DNA of 64,000 nt from Occultella kanbiaonis (GTDB lineage Bacteria; Actinomycetota; Actinomycetes; Actinomycetales; Beutenbergiaceae): the NCBI RefSeq assembly GCF_009708215.1, contig NZ_CP046175.1, positions 4,278,001-4,342,000 on the forward strand, written 5' to 3'. Shown in pieces: positions 1-64,000 of this stretch. Position 1 is the first letter of the stretch. Every line of letters starts with the position of its first letter. The position numbers and the translations under genes were made by a program. The notes below the pieces were generated by a model. The model saw nothing but the letters and a program-made list of their open reading frames with translations. It was not told the DNA's origin and did not search any database.

Positions 1-146
1 CAGTTGAAGAAGGTGGTCTTGCCGGAGCCGTTCGGCCCGATGATGGCGTTCACCTTGCCGGGTTGGAAGGACACGCTCGCGTCGACCACGGCGTGCACGC
101 CGCCGAAGGACTTGCTCAGGTTCGCGACCTGGAGGGTGACGGTCAT
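1..146 (-). CDS. livG: ABC transporter ATP-binding protein (LivG type), partial
   Basis: This is the first 48 codons of an ABC ATPase that runs off the left edge of the window. The N-terminus reads MTVTLQVANLSKSFGG and the Walker A motif GPNGSGKT is visible near residue 40, followed by TFFN, as in LivG proteins. The start overlaps the livM stop as ATGA, so it is translationally coupled and is the fourth gene of the binding protein-livH-livM-livG operon. It would energise uptake from the cytoplasmic face. Substrate class (branched-chain amino acid or another small organic acid/amide) is inferred from the family only. Confidence 0.9.
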   Translation of the reverse strand, partial: MTVTLQVANLSKSFGGVHAVVDASVSFQPGKVNAIIGPNGSGKTTFFN

Positions 147-1222
147 GGTTTGCTCGCCTCCTCGGCGTCCCGCTCGGCGGCCAGGTCCGCCGCGCTGATC
201 TCCCGGATCGAGGATGCCTGCGGCCCGAACCGGGCGAACAGGCCCTTGACGGCCGGGATCACGCCCTCCGGCATGAACAGCACCACCACGGCGAGCAGCA
301 GTCCGGTCGCGACCAGGTGGAACTGGGTGTCTCCGTACTGGGCCTTGAAGAACTCGATCGCGATGCCGACCACCAGCGCACCGAGGAGCGGGCCGAACAG
401 GGAGCGCACGCCCCCGAGCAGCGACATCAGCACCATGTACGCGCCCATCATGATCGAGAACTGGAACACCGGGTCCAGGTCGCCGAACCAGAGCGCGTAG
501 AGCCCACCGCCGAGGCCGGTGAAGAACGCGGACAGGATGAACGCGACAAGCTTGGCGCCGGTCGTCGGCACCCCGAGCGAGCGCGCCTTGTCCTCGTCCT
601 CCCGGACCGCCTTGAGGCCCATCCCGAACCGGGACCGGTCGATGGCCCACCAGGCCAGGAGCATCACGGCGAGCAGGCCGAGGTAGATGTAGTAGAACGT
701 CCGGTGGTGATCGGTGCGGATCAGGTCCGGGAACGGCCGTGGCAGCGAGAGCCCGCCGGAGCCGCCCGTGATCGACCCCATCGACTGGAACATCAGCAGC
801 AGGATGAGCACGAACGCGATCGTCACGATCACGAACGACGCGCCCCGCACGCGCAGGGCCGCGATCCCGATGGGCACCGCGATCACCGCAACGATCAGCG
901 CCGCCAGGGCGAGGGCCAGGAACGGCGAGAGGCCCGCCTTCACCACGAGGATCCCGGTGCCGTACGCGCCGAGCCCGAAGTAGGCGGCGTGGCCGAGCGA
1001 GATGTACCCGGTGAACCCGCCCATGAAGTTCCAGCCGGTCGCCGTCACCGCGTAGTTGAGGATGACCACCCCGGTGGAGAGCAGGTACCCGACCTTGGTG
1101 GTCTGCGGGAACACCACCAGCACCGCGGCGAGGGCCAGGAGGGCGATCACCCTCGCCGCGGTCAGCCAGCGGGCCCCCGTCAGGGCGCGCTCGAGCTCCA
1201 GAGTCTCAGAAGCGTTGCGCAA
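143..1222 (-). CDS. livM: branched-chain amino acid-type ABC permease LivM
   Basis: A 359-residue integral membrane permease of the LivM family, of usual length, with eight or more hydrophobic segments. The stretch GYISLGHAAYFGLGAYG and the later GGVRSLFGPLLGA are characteristic of this family. It forms the membrane channel with LivH. Its first codons overlap the end of livH by 17 bp and its stop overlaps livG, so the cassette is tightly coupled. An atypical hydrophilic tail of about 30 residues (ending AAERDAEEASKP) follows the last membrane helix. The true substrate is not shown by the sequence. Confidence 0.93.
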   Translation of the reverse strand: MRNASETLELERALTGARWLTAARVIALLALAAVLVVFPQTTKVGYLLSTGVVILNYAVTATGWNFMGGFTGYISLGHAAYFGLGAYGTGILVVKAGLSPFLALALAALIVAVIAVPIGIAALRVRGASFVIVTIAFVLILLLMFQSMGSITGGSGGLSLPRPFPDLIRTDHHRTFYYIYLGLLAVMLLAWWAIDRSRFGMGLKAVREDEDKARSLGVPTTGAKLVAFILSAFFTGLGGGLYALWFGDLDPVFQFSIMMGAYMVLMSLLGGVRSLFGPLLGALVVGIAIEFFKAQYGDTQFHLVATGLLLAVVVLFMPEGVIPAVKGLFARFGPQASSIREISAADLAAERDAEEASKP

Positions 1223-2084
1223 GGCGACCTCCGAAGAATCCTTGCGGGCGGACCATCAGCGTCACGAACAACGCCACGTAGAACACGGTCTGCGCCCAGG
1301 TGGTCCCGAGCGGGATCTGCAGCAGTGACTGCGCGACCCCGAGCACCATCGCCGCGATCGCAGCCCCCGGCACGGACCCGAGCCCACCGACCACGATGAT
1401 CGCCATCAGCGGACCGATCCAGTGCCAGTGCAGGGACGGGTAGATCGTCGCGTCCATCGCCAGCGCGGTGCCACCGACGGCGGCGGTCGCCAGCCCCAGC
1501 CCGAAGCCGTAGCTGGCGACCCGGTCGGTGTTGATGCCGATCAGCTGCGCCGCCTCCTTGTTCTGGATCGTGGCGCGCAGCGCCTGTCCGAACTCGGTCC
1601 TCTTCAGGATCAGCCACAACCCACCCAGCGCGAGCACGGCCAGCGCGAACGCGACGAGCTTGACCACCGGCACCTCGGCCCCGAACAGGGGCACGCTCGC
1701 TGAGCCGTAGCTGAAGTGGATCCGGCGCTGCACGCCCGTGAACACGAACCCGAGCATGCCCTCGATGATCAACGCGATCGCGAACGTGAGCAGCACCGAC
1801 ATCATCGTGAGCGTGGCGGGCTTCAGCCGGGTGATCAGCAGCCGCTGCAGGCCGACCCCGACCACGAAGAACAGGGGAACTGTGATCACGAGCGAGAGGA
1901 GCGCGTCCAACCCGGTGCTGGTCGCGAAGAACCAGGCCAGGTAGGCCGCGAGGATCAGGAATGCGGAGTGGGCGATCTGCACCACCCGCATCACCCCGAA
2001 GTACAGCGTCAGTCCCGAGGCCAGCAGGGCGTAGAGCCCACCCAGCAGGATCCCGAGAATGAGGCTCTGGACGAAGAGCGACAT
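1206..2084 (-). CDS. livH: branched-chain amino acid-type ABC permease LivH
   Basis: A 292-residue permease of the LivH family with the typical N-terminus (LLGGLYALLASGLTLYFGVM) and the conserved VVGGLGSVPGA loop near the C-terminus, which contacts the ATPase. It pairs with LivM to form the translocation pore. It starts 11 bp after the binding-protein gene and overlaps livM by 17 bp. Length and helix pattern are normal for the family. Expression probably depends on the LacI-type operator upstream of the binding-protein gene. Confidence 0.93.
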   Translation of the reverse strand: MSLFVQSLILGILLGGLYALLASGLTLYFGVMRVVQIAHSAFLILAAYLAWFFATSTGLDALLSLVITVPLFFVVGVGLQRLLITRLKPATLTMMSVLLTFAIALIIEGMLGFVFTGVQRRIHFSYGSASVPLFGAEVPVVKLVAFALAVLALGGLWLILKRTEFGQALRATIQNKEAAQLIGINTDRVASYGFGLGLATAAVGGTALAMDATIYPSLHWHWIGPLMAIIVVGGLGSVPGAAIAAMVLGVAQSLLQIPLGTTWAQTVFYVALFVTLMVRPQGFFGGRLAQRF

Positions 2085-2095
2085 GGGGCCTCAGG

Positions 2096-3340
2096 TCACC
2101 ATTCCGGCTTGACGTTGATGAACTCCGCCGTGGACTGGTCGACCGGGAGCACGATCTCCGGTTGGCCGGCCACGTACTGCTGGATGAAGTGGGCCCCGTT
2201 CGGGCGGCCGGCCTCGTCCCAGGCGAGGTCACCGACCACGGTCGGCACCGTGTTGGAGTGCAGCCAGTCGATCAGTTCCTGCTGGCACTCGCCCTGTTCG
2301 GCGCACCCGACCGCCTCGACCGCCGCCTGGACCACCTGCCCGGCGGTGTAGGCGTTGGCCTCGTCCTCGCTCGGCTCGCGGTCGTACAGTTCCGCGATCG
2401 CCTCGACGAACTCGGCGTTGCCCTCGTAGTCCGCGGTCGGCGAGTACCCGGTGGGGGCGAGCACACCCTCGACGCCGGCACCGAGTGCGTCCACGAACTC
2501 GGGCAGCGTGGGTGCCGTCGTGAACGCGGCCATCCGCGGCTGGTAGTTCAGCTGCTGCACCGCGACGATCATGTTCACGCCGTCCTGGTACTGCGTGCCG
2601 CCGACCATGAGGTCCGCATCGGCCTCGGCCAGCGCCGCGGCGATCCCGGAGAAGTCGGTGGTGTTCGGCGGGTACACCTCGTCGACGAGCGTCGTGATGC
2701 CGGCCTCCTCGAGCTTGTCCTTGAGTCCGTAGGCAGCGCCCTGGGCGAGCGGGTCGTCCATCGTGGCGTAGGAGGCCGTCTGCGGCCGCTCGTCCTCGGG
2801 CATCTCCATGATGTAGTCGAAGAGGTAGTTGTAGTGGTCGTCGGCGATCGCCGGCGCCGCGTAGAAGAGGTTGCCGTAGCCCGCCTCGAAGATGTTCGCG
2901 GCGGCACCGGCGGGCTCCACGAAGAGCATCCCGTACTCGTCGACCACGCGGGCCGAGGCGAGTACCAGGCGGCTCGAGAACGGGCCGATCACCAGGTCGA
3001 CCTCGTCCTGGGTGATCAGCGCCTCGTAGTCGGCGACGACCCGGTCCGCGTTGGACTGGTCGTCCACGATCTTCAGCTCGATCTGGCGCCCGAGGAGGCC
3101 GCCGTTCGCGTTGACCGTATCCGCCCAGAGCTCGTAGCCGCGCTGCACGCCCTGGCCCGGTTCGGCGAAGTCACCGGTGAGCGGTAGCGAGATCCCGATC
3201 AGGATGGGGTCGTCGCCACCTTCGCCGCCGTCGTCGCCCTCGTCGCCACCGCCACTGCACGCGCTCAGGATCAGCGCCGTGGCACCGATCCCGGCGATCA
3301 ACGCCGAGGTCCGGCGCCGTCGTGAGGTCCACCTGCTCAT
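2096..3340 (-). CDS. ABC transporter substrate-binding lipoprotein (LivK-like, Peripla_BP_6)
   Basis: A 414-residue extracellular solute receptor. The N-terminus MSRWTSRRRRTS is followed by a hydrophobic segment and the lipobox LSAC, then a Gly/Asp-rich spacer, so it is a membrane-anchored lipoprotein. The next segment ILIGISLPLTGDFAEPGQG is typical of Leu/Ile/Val-type receptors; these also bind amides, aromatic acids and other ligands. I chose the ATG at 3340 because AGGAGG lies five bases upstream; an upstream in-frame ATG at 3409 lacks this and would place 23 residues before the signal peptide. It is the first gene of the liv cassette, preceded by a LacI-type palindrome at 3406-3417. Confidence 0.9.
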   Translation of the reverse strand: MSRWTSRRRRTSALIAGIGATALILSACSGGGDEGDDGGEGGDDPILIGISLPLTGDFAEPGQGVQRGYELWADTVNANGGLLGRQIELKIVDDQSNADRVVADYEALITQDEVDLVIGPFSSRLVLASARVVDEYGMLFVEPAGAAANIFEAGYGNLFYAAPAIADDHYNYLFDYIMEMPEDERPQTASYATMDDPLAQGAAYGLKDKLEEAGITTLVDEVYPPNTTDFSGIAAALAEADADLMVGGTQYQDGVNMIVAVQQLNYQPRMAAFTTAPTLPEFVDALGAGVEGVLAPTGYSPTADYEGNAEFVEAIAELYDREPSEDEANAYTAGQVVQAAVEAVGCAEQGECQQELIDWLHSNTVPTVVGDLAWDEAGRPNGAHFIQQYVAGQPEIVLPVDQSTAEFINVKPEW

Positions 3341-3405
3341 CAGTTCCTCCTGTGCATCATTGCCATCGACCGAGGTACTTCGCACTCGAGAGCGCGGAAT
3401 CATCT

Positions 3406-3417
3406 GCAATCGTTTGC
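3406..3417. promoter_or_regulatory. LacI-family operator, copy 1 (importer)
   Basis: GCAATCGTTTGC, a palindrome of the form GCAA-n-CG-n-TTGC with the central CG typical of LacI/GalR operators. It lies 66 bp upstream of the binding-protein start codon. The same pattern occurs at 3653-3664 and 12096-12107, and a LacI regulator is encoded at 7312-8352. Confidence 0.7.
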
Positions 3418-3652
3418 CGTTCTAGCTACAGTGCTGCGGCGGCGGATCCAGATGTGTTGGAGTGACGCTATCCGACCCCGGCGACATCCGTCAATGAATC
3501 GGCCACCCGACTTCGAAGCGGTGTTACCCCTGACATCGCGCCGTTTGTCGACGTCTCCGACGCCGGCGGTGGCGCTCGCGTCGGCAGGTCCGGGTGCGCC
3601 GCGCCTGAGTATCGTTCGCCTTGACGAGGGCACACCCCCAGCCTAGATTCAA

Positions 3653-3664
3653 GCAACCGTTTGC
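3653..3664. promoter_or_regulatory. LacI-family operator, copy 2 (MFS gene)
   Basis: GCAACCGTTTGC, the same GCAA-n-CG-n-TTGC palindrome, located 18 bp before the ATG at 3683 of the MFS transporter. This position would block transcription initiation or elongation. Confidence 0.7.
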
Positions 3665-3682
3665 AGTCCGTCGGGGTCGGCG

Positions 3683-4853
3683 ATGACCCAGAAACGAGGC
3701 CGCCATCACCGCACCGGGGCGCTCCCTGCGCCTGCTCCTGGCGGCCGCGTTCCTGAGCTCCGTCGACCGGATGCTGATCGCGCCGCTGCTGCTGCCGATC
3801 GCCGAGGGCCTGGGCACGACGGTCGCCGCGGTCGCGACCACGGCGACCGTCTACTTCGTCGGTTACGGCTGCACGCAGGTGCTGTGGGCGTTCGTCGCGG
3901 ACCGGATCGGTCGCGTGAGTGCGCTCCGGTTGGCGCTGACCCTTGGTGGCCTGGCCACGCTCGCCTCCGCGGCGGCGCCCACCATCGAGGTCCTGATGGT
4001 GTTGCGGGCGCTGGCCGGGGCCTCGTTCTCGGCGGCCGTGCCGACGGCGCTGACCTACGTCGGGGACTCGGTCGAGTCACGGGACCGGCATGGCCCGCTG
4101 GCGGACATCATGACGGCCACGGCGCTCGGCATGGCCGCCGCGACGCTCGGGGCCGCAGCGCTCGCCGACCTGATGTCCTGGCGGCTCCCGTTCGCCGTCG
4201 GCGGTGTGTTCGTCCTCGGCCTGGTCGTGGCGCTGCGGCGACTGCCCGAGCCGGAGCGGACCGGCCCGCGACTGCCGATCGGTGCCTCGGTGCGGCGGGT
4301 GGTCACGAACACCTGGGCGGTCGCGGTGATCGTCCTGGTCACGGTCGAGGGTGCCCTGTTCCTCGGCGCGCTGCCGTTCCTGCCGACACTGCTGCAGGCC
4401 GGCGGGATGAGCACCGCGCTGTCCGGCGTCGTCACGGCCGCGTACGGGGCGTTCATCGTCGTCTTCGCGGTCCTCGTGAAACGCCAGGCCCGACGGCGCA
4501 GCCCGGCCTTCCTGATCGGCGTGGGCGGGGCGAGCGCCACGGCGGCGTTCGCCGCGCTCGTCGTCGATCAGGGCGCCGCGGGCGTGTTCGCGGCGTGCGC
4601 ACTGCTCGCCGCCGCCTGGGCGTTCGCGCACTCCACCATGCAGAAGTGGATCACCGAGGTGGTCCCGGCGGCGCGGGCGGTCGCGGTGAGCCTGTTCGCG
4701 TCCGGGCTGTTCCTGGGCAGCGCGCTCGGGACCGCCCTCGGCTCTGGCGCGGTGGCCGGGGGCCACTACCAGTCGTTCGCGTGGGGGTTCGCCCTCGCGA
4801 CGGCCCCGTTCGCCGTGGCCGTCACGGCTGCCCGGCGGGCGTACCGGGACTGA
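3683..4853 (+). CDS. MFS transporter with an apparent +1 frameshift near its start
   Basis: A major facilitator superfamily protein of about 389 residues if corrected, with 12 predicted helices and the inter-helix motif VADRIGRVSALR. The uninterrupted frame has its first ATG at 3771, but that would cut TM1 in half. Upstream in the same frame the translation RSLRLLLAAAFLSSVDR completes TM1 and has no start codon. Removing one A from the AAA at 3692-3694 links the ATG at 3683 to this frame and gives MTQNEAAITAPGRSLR, a normal MFS N-terminus. It is either a real frameshift, a sequencing error or a non-ATG start. It probably belongs to the LacI regulon, given the operator just upstream. Substrate unknown. 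Confidence 0.75.
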
Positions 4854-4933
4854 CCCCCAGCACGCCGAGGAGATCCTCTTCCATCCGGCGCCGGAGAGGT
4901 GTAGAAAACGAGCACTGAGCATAGGAGCGAGAC

Positions 4934-5752
4934 ATGTCGACACCGGCTTCGGAGACCGCCCCGGACACGATCGTGCTGATCCACGGATTCTGGGTCACGC
5001 CACGGAGCTGGGAGCACTGGAAACGACATTACGAGGCCAAGGGCTTCACCGTGCTGACGCCCGCCTACCCGGGCTTCGAGGTCGAGGTCGAGGCGCTCCG
5101 CGAAGACACGACGCCGATCGTGCAGCTCGAGGTGTCGGAGATCATCGGCTCGTTCGAGAAGCTGATCGGTGAACTCGACCGGCCGCCGATCATCATGGGT
5201 CACTCGGCCGGTGGTGCGTTCACGCAGATCCTGCTCGACCACGGATTCGGCGCGGCAGGGGTGGTGATCAACTCGGCGCCCACCGAGGGTGTGAAGGTGA
5301 TCCCGCTCTCCCAGATCAAGTCCTCGTTCCCGGTCCTGAAGAACCCCGCGAACCGCCATCGCGCGGTCGGTCTGACCCCGGAGCAGTGGTACGAGGTGTT
5401 CGCGAACACGTTCGGCGAGGAGCGGTCGCTGGAGCTGTACGAGCGGTACCACATCCCCGCCTCCGGCAGGATCTTCTGGGGAAGCGCCCTCGCGAACATC
5501 CACCCCGGCAAGGACGACACGTACGTCGACTATCACAATGACGCCCGGGCGCCGCTGCTGTTCATCTCGGGCAAGCAGGATCCCCTCTTCCCGCCGAAGG
5601 TGGGCCACTCGAACGTCAAGCACTACGAGTCGAACACCGTGACCGAGATCGTCGAGTTCGACGGACCCCACCTCCTGCCTGCGATCCCGGAGTGGGAGGA
5701 CCTCGCGGACTTCGCGCTCGACTGGGCCCTGAAGCACGCGACGTCCGGCTGA
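4934..5752 (+). CDS. alpha/beta hydrolase
   Basis: A 272-residue alpha/beta-hydrolase. The oxyanion-hole motif HGFW is near residues 17-20, the nucleophile elbow GHSAGG places the catalytic Ser at about 91, and the likely acid is Asp about 216 (KQDPLFP) with His about 246 (DGPHLLP). There is no signal peptide, so it is cytoplasmic. ATAGGAGCGAGAC precedes the ATG and supplies a ribosome binding site. It lies 80 bp after the MFS gene and may be co-transcribed. The family includes esterases, lactonases and haloperoxidase-like enzymes; the substrate cannot be read from the sequence. Confidence 0.88.
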   Translation: MSTPASETAPDTIVLIHGFWVTPRSWEHWKRHYEAKGFTVLTPAYPGFEVEVEALREDTTPIVQLEVSEIIGSFEKLIGELDRPPIIMGHSAGGAFTQILLDHGFGAAGVVINSAPTEGVKVIPLSQIKSSFPVLKNPANRHRAVGLTPEQWYEVFANTFGEERSLELYERYHIPASGRIFWGSALANIHPGKDDTYVDYHNDARAPLLFISGKQDPLFPPKVGHSNVKHYESNTVTEIVEFDGPHLLPAIPEWEDLADFALDWALKHATSG

Positions 5753-5798
5753 CGTCCAGTTGACCTGCGGCCCGGCCCGTCCGGACGGCGACGTCAGC
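5748..5798. terminator. bidirectional terminator spanning two stop codons
   Basis: Perfect arms GCTGACGTC (5748-5756) and GACGTCAGC (5790-5798) enclose a second palindrome CCGTCCGGACGG (5777-5788). Both convergent genes stop inside this structure, the hydrolase at 5752 and the MerR gene at 5794. No T-run follows, which is common in GC-rich actinobacteria. Confidence 0.6.
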
Positions 5799-6153
5799 TC
5801 CCCGACGCGGCCTCGATGACCTCGTCGAGGACCTCCCGGGAGGACGCCAGCTGCGCGATCCGGGCGTCGATCCGGGCCCGCTCGCCGAGCAGGGTCTCCA
5901 CCAAGGAGGGCGTCGCCACCGCCGCGGGACCGCCGTCACAGTCACGCATGCACGGCAGCACGTCCGCGATCGTCCGGCTGGACAGCCCGGCGGCGAACAG
6001 CTCCTGGATATGGATCACCCGATCGACGGCGGACTCGGTGAACTCCCGGTGCCCACCGCCGGTGCGGCGGGCCGCGAGCAGCCCCTGTTCCTCGTAGTAC
6101 CGCAGCGACCGTTCACTGACCGCGGTCCGTCGCGCCAACTCCCCGATCCGCAT
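5794..6153 (-). CDS. MerR family transcriptional regulator
   Basis: A 119-residue MerR regulator. The N-terminus MRIGELARRTAVSERSLRYYEEQGLL is the canonical winged helix-turn-helix, followed by the RRTGGGHREF wing and a C-terminal dimerisation helix (LLGERARIDARIAQL). The start was chosen because GGAGG lies four bases upstream. A single Cys in MRDCDGG sits before the dimerisation helix, at the position occupied by effector-sensing residues in small MerR proteins. It is divergent from an old yellow enzyme gene whose promoter has the 19-bp spacer expected of a MerR target, so it very likely controls that gene and itself. Confidence 0.88.
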   Translation of the reverse strand: MRIGELARRTAVSERSLRYYEEQGLLAARRTGGGHREFTESAVDRVIHIQELFAAGLSSRTIADVLPCMRDCDGGPAAVATPSLVETLLGERARIDARIAQLASSREVLDEVIEAASGS

Positions 6154-6186
6154 CACGCCTCCTGCCGACATCGGCCAACCTCGCAC

Positions 6187-6218
6187 TTGAATCTGACACC
6201 AGTGTGAGGCCTTACCGT
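6187..6218 (+). promoter_or_regulatory. MerR-type promoter with 19-bp spacer and palindrome
   Basis: A -35 element TTGAAT (6187-6192) and a -10 element TTACCG (6212-6217) are separated by 19 bp, the over-long spacing that MerR proteins correct by DNA distortion. The spacer contains CTGACACCAGTGTGAG (6193-6208), an inverted repeat. The -10 lies only about seven bases before the ATG at 6225, so the transcript is probably leaderless. Confidence 0.7.
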
Positions 6219-6224
6219 TCCGAC

Positions 6225-7364
6225 ATGTCGAACGACCTGCTCCTGAGCCCGTATTCCCGTGGCCGCCTCGACCTGCCGAACCGGCTCGTCATGGCGCCGA
6301 TGACACGCTACCGCGCGGCCGAGGACGGCACCCCGCTGCCGATCGTCGCCGAGCACTACGCCCAGCGCGCCTCGGCCGGGCTCATCATCAGCGAGGGCAT
6401 CTACCCCGACCGTCGCGGCCAGAGCGGGTGGCGGCTGCCGGGACTGACCGACGCCGCCCACGTGGCCGGGTGGCGGCGGGTCACCGACGCGGTGCACGCC
6501 CGGGGCGGTCGGATCTGGGCGCAGCTCATGCACGGCGGCCGCAACGGACACCCGCTGGCCGGGTTGGCAGGAGCACTGCCGATCGCGCCCAGCGCCGTGC
6601 CGGCGGCCGCCGCGGTGCACCTGCCGGACGGCACCAAGGCGGCGCCGGTGCTCCCCCGGGTCATGTCCGAGCGGGACATCGCGGACACGGTCGCGGCGTA
6701 CGCCACCTCGGCCCGGCTCGCCATCGACGCCGGGTTCGACGGCGTCGAGCTGCACGGGGCGAACAACTACCTCATCCACCAGTTCCTCGCCGACAACACG
6801 AACCTGCGCACCGACGACTACGGCGGCGGACCGGAAGGCCGGGCGCGGTTCCCGCTCGAGGTGACCGCCGCCGTCGCCGACGCCGTCGGTGCGGACCGCA
6901 CCGCGATCCGGCTCTCCCCCGGGAACCCCCAGTTCGGGATCGTCGAGGCGGACCCGGGGCCGGTCTACCGGCCGCTCGTGGACCGGCTGGACCGCCTCGG
7001 CCTGGCCTACCTGCACCTCACCGACGGCGACGCCTACCCGGCCCTGGCGGACCTGCGCCCGCGCTGGCACGGCACCCTGATCGCGAACATCGGGGAGAAC
7101 CGGGACCAGACGACCCGCGACGCCGGCGAGGAGACGCTGCGGTCCGGGCTCGCGGACCTGGTCTCCTACGGCCGGGCGTTCCTGGCCAACCCGGACCTGC
7201 CGGCCCGGTTCGCGGTGCGGGCGCCGCTCAACCCGATCGACCACGCCCACCTGTACACGCCGGGCCCGCGCGGGTACCTGGACTACCCCACACTGAACCG
7301 CACCACACTGGTCAGCGCGGCGGCGCCGTCGAGCCCCGCACCACCAGCTCGACGGGCAGACTGA
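6225..7364 (+). CDS. NADH:flavin oxidoreductase (old yellow enzyme family)
   Basis: A 379-residue FMN-dependent ene-reductase. The N-terminus LPNRLVMAPMTRYRA is the OYE FMN-binding signature, the segment DGVELHGANNYLIHQF carries conserved active-site and FMN contacts, and DLVSYGRAFLANPDLP is the C-terminal phosphate-binding region. It reduces activated C=C bonds of electrophiles at the expense of NAD(P)H. I start at 6225 because the MerR-type -10 lies just upstream. The last 18 codons run antisense over the 3' end of the convergent LacI gene, which is unusual. Regulation by the adjacent MerR protein is inferred from the promoter. Confidence 0.92.
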   Translation: MSNDLLLSPYSRGRLDLPNRLVMAPMTRYRAAEDGTPLPIVAEHYAQRASAGLIISEGIYPDRRGQSGWRLPGLTDAAHVAGWRRVTDAVHARGGRIWAQLMHGGRNGHPLAGLAGALPIAPSAVPAAAAVHLPDGTKAAPVLPRVMSERDIADTVAAYATSARLAIDAGFDGVELHGANNYLIHQFLADNTNLRTDDYGGGPEGRARFPLEVTAAVADAVGADRTAIRLSPGNPQFGIVEADPGPVYRPLVDRLDRLGLAYLHLTDGDAYPALADLRPRWHGTLIANIGENRDQTTRDAGEETLRSGLADLVSYGRAFLANPDLPARFAVRAPLNPIDHAHLYTPGPRGYLDYPTLNRTTLVSAAAPSSPAPPARRAD

Positions 7365-8352
7365 TGACGGACGTCGCCGTGTCCTCGCCGGTGAGCAGGC
7401 GCAGCATGATCCGCGCCGCCTCGGCGCCGAGCAGGGGGTGCGGCACCCGGATCGTCGTCAGCGGCGGGGCCAGCTTGTCCACGTAGGGCATGTCGTTGTA
7501 CCCCACCACGCTCACGTCCTCCGGGCAGCGCAGGCCCCGCTCGCGCAGGACGTCGCAGGTGCCGATCGCGATCTGGTCGTTGCCGCAGGCGATCGCGGTC
7601 GGCGCGCTCGCGGCATCGGTGGCGTCGAAAAGGGCCGCGGCCGCGGCCGCACCTGCCTCGACCGAGTAGGTCGCGCACTCCAGCACGAGCCCCGGGTCCA
7701 CGGTCAGCCCGAACTCGTGCATGCTCTGCCGGAACGCCCGCGCCCGGGCTCGGCCGGTGGACAGGAACTGAGGGCCGGCCAGGTGCGCGATCCGGGTGTG
7801 CCCGAGCTCGGCGAGGTGCCGCACGGCCATCTCCATGCCGCCGGCGTCGTCGCCGACCACCAGCGGGATCCGGGCACCCTCGACCCGCCGGTTGACCAGC
7901 ACGAGCGGGCGATCCCCCTCGGCCGCGCGGGCGAGCACCGTGTCCTCGAGCTGCGCGCTGGCCACGATCAGCCCGTCCACCTGGCGGCCGATGAAGGCCT
8001 CCAGGACGTCCCGCTCCCGGTCGATGTCGTTGTCGGTGTTGCCGATCAGGCAGGTGTACCCGGCCTCGGTGAGCACGGCCTCGGCGCCCTTGACGATGGG
8101 CGGGAACAGCGGGTTCGTGATGTCCGGGACGATGATGCCGACCGTCATGCTGCGTGAGGTCTTCAGGCCACGGGCCATCGGGTTCGGCCGGTAGGCGAGC
8201 TCCTTGGCGGCCCGCTGGACCCTGCGCACCGTGTCCGGGTTGACCATGCCCTGGGTGGCCGGGTTGAGCGCGCGCGAGACCGTGCCCGGATGCACCCCGA
8301 CCCGGTCCGCGACGTCCTTGAGGGTGGCGCCCCGCGCTCCCGGTGGCCTCAC
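7312..8352 (-). CDS. LacI family transcriptional regulator
   Basis: A 346-residue LacI/GalR regulator: an N-terminal helix-turn-helix (TLKDVADRVGVHPGTVSRALNP), the hinge segment LAYRPNPMARGLK, then a periplasmic-binding-protein-like ligand domain. The GTG start overlaps the stop of the aldehyde dehydrogenase as GTGA; a TTG three bases earlier is also possible. It is the last gene of the dehydrogenase-M24-ALDH operon, so it is probably autoregulated through the operator at 12096-12107. The two other copies of that operator before the importer and MFS genes indicate that it is a local regulator of a whole catabolic locus. The inducer is unknown. Confidence 0.92.
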   Translation of the reverse strand: MRPPGARGATLKDVADRVGVHPGTVSRALNPATQGMVNPDTVRRVQRAAKELAYRPNPMARGLKTSRSMTVGIIVPDITNPLFPPIVKGAEAVLTEAGYTCLIGNTDNDIDRERDVLEAFIGRQVDGLIVASAQLEDTVLARAAEGDRPLVLVNRRVEGARIPLVVGDDAGGMEMAVRHLAELGHTRIAHLAGPQFLSTGRARARAFRQSMHEFGLTVDPGLVLECATYSVEAGAAAAAALFDATDAASAPTAIACGNDQIAIGTCDVLRERGLRCPEDVSVVGYNDMPYVDKLAPPLTTIRVPHPLLGAEAARIMLRLLTGEDTATSVISLPVELVVRGSTAPPR

Positions 8353-9806
8353 CAAGCCACCGCGATGTACTTCGACTCGGTGTACTCCACCATGCCCTCG
8401 TGACCTCCCTCGCGCCCAAGACCGGACTGCTTCACCCCACCGAACGGGGCCGCCGGATCAGAGACGAGGCCTCGGTTCAGGCCAACCATGCCAGACTCCA
8501 GGGCCTCGCTGACCCGAAGCCCGCGGGCGAGGTCGCCGGTGTACACGTAGGAGACGAGCCCGAACTCGGTGGCGTTCGCCAGGGTGATGGCCTCCGCTTC
8601 GGTCTCGAACGTCACCACGGGTGCGACCGGTCCGAAGATCTCCTCCTCGAGCAGCTGCGATCCGGCCGGCACGCCGGCCAGCACGGTCGGTGCGTAGAAG
8701 TAGCCGCCGCCGGTGATCGGCCCGCCGCCGGTGCTCACCGTGGCACCGCGTGAGACGGCGTCGCCGACGAGTTCGCTCACCTTGTCCACGGCGGCCTGGT
8801 TGACCAGGGGCCCGACGGCGTTGGTCCGGTCGGTCCCGGGGCCGACCGTGAGTGCGCCCATCCGCTGGGCGAGCCGCGCGGTGAACTCCTCGGCGATGCC
8901 CGCCTGCGCGTAGAACCGGTTCGCGGCGGTGCAGGCCTCGCCGCCGTTGCGCATCTTGGCCACCATGGCGCCGTCGAGCGCGGCGTCCAGGTCCGCGTCG
9001 TCGAACACCAGGAACGGCGCGTTCCCACCGAGCTCCATGGAACTGGAGATGACCTGCTCGGCGGCGGTCCGCAGCAGCGCCCGGCCGACCTCGGTGGAGC
9101 CGGTGAAGGAGAGCTTGCGCACCCGCGGATCGCCGAGGATGGCCTCGCCCACGGGACCGGAACGCCGCGACGGCAACACGTTCACCACGCCGTCGGGCAC
9201 TCCGGCCTGCGACAGCAGGGCGCCGATGGCGAGCGCCGTGAGCGGGGTGTCCGAGGCGGGCTTGAGGATCACCGTGCAGCCGGCCGCGAGCGCCGGGCCG
9301 ATCTTGCGGGTCGCCATCGCCGCCGGGAAGTTCCATGGGGTGATCAGCAGTGCGATGCCGATCGGCTGGCGGACCACCAGGATCCGGTTCGAGCCCGACG
9401 GCGCGGTGGTCAGTTCGCCGTGCAGGCGCACCGCCTCCTCGGCGTACCAGCGGAAGAACTCGGCCGCGTAGCGCACCTCGCCGAGGGCGTCGGCGAACGC
9501 CTTGCCGTTCTCGCGCACGATCAGCTCGGCGAGCTGCTCCTCGCGCTCGGTCATCAGGTCGAACGCGCGCCGCAGGATGCTCGAGCGTTCCCGTGGGGCG
9601 GTCGCGGCCCAGCCGGCGGCCGCTGCCGCGGCGGCGTCCACGCACCGGCCGGCGTCGGCGACGGTGCCGTTCGCGACCGTCGCGATCACCCCGGCGGTGG
9701 CGGGGTCGATCACGTCGAACGTCGAGGCGTCGTCGGCGGGACTCCACCTCCCGCCGATGAGGAGGTCGGTGGGTACCTCGAGTCCGGTCACCAGGTCGGT
9801 CAGCAT
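8349..9806 (-). CDS. NAD(P)-dependent aldehyde dehydrogenase (succinate-semialdehyde dehydrogenase-like)
   Basis: A 485-residue aldehyde dehydrogenase. Visible family motifs are TPWNFPA, FTGSTEVGR, the general-base segment MELGGNAPF, the catalytic Cys in GEACTAANRF and EEIFGPVAPV. It oxidises an aldehyde or semialdehyde to the acid in the cytoplasm. The ATG at 9806 was chosen because GGAGG lies eight bases upstream; a GTG at 9830 lacks a site. It sits between the M24 enzyme and the LacI gene in a minus-strand operon, so it probably handles an aldehyde made by the upstream dehydrogenase. The closest resemblance by motif is GabD-type, but the substrate is inferred. Confidence 0.92.
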   Translation of the reverse strand: MLTDLVTGLEVPTDLLIGGRWSPADDASTFDVIDPATAGVIATVANGTVADAGRCVDAAAAAAAGWAATAPRERSSILRRAFDLMTEREEQLAELIVRENGKAFADALGEVRYAAEFFRWYAEEAVRLHGELTTAPSGSNRILVVRQPIGIALLITPWNFPAAMATRKIGPALAAGCTVILKPASDTPLTALAIGALLSQAGVPDGVVNVLPSRRSGPVGEAILGDPRVRKLSFTGSTEVGRALLRTAAEQVISSSMELGGNAPFLVFDDADLDAALDGAMVAKMRNGGEACTAANRFYAQAGIAEEFTARLAQRMGALTVGPGTDRTNAVGPLVNQAAVDKVSELVGDAVSRGATVSTGGGPITGGGYFYAPTVLAGVPAGSQLLEEEIFGPVAPVVTFETEAEAITLANATEFGLVSYVYTGDLARGLRVSEALESGMVGLNRGLVSDPAAPFGGVKQSGLGREGGHEGMVEYTESKYIAVAW

Positions 9807-9852
9807 CTGTCGGTCCTCCGTCGGGTCCACGGGCGTGCGTGGGTCTTCGTCC

Positions 9853-11097
9853 TCAGTATGGGTTCGTCACGAACAGTTCGTCCGCCGGGAACAGGGTGAT
9901 CACCTTGGGGCCGTCGGCGGTGACCACGATCTCCTCCTCGATCCGGGCGGCGGACACCCCGTCCGAGGCCGGGCAGTACGTCTCGAGGGCGAACACCATC
10001 CCCTCCTGGAGCTCCATCGGGTGCTCCAGGGAGTTCAGTCGGGAGATGATCGGCCGCTCGTGCAGGGCCAGTCCGAGTCCGTGCCCGAACTGCAGCCCGA
10101 AGGCGGCCATCTCGGAGGCGAAGCCGAAGTCCTCGGCCTTCGGCCACACCCGGGCGATCTGGTCGGTGCTCACGCCGGGCCGGACCAGGTCGATCGCGGC
10201 GTCGATCCACTCCCGGCACTGGGCGTAGGCGTCCCGCTGCGGCGTGGTCGCGCGGCCGACCACGAAGGTGCGGTAGTAGCACGTCCGGTAGCCCATGTAG
10301 GACTGGATGATGTCGAAGAACGCCTGGTCGCCGGGCCGGATCAGCCGGTCGGAGAAGTTGTGCGGGTGCGGGTTGCACCGTTCCCCGGAGACGGCGTTGA
10401 TCGCCTCGACATCGTCCGAGCCCATGTCGTAGAGCTGCTTGTTCGCGATCGCGACGAGCTCGTTCTCCCGGATGCCGGGCTTGAGGGCCTCGGACAGCGT
10501 CTGGTAGACGCCGTCCACCATCGCGGCGGCCGTGCTGAGCAGGGCGATCTCGTCCGCGGACTTGATCTGCCGGGCGTCCAGCATGACCTGCTGGCCGTCC
10601 CGGACGTCGAGCCCGACGCGCTGCAGCTCCAGCACCATCGGCAGCTCGGCGATGTCCACCCCGATCGGCAGGTCCGCGACGCCGGCGGCACCGAGCTCAC
10701 TGCGGATCTCGGCGACCGCGCGCGCGATCAGGCCGGCGTCCGGGGCCACGGAACCGCGCAGGCCGAGCATGCCCGGCCGGGAGTTGCCCGGTTGCAGCCA
10801 GGGCGCGTAGATCTCGTGGTGCAGGGCGGCCGAGCCGAAGTCCCAGACGATCGGCTCGCGGTCGCGCATCAGTAGCGCGTACCGGGCGACCTTGTCCCTG
10901 GCCCACTCGCCGATCATCGTCGAGGTGAGATATCGGATGTTGTTGACGTCGAAGACGAGCAGCGCGCCCAGCTCCGAGGCGTCCAGGGCGGCGCGGGCAC
11001 GGGTCAGCCGGTAGTCGCGCAGCCGGTCGTAGTTGACCCGCTCCTCGAAGTCGACGGCCATCCGGCCGGGGGACGGGGTCAGGCTCATGGTCACCAT
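9853..11097 (-). CDS. M24 peptidase-fold enzyme with a substituted metal ligand
   Basis: A 414-residue protein with a creatinase-like N-terminal domain (ALLVFDVNNIRYLTS) and a C-terminal pita-bread domain. Four of the five M24 metal ligands are recognisable: Asp about 262 (FFDII), His about 339 (FGHGLG), Glu about 372 (FALE) and Glu about 387 (RIEEE). The second Asp, expected 11 residues after the first, is Cys 273 in GYRTCYYRTF. This argues against an ordinary dinuclear Xaa-Pro peptidase. Related non-peptidase members include creatinase and the DMSP lyase DddP. GGAAGG lies six bases before the chosen ATG. It is the second gene of the LacI-linked operon and may catalyse the committing step of the pathway; the reaction is unknown. 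Confidence 0.85.
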   Translation of the reverse strand: MVTMSLTPSPGRMAVDFEERVNYDRLRDYRLTRARAALDASELGALLVFDVNNIRYLTSTMIGEWARDKVARYALLMRDREPIVWDFGSAALHHEIYAPWLQPGNSRPGMLGLRGSVAPDAGLIARAVAEIRSELGAAGVADLPIGVDIAELPMVLELQRVGLDVRDGQQVMLDARQIKSADEIALLSTAAAMVDGVYQTLSEALKPGIRENELVAIANKQLYDMGSDDVEAINAVSGERCNPHPHNFSDRLIRPGDQAFFDIIQSYMGYRTCYYRTFVVGRATTPQRDAYAQCREWIDAAIDLVRPGVSTDQIARVWPKAEDFGFASEMAAFGLQFGHGLGLALHERPIISRLNSLEHPMELQEGMVFALETYCPASDGVSAARIEEEIVVTADGPKVITLFPADELFVTNPY

Positions 11098-11154
11098 GTC
11101 AGGCCTTCCGTTCGCAGTTGCTGGCAGGTACGCGAGGGATCGGTTCCGCTGGGG

Positions 11155-12084
11155 TCAGGTGAGGCCGTCGGAGACGGCGGCGTCCTCTGGCTCGAGGGTG
11201 AGGCCGGCGGCCCGGGCCTGCAGCTCGAGCAGCACCGCGAAATCCTCGCTGACGTGTCCCTCCCCCACGGCGGCCGAGACGAGCTGGTGCACCAGGGCGG
11301 CCACCGGCATCGGCGCATCGAGGCGGCGACCGGCGGCGAGACCGAGGTCGAAGTCCTTGCGCAGCAGCACCGGGGTGAACGTCGGCGTCAGGTCGAGGTT
11401 CACGAACGCCGGCGTCTTGTACTTCGTGAAGGTCGAACCCAGCACCGAGTCGTTCAGGAACGCCAGGAAATCGGCCCGGCTGATCCCGCCCTTCTGGGCG
11501 AGCACGGTGATCTCCGCCAGGGACTGGGTCACCACGCCGAGGAACAGGTTGTGGCAGATCTTGACCAGTCGTGCCCGCTCGCCTTCGCCGACGTAGGTGA
11601 CGGCGCGGCCGATGGTCCGCAGCTGGGCCTCGACCTCGTCGTGGACCGGCCGGGGTCCGGAGGTCACGATGGTGAGCCGGCCGGCGTCGATGACCTTCGC
11701 GTTCCCGGACACCGGGGCGGCGAGCATCTGGGTGCCGCGCGCGGTCACCTCCGCCCGGATCGCCTCGCCCTCGTCCGGGTCGACGGTCGAGGAGTCGACG
11801 AGCAGGCGAGGTCCGGCGCCGGCTGCGAACAGGCCATCCTCACCGAAGAGCACCGCGTGCAGGTCCGCGCCGGTGGAGACCATCGTGTAGACGACGTCCC
11901 GGTCCGCGAGGTCCGCGGGCCGGTCGACGACGGTGGCGCCGTCCGCGACCAGCGCCTCGGCCTTCGCCCGGGTCCGGTTGTACACGGCCACGTCGTGCCC
12001 GGCGGCGAGCAGGCGCCTGGCCATGGCGGCGCCCATCCGCCCGGCACCGATCCACCCGATCCGCGCTTGTGTCTCCTGGGACAT
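11155..12084 (-). CDS. NAD(P)-binding beta-hydroxyacid dehydrogenase family protein (3-hydroxyisobutyrate dehydrogenase-like)
   Basis: A 309-residue beta-hydroxyacid dehydrogenase: a Rossmann GWIGAGRMGAAMARRL at the N-terminus, NRT after beta-2 (suggesting NADPH preference), DSSTVDP, the substrate-binding motif APVSGN and the catalytic Lys in ARLVKICHN, with KDFDLGL later. Members oxidise 3-hydroxyisobutyrate, 3-hydroxypropionate, tartronate and similar acids to semialdehydes, which fits the aldehyde dehydrogenase two genes downstream. The ATG at 12084 has AGGAG about seven bases upstream, and the LacI-type operator abuts that site. It is the first gene of the operon. The exact substrate is not determinable. 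Confidence 0.9.
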   Translation of the reverse strand: MSQETQARIGWIGAGRMGAAMARRLLAAGHDVAVYNRTRAKAEALVADGATVVDRPADLADRDVVYTMVSTGADLHAVLFGEDGLFAAGAGPRLLVDSSTVDPDEGEAIRAEVTARGTQMLAAPVSGNAKVIDAGRLTIVTSGPRPVHDEVEAQLRTIGRAVTYVGEGERARLVKICHNLFLGVVTQSLAEITVLAQKGGISRADFLAFLNDSVLGSTFTKYKTPAFVNLDLTPTFTPVLLRKDFDLGLAAGRRLDAPMPVAALVHQLVSAAVGEGHVSEDFAVLLELQARAAGLTLEPEDAAVSDGLT

Positions 12085-12095
12085 CGTCGTCTCCT

Positions 12096-12107
12096 GCAAT
12101 CGTTTGT
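12096..12107. promoter_or_regulatory. LacI-family operator, copy 3 (catabolic operon)
   Basis: GCAATCGTTTGT, matching the two operators near 3.4-3.7 kb except for the last base. On the coding strand it directly precedes the AGGAG ribosome binding site of the dehydrogenase gene, so bound repressor would obstruct transcription immediately upstream of the first codon. Confidence 0.65.
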
Positions 12108-12210
12108 TGGCTTGCGCCGAAAGTACCAGAGTGGGAATCGAGATACTAGCGACGCAATCCATTGCAGTCGAGCAGGAGTGTCCATGCGGTCGGCCACCGC
12201 ACGCCCGCGC

Positions 12211-12556
12211 TCGACTCCGCTGACCCGAAGTGCGGGTCAGCGCCAACGTGACCCGCAACTCGCGCCAGTGGAACGAGGGTGGGCGAACCCGTCGCGACTC
12301 CACTGACCCGAAATGTGGGTGAGCGCCTACGTGACCCGCAACTCGGGTCAGTGGAACGAGGGCCACTTTGGGGTTCCGAGCGTGGGGAGCCCGTCGCGAC
12401 TCCACAGACCGGAAATGTGGGTGAGCGCCTACGTGACCCGCAACTCGGGTCAGTGGAACTAGTGCGACTCGTGGAACGTGGGCGAGACCATCGCGACTCC
12501 ACAGACCCGAAGTGCGGGTCGGTGTGCGCGTAACCCGCAACTCGAGTCAGTGGAAC
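12211..12556. repeat. four tandem long palindromic repeats
   Basis: Four copies of a roughly 64-66 bp unit occur at 12211-12274, 12292-12357, 12394-12459 and 12491-12556, 81-102 bp apart. Each begins with a TCGCGACTCC-like segment and ends with CAGTGGAAC. In copy 2 the arms CCACTGACCCGA (12300-12311) and TCGGGTCAGTGG (12343-12354) are perfect 12-bp inverted repeats, with an inner pair of the type GTGGGT/ACCCGC. Each unit could fold into a long stem-loop. Copies 2 and 3 are nearly identical; 1 and 4 are more diverged. Together they fill the approximately 500-bp gap between two genes; I see no gene here. Confidence 0.85.
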
Positions 12557-12587
12557 GAAAGGCGACTCGTGGAAGTCGGCGAGAGTG

Positions 12588-13595
12588 TCACTTGCCTCTC
12601 GAGCGACGTCGGGCGGTGACCAGGGCCACCGTGACTCCGACGACGACGAGCAGGGTGGCGAGCGCGCTCGCCGGCGTGATGGAGCCGCCCGGGGTGAGCG
12701 CGTTGAGGACCTCCGCGGCGATCACCTGGCCGGCGATGGTCAGCAGGGCGAGGGTGAGCACGCCGTGCACGTGCACGAGCGCGGCGGCCAGGAAGATGAA
12801 CGTGATCCCGATGAGCCCGGCCAGGTACATCCACCACTGCGTGGGCCACGCCCCGAGCTCCTCCCCAGGTGCGATCAGGCTCACGGCCAGGAACACGACC
12901 ACCACCGTGGTCGCGAGGGTCACGTTCAGCACGGTCGACGGGACCGGCCCGGCGATCCGGGCGACCCGGCCGTTCACGGCCTGCTGGAACGCGTTGCCCG
13001 CTCCACCGAGGAACGGCAGCAGCACCAGGACCACCACCTCCCAGGAAGCGTCCGGTCCGGTCGCGACCCCGCCGAGGGAGGCGATCAGCACCGCCGCGAC
13101 GGCCGACCCGGCGGCGACGACGCGGCCCGGACTCAGGGGTTGCGGGCCGCCCGGGGCCAGGGTGGTGCGATCGACCAACAGGGCCGCCGTGGTCTGGCCC
13201 GCGACGGCGGCGACGGCGAACAGGGCCACCCCGATCACGCTCACCGACAGCGCCTGGCTGAGCACGAACACACCGCCGACGCAGCCGCCGACGAACGTCC
13301 ACCACGGGTAGGAGCCGGACCGGATGGCGCGCGCGAGCGTGACCACGCCCCGCCGGGCCGTCGGGATCGAGACCGCGATGATCAGGATCGTCGTCAGCCC
13401 GCCGAGCATCGAGATGGTCGCCGCCACTCCGGCCGCACGCATCCCGGTGCCGAGCTCGGCGCGGAACGTGCCGTTGATGAGGGCCTGCACCGACGTCAGC
13501 GCCCCGGCGATGACCATGACCGGGATGCTGGCGATCCGCACCCAGCGCGGTGTGGACGCGTAGTCGACGCCGGGCGGACGCCCGCCCGCCGTCAT
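12588..13595 (-). CDS. DMT family transporter, YdcZ/DUF606 type
   Basis: A 335-residue membrane protein with about ten helices and an internal duplication typical of tandem YdcZ (DUF606) proteins; the paired segments ALTSVQALINGTFRAELG and GAGNAFQQAVNGRVARIAG align, each with the conserved Q-x-x-x-NG. This family belongs to the drug/metabolite transporter superfamily and its substrates are poorly defined. The start overlaps the stop of ppx as ATGA, so it is the last gene of the eno-distal operon ftsB-DUF501-ppx-ydcZ. The four-palindrome array follows its stop codon by 30 bp and may end the transcript. Confidence 0.85.
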   Translation of the reverse strand: MTAGGRPPGVDYASTPRWVRIASIPVMVIAGALTSVQALINGTFRAELGTGMRAAGVAATISMLGGLTTILIIAVSIPTARRGVVTLARAIRSGSYPWWTFVGGCVGGVFVLSQALSVSVIGVALFAVAAVAGQTTAALLVDRTTLAPGGPQPLSPGRVVAAGSAVAAVLIASLGGVATGPDASWEVVVLVLLPFLGGAGNAFQQAVNGRVARIAGPVPSTVLNVTLATTVVVVFLAVSLIAPGEELGAWPTQWWMYLAGLIGITFIFLAAALVHVHGVLTLALLTIAGQVIAAEVLNALTPGGSITPASALATLLVVVGVTVALVTARRRSRGK

Positions 13596-14578
13596 CGCGT
13601 ATCGGGCGTGGCGGTGTCAGTGGTGTCGGGCGGGCCGGCCGTGAGCGCGATGCCGTCGAGGATGTCGTGCTCGCTGGCCCGCACGTGGGTGAGCGATCCC
13701 CCGGCGGCGGCGACCTCGGCGGCCACCCGCGAGATCACCTCGAACCAGATCAGCGCACCGGCGGCGATCACGTCCACCCGGCCGGGGTGCAGGTAGGGCA
13801 GGGCGACCCGTGCGGCACGGTCCATCGCGACCAGGTCCTGGCAGGCCGCCAGCGCCTCGTCGACCGGCAGCACGGCCCCGTCGATCCGCTCCGGGCGGTA
13901 GGTGTCCAGGCCGAGGGCGTGGGCGGTGACGGTGGTGACGGACCCGGCGACGCCGACCAGGGTGGCCACCTGGCCGAGCGGCACCCGTGCCGCGGCATCG
14001 TCGAGGAGCGTGCGGATGACCGCCGCGGCCGCCTCGACCTGCCCCGGGGTGGGCGGGTCGTCGCGCAGGTGCCGCTCGGTCAGCCGCACCGATCCGATGT
14101 CCAACGAGATGGACGCCGTCGGGCTCGTCCGCCCGAGGACCAGCTCGGAGGACCCACCGCCGATGTCGACCACGAGGTAGGGGGCCTCGGCCCGCGGCCC
14201 GATCCCACTGATCACGCCCGCGAAAGAGAGGGAGGCTTCCTCGGACCCGGAGATCACCTCCGCCGGAACGCCGAGACGGTCCCGGATGCCGTCGAGGAAC
14301 TCGTCCCGGTTGCTCGCGTCACGGGTCGCCGAGGTGGCCACGAACCGGATCGCCTCGACGCCGTGTTCCCGGCACAGCTGCGCATAGGTCTCGGTCGCGG
14401 TGAGGGTGCGAGCCAGCGCGACCGGGTCGAACCGGCCGGTCGCGTCCACGCCCTGCCCGAGCCGGACCATCTCCAGCCGCCGGACCACATGCGTCAGCGA
14501 GCGCCGGTCCGGGGATCGGTCCGCGATGAGCAGCCGGATGGAGTTCGTTCCGCAGTCGATGGCAGCCACACGAGTCAC
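13592..14578 (-). CDS. ppx: exopolyphosphatase / guanosine pentaphosphatase (Ppx/GppA)
   Basis: A 328-residue ASKHA-fold phosphatase. VAAIDCGTNSIRLLIAD is the N-terminal phosphate-1 loop, and YLVVDIGGGSSELVLG is the phosphate-2 motif. It hydrolyses polyphosphate or pppGpp in the cytoplasm. I use the GTG at 14578, which has GGGAGG seven bases upstream and begins right at the conserved domain; a longer frame would overlap the upstream gene. It lies 25 bp after the DUF501 gene and is followed with a 4-bp overlap by the transporter. The actinobacterial order eno-ftsB-DUF501-ppx supports the call. Confidence 0.93.
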   Translation of the reverse strand: MTRVAAIDCGTNSIRLLIADRSPDRRSLTHVVRRLEMVRLGQGVDATGRFDPVALARTLTATETYAQLCREHGVEAIRFVATSATRDASNRDEFLDGIRDRLGVPAEVISGSEEASLSFAGVISGIGPRAEAPYLVVDIGGGSSELVLGRTSPTASISLDIGSVRLTERHLRDDPPTPGQVEAAAAVIRTLLDDAAARVPLGQVATLVGVAGSVTTVTAHALGLDTYRPERIDGAVLPVDEALAACQDLVAMDRAARVALPYLHPGRVDVIAAGALIWFEVISRVAAEVAAAGGSLTHVRASEHDILDGIALTAGPPDTTDTATPDTR

Positions 14579-14603
14579 CCCCACAGCCTCCCACCTCCGG
14601 GCG

Positions 14604-15182
14604 TCAACAGGTGCAGCGATCCGGTCTCCAGACATCCGCGATGAGCGCGAGGGCCTCGTCGCCGAGCGGATTCACGCCGGGCCCGGCTGCGAGCGAGTGC
14701 GCAACGAGCACGTGCAGGCACTTCACCCGGGTGGGCATGCCGCCGGCGGAGATGCCGTCGATCTCGGGGACCTCGCCCAGTTCGGCCCGCTGGGCGAGGT
14801 AGTGCTCGTGCGCGCGGCCGTACGCGGCAGCGAGGTCGGAGTCCTGGGTGAGCCGCTCGGACATCTCCCGCATCACCCCGCTCGCCTCCAGGGTGCTCAC
14901 GGCGGCGACGGCACCCGGGCTGGTCAGGTAGAACGACGTGGGGAACGGCGTGCCGTCCTCCAGGCGGGGGGCGGTCCGGACCACCGTCGGGCGACCGCAC
15001 ACGCACCGGGCCGCCACGGCCACGACACCCCGGGCGGGGCGGCCGAGCTGCTCGGCGAGCACGTCCAGGTCGGCGGCGCTCACGCCGTCCGAGGTCGCGG
15101 CAGCAGGTGTCGCGACAGCAGGAGACACAGCGGCAGGGGTCACATCGTCAGGAGACACACGATCACTTTCGGGGCCGGTCAT
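14604..15182 (-). CDS. DUF501 domain protein
   Basis: A 192-residue protein with the actinobacterial DUF501 domain: LGRPARGVVAVAARCVCGRP, then FPTSFYLTSPGAVAAVS and the MPTRVKCLHVLVAHSLA segment containing conserved Cys and His. Four Cys (CVCG, VKCLH and the terminal CTC) suggest metal binding, which is inference. The N-terminal 40 residues are a low-complexity VTPAAVSPAVATPAA repeat. The ATG at 15182 overlaps the ftsB stop as ATGA. Function is unknown; the fixed position between ftsB and ppx in actinobacteria hints at a role near division or phosphate metabolism. Confidence 0.88.
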   Translation of the reverse strand: MTGPESDRVSPDDVTPAAVSPAVATPAAATSDGVSAADLDVLAEQLGRPARGVVAVAARCVCGRPTVVRTAPRLEDGTPFPTSFYLTSPGAVAAVSTLEASGVMREMSERLTQDSDLAAAYGRAHEHYLAQRAELGEVPEIDGISAGGMPTRVKCLHVLVAHSLAAGPGVNPLGDEALALIADVWRPDRCTC

Positions 15183-15844
15183 CAGTCGGAGACCTCCCCG
15201 GCCACCTGGACGGAGTCCCACACGGTCAGATACCACGGGCCGGTCGGGGGCACGCTCACGGGTCCGTTCTCGGCAGGGTCGGCGGCCGGCTCCTCGCCGG
15301 TGATCGTCTCGGGGTCGACCACCCGGTAGGGGGTCTCCCCCGGCATCACGAAGCCGAGCCGGTCGCGCGCTCTTGCCTGCACGTAGGCGTCGTCGTTCCA
15401 CTGCTCGACGGCGTCGGTCAGTTCGGCGTTGCGCTGCTCGGCGGCCACGATCTGGGCGCTCAGCTCACGGTGGCGTTCCTGCTGGGTGATGTACGCGCGC
15501 AGCGTGGGGGCGAGCACGATGAAGGCCATCAGGATCACCACGAACAGCACGAGGGTGCGGACGGTGATCTGCCGCGGCGCCTTGTGCACCTCGGTGGTGG
15601 CGCCGGCCTGCTTCGCCGCGCTCGCCCGGCGGGCGGCCGTCGGCTTCGCGGCCGGCTTGGCGGCGGGCTTCGCGGCAGACCTCGTTGCGGGCTTCGCGCC
15701 GGACTTCGCGGCGGCCGACCCCGACCGCGGCGTGCGCGCGGAGGTCGCACGCGCACCCGTGGCGGCGCGGCTCGACGTGGCGGGCCGATTCGTCGTCGCC
15801 ACGGACCCGCTCGAGCGCGGGGCGGCTGGACGTCGGGGACTCAC
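15182..15844 (-). CDS. ftsB: septum formation initiator FtsB/DivIC
   Basis: A roughly 220-residue bitopic divisome protein. It has an Ala/Lys/Arg-rich cytoplasmic tail with AAKPAAKPAAKP-type repeats, a single membrane segment (TLVLFVVILMAFIVLAPTL), an extracytoplasmic coiled coil (ERHRELSAQIVAAEQRNAEL) and the conserved ARDRLGFVMPGE. It would act with FtsL and FtsQ in septal peptidoglycan synthesis. The start is uncertain because several GTG codons exist; I use 15844, which precedes the basic tail. The extended tail is common in actinobacterial DivIC. It lies 240 bp downstream of eno with a strong hairpin between. Confidence 0.85.
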   Translation of the reverse strand: MSPRRPAAPRSSGSVATTNRPATSSRAATGARATSARTPRSGSAAAKSGAKPATRSAAKPAAKPAAKPTAARRASAAKQAGATTEVHKAPRQITVRTLVLFVVILMAFIVLAPTLRAYITQQERHRELSAQIVAAEQRNAELTDAVEQWNDDAYVQARARDRLGFVMPGETPYRVVDPETITGEEPAADPAENGPVSVPPTGPWYLTVWDSVQVAGEVSD

Positions 15845-15930
15845 TCCCTCATGTTCTCTCACGGCGCGGGGTTTTCGGCGGAGCAGCAGGGCGTGAGTCG
15901 TGCCACAACAGGATAGGGATGCCCACCGAC

Positions 15931-15972
15931 ATCGGCCCGGCGTCGGCCCGGCATCGGCCCGGCATCGGGCCG
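15931..15972. repeat. 11-bp tandem repeat, about four copies
   Basis: ATCGGCCCGGC is repeated head-to-tail at 15931, 15942 (with G first), 15953 and 15964 (truncated). It lies in the 240-bp gap between eno and ftsB. Its role is unknown; it may be replication slippage. Confidence 0.7.
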
Positions 15973-15980
15973 TGAACGCC

Positions 15981-16018
15981 GACGGCGGGCGGCCCCTCCA
16001 GAGGGGACACCCGCCGTC
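15981..16018 (-). terminator. eno terminator hairpin
   Basis: Arms GACGGCGGG (15981-15989) and CCCGCCGTC (16010-16018) with inner CCCCTC/GAGGGG form a strong GC-rich hairpin 66 bp after the eno stop. No T-run is present. It separates eno from ftsB transcription. Confidence 0.6.
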
Positions 16019-16084
16019 GTTCCGCCTTGCCGGCGGTGCGAACCGAAGCAGCAACGCGCCGCTGCGGCTCAGCCGCGCTGTGAC

Positions 16085-18164
<2,080 letters not shown>

Positions 18165-18168
<4 letters not shown>

Positions 18169-18725
18169 CCGGCGACCGGGGCCTCGGGTGCGAGGATCCA
18201 GTCGGGAGTGACGGCTGCGATGGCGTTGGTCTCGGCGTCCCACTCACCGTAGCGGGGGCTGATCACGACTTCGGAGGCCGTCAGCCGCGCGTTGGCATCG
18301 TCGAGGATCGCCTGGCCGTCCGGGCTCTGGCTGAGGTCGCCCTGGGCGAGGATCATCCGGGTCACCCGCAGGGTGTCCGCGGTGTAGTCGGCGACCGGCA
18401 CGCCCTGAGCGGCCGCGGTGGCCTCGAGCACCTCCTGCGCCTGCTGATCGGAGTAGGCGATCCCGTTCTCGGAGGCGACCTGGAGGAACTGCGGGGCCGC
18501 GATCAGCAGCTGGAGCACCTGCGTGGGCACGGGGTCCGCGGTCAGCATCGGGGAGAGCTGGGTGTCCGTGGTGGCCAGCGTGTTCTCGGTGATGCGGCTG
18601 CCGTCCACGACGGCCGCGGCGCCCGGGTTCGCGGAGCAGGCGGTGAGGGCCAGGGCGCCCACGGCCAACGAACCGGTGATCTTGAGGAGGCGAGACGTTG
18701 TGACCACCGAGGCGAAACCCTTCAC
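18165..18725 (-). CDS. SurA N-terminal domain-like lipoprotein
   Basis: A 186-residue exported protein: a basic N-terminus, hydrophobic segment and lipobox LTAC, then AVVDGSRITENTL, the entry pattern of SurA/PrsA-type chaperone domains, and alpha-helical sequence (YSDQQAQEVLEATAAAQG). There is no PPIase domain, so it corresponds to the SurA_N-only lipoproteins found beside mazG in actinobacteria. The start is GTG; a GTG six codons in (18707) is also possible since neither has a strong ribosome binding site. Overlap with mazG suggests co-expression. Role in extracytoplasmic folding is inferred. Confidence 0.8.
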
Positions 18726-18755
18726 GCGCGAACAGATACCGGAGCCATCGTATCG

Positions 18756-18809
18756 TCAGCGGTACTCGACGGCGACGACGCGCTCGACCGCCCCGGCCGA
18801 CCCCGGCCA
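18756..18809 (-). pseudogene. remnant of a nucleoside hydrolase C-terminus
   Basis: Read on the minus strand, this stretch ends AVERVVAVEYR-stop, closely matching the C-terminus EVERVVADEYR-stop of the intact nucleoside hydrolase at 20048-21034. The DNA match runs over about 53 bp (18752-18804 with 20044-20096), with one mismatch in the first 38 bases. Upstream of about 17 codons the similarity ends. It is a duplicated 3' fragment or the last trace of a paralogue. Confidence 0.7.
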
Positions 18810-18864
18810 CGGCCTGGGCGGCCGTGGTCCGGATGGCCGCCCGCGGGTGTGCCGAACGCGCAGG

Positions 18865-19515
18865 TCAGGCCGCCGTGCGTGCACCCTTCGCGAGGGAGCG
18901 CCCGTACTCGCGGGCCAGGTCCTCGGCCTCCGCGTGCATACGGGCGGCGACGTCGGAGAACTCGTCGAGGGCCGGGTTCATGCCGACGAGCGTGAACTCC
19001 GTCTCGACCACGTCGAGGTCCAGGTTCCAGACATCCTCGAGGATGCGACGCATCCACGGCGTCGCGTGGTCCCATCCCTCTCGCGGGGTCCCCGCGCCGT
19101 ACGCGCCGCCACGGACCGTGGCGAGCACCGCGCGCTTGCCGGCCAGGCTCGGCGAGTCGCCGGGGGCCAGCCGCGGGTCGGTGAGCGCCAGGTCCGTCCA
19201 GGTCTTGAAGTGCTGGGAGACCCCGAAGTTGTACAGCGGCACCGCCAACAGCAGCACGTCCGCGGCGAGGAGCTCGTCGGCCAGCTCGGCCGCGAGGTCG
19301 ACGGCCCCTTGCTGCTGCGTGGAGCGTCCGGTCGGCGGCGCGTAGGCGGCATGCGGCCAGGCGTCGGCCGGAATCGGGTCGCGCCCGAGGTGGCGGGTGG
19401 CCACCTCGCCGTCCGGGTGCTGGGCGCGCCACTCGGACTCGACGATGTCGGCGATCCGGCTGCTGTGCGAGCCCTCGAGTCGAATGCTGGCGTCGAGGCG
19501 GAACAGGGTGGGCAT
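18865..19515 (-). CDS. azoR: FMN-dependent NADH-azoreductase
   Basis: A 216-residue flavodoxin-fold oxidoreductase. LFRLDASIRLEGSHSSRIAD is the FMN phosphate loop, VLLLAVPLYNFGVSQHFKTWTDL is the isoalloxazine-binding signature of AzoR, and VRGGAYG follows. It carries out two-electron reduction of quinones and azo compounds, protecting against thiol-reactive electrophiles. It is divergent from an HxlR regulator with an N-terminal Cys, the same pairing as YodB/azoR in Bacillus. The ATG is preceded by GGAGG. The 105-bp intergenic region carries a palindrome and repeated GCACTAGC boxes. Confidence 0.93.
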   Translation of the reverse strand: MPTLFRLDASIRLEGSHSSRIADIVESEWRAQHPDGEVATRHLGRDPIPADAWPHAAYAPPTGRSTQQQGAVDLAAELADELLAADVLLLAVPLYNFGVSQHFKTWTDLALTDPRLAPGDSPSLAGKRAVLATVRGGAYGAGTPREGWDHATPWMRRILEDVWNLDLDVVETEFTLVGMNPALDEFSDVAARMHAEAEDLAREYGRSLAKGARTAA

Positions 19516-19536
19516 GGGACCTCCGTGCAGATCAAT

Positions 19537-19578
19537 GCACTAGCGGGATGCGAGCGCTCGCAGAAACATAGCACTAGC
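19537..19578. promoter_or_regulatory. candidate HxlR operator: palindrome between direct repeats
   Basis: GCACTAGC occurs at 19537-19544 and again at 19571-19578, flanking the perfect 14-bp palindrome TGCGAGCGCTCGCA (19549-19562). The arrangement sits between the divergent azoR and HxlR starts, and is the natural place for a dimeric repressor to bind. Confidence 0.55.
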
Positions 19579-19620
19579 AAAAAAAGAGCACCAGACTTCC
19601 GAGCAGGGTAAACTCAGCGG

Positions 19621-19980
19621 ATGTCTGCCGATGCCCACACCCACGCGGAGTGCGACACCGGCGTGCGCCGGGCGTTCGACCTGCTGGGCAAGCGGTGGAG
19701 CGGGCCTATCCTCTCGGTCCTGCGGAACGGGCCGATGAAGTTCTCCGAACTGCGCCGAGCCGTCGGTCCGATCACGGACTCGGTCCTGGCCGACCGGCTG
19801 GTCGATCTCGCGGACTTCGGGGTGGTGGTGCGATCCGAGACCGATGGTCGCCCGCCCCAGATCGCCTACGCGCTGACCGCGCGCGGAGAGAGTCTGCAGC
19901 CGATCCTCGACCAGCTCGGCCAGTGGGCCGCGAGCGAGCTGGGCCGTTCCGAGGCCGACGCGACCGACGTCTCGGCGTAG
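19621..19980 (+). CDS. HxlR family redox-type transcriptional regulator (YodB-like)
   Basis: A 119-residue winged-helix HxlR regulator: FDLLGKRWSGPILSVLRNGPMKFSELRRAVGPITDSVLADRL is the HTH core. A single Cys at position 11 (AECDTG) just before helix 1 matches the conserved sensing Cys of YodB/CatR/QsrR. A -10-like TAAACT (19609-19614) ends six bases before the ATG and no Shine-Dalgarno is seen, so the transcript is probably leaderless. It likely represses azoR and itself and is released by quinones, diamide or similar electrophiles; this is inferred from the family and context. Confidence 0.9.
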   Translation: MSADAHTHAECDTGVRRAFDLLGKRWSGPILSVLRNGPMKFSELRRAVGPITDSVLADRLVDLADFGVVVRSETDGRPPQIAYALTARGESLQPILDQLGQWAASELGRSEADATDVSA

Positions 19981-20047
19981 TCGCCGACGCCTGACCCGTG
20001 CGCCGGCAGGTCACCCGACGCCGCCGGCATCCTCGCTCGTCGGATCG

Positions 20048-21034
20048 TCAGCGGTACTCGTCGGCGACGACGCGCTCGACCTCCGCGGCTGACTCCGGGA
20101 ACAGGGTGGTCAACAGGAGCCGGTAGAAGCGGGCCGTGTCCGCGCCGATGGCGACGCGGGCGTTGGCCGCGGTGCCCGGGAAGTCGCCGGTGCGGGCCAC
20201 CAGAGACCTGCCCTCCTGCTCGCCGTCGACGGCGATGGTGACGTCGGCCTCGGCGGTCGCGATCACCTCGGGGTCGAGCAGGTAGGCGGCGGCGAGCGGG
20301 TCGTGCAGGTCGAACGACAGGCTTCCGTTGGCAGCGAACGCGAAGTTCGCGTAGGTGCGTGTGATCGCGTGGATGAAGCGGGACACCGGGGTGTCCAGGC
20401 GGAGCAGCAGCTCGCCGATGCCCGGCGTCAGGTCCGCCTCGGCGGTCGCGTCCAGGCCGACCATGACCACGTCGGGGAAGCCCGCGGAGAACACGGCCTC
20501 CGACGCCGCCGGGTCGCACCAGAGGTTGAACTCGGCCCACTGCGTCATGTTGCCCCCGCCCTCCGCTCCACCCATGAGCACCAGGGACCGGACGTTGCCG
20601 GCGAACGCCGGGTCGGCCGCGACGGCTGCCGCGACGTTCGTCAGCGGGCCGAGCGTGAGCAGCGTGACCTCGCCCGGGTGGGCGGCGGTGTGCGAGAGGA
20701 GGAAGTCGACGGCGGACTCCTCCCGTTCGCGCATGGTCACCGTCCGGCCACCCTCGCCGCCGAGCCCGTCGGCACCGTGCACGTCCGGGCTGAACTCCCG
20801 GCCACGGGCGGCCCTGCCCTCGCTGCCGCGGTACACGCCGATGTCGGTCCGGCCGGCGACCTCCAGGAGACGCAATGCGTTCCCGGTCACCTGGTCCAGG
20901 TCGGCGTTGCCGCCGACGGTCGTGACGCCGTCGATCTGCAGCCGGGTCGCCGGCGCCGCCGCGGCGGCGCACAGGAACAGCAGCGCGATCGCGTCGTCGA
21001 TGCCCGGGTCGGTGTCGATGATGAGCCGCCGCAC
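20048..21034 (-). CDS. inosine/uridine-preferring nucleoside hydrolase
   Basis: A 328-residue ribonucleoside hydrolase. The hallmark DTDPGIDDA Ca-binding cluster is at residues 7-15, VTLLTLGPLTNVA and LVLMGGAEGGGNMTQWAEFN follow, and SFDLHDPLAAAYLLDP supplies the C-terminal active-site His/Asp. It hydrolyses the N-glycosidic bond of nucleosides for salvage. GAGGAGGTC precedes the ATG. It is a single gene, convergent with the HxlR gene and divergent from nrtR. A 53-bp copy of its 3' end lies 1.3 kb away. Confidence 0.95.
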   Translation of the reverse strand: MRRLIIDTDPGIDDAIALLFLCAAAAAPATRLQIDGVTTVGGNADLDQVTGNALRLLEVAGRTDIGVYRGSEGRAARGREFSPDVHGADGLGGEGGRTVTMREREESAVDFLLSHTAAHPGEVTLLTLGPLTNVAAAVAADPAFAGNVRSLVLMGGAEGGGNMTQWAEFNLWCDPAASEAVFSAGFPDVVMVGLDATAEADLTPGIGELLLRLDTPVSRFIHAITRTYANFAFAANGSLSFDLHDPLAAAYLLDPEVIATAEADVTIAVDGEQEGRSLVARTGDFPGTAANARVAIGADTARFYRLLLTTLFPESAAEVERVVADEYR

Positions 21035-21091
21035 TGCTGGACCTCCTCGTCAAGGGCGCCCAGCGTATCGCCCGTTGGACCGGACTAGACG

Positions 21092-21112
21092 TTATTGTCC
21101 TTGTGACCTTAA
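21092..21112. promoter_or_regulatory. candidate NrtR operator
   Basis: A 21-bp imperfect palindrome with half-sites TTAnnGTC and GACnnTAA lies 54 bp before the nrtR start, the length described for NrtR sites. A second pair, AGACGTTA (21087-21094) and TAACGTCT (21127-21134), brackets the region. Confidence 0.5.
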
Positions 21113-21166
21113 GATCGATCCAGCGTTAACGTCTCAATGACACTTACTCATCCCAGGGAGGTGACC

Positions 21167-21898
21167 ATGGCCCCGACGCTCGCGGTGTCCACGGTGATCT
21201 TCGCGCTGCGCCCCGACGAGCGCAGCTCCGCCGCGGTCGGCACCCGGCCCCAGCTCTGGCTGCCGCTCGTGGTGCGCCTGCGGGACCCGTTCGACGGACG
21301 CTGGGCGCTGCCGGGCGGTCCCCTGCGCGAGGACGAGGGCCTGGCCGACGCCGCCTCCCGGACCCTGTTGGAGACCACCGGGCTGCGCCCGAACTACCTG
21401 GAGCAGCTCTACGCGTTCGGCGACGTGGACCGGCCCGGCGCCGAAGTCGGGCGGGTGGTCTCGGTCGTCTACTGGGCGATGATCGGCGCCGAGGAGGCGC
21501 ACCTGGCCACCACCGGCCAGAACGTGCGCTGGCTCGCCGCTGACCGGCTGCCGGACCTGGCCTTCGACCACAACCGGATCGTGGAGTACGCACTCTGGAG
21601 GCTGCGCACGAAGGTCGAGTACTCCCGGATCGCCCACGCCTTCCTCGGCGAGACGTTCACCCTGCGCGACCTGCGCGAGGTCCACGAGGTGGTGCTCGGC
21701 AAGCCGGTCGACCCGGCCAACTTCCGCCGTCAGGTCGAGGCGAGCGGCGCCGTCGTCCCCACCGGTCAGGTCCGCACCGGCGGCCGGCACCGGCCTGCCC
21801 AGCTGTACCGCTACGACACCGCCATCGAGCCGGTCGATCTCGGCCCGTTGGCCCTCGAACCGCAGATATCCCACACCTCCACCGAGGAGACCCCATGA
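21167..21898 (+). CDS. nrtR: NrtR/NdnR-type Nudix-related transcriptional regulator of NAD synthesis
   Basis: A 243-residue protein with an N-terminal Nudix-like domain and a C-terminal winged helix (FTLRDLREVHEVVLGKPVDPANFRRQV). The Nudix box is degenerate (GGPLREDEGLADAASRTLLETTGL lacks the full GX5EX7REUXEE pattern), as in regulators that bind ADP-ribose rather than hydrolyse it. It is the first gene of nrtR-nadA-nadB-nadC-nadS, the same content as ndnR-nadA-nadC-nadS in corynebacteria, so it presumably represses this operon. The ATG has GGAGG five bases upstream, and its stop overlaps nadA as ATGA. Confidence 0.92.
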   Translation: MAPTLAVSTVIFALRPDERSSAAVGTRPQLWLPLVVRLRDPFDGRWALPGGPLREDEGLADAASRTLLETTGLRPNYLEQLYAFGDVDRPGAEVGRVVSVVYWAMIGAEEAHLATTGQNVRWLAADRLPDLAFDHNRIVEYALWRLRTKVEYSRIAHAFLGETFTLRDLREVHEVVLGKPVDPANFRRQVEASGAVVPTGQVRTGGRHRPAQLYRYDTAIEPVDLGPLALEPQISHTSTEETP

Positions 21899-23187
21899 CG
21901 ACCATCGCTTCGGTCGACACCACCATCCAGCTGATCGACGCCGGCCGGGCCACGGGCTCGACCTGCAGCCCGGACCTCGCAAGCGGCCCGTGGGCGTTCG
22001 ACGCCAGTCCCGGCTACGGGCCCGGCGCGTCGCTGGCGGACCCACCCCCCGCCGTCGCCCCCCGTCAGGGCGAACTGCCCAGGGAGTACCGCGAGGCGGA
22101 CCCGGCCGACCTGGATGCCCGCGTGCGCGCCGCGAAGGCGACGCTCGGCGACCGGGTGGTCATCCTCGGCCACTTCTACCAGCGCGAGGAGGTCGTCACC
22201 CATGCGGACTTCGTGGGCGACTCCTTCCAGCTCGCGAACGCGTCGCTGACCCGCCCTGACGCCGAGGCGATCGTGTTCTGCGGCGTGCACTTCATGGCCG
22301 AGACCGCGGACCTGCTCTCCGGCCCCGAGCAGGCCGTGATCCTGCCGAACCTGGCCGCCGGCTGCTCGATGGCGGACATGGCGGACATCGACCAGGTCGA
22401 GGAGTGCTGGGAGCAGCTCACCGAGCTGTACGGCACCGAGCCCGACGAGAACGGCAAGGTGCCGGTCATCCCGGTCACCTACATGAACTCCTCCGCCGCG
22501 CTGAAGGGCTTCTGCGGCCGCAACGGCGGGATCGTGTGCACGTCCTCGAACGCCGCCACGGTGCTGGAGTGGGCGTTCGAGCGCGGGCAGCGCGTGCTGT
22601 TCTTCCCGGACCAGCACCTCGGGCGCAACACCGCCAAGGCGATGGGGGTACCGCTCGAGGCGATGCCGATGTGGAACCCGAACAAGCCCCTCGGCGGCAA
22701 CGACGAGCAGGCCCTCGGTGACGCCCAGGTGATCCTGTGGCACGGGTTCTGCTCGGTGCACCGCCGGTTCACGGTCGGGCAGATCGAGCAGGCCCGCGCC
22801 GAGCACCCCGGCGTGCGCGTGATCGTGCACCCGGAGTGCCCGATGCCGGTGGTGGACGCCGCCGACGAGGCGGGCTCCACGGACTACATCCGCAAGGCGA
22901 TCGACGCCGCCACCGAGCCGACCACGTTTGCGATCGGCACCGAGGTGAACCTGGTCCAGCGCCTGGCCGCGCAGTACCCGCAGCACACGATCTTCTGCCT
23001 GGACCCGGTGGTGTGCCCGTGCTCCACGATGTACCGGATCCACCCGGGCTACCTGGCCTGGGTGCTGGAGTCCCTGGTGGCCGGCGAGGTGCCGAACCGG
23101 ATCACGGTCCCGGCGGACGTCGCCGATCCGGCCAGGCTGGCGCTGGAACGGATGCTCGCCGCCAAGCCGCCCGTGGCGGTGGCCTGA
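21895..23187 (+). CDS. nadA: quinolinate synthase A
   Basis: A 430-residue NadA of the long actinobacterial type. It condenses iminoaspartate with dihydroxyacetone phosphate to quinolinate using a [4Fe-4S] cluster. Three cluster-type Cys regions are visible: FCGVHFMAETADLL, CSSNAATVLEW-adjacent GFCGRNGGIVCTS, and the C-terminal CLDPVVCPCSTMYRI. HPECPMPVVDAADEAGSTDYI is the conserved substrate loop. It is coupled to nrtR by a 4-bp overlap and nadB starts one base after its stop. The neighbouring cysteine desulfurase nadS probably supplies sulfur for its cluster. Confidence 0.97.
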   Translation: MTTIASVDTTIQLIDAGRATGSTCSPDLASGPWAFDASPGYGPGASLADPPPAVAPRQGELPREYREADPADLDARVRAAKATLGDRVVILGHFYQREEVVTHADFVGDSFQLANASLTRPDAEAIVFCGVHFMAETADLLSGPEQAVILPNLAAGCSMADMADIDQVEECWEQLTELYGTEPDENGKVPVIPVTYMNSSAALKGFCGRNGGIVCTSSNAATVLEWAFERGQRVLFFPDQHLGRNTAKAMGVPLEAMPMWNPNKPLGGNDEQALGDAQVILWHGFCSVHRRFTVGQIEQARAEHPGVRVIVHPECPMPVVDAADEAGSTDYIRKAIDAATEPTTFAIGTEVNLVQRLAAQYPQHTIFCLDPVVCPCSTMYRIHPGYLAWVLESLVAGEVPNRITVPADVADPARLALERMLAAKPPVAVA

Positions 23188-23188
23188 G

Positions 23189-24739
23189 ATGGCGCGCGTG
23201 CTGGTCATCGGCTCCGGGATCGCCGGGCTGGTCGCGGCCGCGGAGGCCGCCCGCACCCATGACGTGGTGCTGGCAACGAAGGGCGCCCTCGGGCTGAGCA
23301 ACACCCGCTACGCCCAGGGCGGCATCGCCGCGGTGATGTTCGCCGAGGACGACGTCGAGGCGCACATCGCGGACACCCTCACCGCCGGCGCCGGGCTGTG
23401 CGACCCTGAGGCGGTCCGGGTGCTGTGCACCGAGGGCCCGGCCCGGATCCGGGACCTGGTGGCCGCGGGCGTCGAGTTCGACATGGCCGGCGGCCGCTTC
23501 GCCCAGGGCCTGGAGGCCGCGCACTCGTTCCCGCGGGTGCTGCACGCCGGCGGCGACGCCACCGGCGCCCGGATCGAGGCTGCGCTGACCGCGCGGGTGC
23601 GCGCGAGCGCGGTCGCAATCCACTCCCGCACGTTCCTGACCGACCTCATGGTCGCCGATGGTCGCGTGGTCGGGGCGAGCCTGCTCGACGGCGAGGCCGG
23701 CGTCCTCGAGGTCCGTGCGGACGCCGTGGTGCTCGCCACCGGCGGTGCCGGCCAGCTGTACCCGTACACGTCCAACCCCGCGGTGGCCACCGGTGACGGC
23801 GCCGCGGCGGCCGCGCGGGCCGGCGCCGCCCTGGCGGACCTGGAGTTCTACCAGTTCCACCCGACCACGCTCGCCCTGCCCGGGAACTTCCTGGTCTCCG
23901 AGGCCGTGCGCGGCGAGGGTGCCGTGCTGCGCGACGCCGACGGCGAGCGGTTCATGCTCGCCGTGCACCCCGACGCCGAACTCGCCCCCAGGGACGTGGT
24001 GGCCCGGGCCGTGGCCGACCGGATGGCCGCGACGGGCGCGCCCGTGTACCTGGATGCCACCGCGCTCGGCGCGGACGTGCTCGCCCACCGGTTCCCGAGC
24101 ATCGACGCCGCCGTGCGCGCCGCCGGGCTGGACTGGGCGCGCACGCCGGTGCCGATCACCCCGGCCGCGCACTACTGGATGGGCGGCGTGGTCACCGACC
24201 TCTCGGGCCGCACCTCGCTGCCCGGGCTGTACGCGGTCGGCGAGGTCGCCCGGACCGGCGTGCACGGCGCGAACCGGCTCGCCTCGAACTCGCTCCTCGA
24301 GGGCGCGGTGTTCGCCCACCGCGCGGTGCTGGCGCTTGCGGAGGCGGCCGGGCCCTGGCCCGAGGACGGTCCGGTGGCCGCCTCGGCCGCGGGCTCGCTG
24401 CGTGCGGTGCCGGCCCCACGCGGCGGCGATGGGCCGTCGGAGGCCGCGCCGTTCTCCCGGGCCGCGGTGCAGGACCTGATGTGGGAAGCCGTCGGGCTGC
24501 GCCGGGACGGCGCCGGGCTCGCCCGCGCCGCCCAGACGTTCGACGCCTGGGCCGCGAGCGCACCTGCGCCGCGGTCCCCAGGCGAGCACGAGGACGCGAA
24601 CCTGCTCCTGCTGGCCCGGCTCACCGCGCGGGCCGCGCTGGCCCGAACGGAGTCGGTCGGAGCGCACTTCCGCACCGACGAGCAGTCGAGCACGCCGTCC
24701 GCCGCGCAGCGGACCGCCATGGCGGTGGGCGCATGCTGA
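23189..24739 (+). CDS. nadB: L-aspartate oxidase
   Basis: A 516-residue FAD enzyme that oxidises L-aspartate to iminoaspartate. The FAD-binding GSGIAGLVAAAEAA is at the N-terminus, TRYAQGGIAAVM follows, and FYQFHPTTLAL, EAVRGEGAVLRD, HYWMGGVVTDLSGRTSLPGLYAVGE and GANRLASNSLLEG are the expected active-site motifs of the succinate dehydrogenase/NadB family. The C-terminal helical domain is complete. It overlaps nadC by 7 bp (ATGCTGA), so the three enzymes of quinolinate metabolism are translated together. Confidence 0.97.
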   Translation: MARVLVIGSGIAGLVAAAEAARTHDVVLATKGALGLSNTRYAQGGIAAVMFAEDDVEAHIADTLTAGAGLCDPEAVRVLCTEGPARIRDLVAAGVEFDMAGGRFAQGLEAAHSFPRVLHAGGDATGARIEAALTARVRASAVAIHSRTFLTDLMVADGRVVGASLLDGEAGVLEVRADAVVLATGGAGQLYPYTSNPAVATGDGAAAAARAGAALADLEFYQFHPTTLALPGNFLVSEAVRGEGAVLRDADGERFMLAVHPDAELAPRDVVARAVADRMAATGAPVYLDATALGADVLAHRFPSIDAAVRAAGLDWARTPVPITPAAHYWMGGVVTDLSGRTSLPGLYAVGEVARTGVHGANRLASNSLLEGAVFAHRAVLALAEAAGPWPEDGPVAASAAGSLRAVPAPRGGDGPSEAAPFSRAAVQDLMWEAVGLRRDGAGLARAAQTFDAWAASAPAPRSPGEHEDANLLLLARLTARAALARTESVGAHFRTDEQSSTPSAAQRTAMAVGAC

Positions 24740-25584
24740 CCCGAACCGTGATCGAGGCGGCCGTGGCCGCCGCGCTGGCCGAGGACGCGCCCTGGGGCGA
24801 CCTGACCTGCGCGGCGCTCGTGCCGCCGTCGGCCACCGCGAGCGCCGAGCTGGTGGCACGCACCGACGGCGTCCTGGCCGGCGGCGAGGTGTTCGCGGCC
24901 GCGTTCACGCTGACCGACCCTTCGGTCGAGGTCGCGCTGACAGAGCCCGACGGCGCCGCGTTCGCCGCGGGGGCGACGCTCGCCTGGGTGGTCGGCCCGG
25001 CGGGCGCCGTGCTGCAGGCCGAGCGGATCGGGTTGAACTTCGCCCAGCGGCTGTCCGGGATCGCGACGGCGACGCGTGCCTACGTCGACGCCGTCGCGGG
25101 CACCGGGGCGAGGATCGTGGACACCCGCAAGACCACGCCGGGGTTGCGCGCGTTCGAGCGGCACGCGGTGCGGGCCGGCGGCGGGCACAACCACCGGTTC
25201 TCGCTGTCGGACGCGGTGATGGTCAAGGACAACCACCTGGCGGTGCTGGTGAACTCCGGCGTCGGCGTCACCGATGCCCTGCTGGCCGCCCGCGAGCGCC
25301 TCCCGCACACCACGCACATCGAGGTGGAGGTGGACGGGATCGACCAGCTCGAGGCAGTCCTCGCGGCCGGGGTGGACACGATCATGCTGGACAACTTCAC
25401 CCCCGACGAGCTGCGTGCGGGGGTCGCCCTGATCGGTGGCCGGGCGATCGTGGAGGCCAGCGGCAACGTGCGCCTGGACACCGTGCGCGCCATCGCCGAG
25501 ACCGGCGTGGACGTGATCTCCGTGGGCGCGCTGACCCACTCCTCCCCCGCCCTTGACCTGGGGCTCGACGTGAGCGTGCGCTGA
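24733..25584 (+). CDS. nadC: nicotinate-nucleotide pyrophosphorylase (quinolinate phosphoribosyltransferase)
   Basis: A 283-residue NadC. The N-terminal EDAPWGDLTCAAL, then GLNFAQRLSGIATATRAYVDAV, the PRPP/quinolinate-binding DTRKTTPGLR, AGGGHNHRFSLSDAVMVKDNH and EVEVDGIDQLEAVLAAGVDTIMLDN are family motifs. It converts quinolinate and PRPP to nicotinate mononucleotide. The start ATG at 24733 overlaps the nadB stop. The stop overlaps the nadS start as TGATG. Confidence 0.97.
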   Translation: MLTRTVIEAAVAAALAEDAPWGDLTCAALVPPSATASAELVARTDGVLAGGEVFAAAFTLTDPSVEVALTEPDGAAFAAGATLAWVVGPAGAVLQAERIGLNFAQRLSGIATATRAYVDAVAGTGARIVDTRKTTPGLRAFERHAVRAGGGHNHRFSLSDAVMVKDNHLAVLVNSGVGVTDALLAARERLPHTTHIEVEVDGIDQLEAVLAAGVDTIMLDNFTPDELRAGVALIGGRAIVEASGNVRLDTVRAIAETGVDVISVGALTHSSPALDLGLDVSVR

Positions 25585-26729
25585 TGCTGTACCTGGACGC
25601 GGCCGCGACCACCCCGGTGCGCCGGGAGGCGCTGGAGGCCATGTGGCCCTACCTGACCGGCGAGTTCGGGAACCCGTCCAGCCACCACACCGTCGGCGAA
25701 CGGGCCGCCGCGGCGCTGGCCGACGCCCGGTCCCGGGTCGCGGGCGCGCTCGGCTGCCGGCCCGGCGAGGTGGTGTTCACCTCCGGCGGGACCGAGGGTG
25801 CGAACCTGGCCGTCAAGGGACTGGCGCTGGCGAACCCGCGCGGGCGGCACCTGGTCACCACCGGGATCGAGCACGAGGCGGTGCTGGCGTCGGTGGACTA
25901 CCTGGTGCGGGTGCACGGGTTCTCGGCCACGCAGGTGACTGTGGATGCCCAGGGGGTGGTGACGCCGGGGGCGCTCGCCGAGGCCCTGCGCCCGGACACC
26001 ACGCTGGTCTCGATCGCGCTGGCGAACAACGAGATCGGCACCGTGCAGGACATCGCGGCCCTGGCCGCGGTGGCCCGCGGTCGCGGCGCCATGTTCCACA
26101 CCGACGCGGTCCAGGCGGCCGGCTGGCTGCTGCTCTCCGCGCGCGACCTCGGCGTGGATGCGCTCTCGATCTCCGGGCACAAGGTCGGCGCCGGCAAGGG
26201 CGTCGGCGCGGTGTACCTGCGCGGCCGGCTGCCGGTGGAGCCGGTGCTGCACGGCGGCGGCCAGGAGCGCGACCGGCGCTCCGGCACCGAGAACGTACCG
26301 GGCGCCGTCGCCCTCGGGGTCGCCCTGTCCCTCGCCGAGGCCGAACGGGACGAGCTGGCACCCCGGGTCGGCGCGGCGCGGGAGGCGTTCATCGCCCGGG
26401 TGCTGGACCTCGTGCCGACGGCGGTGCTGACCGGGCCGCGGACCGATCGCCTGCCGAACCATGCGTCGTTCTGTTTCCCGGGCACCAGCGGCGAGGCCGT
26501 GCTGCTGGAGCTCGAGCGGCTCGGCGTGGTCTCCTCGAGCGGCTCGGCGTGCGCGGCGGGTTCGGACGAACCCTCGCACGTGCTGATCGCGATCGGCGTA
26601 CCACCCGAGGTCGCACAGACCTCGGTCCGGTTCACGTTCGGGCGGGACGTCACCGGTACGGACCTGGCCGAGGCCGCGGAGTCGGTGGGCGCGGCGGTGG
26701 CGAGCGTCGCTTCCGTGGGCATCGTTTGA
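25584..26729 (+). CDS. nadS: cysteine desulfurase (NadS/IscS type)
   Basis: A 381-residue PLP enzyme. LDAAATTPVRREAL begins the protein, the PLP Lys lies in SISGHKVGAGKG, the HEAV (GIEHEAVLAS) and ALANNEIGTVQDI motifs are present and the catalytic Cys is in SSSGSACAAGS. It mobilises sulfur from cysteine. Its place at the end of the nad operon marks it as the NadS type that matures the NadA cluster, as in corynebacterial nadACS. It begins at the overlapping TGATG with nadC. The operator of the following toxin-antitoxin pair overlaps its stop codon. Confidence 0.93.
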   Translation: MLYLDAAATTPVRREALEAMWPYLTGEFGNPSSHHTVGERAAAALADARSRVAGALGCRPGEVVFTSGGTEGANLAVKGLALANPRGRHLVTTGIEHEAVLASVDYLVRVHGFSATQVTVDAQGVVTPGALAEALRPDTTLVSIALANNEIGTVQDIAALAAVARGRGAMFHTDAVQAAGWLLLSARDLGVDALSISGHKVGAGKGVGAVYLRGRLPVEPVLHGGGQERDRRSGTENVPGAVALGVALSLAEAERDELAPRVGAAREAFIARVLDLVPTAVLTGPRTDRLPNHASFCFPGTSGEAVLLELERLGVVSSSGSACAAGSDEPSHVLIAIGVPPEVAQTSVRFTFGRDVTGTDLAEAAESVGAAVASVASVGIV

Positions 26730-26744
26730 TACCACTGATATCAA
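26726..26744. promoter_or_regulatory. candidate FitAB-type operator
   Basis: A 19-bp palindrome with arms TTGATA and TATCAA lies 17 bp before the antitoxin start and overlaps the nadS stop. Autorepression at such a site is typical of ribbon-helix-helix antitoxins. Confidence 0.55.
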
Positions 26745-26760
26745 TCCCGTGGAGGTCGAG

Positions 26761-26990
26761 GTGGCTCAACTCTTGGTTCGAGATCTGACGAGCGCATCAA
26801 GGAACGCCTGCGGCTCCGCGCCGCTGAGCATGGACGTTCCATGGAGGCCGAGGCTCGCGAGATCCTGACGGACGCGGTCTCGCCACCTCGCGAGTCGGTC
26901 ATGCACGCGTTGCGCGGGGCGGCGCTCGCTCACGAAGGCGTCGACGATCTCGTGCTCGCGCCCCGGACGGAGTTTGCAGCGACCTGTTGA
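26761..26990 (+). pseudogene. FitA/VapB-like antitoxin with a frameshift
   Basis: The GTG at 26761 has GGAGG five bases upstream and begins VAQLLVRDL, then reads into an unrelated frame and stops at 26868. From 26788 the neighbouring frame reads ERIKERLRLRAAEHGRSMEA followed by EAREILTDAV, the ribbon-helix-helix and tail of FitA/VapB antitoxins, and ends nine bases before the toxin start. Inserting one G after CTG at 26785-26787 joins the two into a normal 76-residue protein. The gene is thus broken by one missing base, or the base is missing from the assembly. An internal ATG at 26841 could still make the toxin-binding tail. Confidence 0.8.
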
Positions 26991-26999
26991 CCTGGGCGC

Positions 27000-27431
27000 A
27001 TGATCGTCCTGGACACGAACGTCGTCTCGGAACTGGTGCGAGCGAACCCCGAGCCAAGCGTGGTCACCTGGTTCGAACGGGTCGCCGACACCGATCTCGC
27101 GATCACCGCGGTGACGACGGCTGAACTCCACTGCGGCCTGGCGCGGTTGCCCGAGGGCCGTCGCAAACTCGCTCTGGCCACCGCACTGGGCGAGGTGCTG
27201 ACGGCGTATGCCGATGCCCTCCTGCCCTTCACGGCGTCAGCATCAGTGTTCTGCGGAGCAATCGTGAGCAGCCGCGAGTCGATCGGACGACCGATCGCGG
27301 TAGTCGACGCGCAGATCGCCGCCATCTGCACGGACCTCGGGTCGACCCTCGCCACGAGAAACGTGCGCGACTTCGAAGGTCTGGACATCGAACTCGTCGA
27401 TCCCTGGAAGCCGGACACCACCGCTCGTTGA
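27000..27431 (+). CDS. PIN-domain ribonuclease toxin (VapC/FitB type)
   Basis: A 143-residue PIN domain. The acidic residues that bind Mg are all visible: Asp 5 in VLDTNV, Glu 42 in TAELHCG, Asp 103 in VVDAQIAA and Asp 124 in NVRDFEG. VapC-type toxins cleave tRNA or rRNA and are held inactive by their antitoxin. The closest architecture is FitB of the FitAB group. It starts nine bases after the antitoxin's reading frame. The toxin is intact although the antitoxin upstream is frameshifted, which needs explaining. Confidence 0.9.
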   Translation: MIVLDTNVVSELVRANPEPSVVTWFERVADTDLAITAVTTAELHCGLARLPEGRRKLALATALGEVLTAYADALLPFTASASVFCGAIVSSRESIGRPIAVVDAQIAAICTDLGSTLATRNVRDFEGLDIELVDPWKPDTTAR

Positions 27432-27497
27432 CCGCCGCGACGCTGCCCGCGTAGCGTTTCAGGTCGGACCGGACGGGCCGAGCGAAGGAGGCCGGCG

Positions 27498-27980
27498 ATG
27501 AGCGGAACTGGCCAGTCCACTCCGCCCCGGCTTCCACCCCGGTGGTTCATCCGCGTGTTCTGGGCGGGCCACCGAGCCGTGTTCCGCGGGACCGGCGGGC
27601 GACTCGGGCTCGCCCGACCCAAGCCGGGCAAGGCCGGCCTGATGCGACTGCGGACCGTCGGTCGACGCAGCGGCGACCCGCACGCCGTCATGCTCGCGTA
27701 CATCGAGGACGGCCCGAACCTGGTCACGCTGGCGATGAACGGCTGGGGCGATCCGCCGCCGGCATGGTGGCTGAACCTGCAGGCGAGCCCGCAGACCACG
27801 GTCGACCTGCCCGGCGAGGAGCGCGCCGTGCGCGGCCGCGTCGCTCAGGGCCACGAACGCGAACGCCTCTGGGCCCGGTACGCCGAACTCTTCGATGGCG
27901 ATCTCGACGAGTACGCGGCGATGCGCTCGCGGGAGACACCCGTCGTGGTGCTCGAGCCGGCGTCAGCCGGTCCGACGTGA
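27498..27980 (+). CDS. deazaflavin (F420)-dependent nitroreductase family protein
   Basis: A 160-residue split-barrel protein of the DDN/F420-binding family: LMRLRTVGRRSGDPHAVMLAYIEDG and a following AMNGWGDPPPAWWLNLQASPQTTVDL are its signature segments, the latter contacting cofactor. Members reduce quinones, nitroimidazoles and other electrophiles with reduced F420; which cofactor this one uses is not decided by the sequence. GAAGGAGG lies before the ATG. It stands alone between the toxin gene and a small hypothetical gene. Confidence 0.88.
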   Translation: MSGTGQSTPPRLPPRWFIRVFWAGHRAVFRGTGGRLGLARPKPGKAGLMRLRTVGRRSGDPHAVMLAYIEDGPNLVTLAMNGWGDPPPAWWLNLQASPQTTVDLPGEERAVRGRVAQGHERERLWARYAELFDGDLDEYAAMRSRETPVVVLEPASAGPT

Positions 27981-28076
27981 TCGCGCCGGGAGTCCGAGGC
28001 CGGCGCAGCGCGTCGTCCGGTTCGCCGCTGGAGCCCGAGATCGGGTTCGCGCGAGCGGTCCGCGTCGGGTGACCAC

Positions 28077-28298
28077 GTGGCGGTCCCGGGCACCGCACCG
28101 ATCGGGCCCGACGCCGTCACCCTGGGTCGCGCAGACGTGGCCGCTCAGGTCCGGCGTTGCCTGGAGATCTCGGTCGAGACGTGGCCGTCACCGATCGGAC
28201 GGACCGACAACGACCTCGAACTGGTCCCTATCATCCCGGCCAGCGTCACCCACGCCGAACTGGGCGATCGGGTCGCTCACGCAGTACCCGCGGCCTGA
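28077..28298 (+). CDS. small hypothetical protein
   Basis: A possible 73-residue protein starting at GTG. The segment LEISVETWPSPIGRTDNDLELVPIIPASVTHAELGDRVAHAV has the composition of a real protein, but I recognise no family and no good ribosome binding site. Its last codons enter the palindromic element at 28281-28340. The rest of the gap from 27981 to 28392 shows nothing else. Confidence 0.35.
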   Translation: MAVPGTAPIGPDAVTLGRADVAAQVRRCLEISVETWPSPIGRTDNDLELVPIIPASVTHAELGDRVAHAVPAA

Positions 28299-28340
28299 GG
28301 AAGGACGATCTACATTCCTTCCTCAGGCGGCAGGTTCTGC
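28281..28340. repeat. dispersed palindromic element, copy A
   Basis: Perfect 12-bp arms CCTGAGGAAGGA (28294-28305) and TCCTTCCTCAGG (28316-28327) are framed by imperfect outer arms GCAGTACCCG and CAGGTTCTGC. The same architecture recurs at 58357-58420. It lies just after the mfd stop codon and may also terminate transcription. Confidence 0.75.
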
Positions 28341-28392
28341 TCGACGGCGGGAGGTACTTCCTCACGGCGGGGCGCCTGTCCTCGTGGTGGCG

Positions 28393-31300
28393 CTATGACG
28401 AGGAAGCAGCCACCTTCGCCGCGGCGGCGACCGTCGCACCCGGGGCCAGCACGGCGTCGATCAGGTCACCGACCCAGGTGATCAGCTGCTCGTCCCGCAG
28501 TGAGGCCCCGCCGACGCGCGACGTCGTCGGGGCCGGCACCAGGGCGGTGCGCACGGCCGGCTTGAGGATGGTCCCGGGGTAGAGCCGCTTCAGCCGCATC
28601 CCCGCGGACTCGGCCAGGTCGACCGGCGCGAACCGGATGTACTTGCCCTGCGCGGTCATGTCCGCGAGCCCGGCGGCACGGGCCTTGACCCGCAGCCCGG
28701 CGACGGCGAACAACCGCTCGACCGGCTCCGGCACCGGGCCGTACCGGTCCACGAGTTCCTCCCGGACCGCATCGATCGCCGCCTGGTCACCGGCCTTCGC
28801 GATCTTCGTGTACGCCTCCAGCCGGAGCCGTTCGTGCGCGATGTAGGTATGCGGCAGGTGCGCGTCGATCGGCAGCTCCACCTTCAGCTCGGGCAGCTCC
28901 TCGGGCACCTCGCCGCGGAAGTTCGCGACCGCCTCGGAGACCATCCGCACGTACAGGTCGAAGCCGACGCCTGCGATGTGCCCGGACTGCTCCCCGCCGA
29001 GCAGGTTCCCGGCTCCGCGGATCTCCAGGTCCTTCATGGCGATGGCGGTGCCCGAGCCGAGGTCGGTGTGCGCGGCGATGGTCTGCAGCCGGTCGTGCGC
29101 GGTCTCGGTGAGCGGGCGTTCCGGCGGGTACAGGAAGTAGGCGTAGGCGCGCTCGCGCCCACGGCCCACCCGGCCCCGGAGCTGGTGCAGCTGGGACAGC
29201 CCGAGCACGTCCGAACGCTCGACGATCAGGGTGTTCGCGTTCGAGATGTCCAGGCCGGTCTCCACGATCGTGGTGCAGACGAGGACGTCGAACCTCTTCT
29301 CCCAGAAGTCCATGATGACCTGCTCGAGCTGGTGCTCGCCCATCTTCCCGTGGGCGACGGCGATCCTCGCGTCGGGCACGAGCTCGGCGAGTTTCGAGGC
29401 GGTCCGGTCGATCGACTCGACCCGGTTGTGCACGTAGAAGACCTGCCCCTCGCGCAGCAGCTCGCGCCGGATCGCGGCGGCGATCTGCTTCTCCGCGTAG
29501 GCGCCCACGAACGTGAGCACCGGGTGCCGCTCCTCCGGCGGGGTGGCCAGGGTGGACATCTCCCGGATCCCGGTGACGGCCATCTCCAGGGTCCGCGGGA
29601 TCGGGGTGGCGCTCATCGCGAGCACGTCCACGTTCGTGCGCATCTGCTTGAGGGTCTCCTTGTGCTCCACCCCGAAGCGCTGCTCCTCGTCCACGACCAC
29701 CAGGCCGAGGTCCTTGAAGCGCACCTCGCCGGTGAGCAGCCGGTGCGTGCCGATGACCACGTCGACCGTGCCGTCGCTGATGCCCTCCTTGATGGCCCTC
29801 GCCTCGGCGTCGCTCTGGAACCGGGACAGGCCCTTGACCACCACGGGGAACCCGGCGTACCGCTCGGAGAACGTGTCGAAGTGCTGCTGCACGAGCAACG
29901 TCGTGGGGACCAGCACCGCCACCTGCTTGCCGTCCTGGACCGCCTTGAACGCGGCCCGCACGGCGATCTCGGTCTTGCCGTAGCCGACGTCGCCGCTGAT
30001 CAGCCGGTCCATCGGGACCGCCTTCTCCATGTCCGCCTTGACCTCGTCGATGGTGACCACCTGGTCCGGGGTCTCAACGAACGCGAACGCGTCCTCCAGC
30101 TCACGCTGCCACGGGGTGTCCGGCGCGAACGCGTGCCCCTTCGTGGCCATCCGGGCCGAGTACAGCCGGATCAGCTCGCCGGCGATCTCCTTGATCGCCT
30201 TCCGGGCGCGGCCCTTCGTCTTGGCCCAGTCCGAGCCGCCCATCTTGTTCACCGACGGCGACTCCCCACCGGTGTACTTGGTCACCTGGTCGAGGGCGTC
30301 GCTGGGCACGTAGAGCCGGTCCCCCGGCTGACCGCGCTTGGAGGCCGCGTACTCGATCACCAGGTACTCGCGGGTGGCGGCCGTGCGCCCGGTCCCGATG
30401 GTCCGCTGCACCAGTTCCACGAACTTCCCGACACCGTGCTGCTCGTGCACCACGTAGTCGCCGGGGCGCAGCGCGAGCGGGTCGACGACATTGCGTCGCT
30501 TCGACGGCATCCGGCGCATGTCCCGGGTGGACGTGCCGGCCCGGCCGGTGAGGTCCGCCTCGGTGAACACGGCCAGCTTGAGCGGTTCCGAGACGAAGCC
30601 GCGGCCCACGCTCGCGGTGGTCACGAGCACGACACCGGTCGGCGGCAGCTCGGGGGCCTCGCCCGGGCGGGCGTCGCCCTGCGCCGGTTCGACGGCGGAG
30701 ACGAGCCGGGCGGGCACGTCGCCATCGAGGAGCTGCTCCACCATGCGGCGGGCCGGCCCGGCACCTTCGGTGACGAGCACCAGGCGCCAGGCGGCGCCGG
30801 TGAGGTTGCGCAGGTCCGCGACGGCCCGTTCGGTCTCGCCGCGGTAGCCCTCCACGTCCCGCGAGGCGACCGTGACGGTGCGGGCGTCGAGCTCGTCATC
30901 TTCGTCGAGGAGCTCCTCGAGCTCCGCGTCGCCGGCGAACGAGCCGAACGTCCACCAGCCGAGCCCGCGGCGCGCGGCGACATCGCGCACCTGGGCGATG
31001 GTGGCGAAGCTGGCCTCGGACAGGTCGAGCGGGGTGTGCGCCCCGGCCGCGGCCGAGGTCCACGCGGCGGCGAGGAACTCCTCCGTGGTCGCGACCAGGT
31101 CGTGGGCGCGGCGGCGGACCCGTTCCGGGTCGTTGATGATCAGCAGGGAATCGTCCGGAACCAGGTCCAGCACCGGCTCCATCCGGTCCACCAGAACCGG
31201 GGCGAGGGACTCCATGCCGTCGACGGCGATGCCCTGGCTGAGCTTCTCGAGCATCTCGGCCGCCCCGGGCAGCCGCTCGACGAGATCCGCGGCCCGGGCA

Positions 31301-32103
31301 CGCACGGCGTCGGTGAGCAGGATCTCCCTGGTCGGCGGCGCCCAGATGCCGTCCTCGCTCACCTCGAGCGAGCGCTGGTCCGCGGCCGAGAACCAGCGGA
31401 TCTCCTCGACGTCGTCGCCCCAGAACTCGATCCGCTGCGGGTGGTCCTCGGTGGGCGCGAACACGTCCAGCAGGCCACCGCGGACAGCGAACTCGCCGCG
31501 GCGCTCCACCATGTCCACCCGGGTGTAGGCGGCGGCCACGAGCCGCTCCACGACGTCCTCCATCGGCGCGGTGTCGCCCGCGCGCAGCGCCACCGGCTCC
31601 AGGTCACCGAGCCCGGCGACGACCGGCTGGAGCGCCGCACGCACGGGCAGGATCAGCACCCGGATCGGGCGGGTCGAGCCACCCGCCCCGGTGCGCACCG
31701 TGCCGGCGGAGGCTCCGCCGTCGGGCGTTGGCGCTGCCCCTCCGCGGGCGAGTGGCTCCGCATGGGCGAGCCGGCGCAGCACGGCGATGCGGCGCGCGAC
31801 GGTGTCGCTGCGCGGCGAGAGCCGCTCGTGCGGGAGGGTCTCCCAGGACGGGAACACGGCCACGTCCGCGGGATCGAGGTAGGCGGCCAGTGCGGCGGCG
31901 AGCTCGTCGCCCTCGCGCCCGGTCGCCACGACCACGACCAGCGGCCGAGTACCGCGACCGGCGAGCTCGGCGAGCAGGGGGGCACGGACCCCGACGGACG
32001 CGGAGACGTCGATCGCGCCGCGGGCGGACAGCGACTCCAGGAGCTCGCGCACGCCGTCGTCGGCACGCAGCGCAGGCAGGATTCCGGTGAGGTTCTTGGG
32101 CAC
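28393..32103 (-). CDS. mfd: transcription-repair coupling factor Mfd
   Basis: A 1,236-residue superfamily 2 translocase. The N-terminal UvrB-homology module is followed by the CarD-like RNA-polymerase-interaction domain (RPGDYVVHEQHGVGKF), helicase motif I in SGDVGYGKTEIAVRA, VVVDEEQRFGVEHKE (motif II), SATPIPRTLEMA, the C-terminal HQLRGRVGRGRERAY (motif VI) and a TRCF domain. It removes stalled RNA polymerase at lesions and recruits UvrA. The GTG at 32103 has GGAAG six bases upstream and starts at the first conserved residues. A Gly/Ala-rich insert (GGAAPTPDGGASAGTVRTGAGG) lies in the N-terminal third. Confidence 0.97.
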   Translation of the reverse strand: MPKNLTGILPALRADDGVRELLESLSARGAIDVSASVGVRAPLLAELAGRGTRPLVVVVATGREGDELAAALAAYLDPADVAVFPSWETLPHERLSPRSDTVARRIAVLRRLAHAEPLARGGAAPTPDGGASAGTVRTGAGGSTRPIRVLILPVRAALQPVVAGLGDLEPVALRAGDTAPMEDVVERLVAAAYTRVDMVERRGEFAVRGGLLDVFAPTEDHPQRIEFWGDDVEEIRWFSAADQRSLEVSEDGIWAPPTREILLTDAVRARAADLVERLPGAAEMLEKLSQGIAVDGMESLAPVLVDRMEPVLDLVPDDSLLIINDPERVRRRAHDLVATTEEFLAAAWTSAAAGAHTPLDLSEASFATIAQVRDVAARRGLGWWTFGSFAGDAELEELLDEDDELDARTVTVASRDVEGYRGETERAVADLRNLTGAAWRLVLVTEGAGPARRMVEQLLDGDVPARLVSAVEPAQGDARPGEAPELPPTGVVLVTTASVGRGFVSEPLKLAVFTEADLTGRAGTSTRDMRRMPSKRRNVVDPLALRPGDYVVHEQHGVGKFVELVQRTIGTGRTAATREYLVIEYAASKRGQPGDRLYVPSDALDQVTKYTGGESPSVNKMGGSDWAKTKGRARKAIKEIAGELIRLYSARMATKGHAFAPDTPWQRELEDAFAFVETPDQVVTIDEVKADMEKAVPMDRLISGDVGYGKTEIAVRAAFKAVQDGKQVAVLVPTTLLVQQHFDTFSERYAGFPVVVKGLSRFQSDAEARAIKEGISDGTVDVVIGTHRLLTGEVRFKDLGLVVVDEEQRFGVEHKETLKQMRTNVDVLAMSATPIPRTLEMAVTGIREMSTLATPPEERHPVLTFVGAYAEKQIAAAIRRELLREGQVFYVHNRVESIDRTASKLAELVPDARIAVAHGKMGEHQLEQVIMDFWEKRFDVLVCTTIVETGLDISNANTLIVERSDVLGLSQLHQLRGRVGRGRERAYAYFLYPPERPLTETAHDRLQTIAAHTDLGSGTAIAMKDLEIRGAGNLLGGEQSGHIAGVGFDLYVRMVSEAVANFRGEVPEELPELKVELPIDAHLPHTYIAHERLRLEAYTKIAKAGDQAAIDAVREELVDRYGPVPEPVERLFAVAGLRVKARAAGLADMTAQGKYIRFAPVDLAESAGMRLKRLYPGTILKPAVRTALVPAPTTSRVGGASLRDEQLITWVGDLIDAVLAPGATVAAAAKVAASSS

Positions 32104-32280
32104 GCGAGGCTTCCTTCCAGGGCGGTGCGGGAGAGGAACTGGCTCCCGTTTGCCGCACACGTCGAGCCCGAACCGAATCTCGGGCCGGGTCAGGTGCGCC
32201 CTCAAGCGTACGCCCGCCGCGGGAAGTCGCTTGTATCCTGAGCGCTGGGCCGGTTGTGGCCAGAATCCGAGGTTGCAGAC

Positions 32281-33396
32281 ATGGCCACAGATCCACCGGT
32301 CGACGGCGAGACCGACGCGCGTCCCGAGCCCGAGAGCGGACCGCGTCCGAAGCGGAAGCGGCTCAGCCGCACGCGGGTCGCCCTGATCGTGGCCGCCGGC
32401 CTGGTCGTCGTGCTGTTCGGCGGGCTCATCGCCACCATCGCGGTGATCCAGAACCGGGTGGCGGCGAACATCGACTGGATCGACGACCCGTTCGAAGGCC
32501 TGACCGATCGGCCCAGCGCCGGGGCCGGCGCCACGGAGGGCGCCACCGAGGCGCCGGCGGGGGCTGCCGTGAACATCCTCATGCTCGGGTCGGACAGCCG
32601 CATCTCCGCCGGTGATCCGAGTCAGTGGTCCTACGGCGCGCAGCGCACCGACGCGATCATGCTCGTCCACATCGCCGGCGACCGCCAGTCCGCCCAGGTC
32701 ATGTCGATCCCCCGGGACTCCTGGGTGCCGATCCCCGGTCACGGCGAGAACAAGATCAACGCCGCATTCTCCTTCGGCGGGCCCGCGCTGCTGATCCAGA
32801 CCGTCGAGGCCCTCACCGGTGTGCACATCGACCACTTCGCCATCGCGGACTTCGAGTCCTTCGCGATCCTCACCGACGAGCTCGGCGGCGTGGAGATCAA
32901 CCTGCCGAACGGTCTCGACAACGCCGGCGTGACCCTGGCGCCGGGGACGCACACCCTCACCGGGGAGCAGGCGCTGGCCTACGCCAGGCAGCGCTACGAC
33001 CTGCCCGGCGGCGACTTCGACCGGGTGGCCCGGCAGCAGAACTGGATGCGGGCGATGGTCTCGCAGGCGTTCCGCACCGATGTCCTCGCGGACCCGATGC
33101 AGCTGACGAGCCTGCTCGACGCCGTCTCCTCGAGCCTGTCCCTCGACGAGGGCTTCACGGTCGCGACCATGCGCGACCTCGCGCTCAGCCTGCGGGACCT
33201 GCGCCCGGGCTCGATGGACTACCTGACGGTCCCGGTGGAGGGCACCGGCCGCAGCCCGGACGGGCAGCAGTCGATCGTGGTCCTCGACCAGGCGCGTTTC
33301 GACGCCCTCATGAACGCCGTGGCCACCGATGCGGTGTCGCAGTACCTGGCCGAGCACCCGGACGACGTGACCATACTCGGCTCGGCAGTGAACTGA
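32281..33396 (+). CDS. LytR-CpsA-Psr family cell-wall polymer ligase
   Basis: A 371-residue membrane-anchored LCP protein. A charged cytoplasmic tail (PRPKRKRLSRTR) and one membrane helix (ALIVAAGLVVVLFGGLIATIA) are followed by the LCP domain: NILMLGSDSR, the catalytic Arg/Asp segment QRTDAIMLVHI, VMSIPRDSWVPIPG, KINAAFSFGG and YARQRYDLPGGDFDRVARQQ. LCP enzymes attach anionic polymers or arabinogalactan-like glycans to peptidoglycan from lipid-linked precursors. A TATCCT -10 near 32234 and GAGG before the ATG support the start. It is divergent from mfd. Confidence 0.93.
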   Translation: MATDPPVDGETDARPEPESGPRPKRKRLSRTRVALIVAAGLVVVLFGGLIATIAVIQNRVAANIDWIDDPFEGLTDRPSAGAGATEGATEAPAGAAVNILMLGSDSRISAGDPSQWSYGAQRTDAIMLVHIAGDRQSAQVMSIPRDSWVPIPGHGENKINAAFSFGGPALLIQTVEALTGVHIDHFAIADFESFAILTDELGGVEINLPNGLDNAGVTLAPGTHTLTGEQALAYARQRYDLPGGDFDRVARQQNWMRAMVSQAFRTDVLADPMQLTSLLDAVSSSLSLDEGFTVATMRDLALSLRDLRPGSMDYLTVPVEGTGRSPDGQQSIVVLDQARFDALMNAVATDAVSQYLAEHPDDVTILGSAVN

Positions 33397-33568
33397 GGAC
33401 GGGCGGGAACCACCGTCCCTCGATGTCGCCGAGCAGGGTGTCGACGGCGTGCAGCCGCCTGCTCAGGATCCGGGTCTCGGTGGGATCCGGGCTCGTGTTG
33501 ACGCCGATCAGCAGCTGATCGCGGTATCGGCGAACCTCCTGGATGCGAACCTCGTCGTTCACGGACAT
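33308..33568 (-). CDS. small hypothetical protein antisense to the LCP 3' end
   Basis: An 86-residue frame with GGGAGG five bases before its ATG. The first half (MSVNDEVRIQEVRRYRDQLL, then TRILSRRLHAVDTLLGDIEG) looks like a real helical protein; the last 30 residues lie antisense to the LCP gene and are Arg/Pro-rich. I recognise no family. The strong ribosome binding site is the main support. Confidence 0.5.
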   Translation of the reverse strand: MSVNDEVRIQEVRRYRDQLLIGVNTSPDPTETRILSRRLHAVDTLLGDIEGRWFPPVLSSLPSRVWSRRPGARPGTATPHRWPRRS

Positions 33569-33661
33569 CTACGCCTCCCTTCGTAGCCTCCCCGGGCGGC
33601 CCCCAGCCGGGCGAGGAGTGGTGGTGCTTGGACTGATTGTGTGCCGAACACCTCGATTGCA

Positions 33662-35617
33662 TCAATGGGTCGGTGCGGATGGACCTTCGGGTGCAGGGCC
33701 GGCCGGCGGCCGCGGGCCGAAGTTCGGGGCGGCCGGGTTCGGCGGAGCGCCGTTAGGGCCGGGCTGCGCGGGGTACGGACCTGGCTGCGCTGGGTACGGG
33801 CCCGGCTGGGCGGCGTACGGGCCGGGCTGCACCGGGTACGCACCGGGCTGCGCGGCGTACGCACCGGGCTGCGCGGCGTACGCACCGGGCTGCGCGGCGT
33901 ACGCACCGGGCTGCGCGGCGTACGGACCCGGCTGCGCGGCGTACGGGCCGAGCGCACCCTGGCTCGCCGCGTCCGCACTGACGATCCGCACGCGCGCCAA
34001 CTGCGAGGCCAGGTACGCGAAGGCGGCTGCGAACAGCACCACCAGCGGCACCGGCGTGAGCAGACCGAGCACGGATCCGCCGTCGAACAACCGCTGCGAG
34101 AACAGCTGCGACAGCACCAGGACGGCGTGCTGGGTGTCCGGGCTGAACGAAGTCAGGTACGGCCACAGCGCGCCCTGCGGACCCAGCCACGTCTCAATGG
34201 CGAACACCCCCAGCACGGCCACGCCGGCGATCCGCAGGGCGCCGCGCCGGTCCGGGCTGCGACGGGCCGCAGCGAAGACGAACGTGAACAGGAAGAGCGC
34301 CGGGATCGCGACGAACGGCGGCTCGAGCGTCGGCCGGTTCAGCCAGTTCACGTCCCGCAGGATCATGAAGTAGGCGGGCGCGAGGACGCCGAGTCCCACG
34401 AAGAGCCACGGCGCGAAGAACCAGAGCACCCGTTCGCTTCGCCGGCCGAACGGGCGCAGGTAGCCGATGGCGTACCCACCGGCGGCGGCGATCGCGGTAC
34501 CCACCAGCGCGTTGATCAGGGCGCTGCCCCATGTCGTCACGACCACCCCGGCCACCGAGACGCCGAGCTCGTCGTCCGGCAGTCCGAGGCTGGTGAGCCA
34601 GGGCAGTGCGACAACGATCAAGCCCACGAGCGCGACCGCCGCGATGACCACTCCCACGATGCCCGCCGAGCCATCGGTGCGCGGGAGCGGCTGTGGTTCC
34701 ATGCGGTAGCGCGTTCCCATCACCAGAGCGGTCCCGAGCAGCCCGAAGAGCACGAGCGGGATCAGCACCACGATCGCGATCGCGCCGGCCACCCCTGAGT
34801 CCGCGTAGAGGAAGGCGGCCTCATAGATCAGGGCGCCAGGCAGCTCGCGGCCGGCCCCCACGATGTAGGGCGTGAAGGCCTGCCAGCCGACGGCGATCCC
34901 GGCGAGCCCGGTTCCGACGAGCGCCAGCGCGGTGGCGCGACCGCGGCCGGGTCCGTCCGCGAGGCGTCCCACGAGCGCTCCGACGAGCAGGGCGGCTCCG
35001 AGCCCGACCGCGAGGAAGCCGAGGACGACCCCGCCGCCATCGCCCGGCTCGAGCCGGCCGACGCCGAAGCCGTACGAGAACGGCGCCATGGTGACGAGAC
35101 CGGCGCCGAGGATGCCGAGGCCGATCGCGGCCGTGCGCGTCGTCGCCGTGGCGAGGAGCCGGCCGATGAGCAGCCCGACGCCGAAGCCGAGGAGCGCCGG
35201 CGCGAGACCGGCGGCGGCGCCGAGCAGCAGACCGGTCAGCAACTCGGGTGGGATCTTCGCGTAGTTGTCGAGGCCGACGAAGCCCCCGCCACCGAGGAGC
35301 GCACGGTCCTGGAGGCTGACGATGAACAGGCGGACGGTGGGGATCACTTGCCCCAGGAGCAGTGCGATGGCGGCCGGCGCGAGGAGCAGCAGGCCAAGGC
35401 CGGTGCGGGCCGGCGGCTCGGCCGAGGTGCCGAGCGGCGACGGCGCGTAGGGGCCCGGGTGCGGTGCTGGCGGGTCCGGGTCCGGGTCCGGGTGTGGCGC
35501 CTGAGCGTTCGGGCCCGGTGGCGGCGCATAGGTGCCCTGCCCAGCCGGTGGCTGCTGCTGACCGGCATGCTGGTGCGACGGCGTACTCGTCCACGGCCCC
35601 TGATCTGACGTCCCCAT
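33662..35617 (-). CDS. MalF/MalG-like fused ABC permease-type membrane protein with repeat tail
   Basis: A 651-residue protein. A Pro/Gln-rich N-terminal tail (about 70 residues) precedes LLLLAPAAIALLLGQVIPTVRLFIVSLQD and GGFVGLDNYAKI, the entry signature of MalF-type sugar permeases. After several helices a second half begins at TTWGSALINALVGTAIAAAGGYAIGYLRPFG, which resembles MalG N-terminal helices. I cannot find clear EAA loops, so ATPase coupling is doubtful. The C-terminus is a run of AAQPGAY/PYPAQPG repeats. No binding protein or ATPase is adjacent. A TACCCT -10-like element ends seven bases before the ATG with no Shine-Dalgarno, so it may be leaderless. Function unknown. Confidence 0.8.
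   Translation of the reverse strand: MGTSDQGPWTSTPSHQHAGQQQPPAGQGTYAPPPGPNAQAPHPDPDPDPPAPHPGPYAPSPLGTSAEPPARTGLGLLLLAPAAIALLLGQVIPTVRLFIVSLQDRALLGGGGFVGLDNYAKIPPELLTGLLLGAAAGLAPALLGFGVGLLIGRLLATATTRTAAIGLGILGAGLVTMAPFSYGFGVGRLEPGDGGGVVLGFLAVGLGAALLVGALVGRLADGPGRGRATALALVGTGLAGIAVGWQAFTPYIVGAGRELPGALIYEAAFLYADSGVAGAIAIVVLIPLVLFGLLGTALVMGTRYRMEPQPLPRTDGSAGIVGVVIAAVALVGLIVVALPWLTSLGLPDDELGVSVAGVVVTTWGSALINALVGTAIAAAGGYAIGYLRPFGRRSERVLWFFAPWLFVGLGVLAPAYFMILRDVNWLNRPTLEPPFVAIPALFLFTFVFAAARRSPDRRGALRIAGVAVLGVFAIETWLGPQGALWPYLTSFSPDTQHAVLVLSQLFSQRLFDGGSVLGLLTPVPLVVLFAAAFAYLASQLARVRIVSADAASQGALGPYAAQPGPYAAQPGAYAAQPGAYAAQPGAYAAQPGAYPVQPGPYAAQPGPYPAQPGPYPAQPGPNGAPPNPAAPNFGPRPPAGPAPEGPSAPTH
33770..33960 (-). 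repeat. 21-bp in-frame tandem repeats encoding AAQPG(A/P)Y
   Basis: A unit of about 21 bp containing CGGCGTACGCACCGGGCTGCG is repeated roughly eight times near the 3' end of the membrane protein gene, nearly identical in four central copies. It encodes a Tyr/Pro/Gln/Ala heptapeptide repeat. Copy number could vary without breaking the frame. Confidence 0.85.
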
Positions 35618-35664
35618 GCAGGGGAGGGTAGCAAGCCCCGATTGCCGGCCTCGGCCGGGCGAGG

Positions 35665-36261
35665 TCAGGCGCGCGCGGTGTGCAGCGTCGTCTGGGCCTT
35701 CTCGAGGCCGAGGGACAGCAGGTCTCGGACGGCGTCGGCCGCCTCCTCGAGAGTGACGCCGAGTTCGGCGCGCTCGGCGGCGGAGAAGTCCCGCAGCACG
35801 TAGTCGGCCGGGTCCATCCGGCCGGGCGGGCGGCCGATGCCGACGCGCAACCGCAGGTAGTCACGGTCGCCGAGGGCCTGCGAGACGGACTTCAGCCCGT
35901 TGTGGCCACCCTCGCCCCCGCCGCGCTTGAGGCGCAGCGTGCTGGCGGGCAGGTCGAGCTCGTCGTGGATGACCAGGAGGTGGTCCGGTTCCACGTCGTA
36001 GAACCGGCAGAGCCCGGCGACTGGCCTGCCGGAGACGTTCATGTAGCTGGACGGCTTGGCCAGCACCACACGCGGGCCGGGGGCCCCGCCGGGCAGGGTG
36101 CCAAGGCGCCCGTCCAGCACGGTGGCGCCGGCCTTGTGCGTGGTGAAGGAACCCGGCACGTCCCGGGCGAGCACATCGAGAACCATCTGGCCGACGTTGT
36201 GCCGGTTCCCGGCATAGGTGGGCCCGGGGTTGCCCAGGCCCACCACCAACCAGACGCTCAT
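35665..36261 (-). CDS. pth: peptidyl-tRNA hydrolase
   Basis: A 198-residue Pth. [26 protein letters not shown] carries the catalytic His and Asn, [12 protein letters not shown] and [31 protein letters not shown] follow, and RVGIGRPPG is present. It releases tRNA from drop-off peptidyl-tRNA. The ATG at 36261 was chosen because it begins at the first conserved residues and lies 16 bp after the rplY stop. The rplY-pth pairing is typical of actinobacteria. Confidence 0.97.
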
Positions 36262-36277
36262 GAGGGTGCCGAGAGGC

Positions 36278-36931
36278 TCAGGCCTGCTCGTCGGCTCCGG
36301 CCGGAGCCGCAGCCTCGCCCGCCGCACCGGCAGCCTCGCCGGCGGCCTCGGCCTCGGCGTCGGCCTCCAGGTCCTCAGCGGAGGCGCGCGGCACGGTCAC
36401 GTTGATGACCACGGACTCGGGGTCGACCTCGAGCACCGAACCCGCCGGCAGGGTGAGCTCGCCCACGCGGATGATGCTGCCCTCCTCGAGACCCTCGATG
36501 TTGACCTCGACGTGCTCGGGCAGGTTGGTGGCCTCGGCCTGCAGGCTGATGGTCTGCATGTCGAGGGTGTGGATCGTGCCGGGGGCGGTCTCACCGACGA
36601 TCACGACGGGCACGTCGACGACGACCTTCTCGCCACGACGGACGAGGATCAGGTCGAGGTGGTCGATGGTGCGGCGGATCGCGTCGCGCTGCACGTCCTT
36701 GACCAGCGCCAGCTCGTGGTTGTCCCCGAAGTCCAGCGTGAGCAGGGCGTTCGCGTTGCCCTTCAGCGCCAGGAACGTGTCGTGGTCCGGCAGCGACAGG
36801 TGCACCGGGTCGGTGCCGTGGCCGTACAGGACGGCGGGGATGCGTCCCGCACGGCGGGTGCGGCGAGCGGCGCCCTTGCCGAACTCGGTCCGGACGGTGG
36901 CCTTCAGGACGTTCTCGTTGCTCTCAGACAT
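36278..36931 (-). CDS. rplY: 50S ribosomal protein L25/general stress protein Ctc
   Basis: A 217-residue Ctc-type L25. The N-terminal L25 domain ([32 protein letters not shown]) binds 5S rRNA; the TL5-like C-terminal domain includes [24 protein letters not shown]. The tail is an Ala/Glu/Gly-rich acidic repeat ([18 protein letters not shown]). GGAGA lies upstream of the ATG. On the minus strand a TAGGAT-like -10 near 37081-37086 could start the rplY-pth transcript; otherwise the 231-bp gap to the SIMPL gene shows nothing. Confidence 0.96.
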
Positions 36932-37162
36932 GGGTGTCTTCTCCAAAGATGGTGGGGCGGCGGGTGGCCTCAGCGCGGGACGTCGGGCGGGCGGCTCACG
37001 GTCGCGCTCCACCACGTCGATCACGGACCCGGCGGCTGCGCGTGCGGCCGCCCGGCATCCCTCGCCGAGGCAACCTGGACATCCTACCCGCACAGGCGAG
37101 GTGGCGGAAACCGGGTCGATCCGGTCTTCGTCACAGTGCTGAGCGCCGTACCGGCGCCCGGG

Positions 37163-37804
37163 TCAGGCGCCGGCGCCGTCCGCCCAGTCCCAGTGCACCG
37201 TGACGCTCGCCCCCACGGTCTGCTCGCCACCCTCGACCGGCATCGACGCCGCGGCGAACGCACGCGCCTTCGGCAGGCCCGGCACCACGTCCGAACCGCC
37301 CTCGTGGACGGCCACCACGGCACCCAGGGCACGACCGGCCAGATCCGCGTACTGCTCGGCCCGGCGGCGCGCGTCGGCGAACGCCGCCGCGCGGGCCTGG
37401 GCCTGCGCCTGCGCGGGCTCGGAGATACCGAAGGTGAGCGAATCGATCCGGGCGACCGGGCCGCCGTCGGCCAGGGCGGCATGGACCTGCCCGCCCGAGG
37501 CGGCCACGTCCCTGAGCACGGCGCGCAGCCCCAGGCGCACGTGGACCCGGCTGGGCGCGGGCTCTCCGGCGTCCGTGGTGCGGTCCTCATGCCAGATCGA
37601 GGTCTGGGTGGTGCGCAGGTCGCTCCGGTCCACACCGCGCTCCAGCAGCCCGTCGCGGATCCGAGCCAGGCCCTGCTCCGCCGCGGGCAGGGCCTCGGAC
37701 AGATCCGGCCCGCTCACGGTGACGCCGAGGTCGGCGTGCACCACGTCGGGCTGTACGTCAACGCCACCGGTCCCGGTGACGACGATGCCGCCATCGGTCG
37801 TCAT
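37163..37804 (-). CDS. SIMPL (DUF541) domain protein
   Basis: A 213-residue SIMPL-domain protein without a signal peptide. GGIVVTGTGGVDVQPDVVHADLGVTVSG is the domain's first strand pair, RTTQTSIWHEDR and the Ala-rich helix ARAAAFADARRRAEQYADLAG follow, and it ends in a VGASVTVHWDWA strand. Many homologues are periplasmic; this one looks cytoplasmic. The function of the family is poorly known (BP26-like). It lies 19 bp after the prs stop on the same strand and may be co-transcribed with glmU-prs. Confidence 0.85.
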   Translation of the reverse strand: MTTDGGIVVTGTGGVDVQPDVVHADLGVTVSGPDLSEALPAAEQGLARIRDGLLERGVDRSDLRTTQTSIWHEDRTTDAGEPAPSRVHVRLGLRAVLRDVAASGGQVHAALADGGPVARIDSLTFGISEPAQAQAQARAAAFADARRRAEQYADLAGRALGAVVAVHEGGSDVVPGLPKARAFAAASMPVEGGEQTVGASVTVHWDWADGAGA

Positions 37805-37823
37805 CCCCGCAGCCTAGTGGGAC

Positions 37824-38801
37824 TCAGACCCCGTCGAACAGGCTGGTGACCGAGCCGTCGTCGAACACCTCGCGGATCGCACGGCCGAGCAGCGGGGCGA
37901 TGGACAGGACGGTCAGCTTCGCGAACCGCTTCTCGACCGGGATCGGCAGCGTGTCGGTGATGATGACCTCGCGCGCACCGCTCTCCTGCAGCCGGCTCAC
38001 GGCCGGGTCGGAGAGCACCCCGTGGGTCGCGGCGACGATCACGCTGCGGGCTCCGGCGGCGGTGAGTACCTTCACGGCCTCGGCGATGGTTCCGCCGGTG
38101 TCGATCAGGTCGTCGACCAGCACGCAGTCGCGGTCCGCGACCTCGCCGACCACCCGGTTGGCGACGGCCTGGTTCGGCCGGTTGATGTCGCGGGTCTTGT
38201 GCACGAACGCCAGCGGCACGCCACCGAGCTTGGCGGCCCACTGCTCGGCCACCCGGATCCGGCCGGCGTCCGGCGAGACCACGGCGGCGTTGGCGACGTC
38301 GACGCGGGTCCGGACGTAGTCGGTGAGGATCGGCATCGCCCACAGGTGGTCGACCGGGCCGTCGAAGAAGCCCTGGGTCTGCGCGGCGTGCAGGTCGACG
38401 CTCATGATGCGGTCGGCCCCGGCGGTCTTGAACAGGTCCGCCATCAGCCGGGCGGAGATCGGCTCGCGGCCGCGGTGCTTCTTGTCCTGACGGGCGTATC
38501 CGTAGAACGGCACGACCGCGGTGATCGACTTCACGGAGGCCCGCTTGAGCGCGTCGACCATGAGCAGCTGCTCCATGATCCACTCGTTGATCGGGGCCGT
38601 GTGGGACTGCAGCACGAACGCGTCGGCGCCGCGCACGCTCTCGGCGAACCGGACGTAGATCTCACCGTTGGCGAAGTCGTAGGCCGTGGTCGGGACCACC
38701 TCGATGCCCAGCTCGTCGGCCACCGCGGCCGCGAGCTCGGGGTGCGCACGGCCGGAGACGAGGACGAGTCGGTTCTCGCCGTGGCTGGTGATACCTGTCA
38801 T
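37824..38801 (-). CDS. prs: ribose-phosphate pyrophosphokinase
   Basis: A 325-residue PRPP synthetase. SGRAHPELAAAVADELG, FANGEIYVRFAESVRGADAFVLQS, PYYGYARQDKKHRGREPISARL-like VPFYGYARQDKKHRGREP, the flexible-loop and ribose-binding residues, and the PRPP-binding DDLIDTGGTIAEA are all seen. It makes PRPP for nucleotide, histidine and NAD synthesis (used by NadC in this window). GAGGAG precedes the ATG. It is 42 bp after glmU, the usual actinobacterial pairing. Confidence 0.98.
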   Translation of the reverse strand: MTGITSHGENRLVLVSGRAHPELAAAVADELGIEVVPTTAYDFANGEIYVRFAESVRGADAFVLQSHTAPINEWIMEQLLMVDALKRASVKSITAVVPFYGYARQDKKHRGREPISARLMADLFKTAGADRIMSVDLHAAQTQGFFDGPVDHLWAMPILTDYVRTRVDVANAAVVSPDAGRIRVAEQWAAKLGGVPLAFVHKTRDINRPNQAVANRVVGEVADRDCVLVDDLIDTGGTIAEAVKVLTAAGARSVIVAATHGVLSDPAVSRLQESGAREVIITDTLPIPVEKRFAKLTVLSIAPLLGRAIREVFDDGSVTSLFDGV

Positions 38802-38843
38802 CGATCGTGGCTCCTCGCGCCTCGTGGGGGGAATGACGGACTC

Positions 38844-40397
38844 TCAGGAGGTGGCGCCGCGCTCGCGCTCGGCGCGGGCCTGCGCGGAGAGCGCCTCGGT
38901 CGCCGGGTCGGCGGCAGCGGTGGCGGCCTCCGCCGCGGGTGTGCCCGGCCGGCGGCTGGTCACCCAGCCCTCGATGTTGCGCTGCGACCCCTGGCTGACG
39001 GCGAGCGCGCCCGGCGGGACGTCCCGCCGCACCACGGTGCCGGCGCCGGAGTAGGCGCCGTCGCCCACGGTGACGGGCGCCACGAACATGTTGTCCGCGC
39101 CGGTGCGGGCGTGCGAGCCGATCACCGTGCGGTGCTTGCGCACGCCGTCGTAGTTCACGGTGACGCTCGCGGCGCCGACGTTCGAGTCGTGGCCGATCGT
39201 GGCGTCCCCGATGTAGGACAGGTGCGGCACCTTCGAGCGCTCCCCGATCTCGGAGTTCTTCACCTCGACGAACGTGCCGATCTTGCCCTCCGCGCCGAGG
39301 ATCGCACCGGGGCGCAGGTAGGCGAACGGGCCCACGCTGGCACCGTCGCCGATCTGGGACTCGGACCCGTGCGTGCGGACCACGCTCGCGTTCGCACCGA
39401 CCTGCACGTCCCGCAGTGTCGTGTCCGGGCCGATCGTGGAGCCGACGCCGATCTGCGTGGACCCGTGCAACTGGGTGCCCGGCAGCAGTGTGACGTCCGG
39501 GGAGAGCTCGACGTCGACGTCCACCCAGGTGCTCGCCGGGTCCACCACGGTGACCCCGGCGCGCATCCACTCGGTGAGGATCCGGCGGTTCAGCTCGGCG
39601 CCGAGCGTGGCGAGCTGGACCCGGTCGTTGACGCCCTCGACGAGCAGCGAGTCCTCGGCGATCACGGCCCGCACGTGCTGGCCGTCCTCGCGGGCGACGG
39701 CGATCACGTCGGTCAGATACACCTCACCCTGGGCGTTGTCCCGGCCGAGCCGGCCGAGCGCGTTGCGGAGCACGGCGGCGTCCATGACGTAGACGGCACT
39801 GTTGATCTCGTCGATCTCCGCCTGCTCGGGCGTCGTGTCCTTCTGTTCCACGATCCCGACGACGTCGCCCGTGCCGTCCTCGCGAACGATCCGTCCGTAG
39901 CCGGTCGGGTCGGGCACGACCGTGGTGAGCACGGTCACGGCGTTGCCGTCCTCGACGTGGGCCTCGAGGAGCGCGGCCAGCGTCCCGGTGTCCAGCAGCG
40001 GCACGTCACCGGCGACGATGACGACCGGCCCGACCAGGCCCTCACCCGCGCCGCCCAGCGGCGGCGGGCCGACGGAGTCCGCGACCGTGCGGCTCTGCGC
40101 TGCCGCGTCGGCAACCTCCAACGCGCACTGCGCCGCGCGGCCGGTGCCCGGGATCTCGTCCTGGTCGGCGATCAGCGCCCCGGGGTCGAACTCCTGCACA
40201 TGGGCGGCGACCAGGTCACGTTCGTGGCGCACCACGACGACGAGGTGTTCGGGATCCAGGCCCCGGGAACTGGCGATAGCGTGGCCCACGAGGGATCGTC
40301 CACCGATGCTGTGCAGCACCTTCGGGACGCCGGATTTCATCCGGGTGCCCTGGCCCGCGGCGAGTACCAGGACGGCGGCGGGACGCTTCAGACTCAC
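38844..40397 (-). CDS. glmU: bifunctional UDP-GlcNAc pyrophosphorylase / GlcN-1-P acetyltransferase
   Basis: A 517-residue GlmU. The uridyltransferase domain starts [25 protein letters not shown] and contains [12 protein letters not shown]; the C-terminal acetyltransferase is a left-handed beta-helix ([44 protein letters not shown]). It supplies UDP-GlcNAc for peptidoglycan. The GTG at 40397 begins at the conserved motif; a longer frame would run through the tRNA-Gln gene. An Ala/Arg/Glu-rich tail of about 35 residues extends past the beta-helix, as in other actinobacterial GlmU. Confidence 0.97.
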
Positions 40398-40455
40398 CCG
40401 CCCACTGTAGCCGCGGCAAGGGGTCCGGCACGCCGCGGTCGCACGCCGGTGGCGG

Positions 40456-40527
40456 CTCCGCCCCCAGGATTCGAACCCGGACTGCACGGCACCAAAGGCC
40501 GGCGTGCTGCCATTACACCAGGGCGGA
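40456..40527 (-). tRNA. tRNA-Gln (anticodon UUG)
   Basis: A 72-nt cloverleaf: acceptor TCCGCCC pairs with GGGCGGA, T-arm CCGGG-TTCGAAT-CCTGG is present (one G-U pair), and the anticodon loop CTTTGGT gives UUG for glutamine. The anticodon stem CCGGC/GCCGT has a mismatch at the top pair. CCA is not encoded. It lies 58 bp upstream of glmU on the same strand. Confidence 0.93.
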
Positions 40528-40632
40528 ACGGGCCTGCACCGGCGAGGAACCGCGGGCGAAGACCGGGGACCAGTCTGCCAAACTTCCGGAAGTGCTCCAT
40601 CACGCCCGTGGGCCGCACGGCATGATGGACTC

Positions 40633-41289
40633 ATGGCCGACACCCCGCGACGCCCCAGCCGCCCCCGGATGACGGGCAGCGAGCGTCGCGAGCAACTCCT
40701 CGTGGTTTCCCGGTCGTTGTTCGCCGAGCGCGGCTTCGAGGGCACCAGCGTCGAGGAGATCGCGGCCCGGGCGCAGGTCTCGAAGCCGGTGGTCTACGAG
40801 CACTTCGGCGGCAAGGAGGGCGTGTACGCCGTCATCGTCGACCGTGAGGTGCAGACCCTGCTCACGGCGCTGATCGGACCGTTGAAGCGGGGCGGCCACC
40901 CGCGGGTCACCGTGGAGGCCACCGCCCTTGCGCTCCTCGACTACATCGAGACGAACACCGACGGGTTCCGGATCCTGGTGCGGGACTCCCCCGTGGCGCA
41001 GGCCACCGGGACGTTCTCCTCGCTGATCGGGGACGTTGCGACCCAGGTGGAGTCGGTCCTGGCGGACCAGTTCCGCCGGCAGGGCTTCGACCCGGCGAAC
41101 GCCCCGATGTACGCGCAGATGCTGGTGGGCATGATCGCGCTGACCGGGCAGTGGTGGCTGGAGGCCCGATCGCCGGAGAAGCAGGTGGTGGCCGCGCACC
41201 TGGTGAACCTCGCCTGGAACGGCCTGCGCGCCCTCGAGGTGGAGCCGAAGCTGACCCCGGCCGCGGTCCGGCGACGCCAGGGCGGCTGA
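40633..41289 (+). CDS. TetR family transcriptional regulator
   Basis: A 218-residue TetR regulator. The HTH is [49 protein letters not shown], and the C-terminal ligand domain is all-helical. A CATGAT -10-like element ends six bases before the ATG and no ribosome binding site is visible, suggesting a leaderless transcript. It lies 92 bp upstream of a two-gene ABC exporter on the same strand and may regulate it. The domain pattern resembles actinobacterial TetRs of glmU-linked loci; the ligand is unknown. Confidence 0.9.
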
Positions 41290-41381
41290 CCACGCCTGGT
41301 GTCCGAGGACTTAGGCACACCTTTCCCGGGTGCGCTAGCGTCGGAACCGACCCCACTGCACCCACCGGAGGACCCGGCCCC

Positions 41382-42314
41382 GTGGCAACCCTTGAGATCG
41401 ACCACCTGAACAAGAGTTACGGAACGCTGCGAGCGCTGAAGGACATGACCTTCTCGGTGGAGTCCGGTGAGATCTTCGGCTTCGTCGGCTCGAACGGTGC
41501 CGGGAAGACCACGACGATGCGGATCGCCCTCGGCGTACTTCGCCCGGACTCCGGCGAGGTGCGCTGGGACGGGCGCCCGCTCGATCTCCAGATGCGCCGC
41601 CGGGTCGGCTACATGCCGGAGGAGCGCGGGCTGTACCCGAAGATGAAGGTGGCCGAGCAGCTCACCTACCTGGCCCGGCTGCACGGGATGTCCGCCGCGG
41701 ACGCACGCACCGCCGTCGACCATTGGACCGAGGTGCTCGGGGTGGCCGCTCGCCGTGGCGACGAGGTGCAGAAGCTCTCGCTCGGGAACCAGCAGCGGGT
41801 GCAGCTGGCTGCCGCGCTCGTGCACGATCCGCAGGTGCTGGTCCTCGACGAGCCGTTCTCCGGCCTTGACCCGGTCGCCGTGGACGTCATGAGCGGCGTG
41901 CTCCATGAGCGCGCCGCCGCCGGGGTCCCCACCGTGTTCTCCTCGCACCAGCTCGACCTCGTCGAGCGGCTCTGCGACCGGGTCGGCATCGTCCGCGGCG
42001 GCGAGATGGTCGCGCTGGGCACCATCGACGAGCTGCGCACCACCGACTTCTCACGCTGGCGGGTGGTGGCCCCGGACGCCCCGCCCGGATGGGCGGATGC
42101 GATACCCGACACCACGGTGCTGGAGGTCGACGGCGCAGCAACGGTCCTCGAGCTGACCTCCGCCGAGGCGGGGGCCGAGCAGGCGATCCTGCGGGCGGCG
42201 CTGGCCCAGTCCCCGGTGCGGGAGTTCACACAGGTGCGCCCCACCCTGACCGACCTGTTCCGGCACGTCGTCTCCGCGGACGAGGCCGCCGCCACCGAGG
42301 AGAAGGCCGCGTGA
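41382..42314 (+). CDS. ABC transporter ATP-binding protein (NatA-like)
   Basis: A 310-residue ABC ATPase for an ABC-2 exporter. Walker A GSNGAGKTTTM, signature LSLGNQQRVQLAAAL and Walker B VLVLDEPFSGLDP are complete, with the H-loop in SSHQLDLVERL. A C-terminal DUF4162-like segment follows. The GTG at 41382 fits the conserved N-terminus MATLEIDHLNKSYG and has GGAGG about 11 bases upstream. The stop overlaps the permease start as GTGA. NatAB-type systems export ions, drugs or antibiotics; the substrate here is unknown. Confidence 0.92.
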   Translation: MATLEIDHLNKSYGTLRALKDMTFSVESGEIFGFVGSNGAGKTTTMRIALGVLRPDSGEVRWDGRPLDLQMRRRVGYMPEERGLYPKMKVAEQLTYLARLHGMSAADARTAVDHWTEVLGVAARRGDEVQKLSLGNQQRVQLAAALVHDPQVLVLDEPFSGLDPVAVDVMSGVLHERAAAGVPTVFSSHQLDLVERLCDRVGIVRGGEMVALGTIDELRTTDFSRWRVVAPDAPPGWADAIPDTTVLEVDGAATVLELTSAEAGAEQAILRAALAQSPVREFTQVRPTLTDLFRHVVSADEAAATEEKAA

Positions 42315-43495
42315 ACGTCGTCTGGCAGGTCGCCGCCCGCGAGGTCCGTACCCGTCTGTTCGCCAAGGCGACCATCATCTCCACCCTCGTCGTGCTGGTG
42401 CTGATCGTCGCCGGGGTGGTCGCCGTCAAGATCATCGGAGACAACGACGCCGGCTCCGAGGCCGAGCAGGTGGGCATCGCGGCCGAGACGGCGGAGCTGG
42501 GGCCGGGGCTCGTCGCAGCCGCGGAGGCCGCCGGCTACCCGATCGAACTCACCGAGACCACCTCAGGCGACGCCACCACCGCGATCGAGGCCGGCGACCT
42601 CTCCGCGTTCGTGTCCGGCGACCCGCAGACCCCGGTGCTGCTGGTCGAGGACTCCCCCGCCCCGGAACTGCTGACCGCGCTGACGACCGCGGCGCAGCAG
42701 TACGTCATGTCGAGCGCGATCAGCGACCTGGGCGGGGATCCGGCCCAGATCGGCGCCGACGTCGCCGCCGCCGCGCCGGCCGTCGAGTCGCTGTCCACCG
42801 ACGAGTCGGAGTTCGACCCGTACGCGTTCATCGTGGCCATCGTCACCTGCTCGCTGCTGCTGTTCACGCTCCTGCAGAGCGGTTCGCTGATCGCGATGGG
42901 CGTGGTGGAGGAGAAGGTGAGCCGGGTCGTGGAGATCCTGCTCGCCACGATCCGGCCGGCCCAGCTGATGGGCGGCAAGGTGCTCGGCATCGGGATCGTC
43001 GGCCTCGTGCAACTGGTGGTGTTCGGTGGTGCCGCGGCCATCGCGGCCGCGGCCACCGGTCTGCTCGACGGCGTGGACCTCAACCTCGGCACCGCGTTCG
43101 TCTGGATGCTGGTCTGGTTCTTCCTCGGCTTCGCCCTGTACGCGGTGCTGTTCGGCGGGTTCGCGGCCCTGGTGTCCCGGCAGGAGGACATCGGTGCGGT
43201 CACCACCCCGATGATCTTCGGGATGATGGCACCGTTCTACCTCGCCATCTACCTGGTCCCGAGCCTCCCGGACTCGCCGGTGGTGCGGATCCTGTCGCAG
43301 GTGCCGTTCTTCGCGCCGTTCATGATGCCGGTACGGCAGGCGTTCGACTCGGTCGAGGTCTGGGAGCTCGCGCTCTCGATCGCGCTCTGCATCGCCTTCG
43401 TTCCGCTGCTGGTGTGGCTCGCGGGCCGGGTCTACTCCCGGGCCGTCCTGAACACCGGTGGCCGGATGAGGCTCAAGGACGCGTTGGCCCGCTGA
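42311..43495 (+). CDS. ABC-2 type permease (NatB-like)
   Basis: A 394-residue permease. One N-terminal helix (ATIISTLVVLVLIVAGVVAVKII) precedes a large extracytoplasmic domain of about 160 residues, followed by five or six helices. GVVEEKVSRVVEILLATIRPAQLMGGKVLGIG is the conserved ABC-2 coupling segment. It forms the exporter with the preceding ATPase. Translational coupling is shown by the GTGA overlap. Possibly regulated by the TetR protein two genes upstream. Confidence 0.9.
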   Translation: MNVVWQVAAREVRTRLFAKATIISTLVVLVLIVAGVVAVKIIGDNDAGSEAEQVGIAAETAELGPGLVAAAEAAGYPIELTETTSGDATTAIEAGDLSAFVSGDPQTPVLLVEDSPAPELLTALTTAAQQYVMSSAISDLGGDPAQIGADVAAAAPAVESLSTDESEFDPYAFIVAIVTCSLLLFTLLQSGSLIAMGVVEEKVSRVVEILLATIRPAQLMGGKVLGIGIVGLVQLVVFGGAAAIAAAATGLLDGVDLNLGTAFVWMLVWFFLGFALYAVLFGGFAALVSRQEDIGAVTTPMIFGMMAPFYLAIYLVPSLPDSPVVRILSQVPFFAPFMMPVRQAFDSVEVWELALSIALCIAFVPLLVWLAGRVYSRAVLNTGGRMRLKDALAR

Positions 43496-43560
43496 GCCGC
43501 TTGCCGCTCAGGCGAGCCCGGTTGCGTGGGGCTCCTCGGTTCGGCATGCCCGGGAAGTCT

Positions 43561-43578
43561 CTCGATGTCGAGTAATCT
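43561..43578 (+). promoter_or_regulatory. marR promoter with overlapping palindrome
   Basis: CTCGATGTCGAG (43561-43572; 5-bp arms, 2-bp centre) directly precedes a -10-like TAATCT (43573-43578), six bases before the MarR ATG. This suggests autorepression and a leaderless transcript. Confidence 0.5.
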
Positions 43579-43584
43579 CTGGGC

Positions 43585-44079
43585 ATGACCGGACATGACG
43601 AGGTCGATCGGATCGTCGAGGCGTGGGAGCGTGAGCGCCCCGACCTCGACGTGGACCCGTTGCGGGTGTTCTCCCGGGTCTCCCGGCTGTCCCGGCACCT
43701 CGACCTGGCCCGCCGGGCCGCGTTCGCCGAGCACGGGCTCGAGGTCTGGGAGTTCGACGTGCTGTCGGCGCTGCGTCGCGCCGGCGCCCCCTACGAACTC
43801 ACCCCCGGCACCCTGCTCACCCAGACCCTCGTCTCCTCCGGAACCATGACGAACCGGATCGACCGGCTCGTCGACCACGGCCTCGTGCTGCGGCACTCCG
43901 GGCCCGGGGACCGCCGCGTGGTGCTGGTCCGGCTGACGCAGCGCGGTCAGGAGATCGTCGACGCGGCCATGACCGACCTGCTCGCGCGCGAGGCGGCGCT
44001 GCTCGAGCGGCTGCGCCCGGACGAGAGCGCCGAGCTCGCAGCGACCCTGCGCACCCTGCTCACGCCGTTCGAGAGCTGA
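43585..44079 (+). CDS. MarR family transcriptional regulator
   Basis: A 164-residue MarR-type winged helix protein. The N-terminal dimer helix is followed by RAAFAEHGLEVWEFDVLSALRRAG, TPGTLLTQTLVSSGTMTNRIDRLVDHGLVLR (recognition helix) and the wing HSGPGDRRVVLVRLTQRGQE. No neighbouring target stands out on the same strand; the downstream gene is an ABC-F protein 175 bp away. The ligand and regulon are unknown. No Shine-Dalgarno is visible; see the promoter entry. Confidence 0.92.
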   Translation: MTGHDEVDRIVEAWERERPDLDVDPLRVFSRVSRLSRHLDLARRAAFAEHGLEVWEFDVLSALRRAGAPYELTPGTLLTQTLVSSGTMTNRIDRLVDHGLVLRHSGPGDRRVVLVRLTQRGQEIVDAAMTDLLAREAALLERLRPDESAELAATLRTLLTPFES

Positions 44080-44254
44080 CGCACGCCCTACGAGCGGTGC
44101 CGCCGGCGCCCCGGCTGCACCCTCGCCGTCGGGCATCGACCCACCCCGCCGGCCCCGGGGCGCCGACCGCGCGGTTGCCACGTTCCAGGCCGCGTCGGAC
44201 CGGGGCAGACCGCGCGTTCGGCGACGGGCTCGGCCGCGTCTACCCTTGGTTCTG

Positions 44255-46039
44255 ATGGCGCATCTTCTGGGGGCCGAGGCCCTCCACCTCGAATATCCGA
44301 CTCGGGTCGTGTTCGACTCGGTGACCGCCGGGATCGACGAGGGCGATCGGATCGGGATCGTCGGCCGCAACGGCGACGGCAAGTCGAGCCTGCTCGGCAT
44401 GCTCGCCGGAAGGATCCAGCCCGACGGCGGCCGGGTCACCCGGCGCGGCGGCGTGCGGATGGCGGTGCTCGACCAGGGCGACACGCTCGACCCCGCGCGG
44501 ACCGTCGGCGCGTCGATCGTCGGGACGCGGCCGGAGCACGAGTGGGCCGGCGACGCCCGGGTGCGGGACGTCATCGCGGGCCTGGTCTCGGACATCGGGT
44601 GGGACGCGACGGTGGGCTCGCTGAGCGGTGGGCAGCGGCGCCGGGTCGCGCTGGCCGCGCTGCTCGTCGGCGACTGGGACATCGTCGCGCTCGACGAGCC
44701 GACCAACCACCTCGACGTCGAGGGCATCACCTGGCTGGCCGGGCACCTGCGCACGCGGTGGGCGCCGAACGCCGGCGGGCTGCTGGTGGTCACCCACGAC
44801 CGCTGGTTCCTGGACGAGGTGGCGACCGCCACGTGGGAGGTTCACGACCGGGTCGTGGAACCGTTCGAGGGCGGCTACGCGGCGTACGTGCTCCAGCGGG
44901 TCGAGCGGGACCGGCAGGCGGCCGCCGTCGAGAGCAAGCGGCAGAACCTGATGCGCAAGGAACTGGCCTGGCTGCGCCGCGGCCCGCCGGCGCGGACGTC
45001 GAAGCCGAAGTTCCGTATCGATGCCGCCAACCAGCTGATCGAGGACGTGCCTCCGATCCGCGACCGGGTGGCACTGTCCCGGTTGGCGACCGCCCGCCTC
45101 GGCAAGGACGTCGTCGACCTGCTCGACGTGTCCGTGTCCTACGGCGACACGCCGGTGCTGCGCGACATCGAGTGGCGGATCGGCCCGGGTGAACGCACGG
45201 CGATCCTCGGCGCGAACGGCGCCGGCAAGTCGACCCTGCTGGCCGTCATCGCCGGCACCCTGCAGCCCGACTCGGGCCGGGTCAAGCGCGGCAAGACCGT
45301 GCAGCTGGCGATGCTCGACCAGCAGTTCACCGAGCTCGCGGAGATCGGCGGGGACCGGGTCCGCGACGTGCTCGCTCGGACGCGGACCACCTACGTGGTG
45401 GACGGCAAGGAGATGACTCCGGCCCAGCTGCTGGAGCGCCTCGGTTTCGCCCGCGAGCACCTGTCCGCCCGCGTCGGCGAGCTGTCCGGTGGCCAGAAGC
45501 GGCGCCTGCAGTTCCTGCTGATCCTGCTCTCGGAGCCGAACGTGCTGGTGCTCGACGAGCCCACCAACGACGTCGACACGGACATGCTCGCGGCCATGGA
45601 GGACGTGCTGGACTCCTGGCCCGGGACGCTCATCGTGGTCTCCCACGACCGGTACCTGCTGGAGCGGATCACCGACCAGCAGTACGCGATCATCGACGGC
45701 GGGCTGCGGCACCTGCCCGGCGGGGTGGACGAGTACCTGCGGCTGCGCCAGGCTCAGGCTGCCGCGCCGTCCGGCGCCAAGCAGAGCCCCACGCCAGAAG
45801 CGGCCGCGACGCGACTGTCCGGCGCCGAGGAGCGCGCAGCGCGCAAGGAGCTCACCGCGACGGAACGCAAGCTCGAACGGCTGGGCGCGCGCATCGCTGG
45901 TATCCACGAGCGCATGGCCGCGCACGATCAGGGCGACTACGAAGGCATCGGGCGGCTGAACGACGAGCTGCGCGAGGCCGAGTCGGAGAACGCGGCGCTG
46001 GAGGAACGGTGGTTCGAGCTGTCCGAGCTCGGCGGCTGA
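44255..46039 (+). CDS. ABC-F family ATPase
   Basis: A 594-residue soluble protein with two ABC domains and no membrane helices. Walker A motifs are GRNGDGKSSLL and GANGAGKSTLL, signatures LSGGQRRRVALA and LSGGQKRRLQFL, Walker B VALDEPTNHLD and VLDEPTNDVD. A linker of about 80 residues with charged helices lies between them, and a C-terminal coiled coil (ERAARKELTATERKLERLGARIAG) resembles the Uup tail. ABC-F proteins act on the ribosome or protect it from antibiotics. Uup-like is the best guess. TACCCT (44241-44246) ends eight bases before the ATG, consistent with a leaderless mRNA. Confidence 0.92.
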   Translation: MAHLLGAEALHLEYPTRVVFDSVTAGIDEGDRIGIVGRNGDGKSSLLGMLAGRIQPDGGRVTRRGGVRMAVLDQGDTLDPARTVGASIVGTRPEHEWAGDARVRDVIAGLVSDIGWDATVGSLSGGQRRRVALAALLVGDWDIVALDEPTNHLDVEGITWLAGHLRTRWAPNAGGLLVVTHDRWFLDEVATATWEVHDRVVEPFEGGYAAYVLQRVERDRQAAAVESKRQNLMRKELAWLRRGPPARTSKPKFRIDAANQLIEDVPPIRDRVALSRLATARLGKDVVDLLDVSVSYGDTPVLRDIEWRIGPGERTAILGANGAGKSTLLAVIAGTLQPDSGRVKRGKTVQLAMLDQQFTELAEIGGDRVRDVLARTRTTYVVDGKEMTPAQLLERLGFAREHLSARVGELSGGQKRRLQFLLILLSEPNVLVLDEPTNDVDTDMLAAMEDVLDSWPGTLIVVSHDRYLLERITDQQYAIIDGGLRHLPGGVDEYLRLRQAQAAAPSGAKQSPTPEAAATRLSGAEERAARKELTATERKLERLGARIAGIHERMAAHDQGDYEGIGRLNDELREAESENAALEERWFELSELGG

Positions 46040-46189
46040 GCGTGCCGTGACCGGCTCCGGACCGCTCGACGGGGCCTGCCCCGCGCAGGCGGCCGCGCTG
46101 ACGCGTGGATCATCGACCGCCTCGTCCTCGCCCTGCTCCGAGCCTGACCGACTGCTCGGGATGCGCATCGAGGGGCGTGGCCCTCGAGG

Positions 46190-47251
46190 TCAGGGCACCG
46201 AGGTGGGCAGGTGGAAGAGGGCGAACTGACCGCTGTCGAGGAACGAGGTGATCGCCGCGATCCGGTCCCCACGGAGGGTGAGCACGGTGATCGACCAGGC
46301 CTCGTGAGGGCTGGTCGTGTCCTGGCCGACGTAGCACGCGACGGCTGCCTGCCCGTTGGCGCCGATGATCCGGGTGCGCCAGCTCGGACACCGTGTCATG
46401 GGGACCTCGACGGCGAACTCGGTGACCGCGTCGATGCCCTGGTACCAGTGCGGCGCGGGCGGCATCGACCAGGTGACATCCTCGGTGAGCAGGGCGACGA
46501 ACGCGTCGATGTCGCCGTGCTCGAGGGCGGTGGCGAAGCGGGCGGCGATCCGCCGTGCCCTCGCGTCGTCAGCCGTGGGCCGGGTGGCCCGGTCGCCCCG
46601 GTCGGACGTCCTCTCGGTGATCACGCGGCGGGCTCGCGCCAGGGCGGAGTTCACCGAGGCGGTCGAGGTGTCCATCATGCCGGCGATCTCGGCGGCGGAG
46701 AACCCGAGGACGTCGAACAGCAGCAGGGCCGCACGCTGGTTGCCGGGGAGGTGCTGCAGGGCAGCGACGAAGGCCAGCTCGACCGCCTCTCGCTGGTCGT
46801 AGCGCGCCTGCGGCTCCATGGCGCCGCCGGTGGCACCAGCATCCGGATACGGTGTCAACCACGCGACATCGGAGCGTGGGGTCGAGTCGAGCACCGTCTG
46901 CGTGCTTGCGGGGCCGAGGTCCATCGGCAGCGCTCGCCGGGCGCGGGACGCTGCCGCGTCCAGGCAGACCCGAGTGGCGACGGTGTAGAGCCAGGATCGC
47001 AGCGAACTTCGACCCTCGAAGCGGGCCAGGCCCCGCCAGGCGCGTACGAGGGCCTCCTGGAGCGCGTCCTCGGCGTCGTGGACCGAGCCGAGCATCCGGT
47101 AGCAGTGCGCGTGCAGCTCCCGCCGGTACGGGGCGACCAGGCGAGCGAACGCCCGGTCGTCACCGTCGCGGGCCAGGGCCAGGGCCAGGTCGGCCTCGGC
47201 GCGACCGAGCGAGGGCACCGGGGCGAGGTGTGCCGAGGAACTTTCGCTCAC
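46190..47251 (-). CDS. ECF sigma factor with C-terminal SnoaL-like domain (SigX5/SigG type)
   Basis: A 353-residue sigma factor. Region 2 includes YRRELHAHCYRMLGSVHDAEDALQEALVRAWRGLARFEGRSSLRSWLYTVATRVCLD; region 4 is LPGNQRAALLLFDVLGFSAAEIAGMMDTSTASVNSALARARR. A SnoaL/NTF2-like domain of about 110 residues follows (IAARFATALEHGDIDAFVALL and MPPAPHWYQGIDAVTEF), as in the SigX5 subfamily, where it modulates activity in place of an anti-sigma factor. The start is GTG. It is divergent from the DUF1905 gene; co-regulation is possible. Confidence 0.9.
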   Translation of the reverse strand: MSESSSAHLAPVPSLGRAEADLALALARDGDDRAFARLVAPYRRELHAHCYRMLGSVHDAEDALQEALVRAWRGLARFEGRSSLRSWLYTVATRVCLDAAASRARRALPMDLGPASTQTVLDSTPRSDVAWLTPYPDAGATGGAMEPQARYDQREAVELAFVAALQHLPGNQRAALLLFDVLGFSAAEIAGMMDTSTASVNSALARARRVITERTSDRGDRATRPTADDARARRIAARFATALEHGDIDAFVALLTEDVTWSMPPAPHWYQGIDAVTEFAVEVPMTRCPSWRTRIIGANGQAAVACYVGQDTTSPHEAWSITVLTLRGDRIAAITSFLDSGQFALFHLPTSVP

Positions 47252-47326
47252 AGCGACGATTCTCCCACCCTCGCGACGGTCCTATCTGATACCCGCACGT
47301 TCTCCGATCGCTCTGAGGGAGCCAGC

Positions 47327-47617
47327 ATGACGACCGAACCAAGGCCACTCGACCACACGTTCACCGCGCCGATCGGCGTCGACGTCAAGGGCGACACCTG
47401 GTCCTGCGTCGAGGTGCCCGGCTCAGCCGAACTCCTCGGGACCGGGAAGGCCGTCCGTGTCGATGCCACCGTGGACGACATCCCACTGGCGAACGCCGGC
47501 CTGATGGTGACCGGAACCGGCGGACACATGCTCTCGGTCAGCGCCAGACTCCGCAAGCAGCTCGGCAAGGACATCGGTGACACCGTCACCATCCACCTGC
47601 GACGTCGACTGACCTGA
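47327..47617 (+). CDS. DUF1905 domain protein
   Basis: A 96-residue protein spanning one DUF1905 beta-barrel-like domain: FTAPIGVDVKGDTWSCVEVPGSAELLGTGKAVRVDATVDD, then a C-terminal LGKDIGDTVTIHLRRR. The function of the family is unknown; it often occurs with YdeI-like proteins. GAGGGA precedes the ATG. It is convergent with the MmpL gene (12-bp gap) and divergent from the ECF sigma factor gene. Confidence 0.85.
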   Translation: MTTEPRPLDHTFTAPIGVDVKGDTWSCVEVPGSAELLGTGKAVRVDATVDDIPLANAGLMVTGTGGHMLSVSARLRKQLGKDIGDTVTIHLRRRLT

Positions 47618-47629
47618 GACGCGCCGGGC

Positions 47630-49843
47630 TCAGAGTGTCGCGGATGCCGGCTCCTCCTCGCGGAGCCCGAACCGGCGGAAGACCGGCGTGAGGAACGTCG
47701 GCGCCCACCAGTTGGCCTCGCCGGCGAGGCGCATCAGGGCCGGGACGAGAATGCCGCGGATGACGGTCGCGTCGATGACGATAGCAACGGCGACACCGAT
47801 CCCGATCATCTGCAGGTACATGACCGACCCGGTCGCGTAGACGCCGAACGAGACCGCGAGGGTGAGCGCCGCGGCGGTGATCAGCGGGGCGCTGCGCTGC
47901 AGGCCGGCGAGCACGGCACGGTCGTTGTCCCCCGTGCGTTCGTACTCCTCCCGGATCCGGGACACCATGAACACCTCGTAGTCCATCGAGAGCCCGTACA
48001 CGACGCAGAACATCAGGATCGGGAAGGCCGGATCGAGGGTGCCGACGGGCGTGAAGCCGATCACGTCCGCGAGGAGGCCGTTCTGGAACACTGCGGTCAG
48101 CACTCCGAACATGACCCCGATGCTGAGCAGGTTCAGCACCGTGGCCTTGAGCGGGATCAGCAGGCTCCCGGTGAGCAGGAACAGCAGCACGAAGGTGACG
48201 AGCAGGATGAGGCCAGCGACGAGCGGAAGCCGCTCCAGCAGGGCCGCCCGGAAGTCGACGAGCTGCGCCGGGTAGCCGCCCACGAGGGTCTCCTCGAACG
48301 GGCTCTCCAGCGCGCGCACCTCACCGACGATCCGGTCCGCGTCGTCGTCGAGGTCCGCGCGCACGGGAATCACCTCGAGACGCTGCCATGACGCTGACTC
48401 GAGCCGTTCGTCACCGTCTCCGATCCTGGCTCCGTCGACGAAGACGCCGACGGAGGAGTTCACCTGGGCGATCCCGGCGATCCGGGACATCGCCGTGGCA
48501 TAGGCCGCCACCTCGGCGTCCGCGGGTGCGGCGTCACCGGTCTCGATCACCTGGAGCGCGTCGTTGGCCTCGGTGCGGAAGTCGGTGCGCAGCTGCTCGT
48601 AGGTGGCGCGCACCGAGGAACCCTGGGCGAGCACCCGGTCGTCGGGGACGCCGATCTGTACGCCGAGAGCGGGCGCAGCCAGGGCAGCCAGCGCGAGCAG
48701 GGCGACCCCGCCCCACCTGACCGGTCGGCGCATGACCCGCTGACCGAGTCGGTACCAGCGGCCCTGCTCCATCGGCTTCGGCGGCGCCACCGTGATGCCC
48801 CGACGCGTCATCCGCTCGCCCAGGACCGCGAGCGCGGCCGGGAGGATGACGAGCGCACCGACGGCGGCCGTGATGACGGTGAGCACCCCGGCGTAGGCGA
48901 AGGAGCGCAGGAACGGGAACGGCAGGGCGAGCAGCACCGCGACCGAGGCGGCCACGGTCAGTCCGCTGAAGACGACCGTGCGTCCCGCCGTGTTGAGCGT
49001 CTCCCGTAGGGCCAGGCGGACGGTCGCACCCCTGCCGAGGGCCTCGCGGAACCGGGAGATCACGAACAGGCTGTAGTCCACCCCGAGCCCGATTCCCATG
49101 ACGAGTACGATGTTGGAGGCGAAACTCGCGATCTCCACCGCCGCGGTGAGCGCCCGCAGCCCGGCCAGCGTCGCGATCACCGAGAACAGGCCGACACCGA
49201 GCGTGAGCAGTGCCGAGCTCACGCGTCGGTAGATGAACACGAGCAGGACGAGCATGAGCGGGATGATGATCAGTTCCGCCCGTACGAAGTCCTGCGTGGC
49301 CCGGGCGCTGATCTGCGTCGAGGCCGCCTCCGAGCCCGCCACCTGGACGGTGACCGTTGCGTCCTCGCGGGTGTAGTCCGGGATGTACTCGGCGATGGCC
49401 GCGCGGGCCTCGGTGGCGTCGCCGGTGACGTGGGCGAGCACCAGCGCGGACGCGCCGTCGTCGCTGCGCAGCGTCACGTCGCCGCCCAGCGACCAGTAGG
49501 ACCACACGTCCCCGACGGCGCCCTCGCCGGCCAGCTCGTCGGCGACGGCGTTCGCGGACTGCACGACGGCTGCATCGTCGACGTCGCCGTCAACGGCCGT
49601 GATGAGGAGGATCAGGTTGGCGTTGCCGGTGGCGAACTCCTCCCGCAGCACGTCCTGCGCGGCGACGGACTCGCTCCCGGCCGCCTCCCAGCGGTTCAGC
49701 ACGAACGACGACAGGGCGCCGGCGGCGACGGCGACGAGTCCGGCGAGCACGAGGAGCGCCCCGATGAGCACCGGCCAGCGGCGTCGATAGGTGGCCTCGC
49801 CGAGTCGTTCGAGGGCGGTGTCGGACGGCGGTGCGTCGGTCAC
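47630..49843 (-). CDS. MMPL family transporter
   Basis: A 737-residue RND-superfamily protein with two halves of one plus five helices each. The first half has YSLFVISRFREALG with the preceding GIGLGVDYS, and the second has VYGLSMDYEVFMVSRIREEYERTG; the Asp and Tyr in these GxxxDY motifs belong to the proton relay. Two extracytoplasmic porter-like domains are present. Substrates may be lipids or drugs. The GTG at 49843 has GGAGA upstream. It is divergent from a TetR regulator with two palindromic operators between them, so it is very likely repressed by it. Confidence 0.93.
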   Translation of the reverse strand: MTDAPPSDTALERLGEATYRRRWPVLIGALLVLAGLVAVAAGALSSFVLNRWEAAGSESVAAQDVLREEFATGNANLILLITAVDGDVDDAAVVQSANAVADELAGEGAVGDVWSYWSLGGDVTLRSDDGASALVLAHVTGDATEARAAIAEYIPDYTREDATVTVQVAGSEAASTQISARATQDFVRAELIIIPLMLVLLVFIYRRVSSALLTLGVGLFSVIATLAGLRALTAAVEIASFASNIVLVMGIGLGVDYSLFVISRFREALGRGATVRLALRETLNTAGRTVVFSGLTVAASVAVLLALPFPFLRSFAYAGVLTVITAAVGALVILPAALAVLGERMTRRGITVAPPKPMEQGRWYRLGQRVMRRPVRWGGVALLALAALAAPALGVQIGVPDDRVLAQGSSVRATYEQLRTDFRTEANDALQVIETGDAAPADAEVAAYATAMSRIAGIAQVNSSVGVFVDGARIGDGDERLESASWQRLEVIPVRADLDDDADRIVGEVRALESPFEETLVGGYPAQLVDFRAALLERLPLVAGLILLVTFVLLFLLTGSLLIPLKATVLNLLSIGVMFGVLTAVFQNGLLADVIGFTPVGTLDPAFPILMFCVVYGLSMDYEVFMVSRIREEYERTGDNDRAVLAGLQRSAPLITAAALTLAVSFGVYATGSVMYLQMIGIGVAVAIVIDATVIRGILVPALMRLAGEANWWAPTFLTPVFRRFGLREEEPASATL

Positions 49844-49914
49844 GGGGTCATCTCCAGTGGTCTCCGGGTGGCGCACCCGACGGCGATGCCGCGGCCCACC
49901 CCTGCTAAGGTTGT

Positions 49915-49956
49915 GCGAGCAGATGCTCGCGTTTGACAATACGAGTAACTGCTCGT
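49915..49956. promoter_or_regulatory. paired TetR operators around a -35 element
   Basis: Two related palindromes lie between the MMPL and TetR genes: GCGAGCAGATGCTCGC (49915-49930; 7-bp arms) and ACGAGTAACTGCTCGT (49941-49956), with centres 26 bp apart. A -35 hexamer TTGACA (49934-49939) sits between them. This would let one repressor shut both divergent promoters. Confidence 0.7.
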
Positions 49957-49986
49957 GTTTGTCCAGGCTTCGGGAGGCGGGGGTTC

Positions 49987-50613
49987 ATGGTGGACGAGAG
50001 CACGGTCACCGGGGGCACGTCCGCGCAGCCGCGGCGGCAGGCCCGCGGTCAACAGCGGATCGAGGAGATCCTGCACGCTGCCGCGGCCGTCTTCGGCGAG
50101 CAGGGCTATGACGCGACCACCACCAACGCGATCGCGAAACGGGCCGGCATCTCACCGGGCTCGCTGTACCAGTTCTTCAAGAACAAGGACGACATCGCCC
50201 GCGCCCTGGCCGATCACTACGCCACCCAGCTCACCGCCCTGCGGGCAGGAACGTTCACGATCGAGAGCATCGACGGCGCAAGCGTCGAGGGCGCCGTCGA
50301 TGCCGTGCTCGGACCGCTCGTGGCCTTCAACCTGGCCCACCCCGGCTTCAAGGCGCTCTTCGCCAGGACGGACATGCCCGCCGGGCTCCGCGACGCGGTC
50401 GCCCCCATCCAGGCGACGATCCATCACCGCGTGGCAGACCTCATCGCGCTCCTGATGCCGGATCGCACCAAGCATGACGTCGCGCGCACCGCGACCGTCG
50501 CCATTCAATTGGTGCGCGCCATGACCCCGCTGATCACCGAGGCGGGAGAGCCGGAACGCGACGCCCTGACCGCGGAGCTCCGCGCGGTCCTCGTCGCCTA
50601 CCTGCGCGCGTAG
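49987..50613 (+). CDS. TetR family transcriptional regulator of the MMPL transporter
   Basis: A 208-residue TetR protein. RIEEILHAAAAVFGEQGYDATTTNAIAKRAGISPGSLYQFFKNKDDIARAL is the HTH, and the C-terminal domain is helical. The ATG at 49987 has GGAGG about ten bases upstream. The divergent arrangement with the MMPL gene and the two shared palindromes indicate local repression of an efflux or lipid-export system. The 3' flank holds a fragment of a dehydrogenase gene. Confidence 0.92.
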   Translation: MVDESTVTGGTSAQPRRQARGQQRIEEILHAAAAVFGEQGYDATTTNAIAKRAGISPGSLYQFFKNKDDIARALADHYATQLTALRAGTFTIESIDGASVEGAVDAVLGPLVAFNLAHPGFKALFARTDMPAGLRDAVAPIQATIHHRVADLIALLMPDRTKHDVARTATVAIQLVRAMTPLITEAGEPERDALTAELRAVLVAYLRA

Positions 50614-50626
50614 GTGGCCTGACGCA

Positions 50627-50716
50627 CCCGAACGCCATCCCCTGACCGAGCTGGCCGCCGTACAGGACCGCGCAGTCGCCGGCCAGCTGCTCGGCAAGAC
50701 CATCATCATTCCCTGA
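50627..50716 (+). pseudogene. C-terminal remnant of a medium-chain dehydrogenase/quinone oxidoreductase
   Basis: In the frame ending at the TGA 50714-50716 the sequence reads APERHPLTELAAVQDRAVAG followed by QLLGKTIIIP-stop, the typical end of zinc-type/quinone oxidoreductase MDR proteins (HPL..A...AGxxxGKxIxxP). No start or upstream domain exists; the tetR coding region directly precedes it in another frame. It is the 3' scar of a deleted gene. Confidence 0.65.
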
Positions 50717-50729
50717 GCGACGCGAGCGC

Positions 50730-51662
50730 CTACTCGGAGTCGCGCACGGATTCCACCAGCCGGGCACCGTGCGCCGGGCCGCTCACCACGAGCACCTCGT
50801 CCGCCACGTCGGCCTGCTCGACGGCGGCGGCGATGGCGAGCGCGGTCGCGTGGTCCGGGGCCAGCGCGGCCACGGTGGGTCCGGATCCGGAGACGAGGGC
50901 GCGCAGGGCGCTGGTCTCGTCGAAGGCCGCGAACACCTCCCGCAGCCGCGGCTGCAGCTCGATCGCGGCGATCTGCAGGTCGTTGCGCAGGTGCCCGGCG
51001 AGCCGGCGCGGATCTCCCGCGACCAGGGCCTGCATCAGGGCGTCGGAGATCCGGGGCGCGAACCGGGCGCCGGAGTTCAGCTGGTCCCAGGCGCGGAACA
51101 CCTCGGGGGTGGTCAGCCCGTCCTCGATGATCGCGAGCACCCAGTGGAACCGGCCGCGAGCCAGCGCCGGGGTGAGCGCGTCACCGCGCCCGAGCCCGAC
51201 GGCGGTCTGCCCGGTGAGCGCGAACGGCACGTCCGCGCCGAGCTCGCCCGCGAGGTGACCGAGCTCCTCCCGGGCGAGCCCGGTGCCCCAGAGCAGGTCG
51301 CAGGCGAGCAGCGCCGCGGCGGCGTCCGCGGACCCGCCACCCATGCCGCCGGCCGTGGGCACACCCTTCGTGATCTGTAGGTGCACGCCCGCGTCGATGC
51401 CGGTGGCCTCGGCGAGCAGGGTCGCCGCGCGGTGCGCAAGGTTGCGGGAGTCGGTGGGGACCCGGTCGGTGTGCCGGCCGGTGACGCTGACCCGGATCAC
51501 TTCGTCCGGGACCGCGAGCACCTCCTCGTACAGCGTGACCGCCTGGAACACCGTGGCGAGCGGGTGGTAGCCGTCCTCCCCCTTCGACCCGACGGCGAGG
51601 GACAGGTTGATCTTGCCGGGGGCGCGCACGTGCACGGCGCCCGCCGGGCGCGGGTCAGTCAT
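50730..51662 (-). CDS. ispE: 4-diphosphocytidyl-2-C-methyl-D-erythritol kinase
   Basis: A 310-residue GHMP kinase of the MEP isoprenoid pathway. [31 protein letters not shown] is the substrate-binding N-terminus, [22 protein letters not shown] is the ATP loop, and [14 protein letters not shown] is motif 3. It phosphorylates CDP-methylerythritol. The start overlaps the rsmA stop as ATGA. This is the last gene of the conserved rpfB-rsmA-ispE operon. Confidence 0.97.
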
Positions 51663-52549
51663 CGCGGGAGGTCCTGGGCCAGCGGCCGGTGCGCGGCGAT
51701 CGCGGCGAACTGCGTGATGTCGAGCCGTTCCCCCCGTAGTTCGGGGTCCACCCCGGCGGCCCGGATCGCCTCCTCGGCGGCTGCTGCGGAGCCCGCCCAG
51801 GTCGCCAGCGCCGAGCGCAGCATCTTGCGACGCTGGGAGAAGGCGGCGTCGATGCAGGCGAACACGGCCGCCCGGTCCACGGTCGCCGCCGGCGGGTCCC
51901 GGCGCACGAGCCGCACCAGCGCGGAGTCCACGTTCGGCACCGGCCAGAAGATGCTCCGCCCGATGGACCCGGCCCGGGTGGCCTCGGCGTACCAGGCCGC
52001 CTTCGCGGACGGCACCCCGTAGGTCCGCGAGCCCGGCCCGGCGGCGAGCCGGTCGGCCACCTCCGCCTGCACCATCACCAGCACCTCGCGCAGCGTGGGC
52101 TGGTGCTCGAGGAACGTGAGGAGCACCGGGACGGCCACGTTGTAGGGCAGGTTGGCCACCATCGCGGTGGGCGGCGTGGGCAGCTCGCGAACGGTCATCG
52201 CGTCGGCGCCGATCACCGTGAGCCGATCCGCGGCGTCCGGCGCGTGCTCGGCGATCGTCCGGGGCAGCCGGGCCGCGAGTGCGGGGTCGATCTCGACGGC
52301 GGTCACCCGCGCGCCGGTCTCCAGCAGCCCGAGCGTGAGGGAGCCGAGCCCGGGACCGACCTCGACGATCGTGTCCGCGGCGCTCACGCCCGCGACCCGC
52401 ACGATACGTCGGACCGTGCCGCCGTCGATCACGAAGTTCTGCCCGAGGGTCTTGGTGGGCCGCAGCCCGAGCTCGCCGGCGAGGGCGCGCACGTCGGAGG
52501 CCGTCAGCAGCCGCACACCGGAGTCGGCAGGGGCCGCTGGCTCAGTCAC
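51659..52549 (-). CDS. rsmA: 16S rRNA (adenine1518/1519-N6)-dimethyltransferase
   Basis: A 296-residue KsgA/Rsm[22 protein letters not shown], the SAM-binding [17 protein letters not shown] and ALAARLP, and the catalytic [15 protein letters not shown] are present. It dimethylates two adenines in helix 45 of 16S rRNA. I use the GTG at 52549, just upstream of the conserved domain; the longer frame contains improbable sequence. It lies 85 bp after rpfB and is coupled to ispE. Confidence 0.97.
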
Positions 52550-52634
52550 GACTGAGAGCCTAGGGGAAAGTCCGCGGAACGCGACGCGGGCCGCCCCCGC
52601 TTGTGCAGGGACGGCCCGGGTCGGTGGAGGTCGG

Positions 52635-54110
52635 TCAGCGCAGGCCGAGCACGCTCGAGCAGTGCGGCCACTGGCCCCAACCGGAGCGCGCCTGCAGGAT
52701 CTGCGCGCGCTGGGTCTGCTCGGCCGCCGAGGCCTGGGACGGCAGGCCGGAGCCACCGACCGACTGCCAGGTGCCCACCGAGAACTGGTACAGCCCGTGG
52801 TAGAGCCCGTTCGAGCTCACGATGGACGGGTTGCCGCCGGACTCGCACTGGGCCAGGGCAGCCCAGACGTCGCCGCCCACGGTGCTCGCCGGCGGGTCGG
52901 GCTCGCTGGACCCGGAGCCCGAGCCGGAACCGGACGAGCCCCCCGAGGACGGGGCGGGCGCCGGTGGTGCGACCGGTCGCTCGGCCGTGCCCACCTCGGT
53001 GACCTCGGCGACCGCGTCGGTGACCTCGGTCCGCAGGAGTTTGGTGGAGACCACCATGCCGTCCACGATCTGGTTGGTGAAGGTCGAGGTGGTGACGCCG
53101 TCCACACCCTCCTGGACCACGCGGGACTGACCCACGTAGAGGTCGTCGGTCTCCCGCTCGACGCTCTCGAAGGCGATCGGCGCGGTGGTGACGGAGGGCT
53201 CGTAGGACCGACGCGTGATCGTGACCACCGGGGTCCCGTCCTCGCGGGCGGTCACGGCGACGGTGTCCTGCAGGGACAGGGTGAGCCCGGCCTGCGCGAG
53301 CGCCTCGTCGAGGGTGGCCTCACCCTCGATCTCGACCGTGGTGCTGGTGCCGTCGACCTCGAACACCACGGGGCCGTCGGTGACGAGCGGGAGTTCGAGC
53401 TCGGCCCGGCCGTCCACGGAGCGCGAGGCGGTGATCTGGATGTCACGACCCGCGCCGGCGACGTCGGCGACGGCCTGCCCGGCGGTGGTCGCGGTGGTCC
53501 ACAGGTCGGTGGTCTCGCCGTTGACCTCGAAGGTGACCTGCTGGGCGGTCCGGACCACGACGTCGGAACCGTCGACGAGTGCCTCCTCGAGCGACGGCAC
53601 GATCAGGTCGTGCTCACCGGTGGTGATGCCCTCCTGCTCGAGCAGGCCCCCGATGTCACCCGAGTAGGTGGTCACCGTGCGGATCTCACCGTTGACGTCC
53701 ACGTCGATGGTCTTATGGGCCGAGGCGAACACGGCGCCACCGGTCCCCACGACGAGCGCGAAGGCGGCGGCGATCCCGATGATCGCCCGGCGGGACCGGC
53801 GGCGGGGCGTCGCCGTGGCAGCCGCGGCATCGTCCTCGGAGCCGGAGCCGGCGTCCTCGGTGCCGAACTCGGCGGTCGTGCCGGAGTCCGGCTGCGCGGA
53901 TGCGGCGTAGCCGGCGACGACGTCGTCGAACGAGCCGGCCGGCGCCTCGGCGCCGGTGTCGTCTGCCGCGTCCACGGCCGCATCGGCGGACGACGCCTCG
54001 CCGACGGGCGCTGCGCCGTCGGGCCCGACGGCGGAGGTCGCCTCGGTCTCGGCCGTCTCGTCGGTCGGCTCTGGGGTGGGATCGGGTTGCTTCTTGGAGA
54101 ACAGGCTCAC
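52635..54110 (-). CDS. rpfB: resuscitation-promoting factor RpfB
   Basis: A 491-residue membrane-anchored cell-wall hydrolase. The order is: acidic Ala/Asp-rich cytoplasmic tail (about 100 residues), membrane helix ([21 protein letters not shown]), DUF348 repeats ([21 protein letters not shown] and two more), a G5 domain ([27 protein letters not shown]), a Ser/Gly/Pro linker, then the Rpf lysozyme-like domain with the catalytic Glu in [15 protein letters not shown] and [13 protein letters not shown]. It cleaves peptidoglycan and promotes growth resumption. The gene order with rsmA and ispE is classical. Confidence 0.96.
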
Positions 54111-54193
54111 AGACGTCCTAGGTCAGGCGGGTCCGATCGGGGGAGGGAGGATCCGCACTCGGTGCGCTCGCGCGGGTCGTCCGGTCGCCTCCT

Positions 54194-54241
54194 CGGAGCG
54201 AGGGAGGAACGCTCCGGCGGTGGTGACCGACCCGTGGTCAC
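54194..54241 (-). other. hairpins in the rpfB 5' region
   Basis: Two inverted repeats lie in the 263-bp gap upstream of rpfB: CGGAGCG/CGCTCCG (54194-54200 and 54210-54216) and GTGACC/GGTCAC (54223-54228 and 54236-54241). They could structure the leader or be protein sites. I could not match them to the known c-di-AMP (ydaO) riboswitch. Confidence 0.4.
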
Positions 54242-54373
54242 GCATGGTTCGACCCGTAGGGCCGGGTTGACTGTAACTCAATCGTTATGCAACGCGCCAG
54301 AAGGGTTGCTTGTGAGCCGACACACGTCGTGATACGGAGACCGGTGGCGGGTGTCCGCCGAACCCGATTCCGG

Positions 54374-55423
54374 TCAGTACCACCCGACCGACTGTGAGTG
54401 GCCCCAGGCGCCGCAGGGGGTGCCATAGCGACCCGCGATGTAGTTCAGGCCCCAGGTGATCTGGGTGGCCGGGTTCGTCTGCCAGTCCGAGCCGGCACTG
54501 GCCATCTTCGACCCGGGCAGGGACTGCGGGATGCCGTAGGCGCCGGAGGACGGGTTCTGCGCGTACGGGTTCCAGTTGCTCTCCCGCTGCCACAACCTAT
54601 CGAGGCAGGACCACTGGCTGGAGTCCCAACCGCGGGCCGTGACCATCTGCTGGGCGATCCCGCGCGGGTCGCTGCCGCTGTAGCTGCCGCTGGGCGCCGT
54701 GGACGACGAGGAGGAGCCCGAGTCCTCGGGCGCGGCGGCAGTGGTGGTGGAGCCGGTGCCGACCAGCACGACCTCGTCCACGGGCTCGGAGACGAGGATC
54801 ACGGCGCTGTTGGTGCGCGAGACCTCGACGCCGTTCTCGTACGTGGCGGTGAACGCGGTGACCTGGGAACCCTCGACGCCCTCGGTGTCCACGCGGGTGG
54901 TCCCGGCCGGCAGTGCGGACGTCTCCCGCTCGACGGTCTCGAACGGGATCGCCACGGTCTCGGCCCCGTACTGGGTGCCGACCCGGGCGATCGTCACGGT
55001 GTCGCCGTCGGTGGCCTGGCGATTCATCTCCGAGCTGACCTGGTCGTCGACACCGACGACGATGCCGTTGTCGATCAGGGCGTCGGCGAGCGTGAGTGCG
55101 TTCGAGGTGATCTCGAGGTCCTGCCCGTCGACGGTGACGGTGAAGGTGACCTCGTTCTCGGCCTCGAGCGCCGTGCGCGGCAGTTCGCCGCGGGAGACCT
55201 GGGCCCAGACGTTGTCGCGACCGGTGACGTCGGGGGCCGCCCCGGCGTCGCCGACGATGCTCTGGGGGTCGAGGTCATCCGCCTGGATGGTGGCGAAGGC
55301 GAGGCTGCCGGCGAGGACGACGACCAGGCCACCGACACCGATCAGGCGGCGAAGCGGGCGGGGAATCTCGGTTGTTGCGGGTGAATCGGCGCGGTGGCGC
55401 GACCCAGTATTCTCAACTGACAC
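54374..55423 (-). CDS. G5-domain secreted protein with transglycosylase-like C-terminus
   Basis: A 349-residue protein. A short basic cytoplasmic tail and membrane helix (LIGVGGLVVVLAGSLAFATI) precede a DUF348 domain (EVTFTVTVDGQDLEITSNALTLADALIDN), a G5 domain (IPFETVERETSALPAGTTRVDTEGVEG), a Ser/Gly/Thr linker and a lytic-transglycosylase-like domain with a candidate Glu in LWQRESNWNPYAQNPSSGAYG and TQITWGLNYIAGRYG. It resembles RpfB but ends with an SLT/C40-neighbour-type lysozyme fold rather than the Rpf domain. GAGGA lies before the GTG start. It is probably a second peptidoglycan hydrolase acting with RpfB. Confidence 0.9.
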   Translation of the reverse strand: MSVENTGSRHRADSPATTEIPRPLRRLIGVGGLVVVLAGSLAFATIQADDLDPQSIVGDAGAAPDVTGRDNVWAQVSRGELPRTALEAENEVTFTVTVDGQDLEITSNALTLADALIDNGIVVGVDDQVSSEMNRQATDGDTVTIARVGTQYGAETVAIPFETVERETSALPAGTTRVDTEGVEGSQVTAFTATYENGVEVSRTNSAVILVSEPVDEVVLVGTGSTTTAAAPEDSGSSSSSTAPSGSYSGSDPRGIAQQMVTARGWDSSQWSCLDRLWQRESNWNPYAQNPSSGAYGIPQSLPGSKMASAGSDWQTNPATQITWGLNYIAGRYGTPCGAWGHSQSVGWY

Positions 55424-55584
55424 AGGGAGTCCTCTTCTGACTGCATTCGGCCTAGGAGGGGTTGGCCGAGCCTCGACCGTAACCGATCCGTGACCTCGTT
55501 GGCCACACCGGAGGGGTCAGGGTGTGGACGTTCACACCTCCTCCACAGGCCCGAAATGCTGCCCGCGGATCCCGCTCCGGCGCC

Positions 55585-56490
55585 TCACCAGGGCCCGTAG
55601 AGCTCCTCCGAGGTGGCCGTGAGCGCCTCGCACAGCGTGGCCGGATCGACGTCGCGCACCCGCGCCAGCGCCCGCACGGTGAGCGGCAGCAGGTAGGGCG
55701 CGTTCGGGCGGCCCCGCCACGGATGCGCGGTCAGATACGGCGCGTCGGTCTCCACCAGGAGCAGCTCCTGCGGGACCACCCGGGCCGCCTCGCGCAGGCC
55801 CTCGGCGTTACCGAACGTGAGGGTGCCGGCGAAGGACAGGTAGTAGCCACGGTCGGCGCAGTGGCGGGCCATCTGCGCGTCACCGGAGAAGCAGTGGAAC
55901 ACCGTGCGCAAGGGGGCGCCATCGGCCTCGAGCACCTCGAGCACGTCGGCGTGGGCGTCCCGGTCGTGGATCTGCATCGGCAGGTCCAGCTCCTTCGCCA
56001 GGGCGATGTGCGCGCGGAACGCCTCCCGTTGCGCGGCCCGCCCGCGCGGGCCGGCCCGGAAGTGGTCCAGTCCGGTCTCGCCGATCACCCGCACCCGGGA
56101 GTCGGCGGCGAGGCGGGCGATCTCGGCGATCGCGTCATCGAGCCCGACGTCATGGCGGGCCAGCGGTGCCGGTGCCATCCCGTCCGGTGCCACCTCGTGG
56201 ATCCCGGCGTGCAGGACCGCCTCGTTCGGGTGGATCGCCACGCCGGCCACGACCTGCGGGTGCGCCCGGGCCATCTCGACGCTGACCCCCGCCGAGTCGA
56301 GGTCGCACCCGATCTGCACGATCGCGCGCACGCCCACCCCGGCCGCCCGCTCGAGGTGACCGGCCACGCCGGGGTCGGGGACGCCGTCGGCCAGCACCCC
56401 GGCGATGGACTCGAGGTGGGTGTGGTTGTCGATCACCGCGGCCGGCAGTGGCTCGGGTGCCTCCGGCCAGTCCCGGCGTCGCTTGCTCAT
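55585..56490 (-). CDS. tatD: TatD family metal-dependent hydrolase
   Basis: A 301-residue TIM-barrel hydrolase. Metal ligands are seen in IDNHTHLE, VIGETGLDHFRAG, the His of MQIHDRDAHAD, VFHCFSGDA and LVETDAPYLT. TatD enzymes act as 3'-5' exonucleases or D-aminoacyl-tRNA-type hydrolases. It lies 10 bp after metG on the same strand, the conserved metG-tatD-rpf arrangement, and 161 bp before the G5 protein. Confidence 0.95.
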   Translation of the reverse strand: MSKRRRDWPEAPEPLPAAVIDNHTHLESIAGVLADGVPDPGVAGHLERAAGVGVRAIVQIGCDLDSAGVSVEMARAHPQVVAGVAIHPNEAVLHAGIHEVAPDGMAPAPLARHDVGLDDAIAEIARLAADSRVRVIGETGLDHFRAGPRGRAAQREAFRAHIALAKELDLPMQIHDRDAHADVLEVLEADGAPLRTVFHCFSGDAQMARHCADRGYYLSFAGTLTFGNAEGLREAARVVPQELLLVETDAPYLTAHPWRGRPNAPYLLPLTVRALARVRDVDPATLCEALTATSEELYGPW

Positions 56491-56500
56491 CGCCGTCGGC

Positions 56501-58297
56501 CTACGCCCGGCTCCGCAGCCGGTCCAGCTCCTCCTCGACGATGCCGTCGTCCAGCTTGGTGAACACCGGGGTCGCGGGCCCGACCGGGGTGCCGGCCACG
56601 ACCGGGCTGCGCTCCCACGCGGCCAGCGTCTCGCCGAGCCGGTAGTCGCCGGTGATGATCGGGTAGTGCCGGCTCGGGTCGTCCAGGTCGGTCACCTCGT
56701 CGATCCGCGGCTGCGGGGCGACGGCGGAGGTTCCGCCGAACGCGGCGTGCACGGCCTCGGCGGAGTGCGGCAGGTAGGGGGCCAGCATCGTGTTCAGGTC
56801 ACCGATCGCCTGCGCCGCCGTGTGCAGCACGGTGCCCTGACGCTCGCGATCCTCCTTGAGCTTCCAGGGGGCGGCCTCGGACAGGTACCGGTTCGCCTCT
56901 CCGACCAGCCGCATCGCCTCGTTGATGCCGGCGCGCTGACGCTGACCGGCGATCGCCGTGCCCACCGTGTCGAAGCCGGCGGACGTCTGCGCGAGCAGGT
57001 CCCGGTCGAGCTGGGTCAGCTCACCCGCGGCCGGGATCTCGCCGAAGTTCTTGTGGACGAGGTTCGCGGTGCGGTTCACCAGGTTGCCCCAGCCCGCGAC
57101 GAGCTCGTCGTTCGTGCGGCGCTTGAACTCGGCCCAGGTGAAGTCGCTGTCCGCGGACTCCGGCCCCGCGACGGCGATGAAGTACCGCAGCGCGTCCGGC
57201 TGGTACCGGGCGAGCATGTCCCGCACGTAGATGACCACGCCGCGCGAGGACGAGAACTGCTTGCCCTCCATCGTGAGGTACTCGCTGGAGACCACCTCGG
57301 TCGGCAGTTGCAGGGTCCCGAACTCCCCCGGCGCGCCGCCCTTGTCACCGAGCCCGTCGTAGGCGAGGAGCTCGGCGGGCCAGATCTGGGAGTGGAAGGT
57401 GATGTTGTCCTTGCCCATGAAGTAGTACTGCATGGCAGCCGGGTCGCCCCACCACTGCTGCCACTCCTCCCCGGTGCCGAACCGCCGGGCCCATTCCACG
57501 CTCGCGGACAGGTACCCGATGACCGCGTCGAACCAGACGTACAGACGCTTCGCGGGGTTCTCCTCCCAGCCCGGTAGCGGCACCGGGATCCCCCAGTCGA
57601 TGTCCCGGGTCATCGCACGCGGACGCACGTCCTCGAGCAGGTTCTGGGAGAACTTCAGCACGTTCGGACGCCACCCGGTGCGGGTCCCGAGCCACTGGCC
57701 GAGCGCCGTGGACAACGCGGGCAGGTCGAGGAAGAAGTGCTCGGTCTCGATGAACTTCGGCACCTCCCCGTTGATCCGGCTGTGCGGGTTGATCAGCTCG
57801 ATGGCGTCGAGCTGGTTGCCGCAGTTGTCGCACTGGTCGCCGCGGGCGCCGTCGTAGCCGCAGATCGGGCAGGTGCCCTCGATGTAGCGGTCCGGCAGCG
57901 TGCGCCCGGTCGACGGCGAGATCGCACCCTTGGTGGTCTGCTCGATCATGTACCCGTTCTTGTGCACCGTGCGGAACATCTCCTGCACCACGGCGTAGTG
58001 GTTGCAGGTGGTGGTGCGGGTGAACAGGTCGTAGGTGAGCCCCAGCTGGGTGAGGTCCTCGACGATGACCCGGTTGTACCGGTCCGCGAGTTCCTGGGGA
58101 CTGACCCCCTCCTGCTCCGCCTGGACCAGGATCGGAGTGCCGTGCTCGTCGGTGCCGGACACCATCAGCACGTCGTGACCCGCCATCCGCATGTGCCGGG
58201 AGAACACGTCGGAGGGAACGCCGAAGCCGGCGACATGGCCGATGTGCCGTGGGCCGTTGGCGTAGGGCCAGGCCACGGCGGAGAGGATGCGGGTCAT
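56501..58297 (-). CDS. metG: methionyl-tRNA synthetase
   Basis: A 598-residue class I synthetase. [19 protein letters not shown] contains the HIGH motif, [18 protein letters not shown] is the Zn knuckle, and [11 protein letters not shown] is the KMSKS-equivalent (here KQFSSS). The C-terminal anticodon-binding helices are complete; no EMAP-like tRNA-binding domain is appended. The ATG at 58297 begins at the first conserved residues. It is the first gene of the metG-tatD unit; a palindromic element lies upstream between it and the winged-helix gene. Confidence 0.98.
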
Positions 58298-58356
58298 GCG
58301 TTCGATCTTAGGGCGCGCCGTGGTCGCGACGAGCCCGCGTGAGGGCGGCGGCGGTG

Positions 58357-58420
58357 AGGCAGTACCTCGTGCCTGAGGAAGGCCGTTGCACCCTCCTTGC
58401 TCAGGGCGCAGGTACTGCCT
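58357..58420. repeat. dispersed palindromic element, copy B
   Basis: Perfect outer arms AGGCAGTACCT (58357-58367) and AGGTACTGCCT (58410-58420) and near-perfect inner arms CCTGAGGAAGG (58372-58382) and CCTTGCTCAGG (58395-58405) form one long hairpin. It shares the core CCTGAGGAAGG and outer GCAGTACC with the element at 28281-28340. It lies between the 3' end of the winged-helix gene and the start of metG. Confidence 0.75.
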
Positions 58421-58431
58421 GAGCGTTCGCG

Positions 58432-59142
58432 TCAGCTCGCGATCTTCAGGCGGTACCCGATGCCGCGCACGGAGGCGACCTCGAGGCCCTCGGCCGCGAG
58501 GAGGCGCCGGCGCAGCCGCTTGACCGTCGAGACGACCACGTCGGAGTCCCCCAGGTAGCCGGTCCGCCACACGTTCGCGGTGAGCTCGGCGAAGGACCAG
58601 ACCCGGTCCGTCTCGGAGGCGAGCGCGGCAAGGAGGTCGAACTCGCGGATGGACAGGTGCACGCGCCGGCCGCGGATGGTGACCTCCCGGGTGGCCAGGT
58701 TCACCTGGAGCGGTCCGCGGGTGAAGATCCGGGCCGCACGGCCGGCCGCATCGGCCCGACCGACAGGATCGGCCCGACCGACAGCATCGGCCCGGTCGGC
58801 CGCATCACGCCTGCGGACCGCATCGGCCCGACCGGCCGCATCCGAGCGCTCGGCCACGTCCCGCCGGCCCGGCGGGCCTGCGGCCGCCCAGTCCCCGACC
58901 GTGTGGCTGCCGACCCCGTGGTCGGAGGCCGCCCGGCTGGACCTCGCGCGCACCAGATCGCTCACGCCATCGGCAGCGTCGTAGCGGTCGTGGGCGAGCA
59001 ACTCCCTGGCGGCGTGCGTGTCGGCGGCGGCGACCACCACGGCGTGCGGCCCGACCAGCCGCGCGACCTCGCTGCACACCTCGAGCGGCACCCCGATGCA
59101 CAGCACGTAGTTGCGTTCGGTCTCAAGATCCCCAATAGACAC
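58432..59142 (-). CDS. OmpR-type winged-helix regulator with repeat linker
   Basis: A 236-residue protein. Residues 1-60 ([20 protein letters not shown], then [14 protein letters not shown]) resemble a degenerate receiver lacking obvious phospho-acceptor residues. A long Arg/Ala/Asp linker contains hexapeptide repeats ([18 protein letters not shown]). The C-terminal 95 residues are a trans_reg_C winged helix: [29 protein letters not shown] and [36 protein letters not shown] lies ten bases before the GTG start. No histidine kinase is adjacent. The 11-bp phased repeats upstream are the obvious candidate binding site, shared with the divergent S8 protease gene. Confidence 0.85.
58750..58857 (-). 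repeat. six 18-bp tandem repeats within the winged-helix gene
   Basis: Units of 18 bp of the type ATCGGCCCGACCGACAGG begin at 58750, 58768, 58786, 58804, 58822 and 58840, the first two almost identical. They encode the D-A-V-G-R-A hexapeptides of the linker and could vary in copy number in frame. Confidence 0.8.
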
Positions 59143-59272
59143 CTGACTGCTACCTCCCCCGAGTGCGGTCTGCCGTGATCCTTTCCAATTGCGCAGGTCA
59201 GGTCAAGGGTTCGGGCCACTCCGGCCCCGCACGGACCCGGCGTGGCGCGCCCGACACACCGCCCGGCGACCG

Positions 59273-59393
59273 GTTGAACACCGGGCGACGGCCACCTGAC
59301 CATCACCTGAACGTTGCCTGATCGCCGGCTGACGACCAGGTGACGAGGTCCTGACCGTGACCTGACCGCAACCTGACCGCGTTCTGGCCGGAT
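59273..59393. promoter_or_regulatory. array of 11-bp phased direct repeats (OmpR-type binding array)
   Basis: Pentamers of the CCTGA type recur exactly every 11 bp: 59295, 59306, 59317, 59328 (GCTGA), 59339 (GGTGA), 59350, 59361, 59372 and 59383 (TCTGG); weaker matches continue the phase at 59273 and 59284. The strongest units read CCTGACCGTGA, CCTGACCGCAA and CCTGACCGCGT. They lie in the 365-bp gap between the divergent winged-helix and S8 protease genes. OmpR/PhoP-family proteins bind such helically phased direct repeats. The rest of the gap shows no gene. Confidence 0.8.
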
Positions 59394-59507
59394 GCCGTCC
59401 TTGTCCGGTTACCCGGTTCACGGAAGCGTGGCGGAATCCCCTGATCCGGGGGATCACATACGCGTACCCGAGCACCGCCCGGGCACGCGTCGTCACATGG
59501 AGGCACA

Positions 59508-62500
59508 GTGCGTACACCCCTGATGTTCGCCAGACGACTGGTGGTCGCCGCCTCTGCGGCAGCGGCGATGGTCGCGACGATGGCCGTCGCAATCATCCCC
59601 GCTGCCGCGGAGCCGACGACTCCGGCCGTCCCGGCCACAGCCGACGAGAAATTCACGGACGAGGCGATGTCGACACTGTCGGCAGCCGACTCCGCGGACT
59701 TCTGGATCCGCTTCGCCGACCGCGCAGACCTGAGCGCGGCGGCGGCGACCGCCGACTGGGACGCCCGCGGCGTCGCCGTCCACGACGCCCTCGTCCAGAC
59801 CGCCGAGGCCGCTCAGGCCGGCGTGGTCGCCGAGCTCACCGCGGCCGGCGCCACCTTCGAGAGCCACTGGATCTCGAACGCGATCCTGGTCCAGGGTGGC
59901 TCCCTCGACCTGGCCCGCCAGGCTGCGTCGAGCAGCGAGGTCCTCGAGATCCGGCAGACCACGACCTACCCGGCCGAGGAACCTGTCGCCGGCCCCACGG
60001 TCGAGACCTCCTCGATGGGTCGCAACGTCCTCGAATGGGGCATCAGCGCCATCAACGCCGATGACGTCTGGGCCGAGTACGGCGTGACCGGCGAGGGCAT
60101 CACCGTCGCGAACATCGACTCCGGCGTCCAGGGTGACCACCCGGCGCTCGCCGCGCACTACCGCGGCCTCCAGGCCGATGGCACGGTGGACAACAACTAC
60201 AACTGGTTCGACGTCGCCGGCGCCTGTGACGGCTCCCCGTGTGACACCGACGGTCACGGCACCCACACGATGGGCACGATGATCGGCAGCGACGGTGGCG
60301 CCAACCAGATCGGTGTCGCCCCCGGCGCCGACTGGATCGCCGCGAACGGCTGCTCCACCTGCGCCGACGCCGACCTGATCGCCTCCGGCGAGTGGGTCAT
60401 CGCGCCGACCGACTCCGCAGGTGGGAACGCCGACCCGACGAAGCGCCCGCACATCGTGAACAACTCCTGGGGCTCGCGCACCCCGACGAACGACCCGTTC
60501 ATGGAGGACGTCATCGCCGCATGGGAGGCCGCCGGGATCTTCGGCACCTGGTCCAACGGCAACAGCGGACCGTCCTGCTCCACGTCCGGATCCCCGGGCA
60601 GCCGGACCCTCACCTACTCGGTCGGGGCCTTCGACTCCGGCGGCAACATCGCCTCGTTCTCCGCCCGTGGCCCCGGCCAGGACGGCACCATCAAGCCGAA
60701 CATCGCGGCCCCCGGTGCGAACGTGCGCTCCTCGGTCCCGGGCGACGCCTACGGTACGGCGTCGGGCACCTCGATGGCGGCCCCGCACCTGGCCGGGGCG
60801 ATCGCCCTGCTGTGGAGCGCGGCACCGTCGCTGATCGGTGACATCGCCGGCACCCAGGCCCTCCTGGACGCAACCGCCACGGACGTCGACGACACCACCT
60901 GTGGTGGCACGGCCGAGGACAACAACGTCTGGGGTGAGGGTCGTCTCGACGCCCTCGCGCTCGTCCAGGCCGCACCCACCGCCGAGGCAGGCACCCTGAC
61001 CGGCACGGTCACCAGCTCCGACGGCGGCCCGATCGCGGGTGCGACCGTCACCGTCACCGGTGAGAACGAGCGGGTCCTGACCACCGACGAGAACGGCGCC
61101 TTCACTGGCACGTTCGTCGCCGGGGCCTACACCGTGACCGCGACCGCGTTCGGATACGCCTCGGCCACGGCCGACGTCACCGTCGTAGCCGAGGAGACCG
61201 TCAGCGTGGACCTGGTACTGGAGGCAGCGGCGTCGTTCGCGGTCTCCGGGACCGTCACGAACGAGGCCGACGGCGCACCCGTGGCGGGCGCGACCGTCGC
61301 CTTCACAGGTGCCCCGATCGAGCCGGTCACCACGGGTGCGGACGGTACCTACGCCGTCGCCGACGTGCCGGCCGGCACGTACACCGTCACCATCACCGGT
61401 GATCGGTGCAGCGCTCCGTTCTCGACCGAGCTCGTGGTCGACGGTGACGAGACGCTCGACGCGGCGCTCGTCGGCCTCCAGGACGACTACGGGTACTTCT
61501 GCTCCGTCGGCACCGACGGGTACCGACAGGGCGACACCCTGCTCGCCCTGACCGGTGACGACGCCGCGGTGGCCGTGGAGCTACCGTTCGCGTTCCCGTT
61601 CTACGGGGGCTCCTACTCGACGGCGTACGTGTCCACGAACGGGCACGTGAACTTCCTCGCCGCGATCACCGCGTACGCCAACGCGGCACTGCCGACGGCG
61701 GCCGCACCGAACGCCGCCGTCTACGGGTTCTGGGACGACTTGACCTTCGGCAACGGCGGCACCGCCTACACGGCGACCACCACGATCGACGGTGAGGACG
61801 CGTTCGTCATCGAGTACCGGGACGTGAGCCCGTTCTCGAGCACGGACACCGTGAGCTTCTCGATCACCCTGTTCGCCGGCGGCGACGTGGAGATCGGCTA
61901 CGGCCCGGCCTCCAACGCGGAGAACCCGCGCCTGCTCGGTAACTCGGCAACGGTCGGCATCGAGAACGAGTCCGGCACGGTCGCGAGCCAGTACTCCTTC
62001 AACGAGCCCGTCCTGGCCACGGGGTCGTCGGTGCGGTACGAACTGCCGCCGAACGGCACCGTGTTCGGGAACGTGACGGACTTCAACGACGGCCTGGCCG
62101 TCGCTGGGGCGACGGTCACGGCCACCCCGGATGACGGTGGCGAGCCGCGGACGGTCACCACCGACGCGAACGGCGACTACAACCTGTTGCTGTTCTTCGG
62201 CGCGTACACCGTCGACATCGAGGCCCCGGGGTACACCACCCGCACGCGGGACGTCGTGATCAACGTCGACGGCGAACGCAACCGGTTCTCCCCGCAGCTG
62301 AAGACGGGCATCGCAACGGTCGCTCCGCCGTCGTACTCCTGGACCCTCACCGAGGGCCAGACCCGCACGGCGGACCTGACCATCTCCAACTCCGGCTCGG
62401 CCCCGCTCGCCTACACCATCGGTGAGCTCCCCCGGGCGGTCAACGAGGCGGCGGCGGTGCCGGCGCTCTCGACGGCCGCACTGGACGCAGCCGTGGTGCC

Positions 62501-64000
62501 CGCGGGCAACACCTCGCTGGCGCAGGTCAACTCGGCCTTTGCCGAACTCGAGGAGGCGGCCGCTCAGACCGACCCGAACGCCCGCACGGCGCTGGGCCTG
62601 TACACGGACGGCCAGCGCGACCAGCTGGCCGCACCGGTCACGCCGGACGCCGTCGGGGACATCCTGGCCCAGTGGGACTCCAACCTGTCCGGGGTCGCCT
62701 GGGGCGTCGGGTACACCGGCGACGTGTGGATCTCCGACGCGGAGCAGGTCGTCAACCAGCAGTACTCGACGGCCGGTACACCGGGCAGCCAGTTCCCGGC
62801 GAACTGGGGCGGCACCTGGTCCGGTGACCTCGCCCAGGACTCCACGACCGGGGACCTGTGCCAGGTGAACGTCGGCGGGGACAACGGGATCCACTGCTTC
62901 GAGGAGGCGACGGGGGCGGCCACCACCACCCTCACCGGCTCCCCGTGGTCGTCCATCTCCCAGCGCGGGCTGGCCTACAACGCAGCCGAGGACGTCTTCT
63001 ACATCGGCGGTTGGAACGAGGGCATCATCTACACGGTGGCGGGCACCACGCACGCCACCCCGGGTGAGACCCTCGCCCAGTGCACGCCGGAGGACCCGTC
63101 CATCGCGGGCATCGCGTACAACCCCACCTCGAACACGATCTGGTACGTGAACAGCGCGCTGGTCACGTCGTTCTTCCAGATCTCGCCCGAGGACTGCTCG
63201 ACGATCACCACGGTCGCCTACCCGGTGGCCGGTGAGGGCCCGGGCTCCGGCCTGGACCTGGACGCCACCGGCGCCCTCTGGACGGCGAACCAGCTGACCG
63301 GCGAGGTCTACCTCGTGGACGTCGGCGACCCGAACGTCACGGACGTGCCGTGGCTGACGGTCACCCCGGCCGAGGGCACCGTGCGGGCCGGTCGGTCCGT
63401 CACGCTGGACGTCACGGTGGACACCACGGGCCTCGCGCCCGGGGTGTACGGCGCGAACATCCTGGTGCAGACGAACGCCGGGCGGGTCCCGACGATCACG
63501 GTCCCGGTGACCCTGATCGTCTCCGCCTACCAGGTCGGTGTGAACGCCGGAGGCGGCGCCTACACCGACGCCGCGGAGTTCGCCTGGTCTGCCGATCAGC
63601 CGCTCTCCGCGGGTGACTGGGGCTGGACGGGTCAGCGCACCGAGACCGAGGCGACCGACCTCGCGATCGGCGGCACCACGGAGGACACGCTGTTCCAGAC
63701 CCGGCGCACCGGGATCTTCAGCTACGTGTTCACCGACGCGCCGGCCGGGACGTACGCGATCGACCTCGGGTTCGCCGAGTTCGACGCGGACTACCCGGAG
63801 CGTGACCGCCTGTTCGACGTGCTGGTCAACGGCGAGTACGCGTTGGTCGCCGTGGACGTCGCGGAGGAGGCCGGCGGCCTGTGGGCCGACCAGCACACCG
63901 TGATCGTCGAGCACGAGGGCGGCGATCTGGAGGTCGAGTTCGCCAACCGGCGCAGCTACGAGTACCCGATCCTGAACACGCTGGCTGTCACCGAGCGGGG
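59508..64000 (+). CDS. very large secreted S8 subtilisin-like protease, partial
   Basis: The first 1,497 codons are present; the end is outside the window. GTG with GGAGG four bases upstream begins a signal peptide (about residues 1-36, Ala-rich). The catalytic triad is Asp 204 (NIDSGVQ), His 250 (DGHGTHT) and Ser 422 (SGTSMAAP), like bacillopeptidase F. Two carboxypeptidase-regulatory-like domains follow (GTLTGTVTSSDGGPIAGATV; FAVSGTVTNEADGAPVAGATV), then a beta-rich NIDO-like segment (FYGGSYSTAYVSTNGHVNF), another regulatory-like domain (GTVFGNVTDFNDGLAVAGATV), a propeller-like region and, from about residue 1,340, a malectin-like carbohydrate-binding domain. Probably a cell-surface or exported protease. 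Confidence 0.95.
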   Translation, partial: MRTPLMFARRLVVAASAAAAMVATMAVAIIPAAAEPTTPAVPATADEKFTDEAMSTLSAADSADFWIRFADRADLSAAAATADWDARGVAVHDALVQTAEAAQAGVVAELTAAGATFESHWISNAILVQGGSLDLARQAASSSEVLEIRQTTTYPAEEPVAGPTVETSSMGRNVLEWGISAINADDVWAEYGVTGEGITVANIDSGVQGDHPALAAHYRGLQADGTVDNNYNWFDVAGACDGSPCDTDGHGTHTMGTMIGSDGGANQIGVAPGADWIAANGCSTCADADLIASGEWVIAPTDSAGGNADPTKRPHIVNNSWGSRTPTNDPFMEDVIAAWEAAGIFGTWSNGNSGPSCSTSGSPGSRTLTYSVGAFDSGGNIASFSARGPGQDGTIKPNIAAPGANVRSSVPGDAYGTASGTSMAAPHLAGAIALLWSAAPSLIGDIAGTQALLDATATDVDDTTCGGTAEDNNVWGEGRLDALALVQAAPTAEAGTLTGTVTSSDGGPIAGATVTVTGENERVLTTDENGAFTGTFVAGAYTVTATAFGYASATADVTVVAEETVSVDLVLEAAASFAVSGTVTNEADGAPVAGATVAFTGAPIEPVTTGADGTYAVADVPAGTYTVTITGDRCSAPFSTELVVDGDETLDAALVGLQDDYGYFCSVGTDGYRQGDTLLALTGDDAAVAVELPFAFPFYGGSYSTAYVSTNGHVNFLAAITAYANAALPTAAAPNAAVYGFWDDLTFGNGGTAYTATTTIDGEDAFVIEYRDVSPFSSTDTVSFSITLFAGGDVEIGYGPASNAENPRLLGNSATVGIENESGTVASQYSFNEPVLATGSSVRYELPPNGTVFGNVTDFNDGLAVAGATVTATPDDGGEPRTVTTDANGDYNLLLFFGAYTVDIEAPGYTTRTRDVVINVDGERNRFSPQLKTGIATVAPPSYSWTLTEGQTRTADLTISNSGSAPLAYTIGELPRAVNEAAAVPALSTAALDAAVVPAGNTSLAQVNSAFAELEEAAAQTDPNARTALGLYTDGQRDQLAAPVTPDAVGDILAQWDSNLSGVAWGVGYTGDVWISDAEQVVNQQYSTAGTPGSQFPANWGGTWSGDLAQDSTTGDLCQVNVGGDNGIHCFEEATGAATTTLTGSPWSSISQRGLAYNAAEDVFYIGGWNEGIIYTVAGTTHATPGETLAQCTPEDPSIAGIAYNPTSNTIWYVNSALVTSFFQISPEDCSTITTVAYPVAGEGPGSGLDLDATGALWTANQLTGEVYLVDVGDPNVTDVPWLTVTPAEGTVRAGRSVTLDVTVDTTGLAPGVYGANILVQTNAGRVPTITVPVTLIVSAYQVGVNAGGGAYTDAAEFAWSADQPLSAGDWGWTGQRTETEATDLAIGGTTEDTLFQTRRTGIFSYVFTDAPAGTYAIDLGFAEFDADYPERDRLFDVLVNGEYALVAVDVAEEAGGLWADQHTVIVEHEGGDLEVEFANRRSYEYPILNTLAVTER

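What the first reader, a model, noticed from the sequence alone, without database searches (positions are those of the whole stretch)
59273..59393. Eleven-unit helically phased repeat array controlling a giant protease
CCTGA-type pentamers occur at exactly 11-bp intervals for nine consecutive positions, with two weaker ones continuing the phase, about 121 bp in all. OmpR-family regulators usually bind two to four such repeats. An array this long between an OmpR-type regulator gene and a giant secreted protease suggests cooperative filament-like binding and a sharp on/off switch. I know of no described counterpart of this exact arrangement.
Basis: partly seen in the sequence, partly recalled or inferred. 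Interest (0 to 1): 0.76.

Follow-up and report, generated by a model that had tools for sequence, protein, structure and literature searches.

The report
Long operator array before secreted protease
A run of about eleven to twelve short DNA sites, spaced one helical turn apart, sits between a small regulator gene and a large secreted-protease gene in an actinobacterium; its core bases are kept in related species, so it is probably a real docking strip for the regulator and an unusually long version of a known kind of switch.

Summary
The array is real. Eleven 11-bp units fill 59273-59393; nine carry TGA in one register, the highest phased TGA count in the window. A twelfth weak unit (59394-59404) overlaps a -35-like CTTGTCC. 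In four Occultella genomes 1 of 33 TGA columns varies, against 31 of 88 other unit columns; one species has one unit fewer and keeps phase. All 6 close pattern matches in the genome lie in this array.

Regulator and protease occur in the same 7 of 24 family genomes. The divergent pair recurs in other families, usually with fewer or looser sites: 14 of 16 non-Occultella loci tested have at least one YYGMMC pair 11 bp apart. L079 and G435 have none, and G590 mixes 9- and 11-bp steps.

The regulator is not a complete response regulator: half a receiver, a variable linker, a winged helix. Best reading: a multi-site operator for this regulator, probably activating the protease. Binding, activation and filament formation are inferred. 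It is a new variant of PHO-box/OmpR-type tandem operators; printed examples that I saw reach six units, or four boxes in one species. "No described counterpart" is too strong.

The parts
58432..59142 (-). Divergent regulator gene, 236 aa, GTG start: half-receiver (about residues 11-57), variable low-complexity linker, C-terminal winged helix (158-232)
   Evidence: Pfam Trans_reg_C 2.5e-15, no Response_reg hit; AlphaFold2 secondary structure; alignment of 7 orthologues
59201..59206 (-). -35-like TTGACC of the regulator gene
   Evidence: sequence; the first 72 bp upstream of the regulator start are invariant in 4 Occultella genomes; by eye, the promoter scan reports none
59178..59183 (-). -10-like AAGGAT of the regulator gene, 17-bp spacer
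   Evidence: sequence; invariant in 4 Occultella genomes; by eye
59273..59393 (+). Eleven 11-bp units with core YTGAMC in one register
59394..59404 (+). Twelfth weak in-register unit (GCCGTCC), overlapping the -35-like element
   Evidence: CCGTC at this place also in G004 and G012
59401..59406 (+). -35-like TTGTCC of the protease gene
   Evidence: CTTG element at -101 to -108 from the protease start in 7 of 7 loci of the family
59424..59429 (+). weak -10-like AAGCGT (17-bp spacer), tentative
   Evidence: sequence by eye; promoter scan finds no sigma-70 consensus match
59436..59454 (+). leader hairpin
   Evidence: sequence kept in Occultella apart from single changes; fold of the leader, z -1.58
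59499..59503 (+). Shine-Dalgarno-like GGAGG of the protease
   Evidence: sequence; GGAGGCAC in the 7 family loci
59508..64000 (+). Secreted S8 protease, GTG start; 1500 aa in full, ends at 64010 beyond the window
   Evidence: Peptidase_S8 4.7e-42, CarboxypepD_reg (3 stretches), BACON_2, Malectin; full ORF in L066 2509-7011

Best explanation
The array is a tandem operator of 11-12 half-sites for the divergently encoded half-receiver winged-helix regulator. One regulator molecule most likely docks per 11-bp unit, all on one face of the DNA and in the same head-to-tail direction. Occupancy spreads from the best units (three CCTGACC copies near the protease promoter) to the weaker ones and ends at the protease -35 region, where bound regulator most likely recruits RNA polymerase to a promoter with a poor -10. 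SHOWN here: array, register, core conservation, uniqueness in the genome by pattern search, gene pairing, protein architecture (model and profiles). INFERRED: that this regulator is the ligand, one molecule per unit, cooperativity, activation rather than repression, and control by protein level or another input rather than by phosphorylation.
For: Phased array far beyond chance. Core TGA variable in 1 of 33 columns against 31 of 88 other unit columns over 4 Occultella genomes, Fisher P 1.5e-4 (units paired by hand, the missing G002 unit put at slot 6). O. glacieicola (G002) has one 11-bp unit fewer inside the array and keeps the register. Of 24 matches to a four-unit pattern with up to 3 mismatches in the 5.65-Mb genome 9 lie in the array, among them 6 of 6 with at most 1 mismatch; backward control 7. 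Regulator (E<=1e-14) and protease (E<=1e-30) are in the same 7 of 24 family genomes. In a class sample 16 of 394 genomes had a regulator hit at E<=1e-20 (7 candidates scored per genome in the rows listed): two Occultella, 12 of family f38, G435 and G211. In 12 of 12 f38 loci and G435 the opposite strand upstream encodes a DFWVRF-like N-terminus as in the window's protease; the 5 of these 13 that I scanned (G279, G293, G333, G360, G435) have Peptidase_S8 and CarboxypepD_reg, as has G590. G211 was dropped as an ordinary response regulator by its sequence and neighbour. YYGMMC pairs 11 bp apart exceed Markov chance in G004, G011, G012 and G590 (P 0.0004 or less each, 3,000 simulations; motif defined after seeing the sequences). 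11-nt direct repeat units are the known spacing for PhoB/PhoP-type regulators (PMC4415409 passages), and the winged helix matches PhoP, SaeR and GlnR folds. The CTTG element beside the array is in 7 of 7 family loci.
Against: No binding data. G435 keeps both genes but only one YYGMMC lies between them, and L079 has no 11-bp pair. G590 mixes 9- and 11-bp steps. The Occultella register relative to the -35 is second, not first, in G011 and G012 (offset 5 scores higher) and in 2 of 10 f38 loci with 4 units; with 6 or 8 units it is first in only 2 of 10 f38 loci, so a rigid polymerase contact is not general. The TCA-type core reads on the strand of the regulator gene, opposite to protease transcription; in textbook PhoB activation the repeats are written on the activated gene's coding strand (recalled). 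The putative -10 is weak and the promoter scan found nothing. A regulator homologue is also seen beside the protease in another arrangement (L089, same direction).
Confidence: 0.6

Rival explanations
1. The same regulator binds the array but represses: a protein coat over the array and -35 blocks polymerase, and may also damp its own divergent promoter.
For: The array runs into the -35. BldC coating is said to suggest repression by steric block (PMC5859096 section 12). The lack of a strict register relative to the -35 in G011 and G012 needs no polymerase contact. Units are oriented towards the regulator gene.
Against: A repressor does not need 120 bp upstream of the -35 (inference). The protease -10 looks poor, as in the activated afsS promoter (PMC10936776 passages). 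The array ends about 66 bp short of the regulator's own -35-like site.
Confidence: 0.22
2. The array is a long PHO box bound by the genome's PhoP (assumed present, not looked for), so the protease is phosphate-controlled; the divergent regulator is secondary.
For: The reverse complement of units reads GKTCAGG, close to the PhoP unit GTTCACC, also 11 nt. PHO-like triplets lie in the same genome upstream of a PhoX domain (inside the longest ORF, before the domain) and 53 bp upstream of an LTD/Exo_endo_phos ORF.
Against: Those sites read GKTCA followed by AC, CG, CC or TG, whereas most array units read GKTCAGG. Nothing like the array was found elsewhere in the genome, whereas PhoP is a general regulator. 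Regulator and protease co-occur in the same 7 of 24 family genomes.
Confidence: 0.12
3. A neutral minisatellite made by slippage that happens to lie in the promoter.
For: Unit number differs by one between species; tandem arrays arise this way.
Against: Spacers have diverged while the core has not; TRF detects only 2.8 copies; phased elements recur in other genera.
Confidence: 0.04

Closest known systems
PhoP complex operators (PHO boxes of 11-nt direct repeat units) in Streptomyces
   Same: 11-bp direct repeats read by an OmpR/PhoB-type winged helix; strong core units with weaker neighbours filled as protein rises; units near or over the -35 (PMC7866108, PMC6283541: passages)
   Different: 2 to 6 units in the passages read, with four boxes (units not counted) reported for S. 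natalensis; full two-component regulator, many targets; here 11-12 units, half-receiver regulator, no second site found by pattern search
M. tuberculosis PhoP transcription activation complex with six PhoP molecules (PDB 9ji5; title only)
   Same: By its title several PhoP protomers with polymerase; chain J aligned to the model at 34% identity
   Different: Six protomers, full response regulator; I did not read the paper
SARP activators such as AfsR on afs boxes
   Same: 11-bp repeats, OmpR-type DNA-binding domain, weak promoter elements (PMC10936776 passages)
   Different: SARPs carry a BTA domain after the DNA-binding domain, and the afs box has two repeats; no such domain here
BldC head-to-tail filaments on direct repeats
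   Same: Variable-length cooperative coating of direct repeats by a small regulator (PMC5859096 abstract and section 12)
   Different: MerR-like fold, 9-bp repeats with an AT-rich part
GlnR
   Same: OmpR-family winged helix that matches the model; recalled to act without conventional phosphorylation
   Different: Has a whole receiver domain and different, paired boxes (both recalled)

Membership tests
OmpR/PhoB-type winged-helix DNA-binding proteins | Trans_reg_C winged-helix domain | tested here: met
   PF00486 2.5e-15 above cutoff; 45 distinct PDB sequences at E<=1e-3; Foldseek to SaeR, PhoP, GlnR
Two-component response regulator | Complete receiver domain with phosphoacceptor Asp at the end of beta-3 | tested here: not met
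   No Response_reg hit at E<=0.001 in the window's protein or in 3 of 3 relatives scanned; AlphaFold2 gives only beta-alpha-beta-alpha, residues 11-57, then a low-confidence linker
Two-component response regulator | Cognate histidine kinase gene alongside | tested here: not met
   Neighbours on the far side of the regulator are methionyl-tRNA synthetase and TatD; on the near side is the protease. A kinase elsewhere in the genome was not excluded
SARP | BTA domain C-terminal to the winged helix | tested here: not met
   Winged helix match ends at residue 232 of 236
PHO-box operator | 11-nt direct repeat units | tested here: met
PHO-box operator | GTTCACC consensus and PhoP binding | tested here: inconclusive
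   Most units read GKTCAGG; PHO-like sites elsewhere in the genome differ after GKTCA; binding not testable
Cooperative filament on DNA (BldC-like behaviour) | Multimer coating demonstrated in vitro | not testable with these tools
   needs footprinting, stoichiometry or structure
S8 subtilase | Peptidase_S8 domain | tested here: met
   PF00082 4.7e-42; catalytic triad residues not checked one by one

The most novel reading that the evidence does not exclude
A family of phosphorylation-independent half-receiver winged-helix regulators, each dedicated to one adjacent secreted subtilase, assembles an ordered head-to-tail protein strip on its operator. Array length, from about 2-4 units in family f38 through 5-10 in G004, G011 and G012 to 10-12 in Occultella, is the evolving part that sets the steepness of protease expression.
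Probability: 0.2. Interest if true: 0.75.

Novelty: new variant of a known kind. Interest (0 to 1): 0.52.

Why it matters
If right, it is a natural series of operators of different length for one regulator-promoter pair. It lets one ask directly how the number of tandem sites sets cooperativity and threshold in OmpR/PhoB-type regulation, in genomes where pattern search shows one target and no kinase gene lies alongside. It would also give a function to a recurring half-receiver regulator family paired with secreted subtilases, for which my ten paper searches brought up no description.

Tried and rejected
Phase by TGA alone misled at first: in G004, G011 and G012 it picked a register 5 bp off, because units there carry two motifs half a turn apart (TGAMC and CYGMC). 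Anchoring on the -35 CTTG and scoring with a matrix from G000's eleven units gave, with 4 units, the Occultella register first in G000, G002, G003, G004 and 8 of 10 f38 loci, and second in G011, G012, L080 and L085; with 6 or 8 units it is first in 2 of 10 f38 loci. I keep this as a suggestion only: the anchor was chosen after seeing the alignments.

A shared register as proof of activation: rejected, for that reason.

A second array in the regulator's direction: looked for in 7 genomes, longest GA run 3 (G011), 2 (G002), otherwise 1.

Other targets: none with 1 mismatch or less in the own genome. In six relatives a three-unit pattern matched with at most 1 mismatch at the locus in G001, G003, G011 and G012, and once elsewhere (G001 C36:37217); G002's locus match has 2 mismatches and G004 has none at the locus.

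Leader hairpin as a riboregulator: 3 of 7 leaders folded, z -1.58, -2.59, -1.20; not pursued. Promoter and terminator scans: 0 hits.

Proteases in the order: 16 matches in 12 of 297 genomes; upstream regions of the nine outside the family were read by eye. L088 and L090 have the divergent regulator and L089 a same-direction winged-helix gene; the remaining six were not settled.

Structure model: mean pLDDT 60.5, so only the two folded parts are used. Dropped rows: L098 (G211), and the first L078 anchor as a chance match in another gene. L099 and L100 were seen only as printed blocks and are not in the counts.

Literature: ten searches (on the genus) in the open-licence library only; four of them returned nothing. 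In the listings and passages I saw no operator said to have more than six 11-nt units; four boxes in S. natalensis could mean eight, and that paper was not looked for. An identifier that I recalled for the main PhoP operator paper was not held.

Full report
WHAT IS THERE. The window lies in a single-contig 5.65-Mb genome (G000). Its nearest held relatives are Occultella: the contig lengths of G001, G002 and G003 equal those of O. aeris, O. glacieicola and O. gossypii. Between the regulator gene (start 59142, minus strand) and the protease gene (GTG 59508) lie 365 bp. In them, 59273-59393 is eleven 11-bp units: GTTGAACACCG GGCGACGGCCA CCTGACCATCA CCTGAACGTTG CCTGATCGCCG GCTGACGACCA GGTGACGAGGT CCTGACCGTGA CCTGACCGCAA CCTGACCGCGT TCTGGCCGGAT. 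A twelfth unit, GCCGTCCTTGT, follows in register. Nine of the twelve have TGA; G at position 4 is in all twelve.

CHANCE. In 20,000 Markov sequences of the same length and composition no more than 6 TGA fell in one register, against 10 observed in the intergenic region, of which 9 are in the array and one (59176) is outside it. Across the window the array is the maximum at period 11, and other periods from 8 to 25 reach at most 6. In the whole genome a four-unit pattern with up to 3 mismatches matches 24 times (backward control 7); 9 of these, among them all 6 with at most 1 mismatch, are in this array.

SELECTION. Among four Occultella genomes 1 of 33 TGA columns varies against 31 of 88 other unit columns (Fisher P 1.5e-4; with CTGA as the core 4 of 44 against 28 of 77, P 0.0011). 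The core was chosen from the array itself and the units were paired by hand, so these values are somewhat flattering, although the minimum over all 11 rotations falls at TGA. O. glacieicola has ten units where the others have eleven: one whole unit is missing and the register is kept. The 72 bp upstream of the regulator start are invariant in all four, so divergence is low in parts of this region anyway; it is the contrast inside the units that matters.

PARTNERS. The regulator has a conserved N-terminal segment of about 50 residues, modelled as beta-alpha-beta-alpha, a linker that varies in length, and a winged helix. Pfam finds no receiver domain in it or in three relatives from f38 and f58. 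Beta-3 with its phosphoacceptor is missing, so control by a kinase in the usual way is unlikely (inference). The protease is 1500-1501 aa in all seven family genomes; the window's copy and that of G004 carry S8, three CarboxypepD_reg stretches, a malectin and a BACON-like match. Both genes are in the same 7 of 24 family genomes. In a sample of 198 order genomes the winged helix was found at E<=1e-20 in 5. In 394 class genomes 16 had regulator hits at E<=1e-20. The 12 in family f38 and G435 all have a divergent gene with a DFWVRF-like N-terminus; in the 5 of these 13 scanned it is an S8 protease with CarboxypepD_reg domains, and the two read in full, G293 and G360, also end in a malectin domain. 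G211 looks like an ordinary two-component regulator. Two further divergent pairs are in G590 and G639 (S8 scanned in G590).

SAME OPERATOR ELSEWHERE. The element shared across genera is YYGMMC at 11-bp steps. Pairs at distance 11: 2 in G004, 5 in G011, 7 in G012, 4 in G590 (P 0.0004 or less each), 1 in G639 (P 0.024), 1 in each of 9 of the 10 f38 loci tested (P 0.014-0.024 each, related sequences, so not independent) and none in L079. G435 has a single element. G590 also has 9-bp steps. So the long, regular array is an Occultella feature. Shorter phased sets are wider, and neither is universal among holders of the gene pair.

HOW IT MOST LIKELY WORKS. PhoB-type winged helices use PHO boxes of two 11-nt direct repeat units (PMC4415409 passages), bound head to tail (recalled). 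In the pitH2 operator four strong core units fill first and two weaker neighbours follow, with several gel-shift complexes (PMC7866108 passages). The window's array has three CCTGACC units near the promoter and weaker ones towards both ends, and overlaps a CTTG -35-like element found in 7 of 7 family loci. I therefore favour spreading occupancy ending in activation of the protease. The step to activation is the weakest: the register relative to the -35 is shared only in part (figures under Tried and rejected), and the units are oriented towards the regulator gene. [quoted passage not shown]

KNOWN OR NEW. Tandem 11-bp operators and cooperative multi-protomer binding are known, including a PDB entry titled with six PhoP molecules (title only). 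What was not matched in the listings and passages that I saw is a length of 11-12 units together with a dedicated half-receiver regulator and a secreted protease as the apparent single target. I rate it a new variant of a known kind.

Noticed in passing
58739-58842: An 18-bp tandem repeat lies inside the linker-coding part of the regulator gene; protein lengths are 236, 231, 218 and 227 aa in four Occultella: a length-variable linker in a regulator that faces a length-variable array.
   Followed up: partly
L070, L071, L072 (G004, G011, G012) intergenic regions: Units carry two motifs half a helical turn apart (TGAMC and CYGMC), so the register is ambiguous; Occultella uses one of them.
   Followed up: partly
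L073 about 3122-3148 and L074 about 3012-3038: PHO-box-like triplets in the own genome before a PhoX domain and before an LTD/Exo_endo_phos ORF; similar sequences occur in G001 and G003 (both) and G002 (the second), neighbours there not checked.
   Followed up: partly
L089 (G617): A related winged-helix gene lies upstream of the protease in the same direction instead of divergent.
   Followed up: no
12292-12584: Tandem repeat of a 97-bp unit, 3.0 copies.
   Followed up: no
33759-33950: Tandem repeat of a 21-bp unit, 9.1 copies.
   Followed up: no
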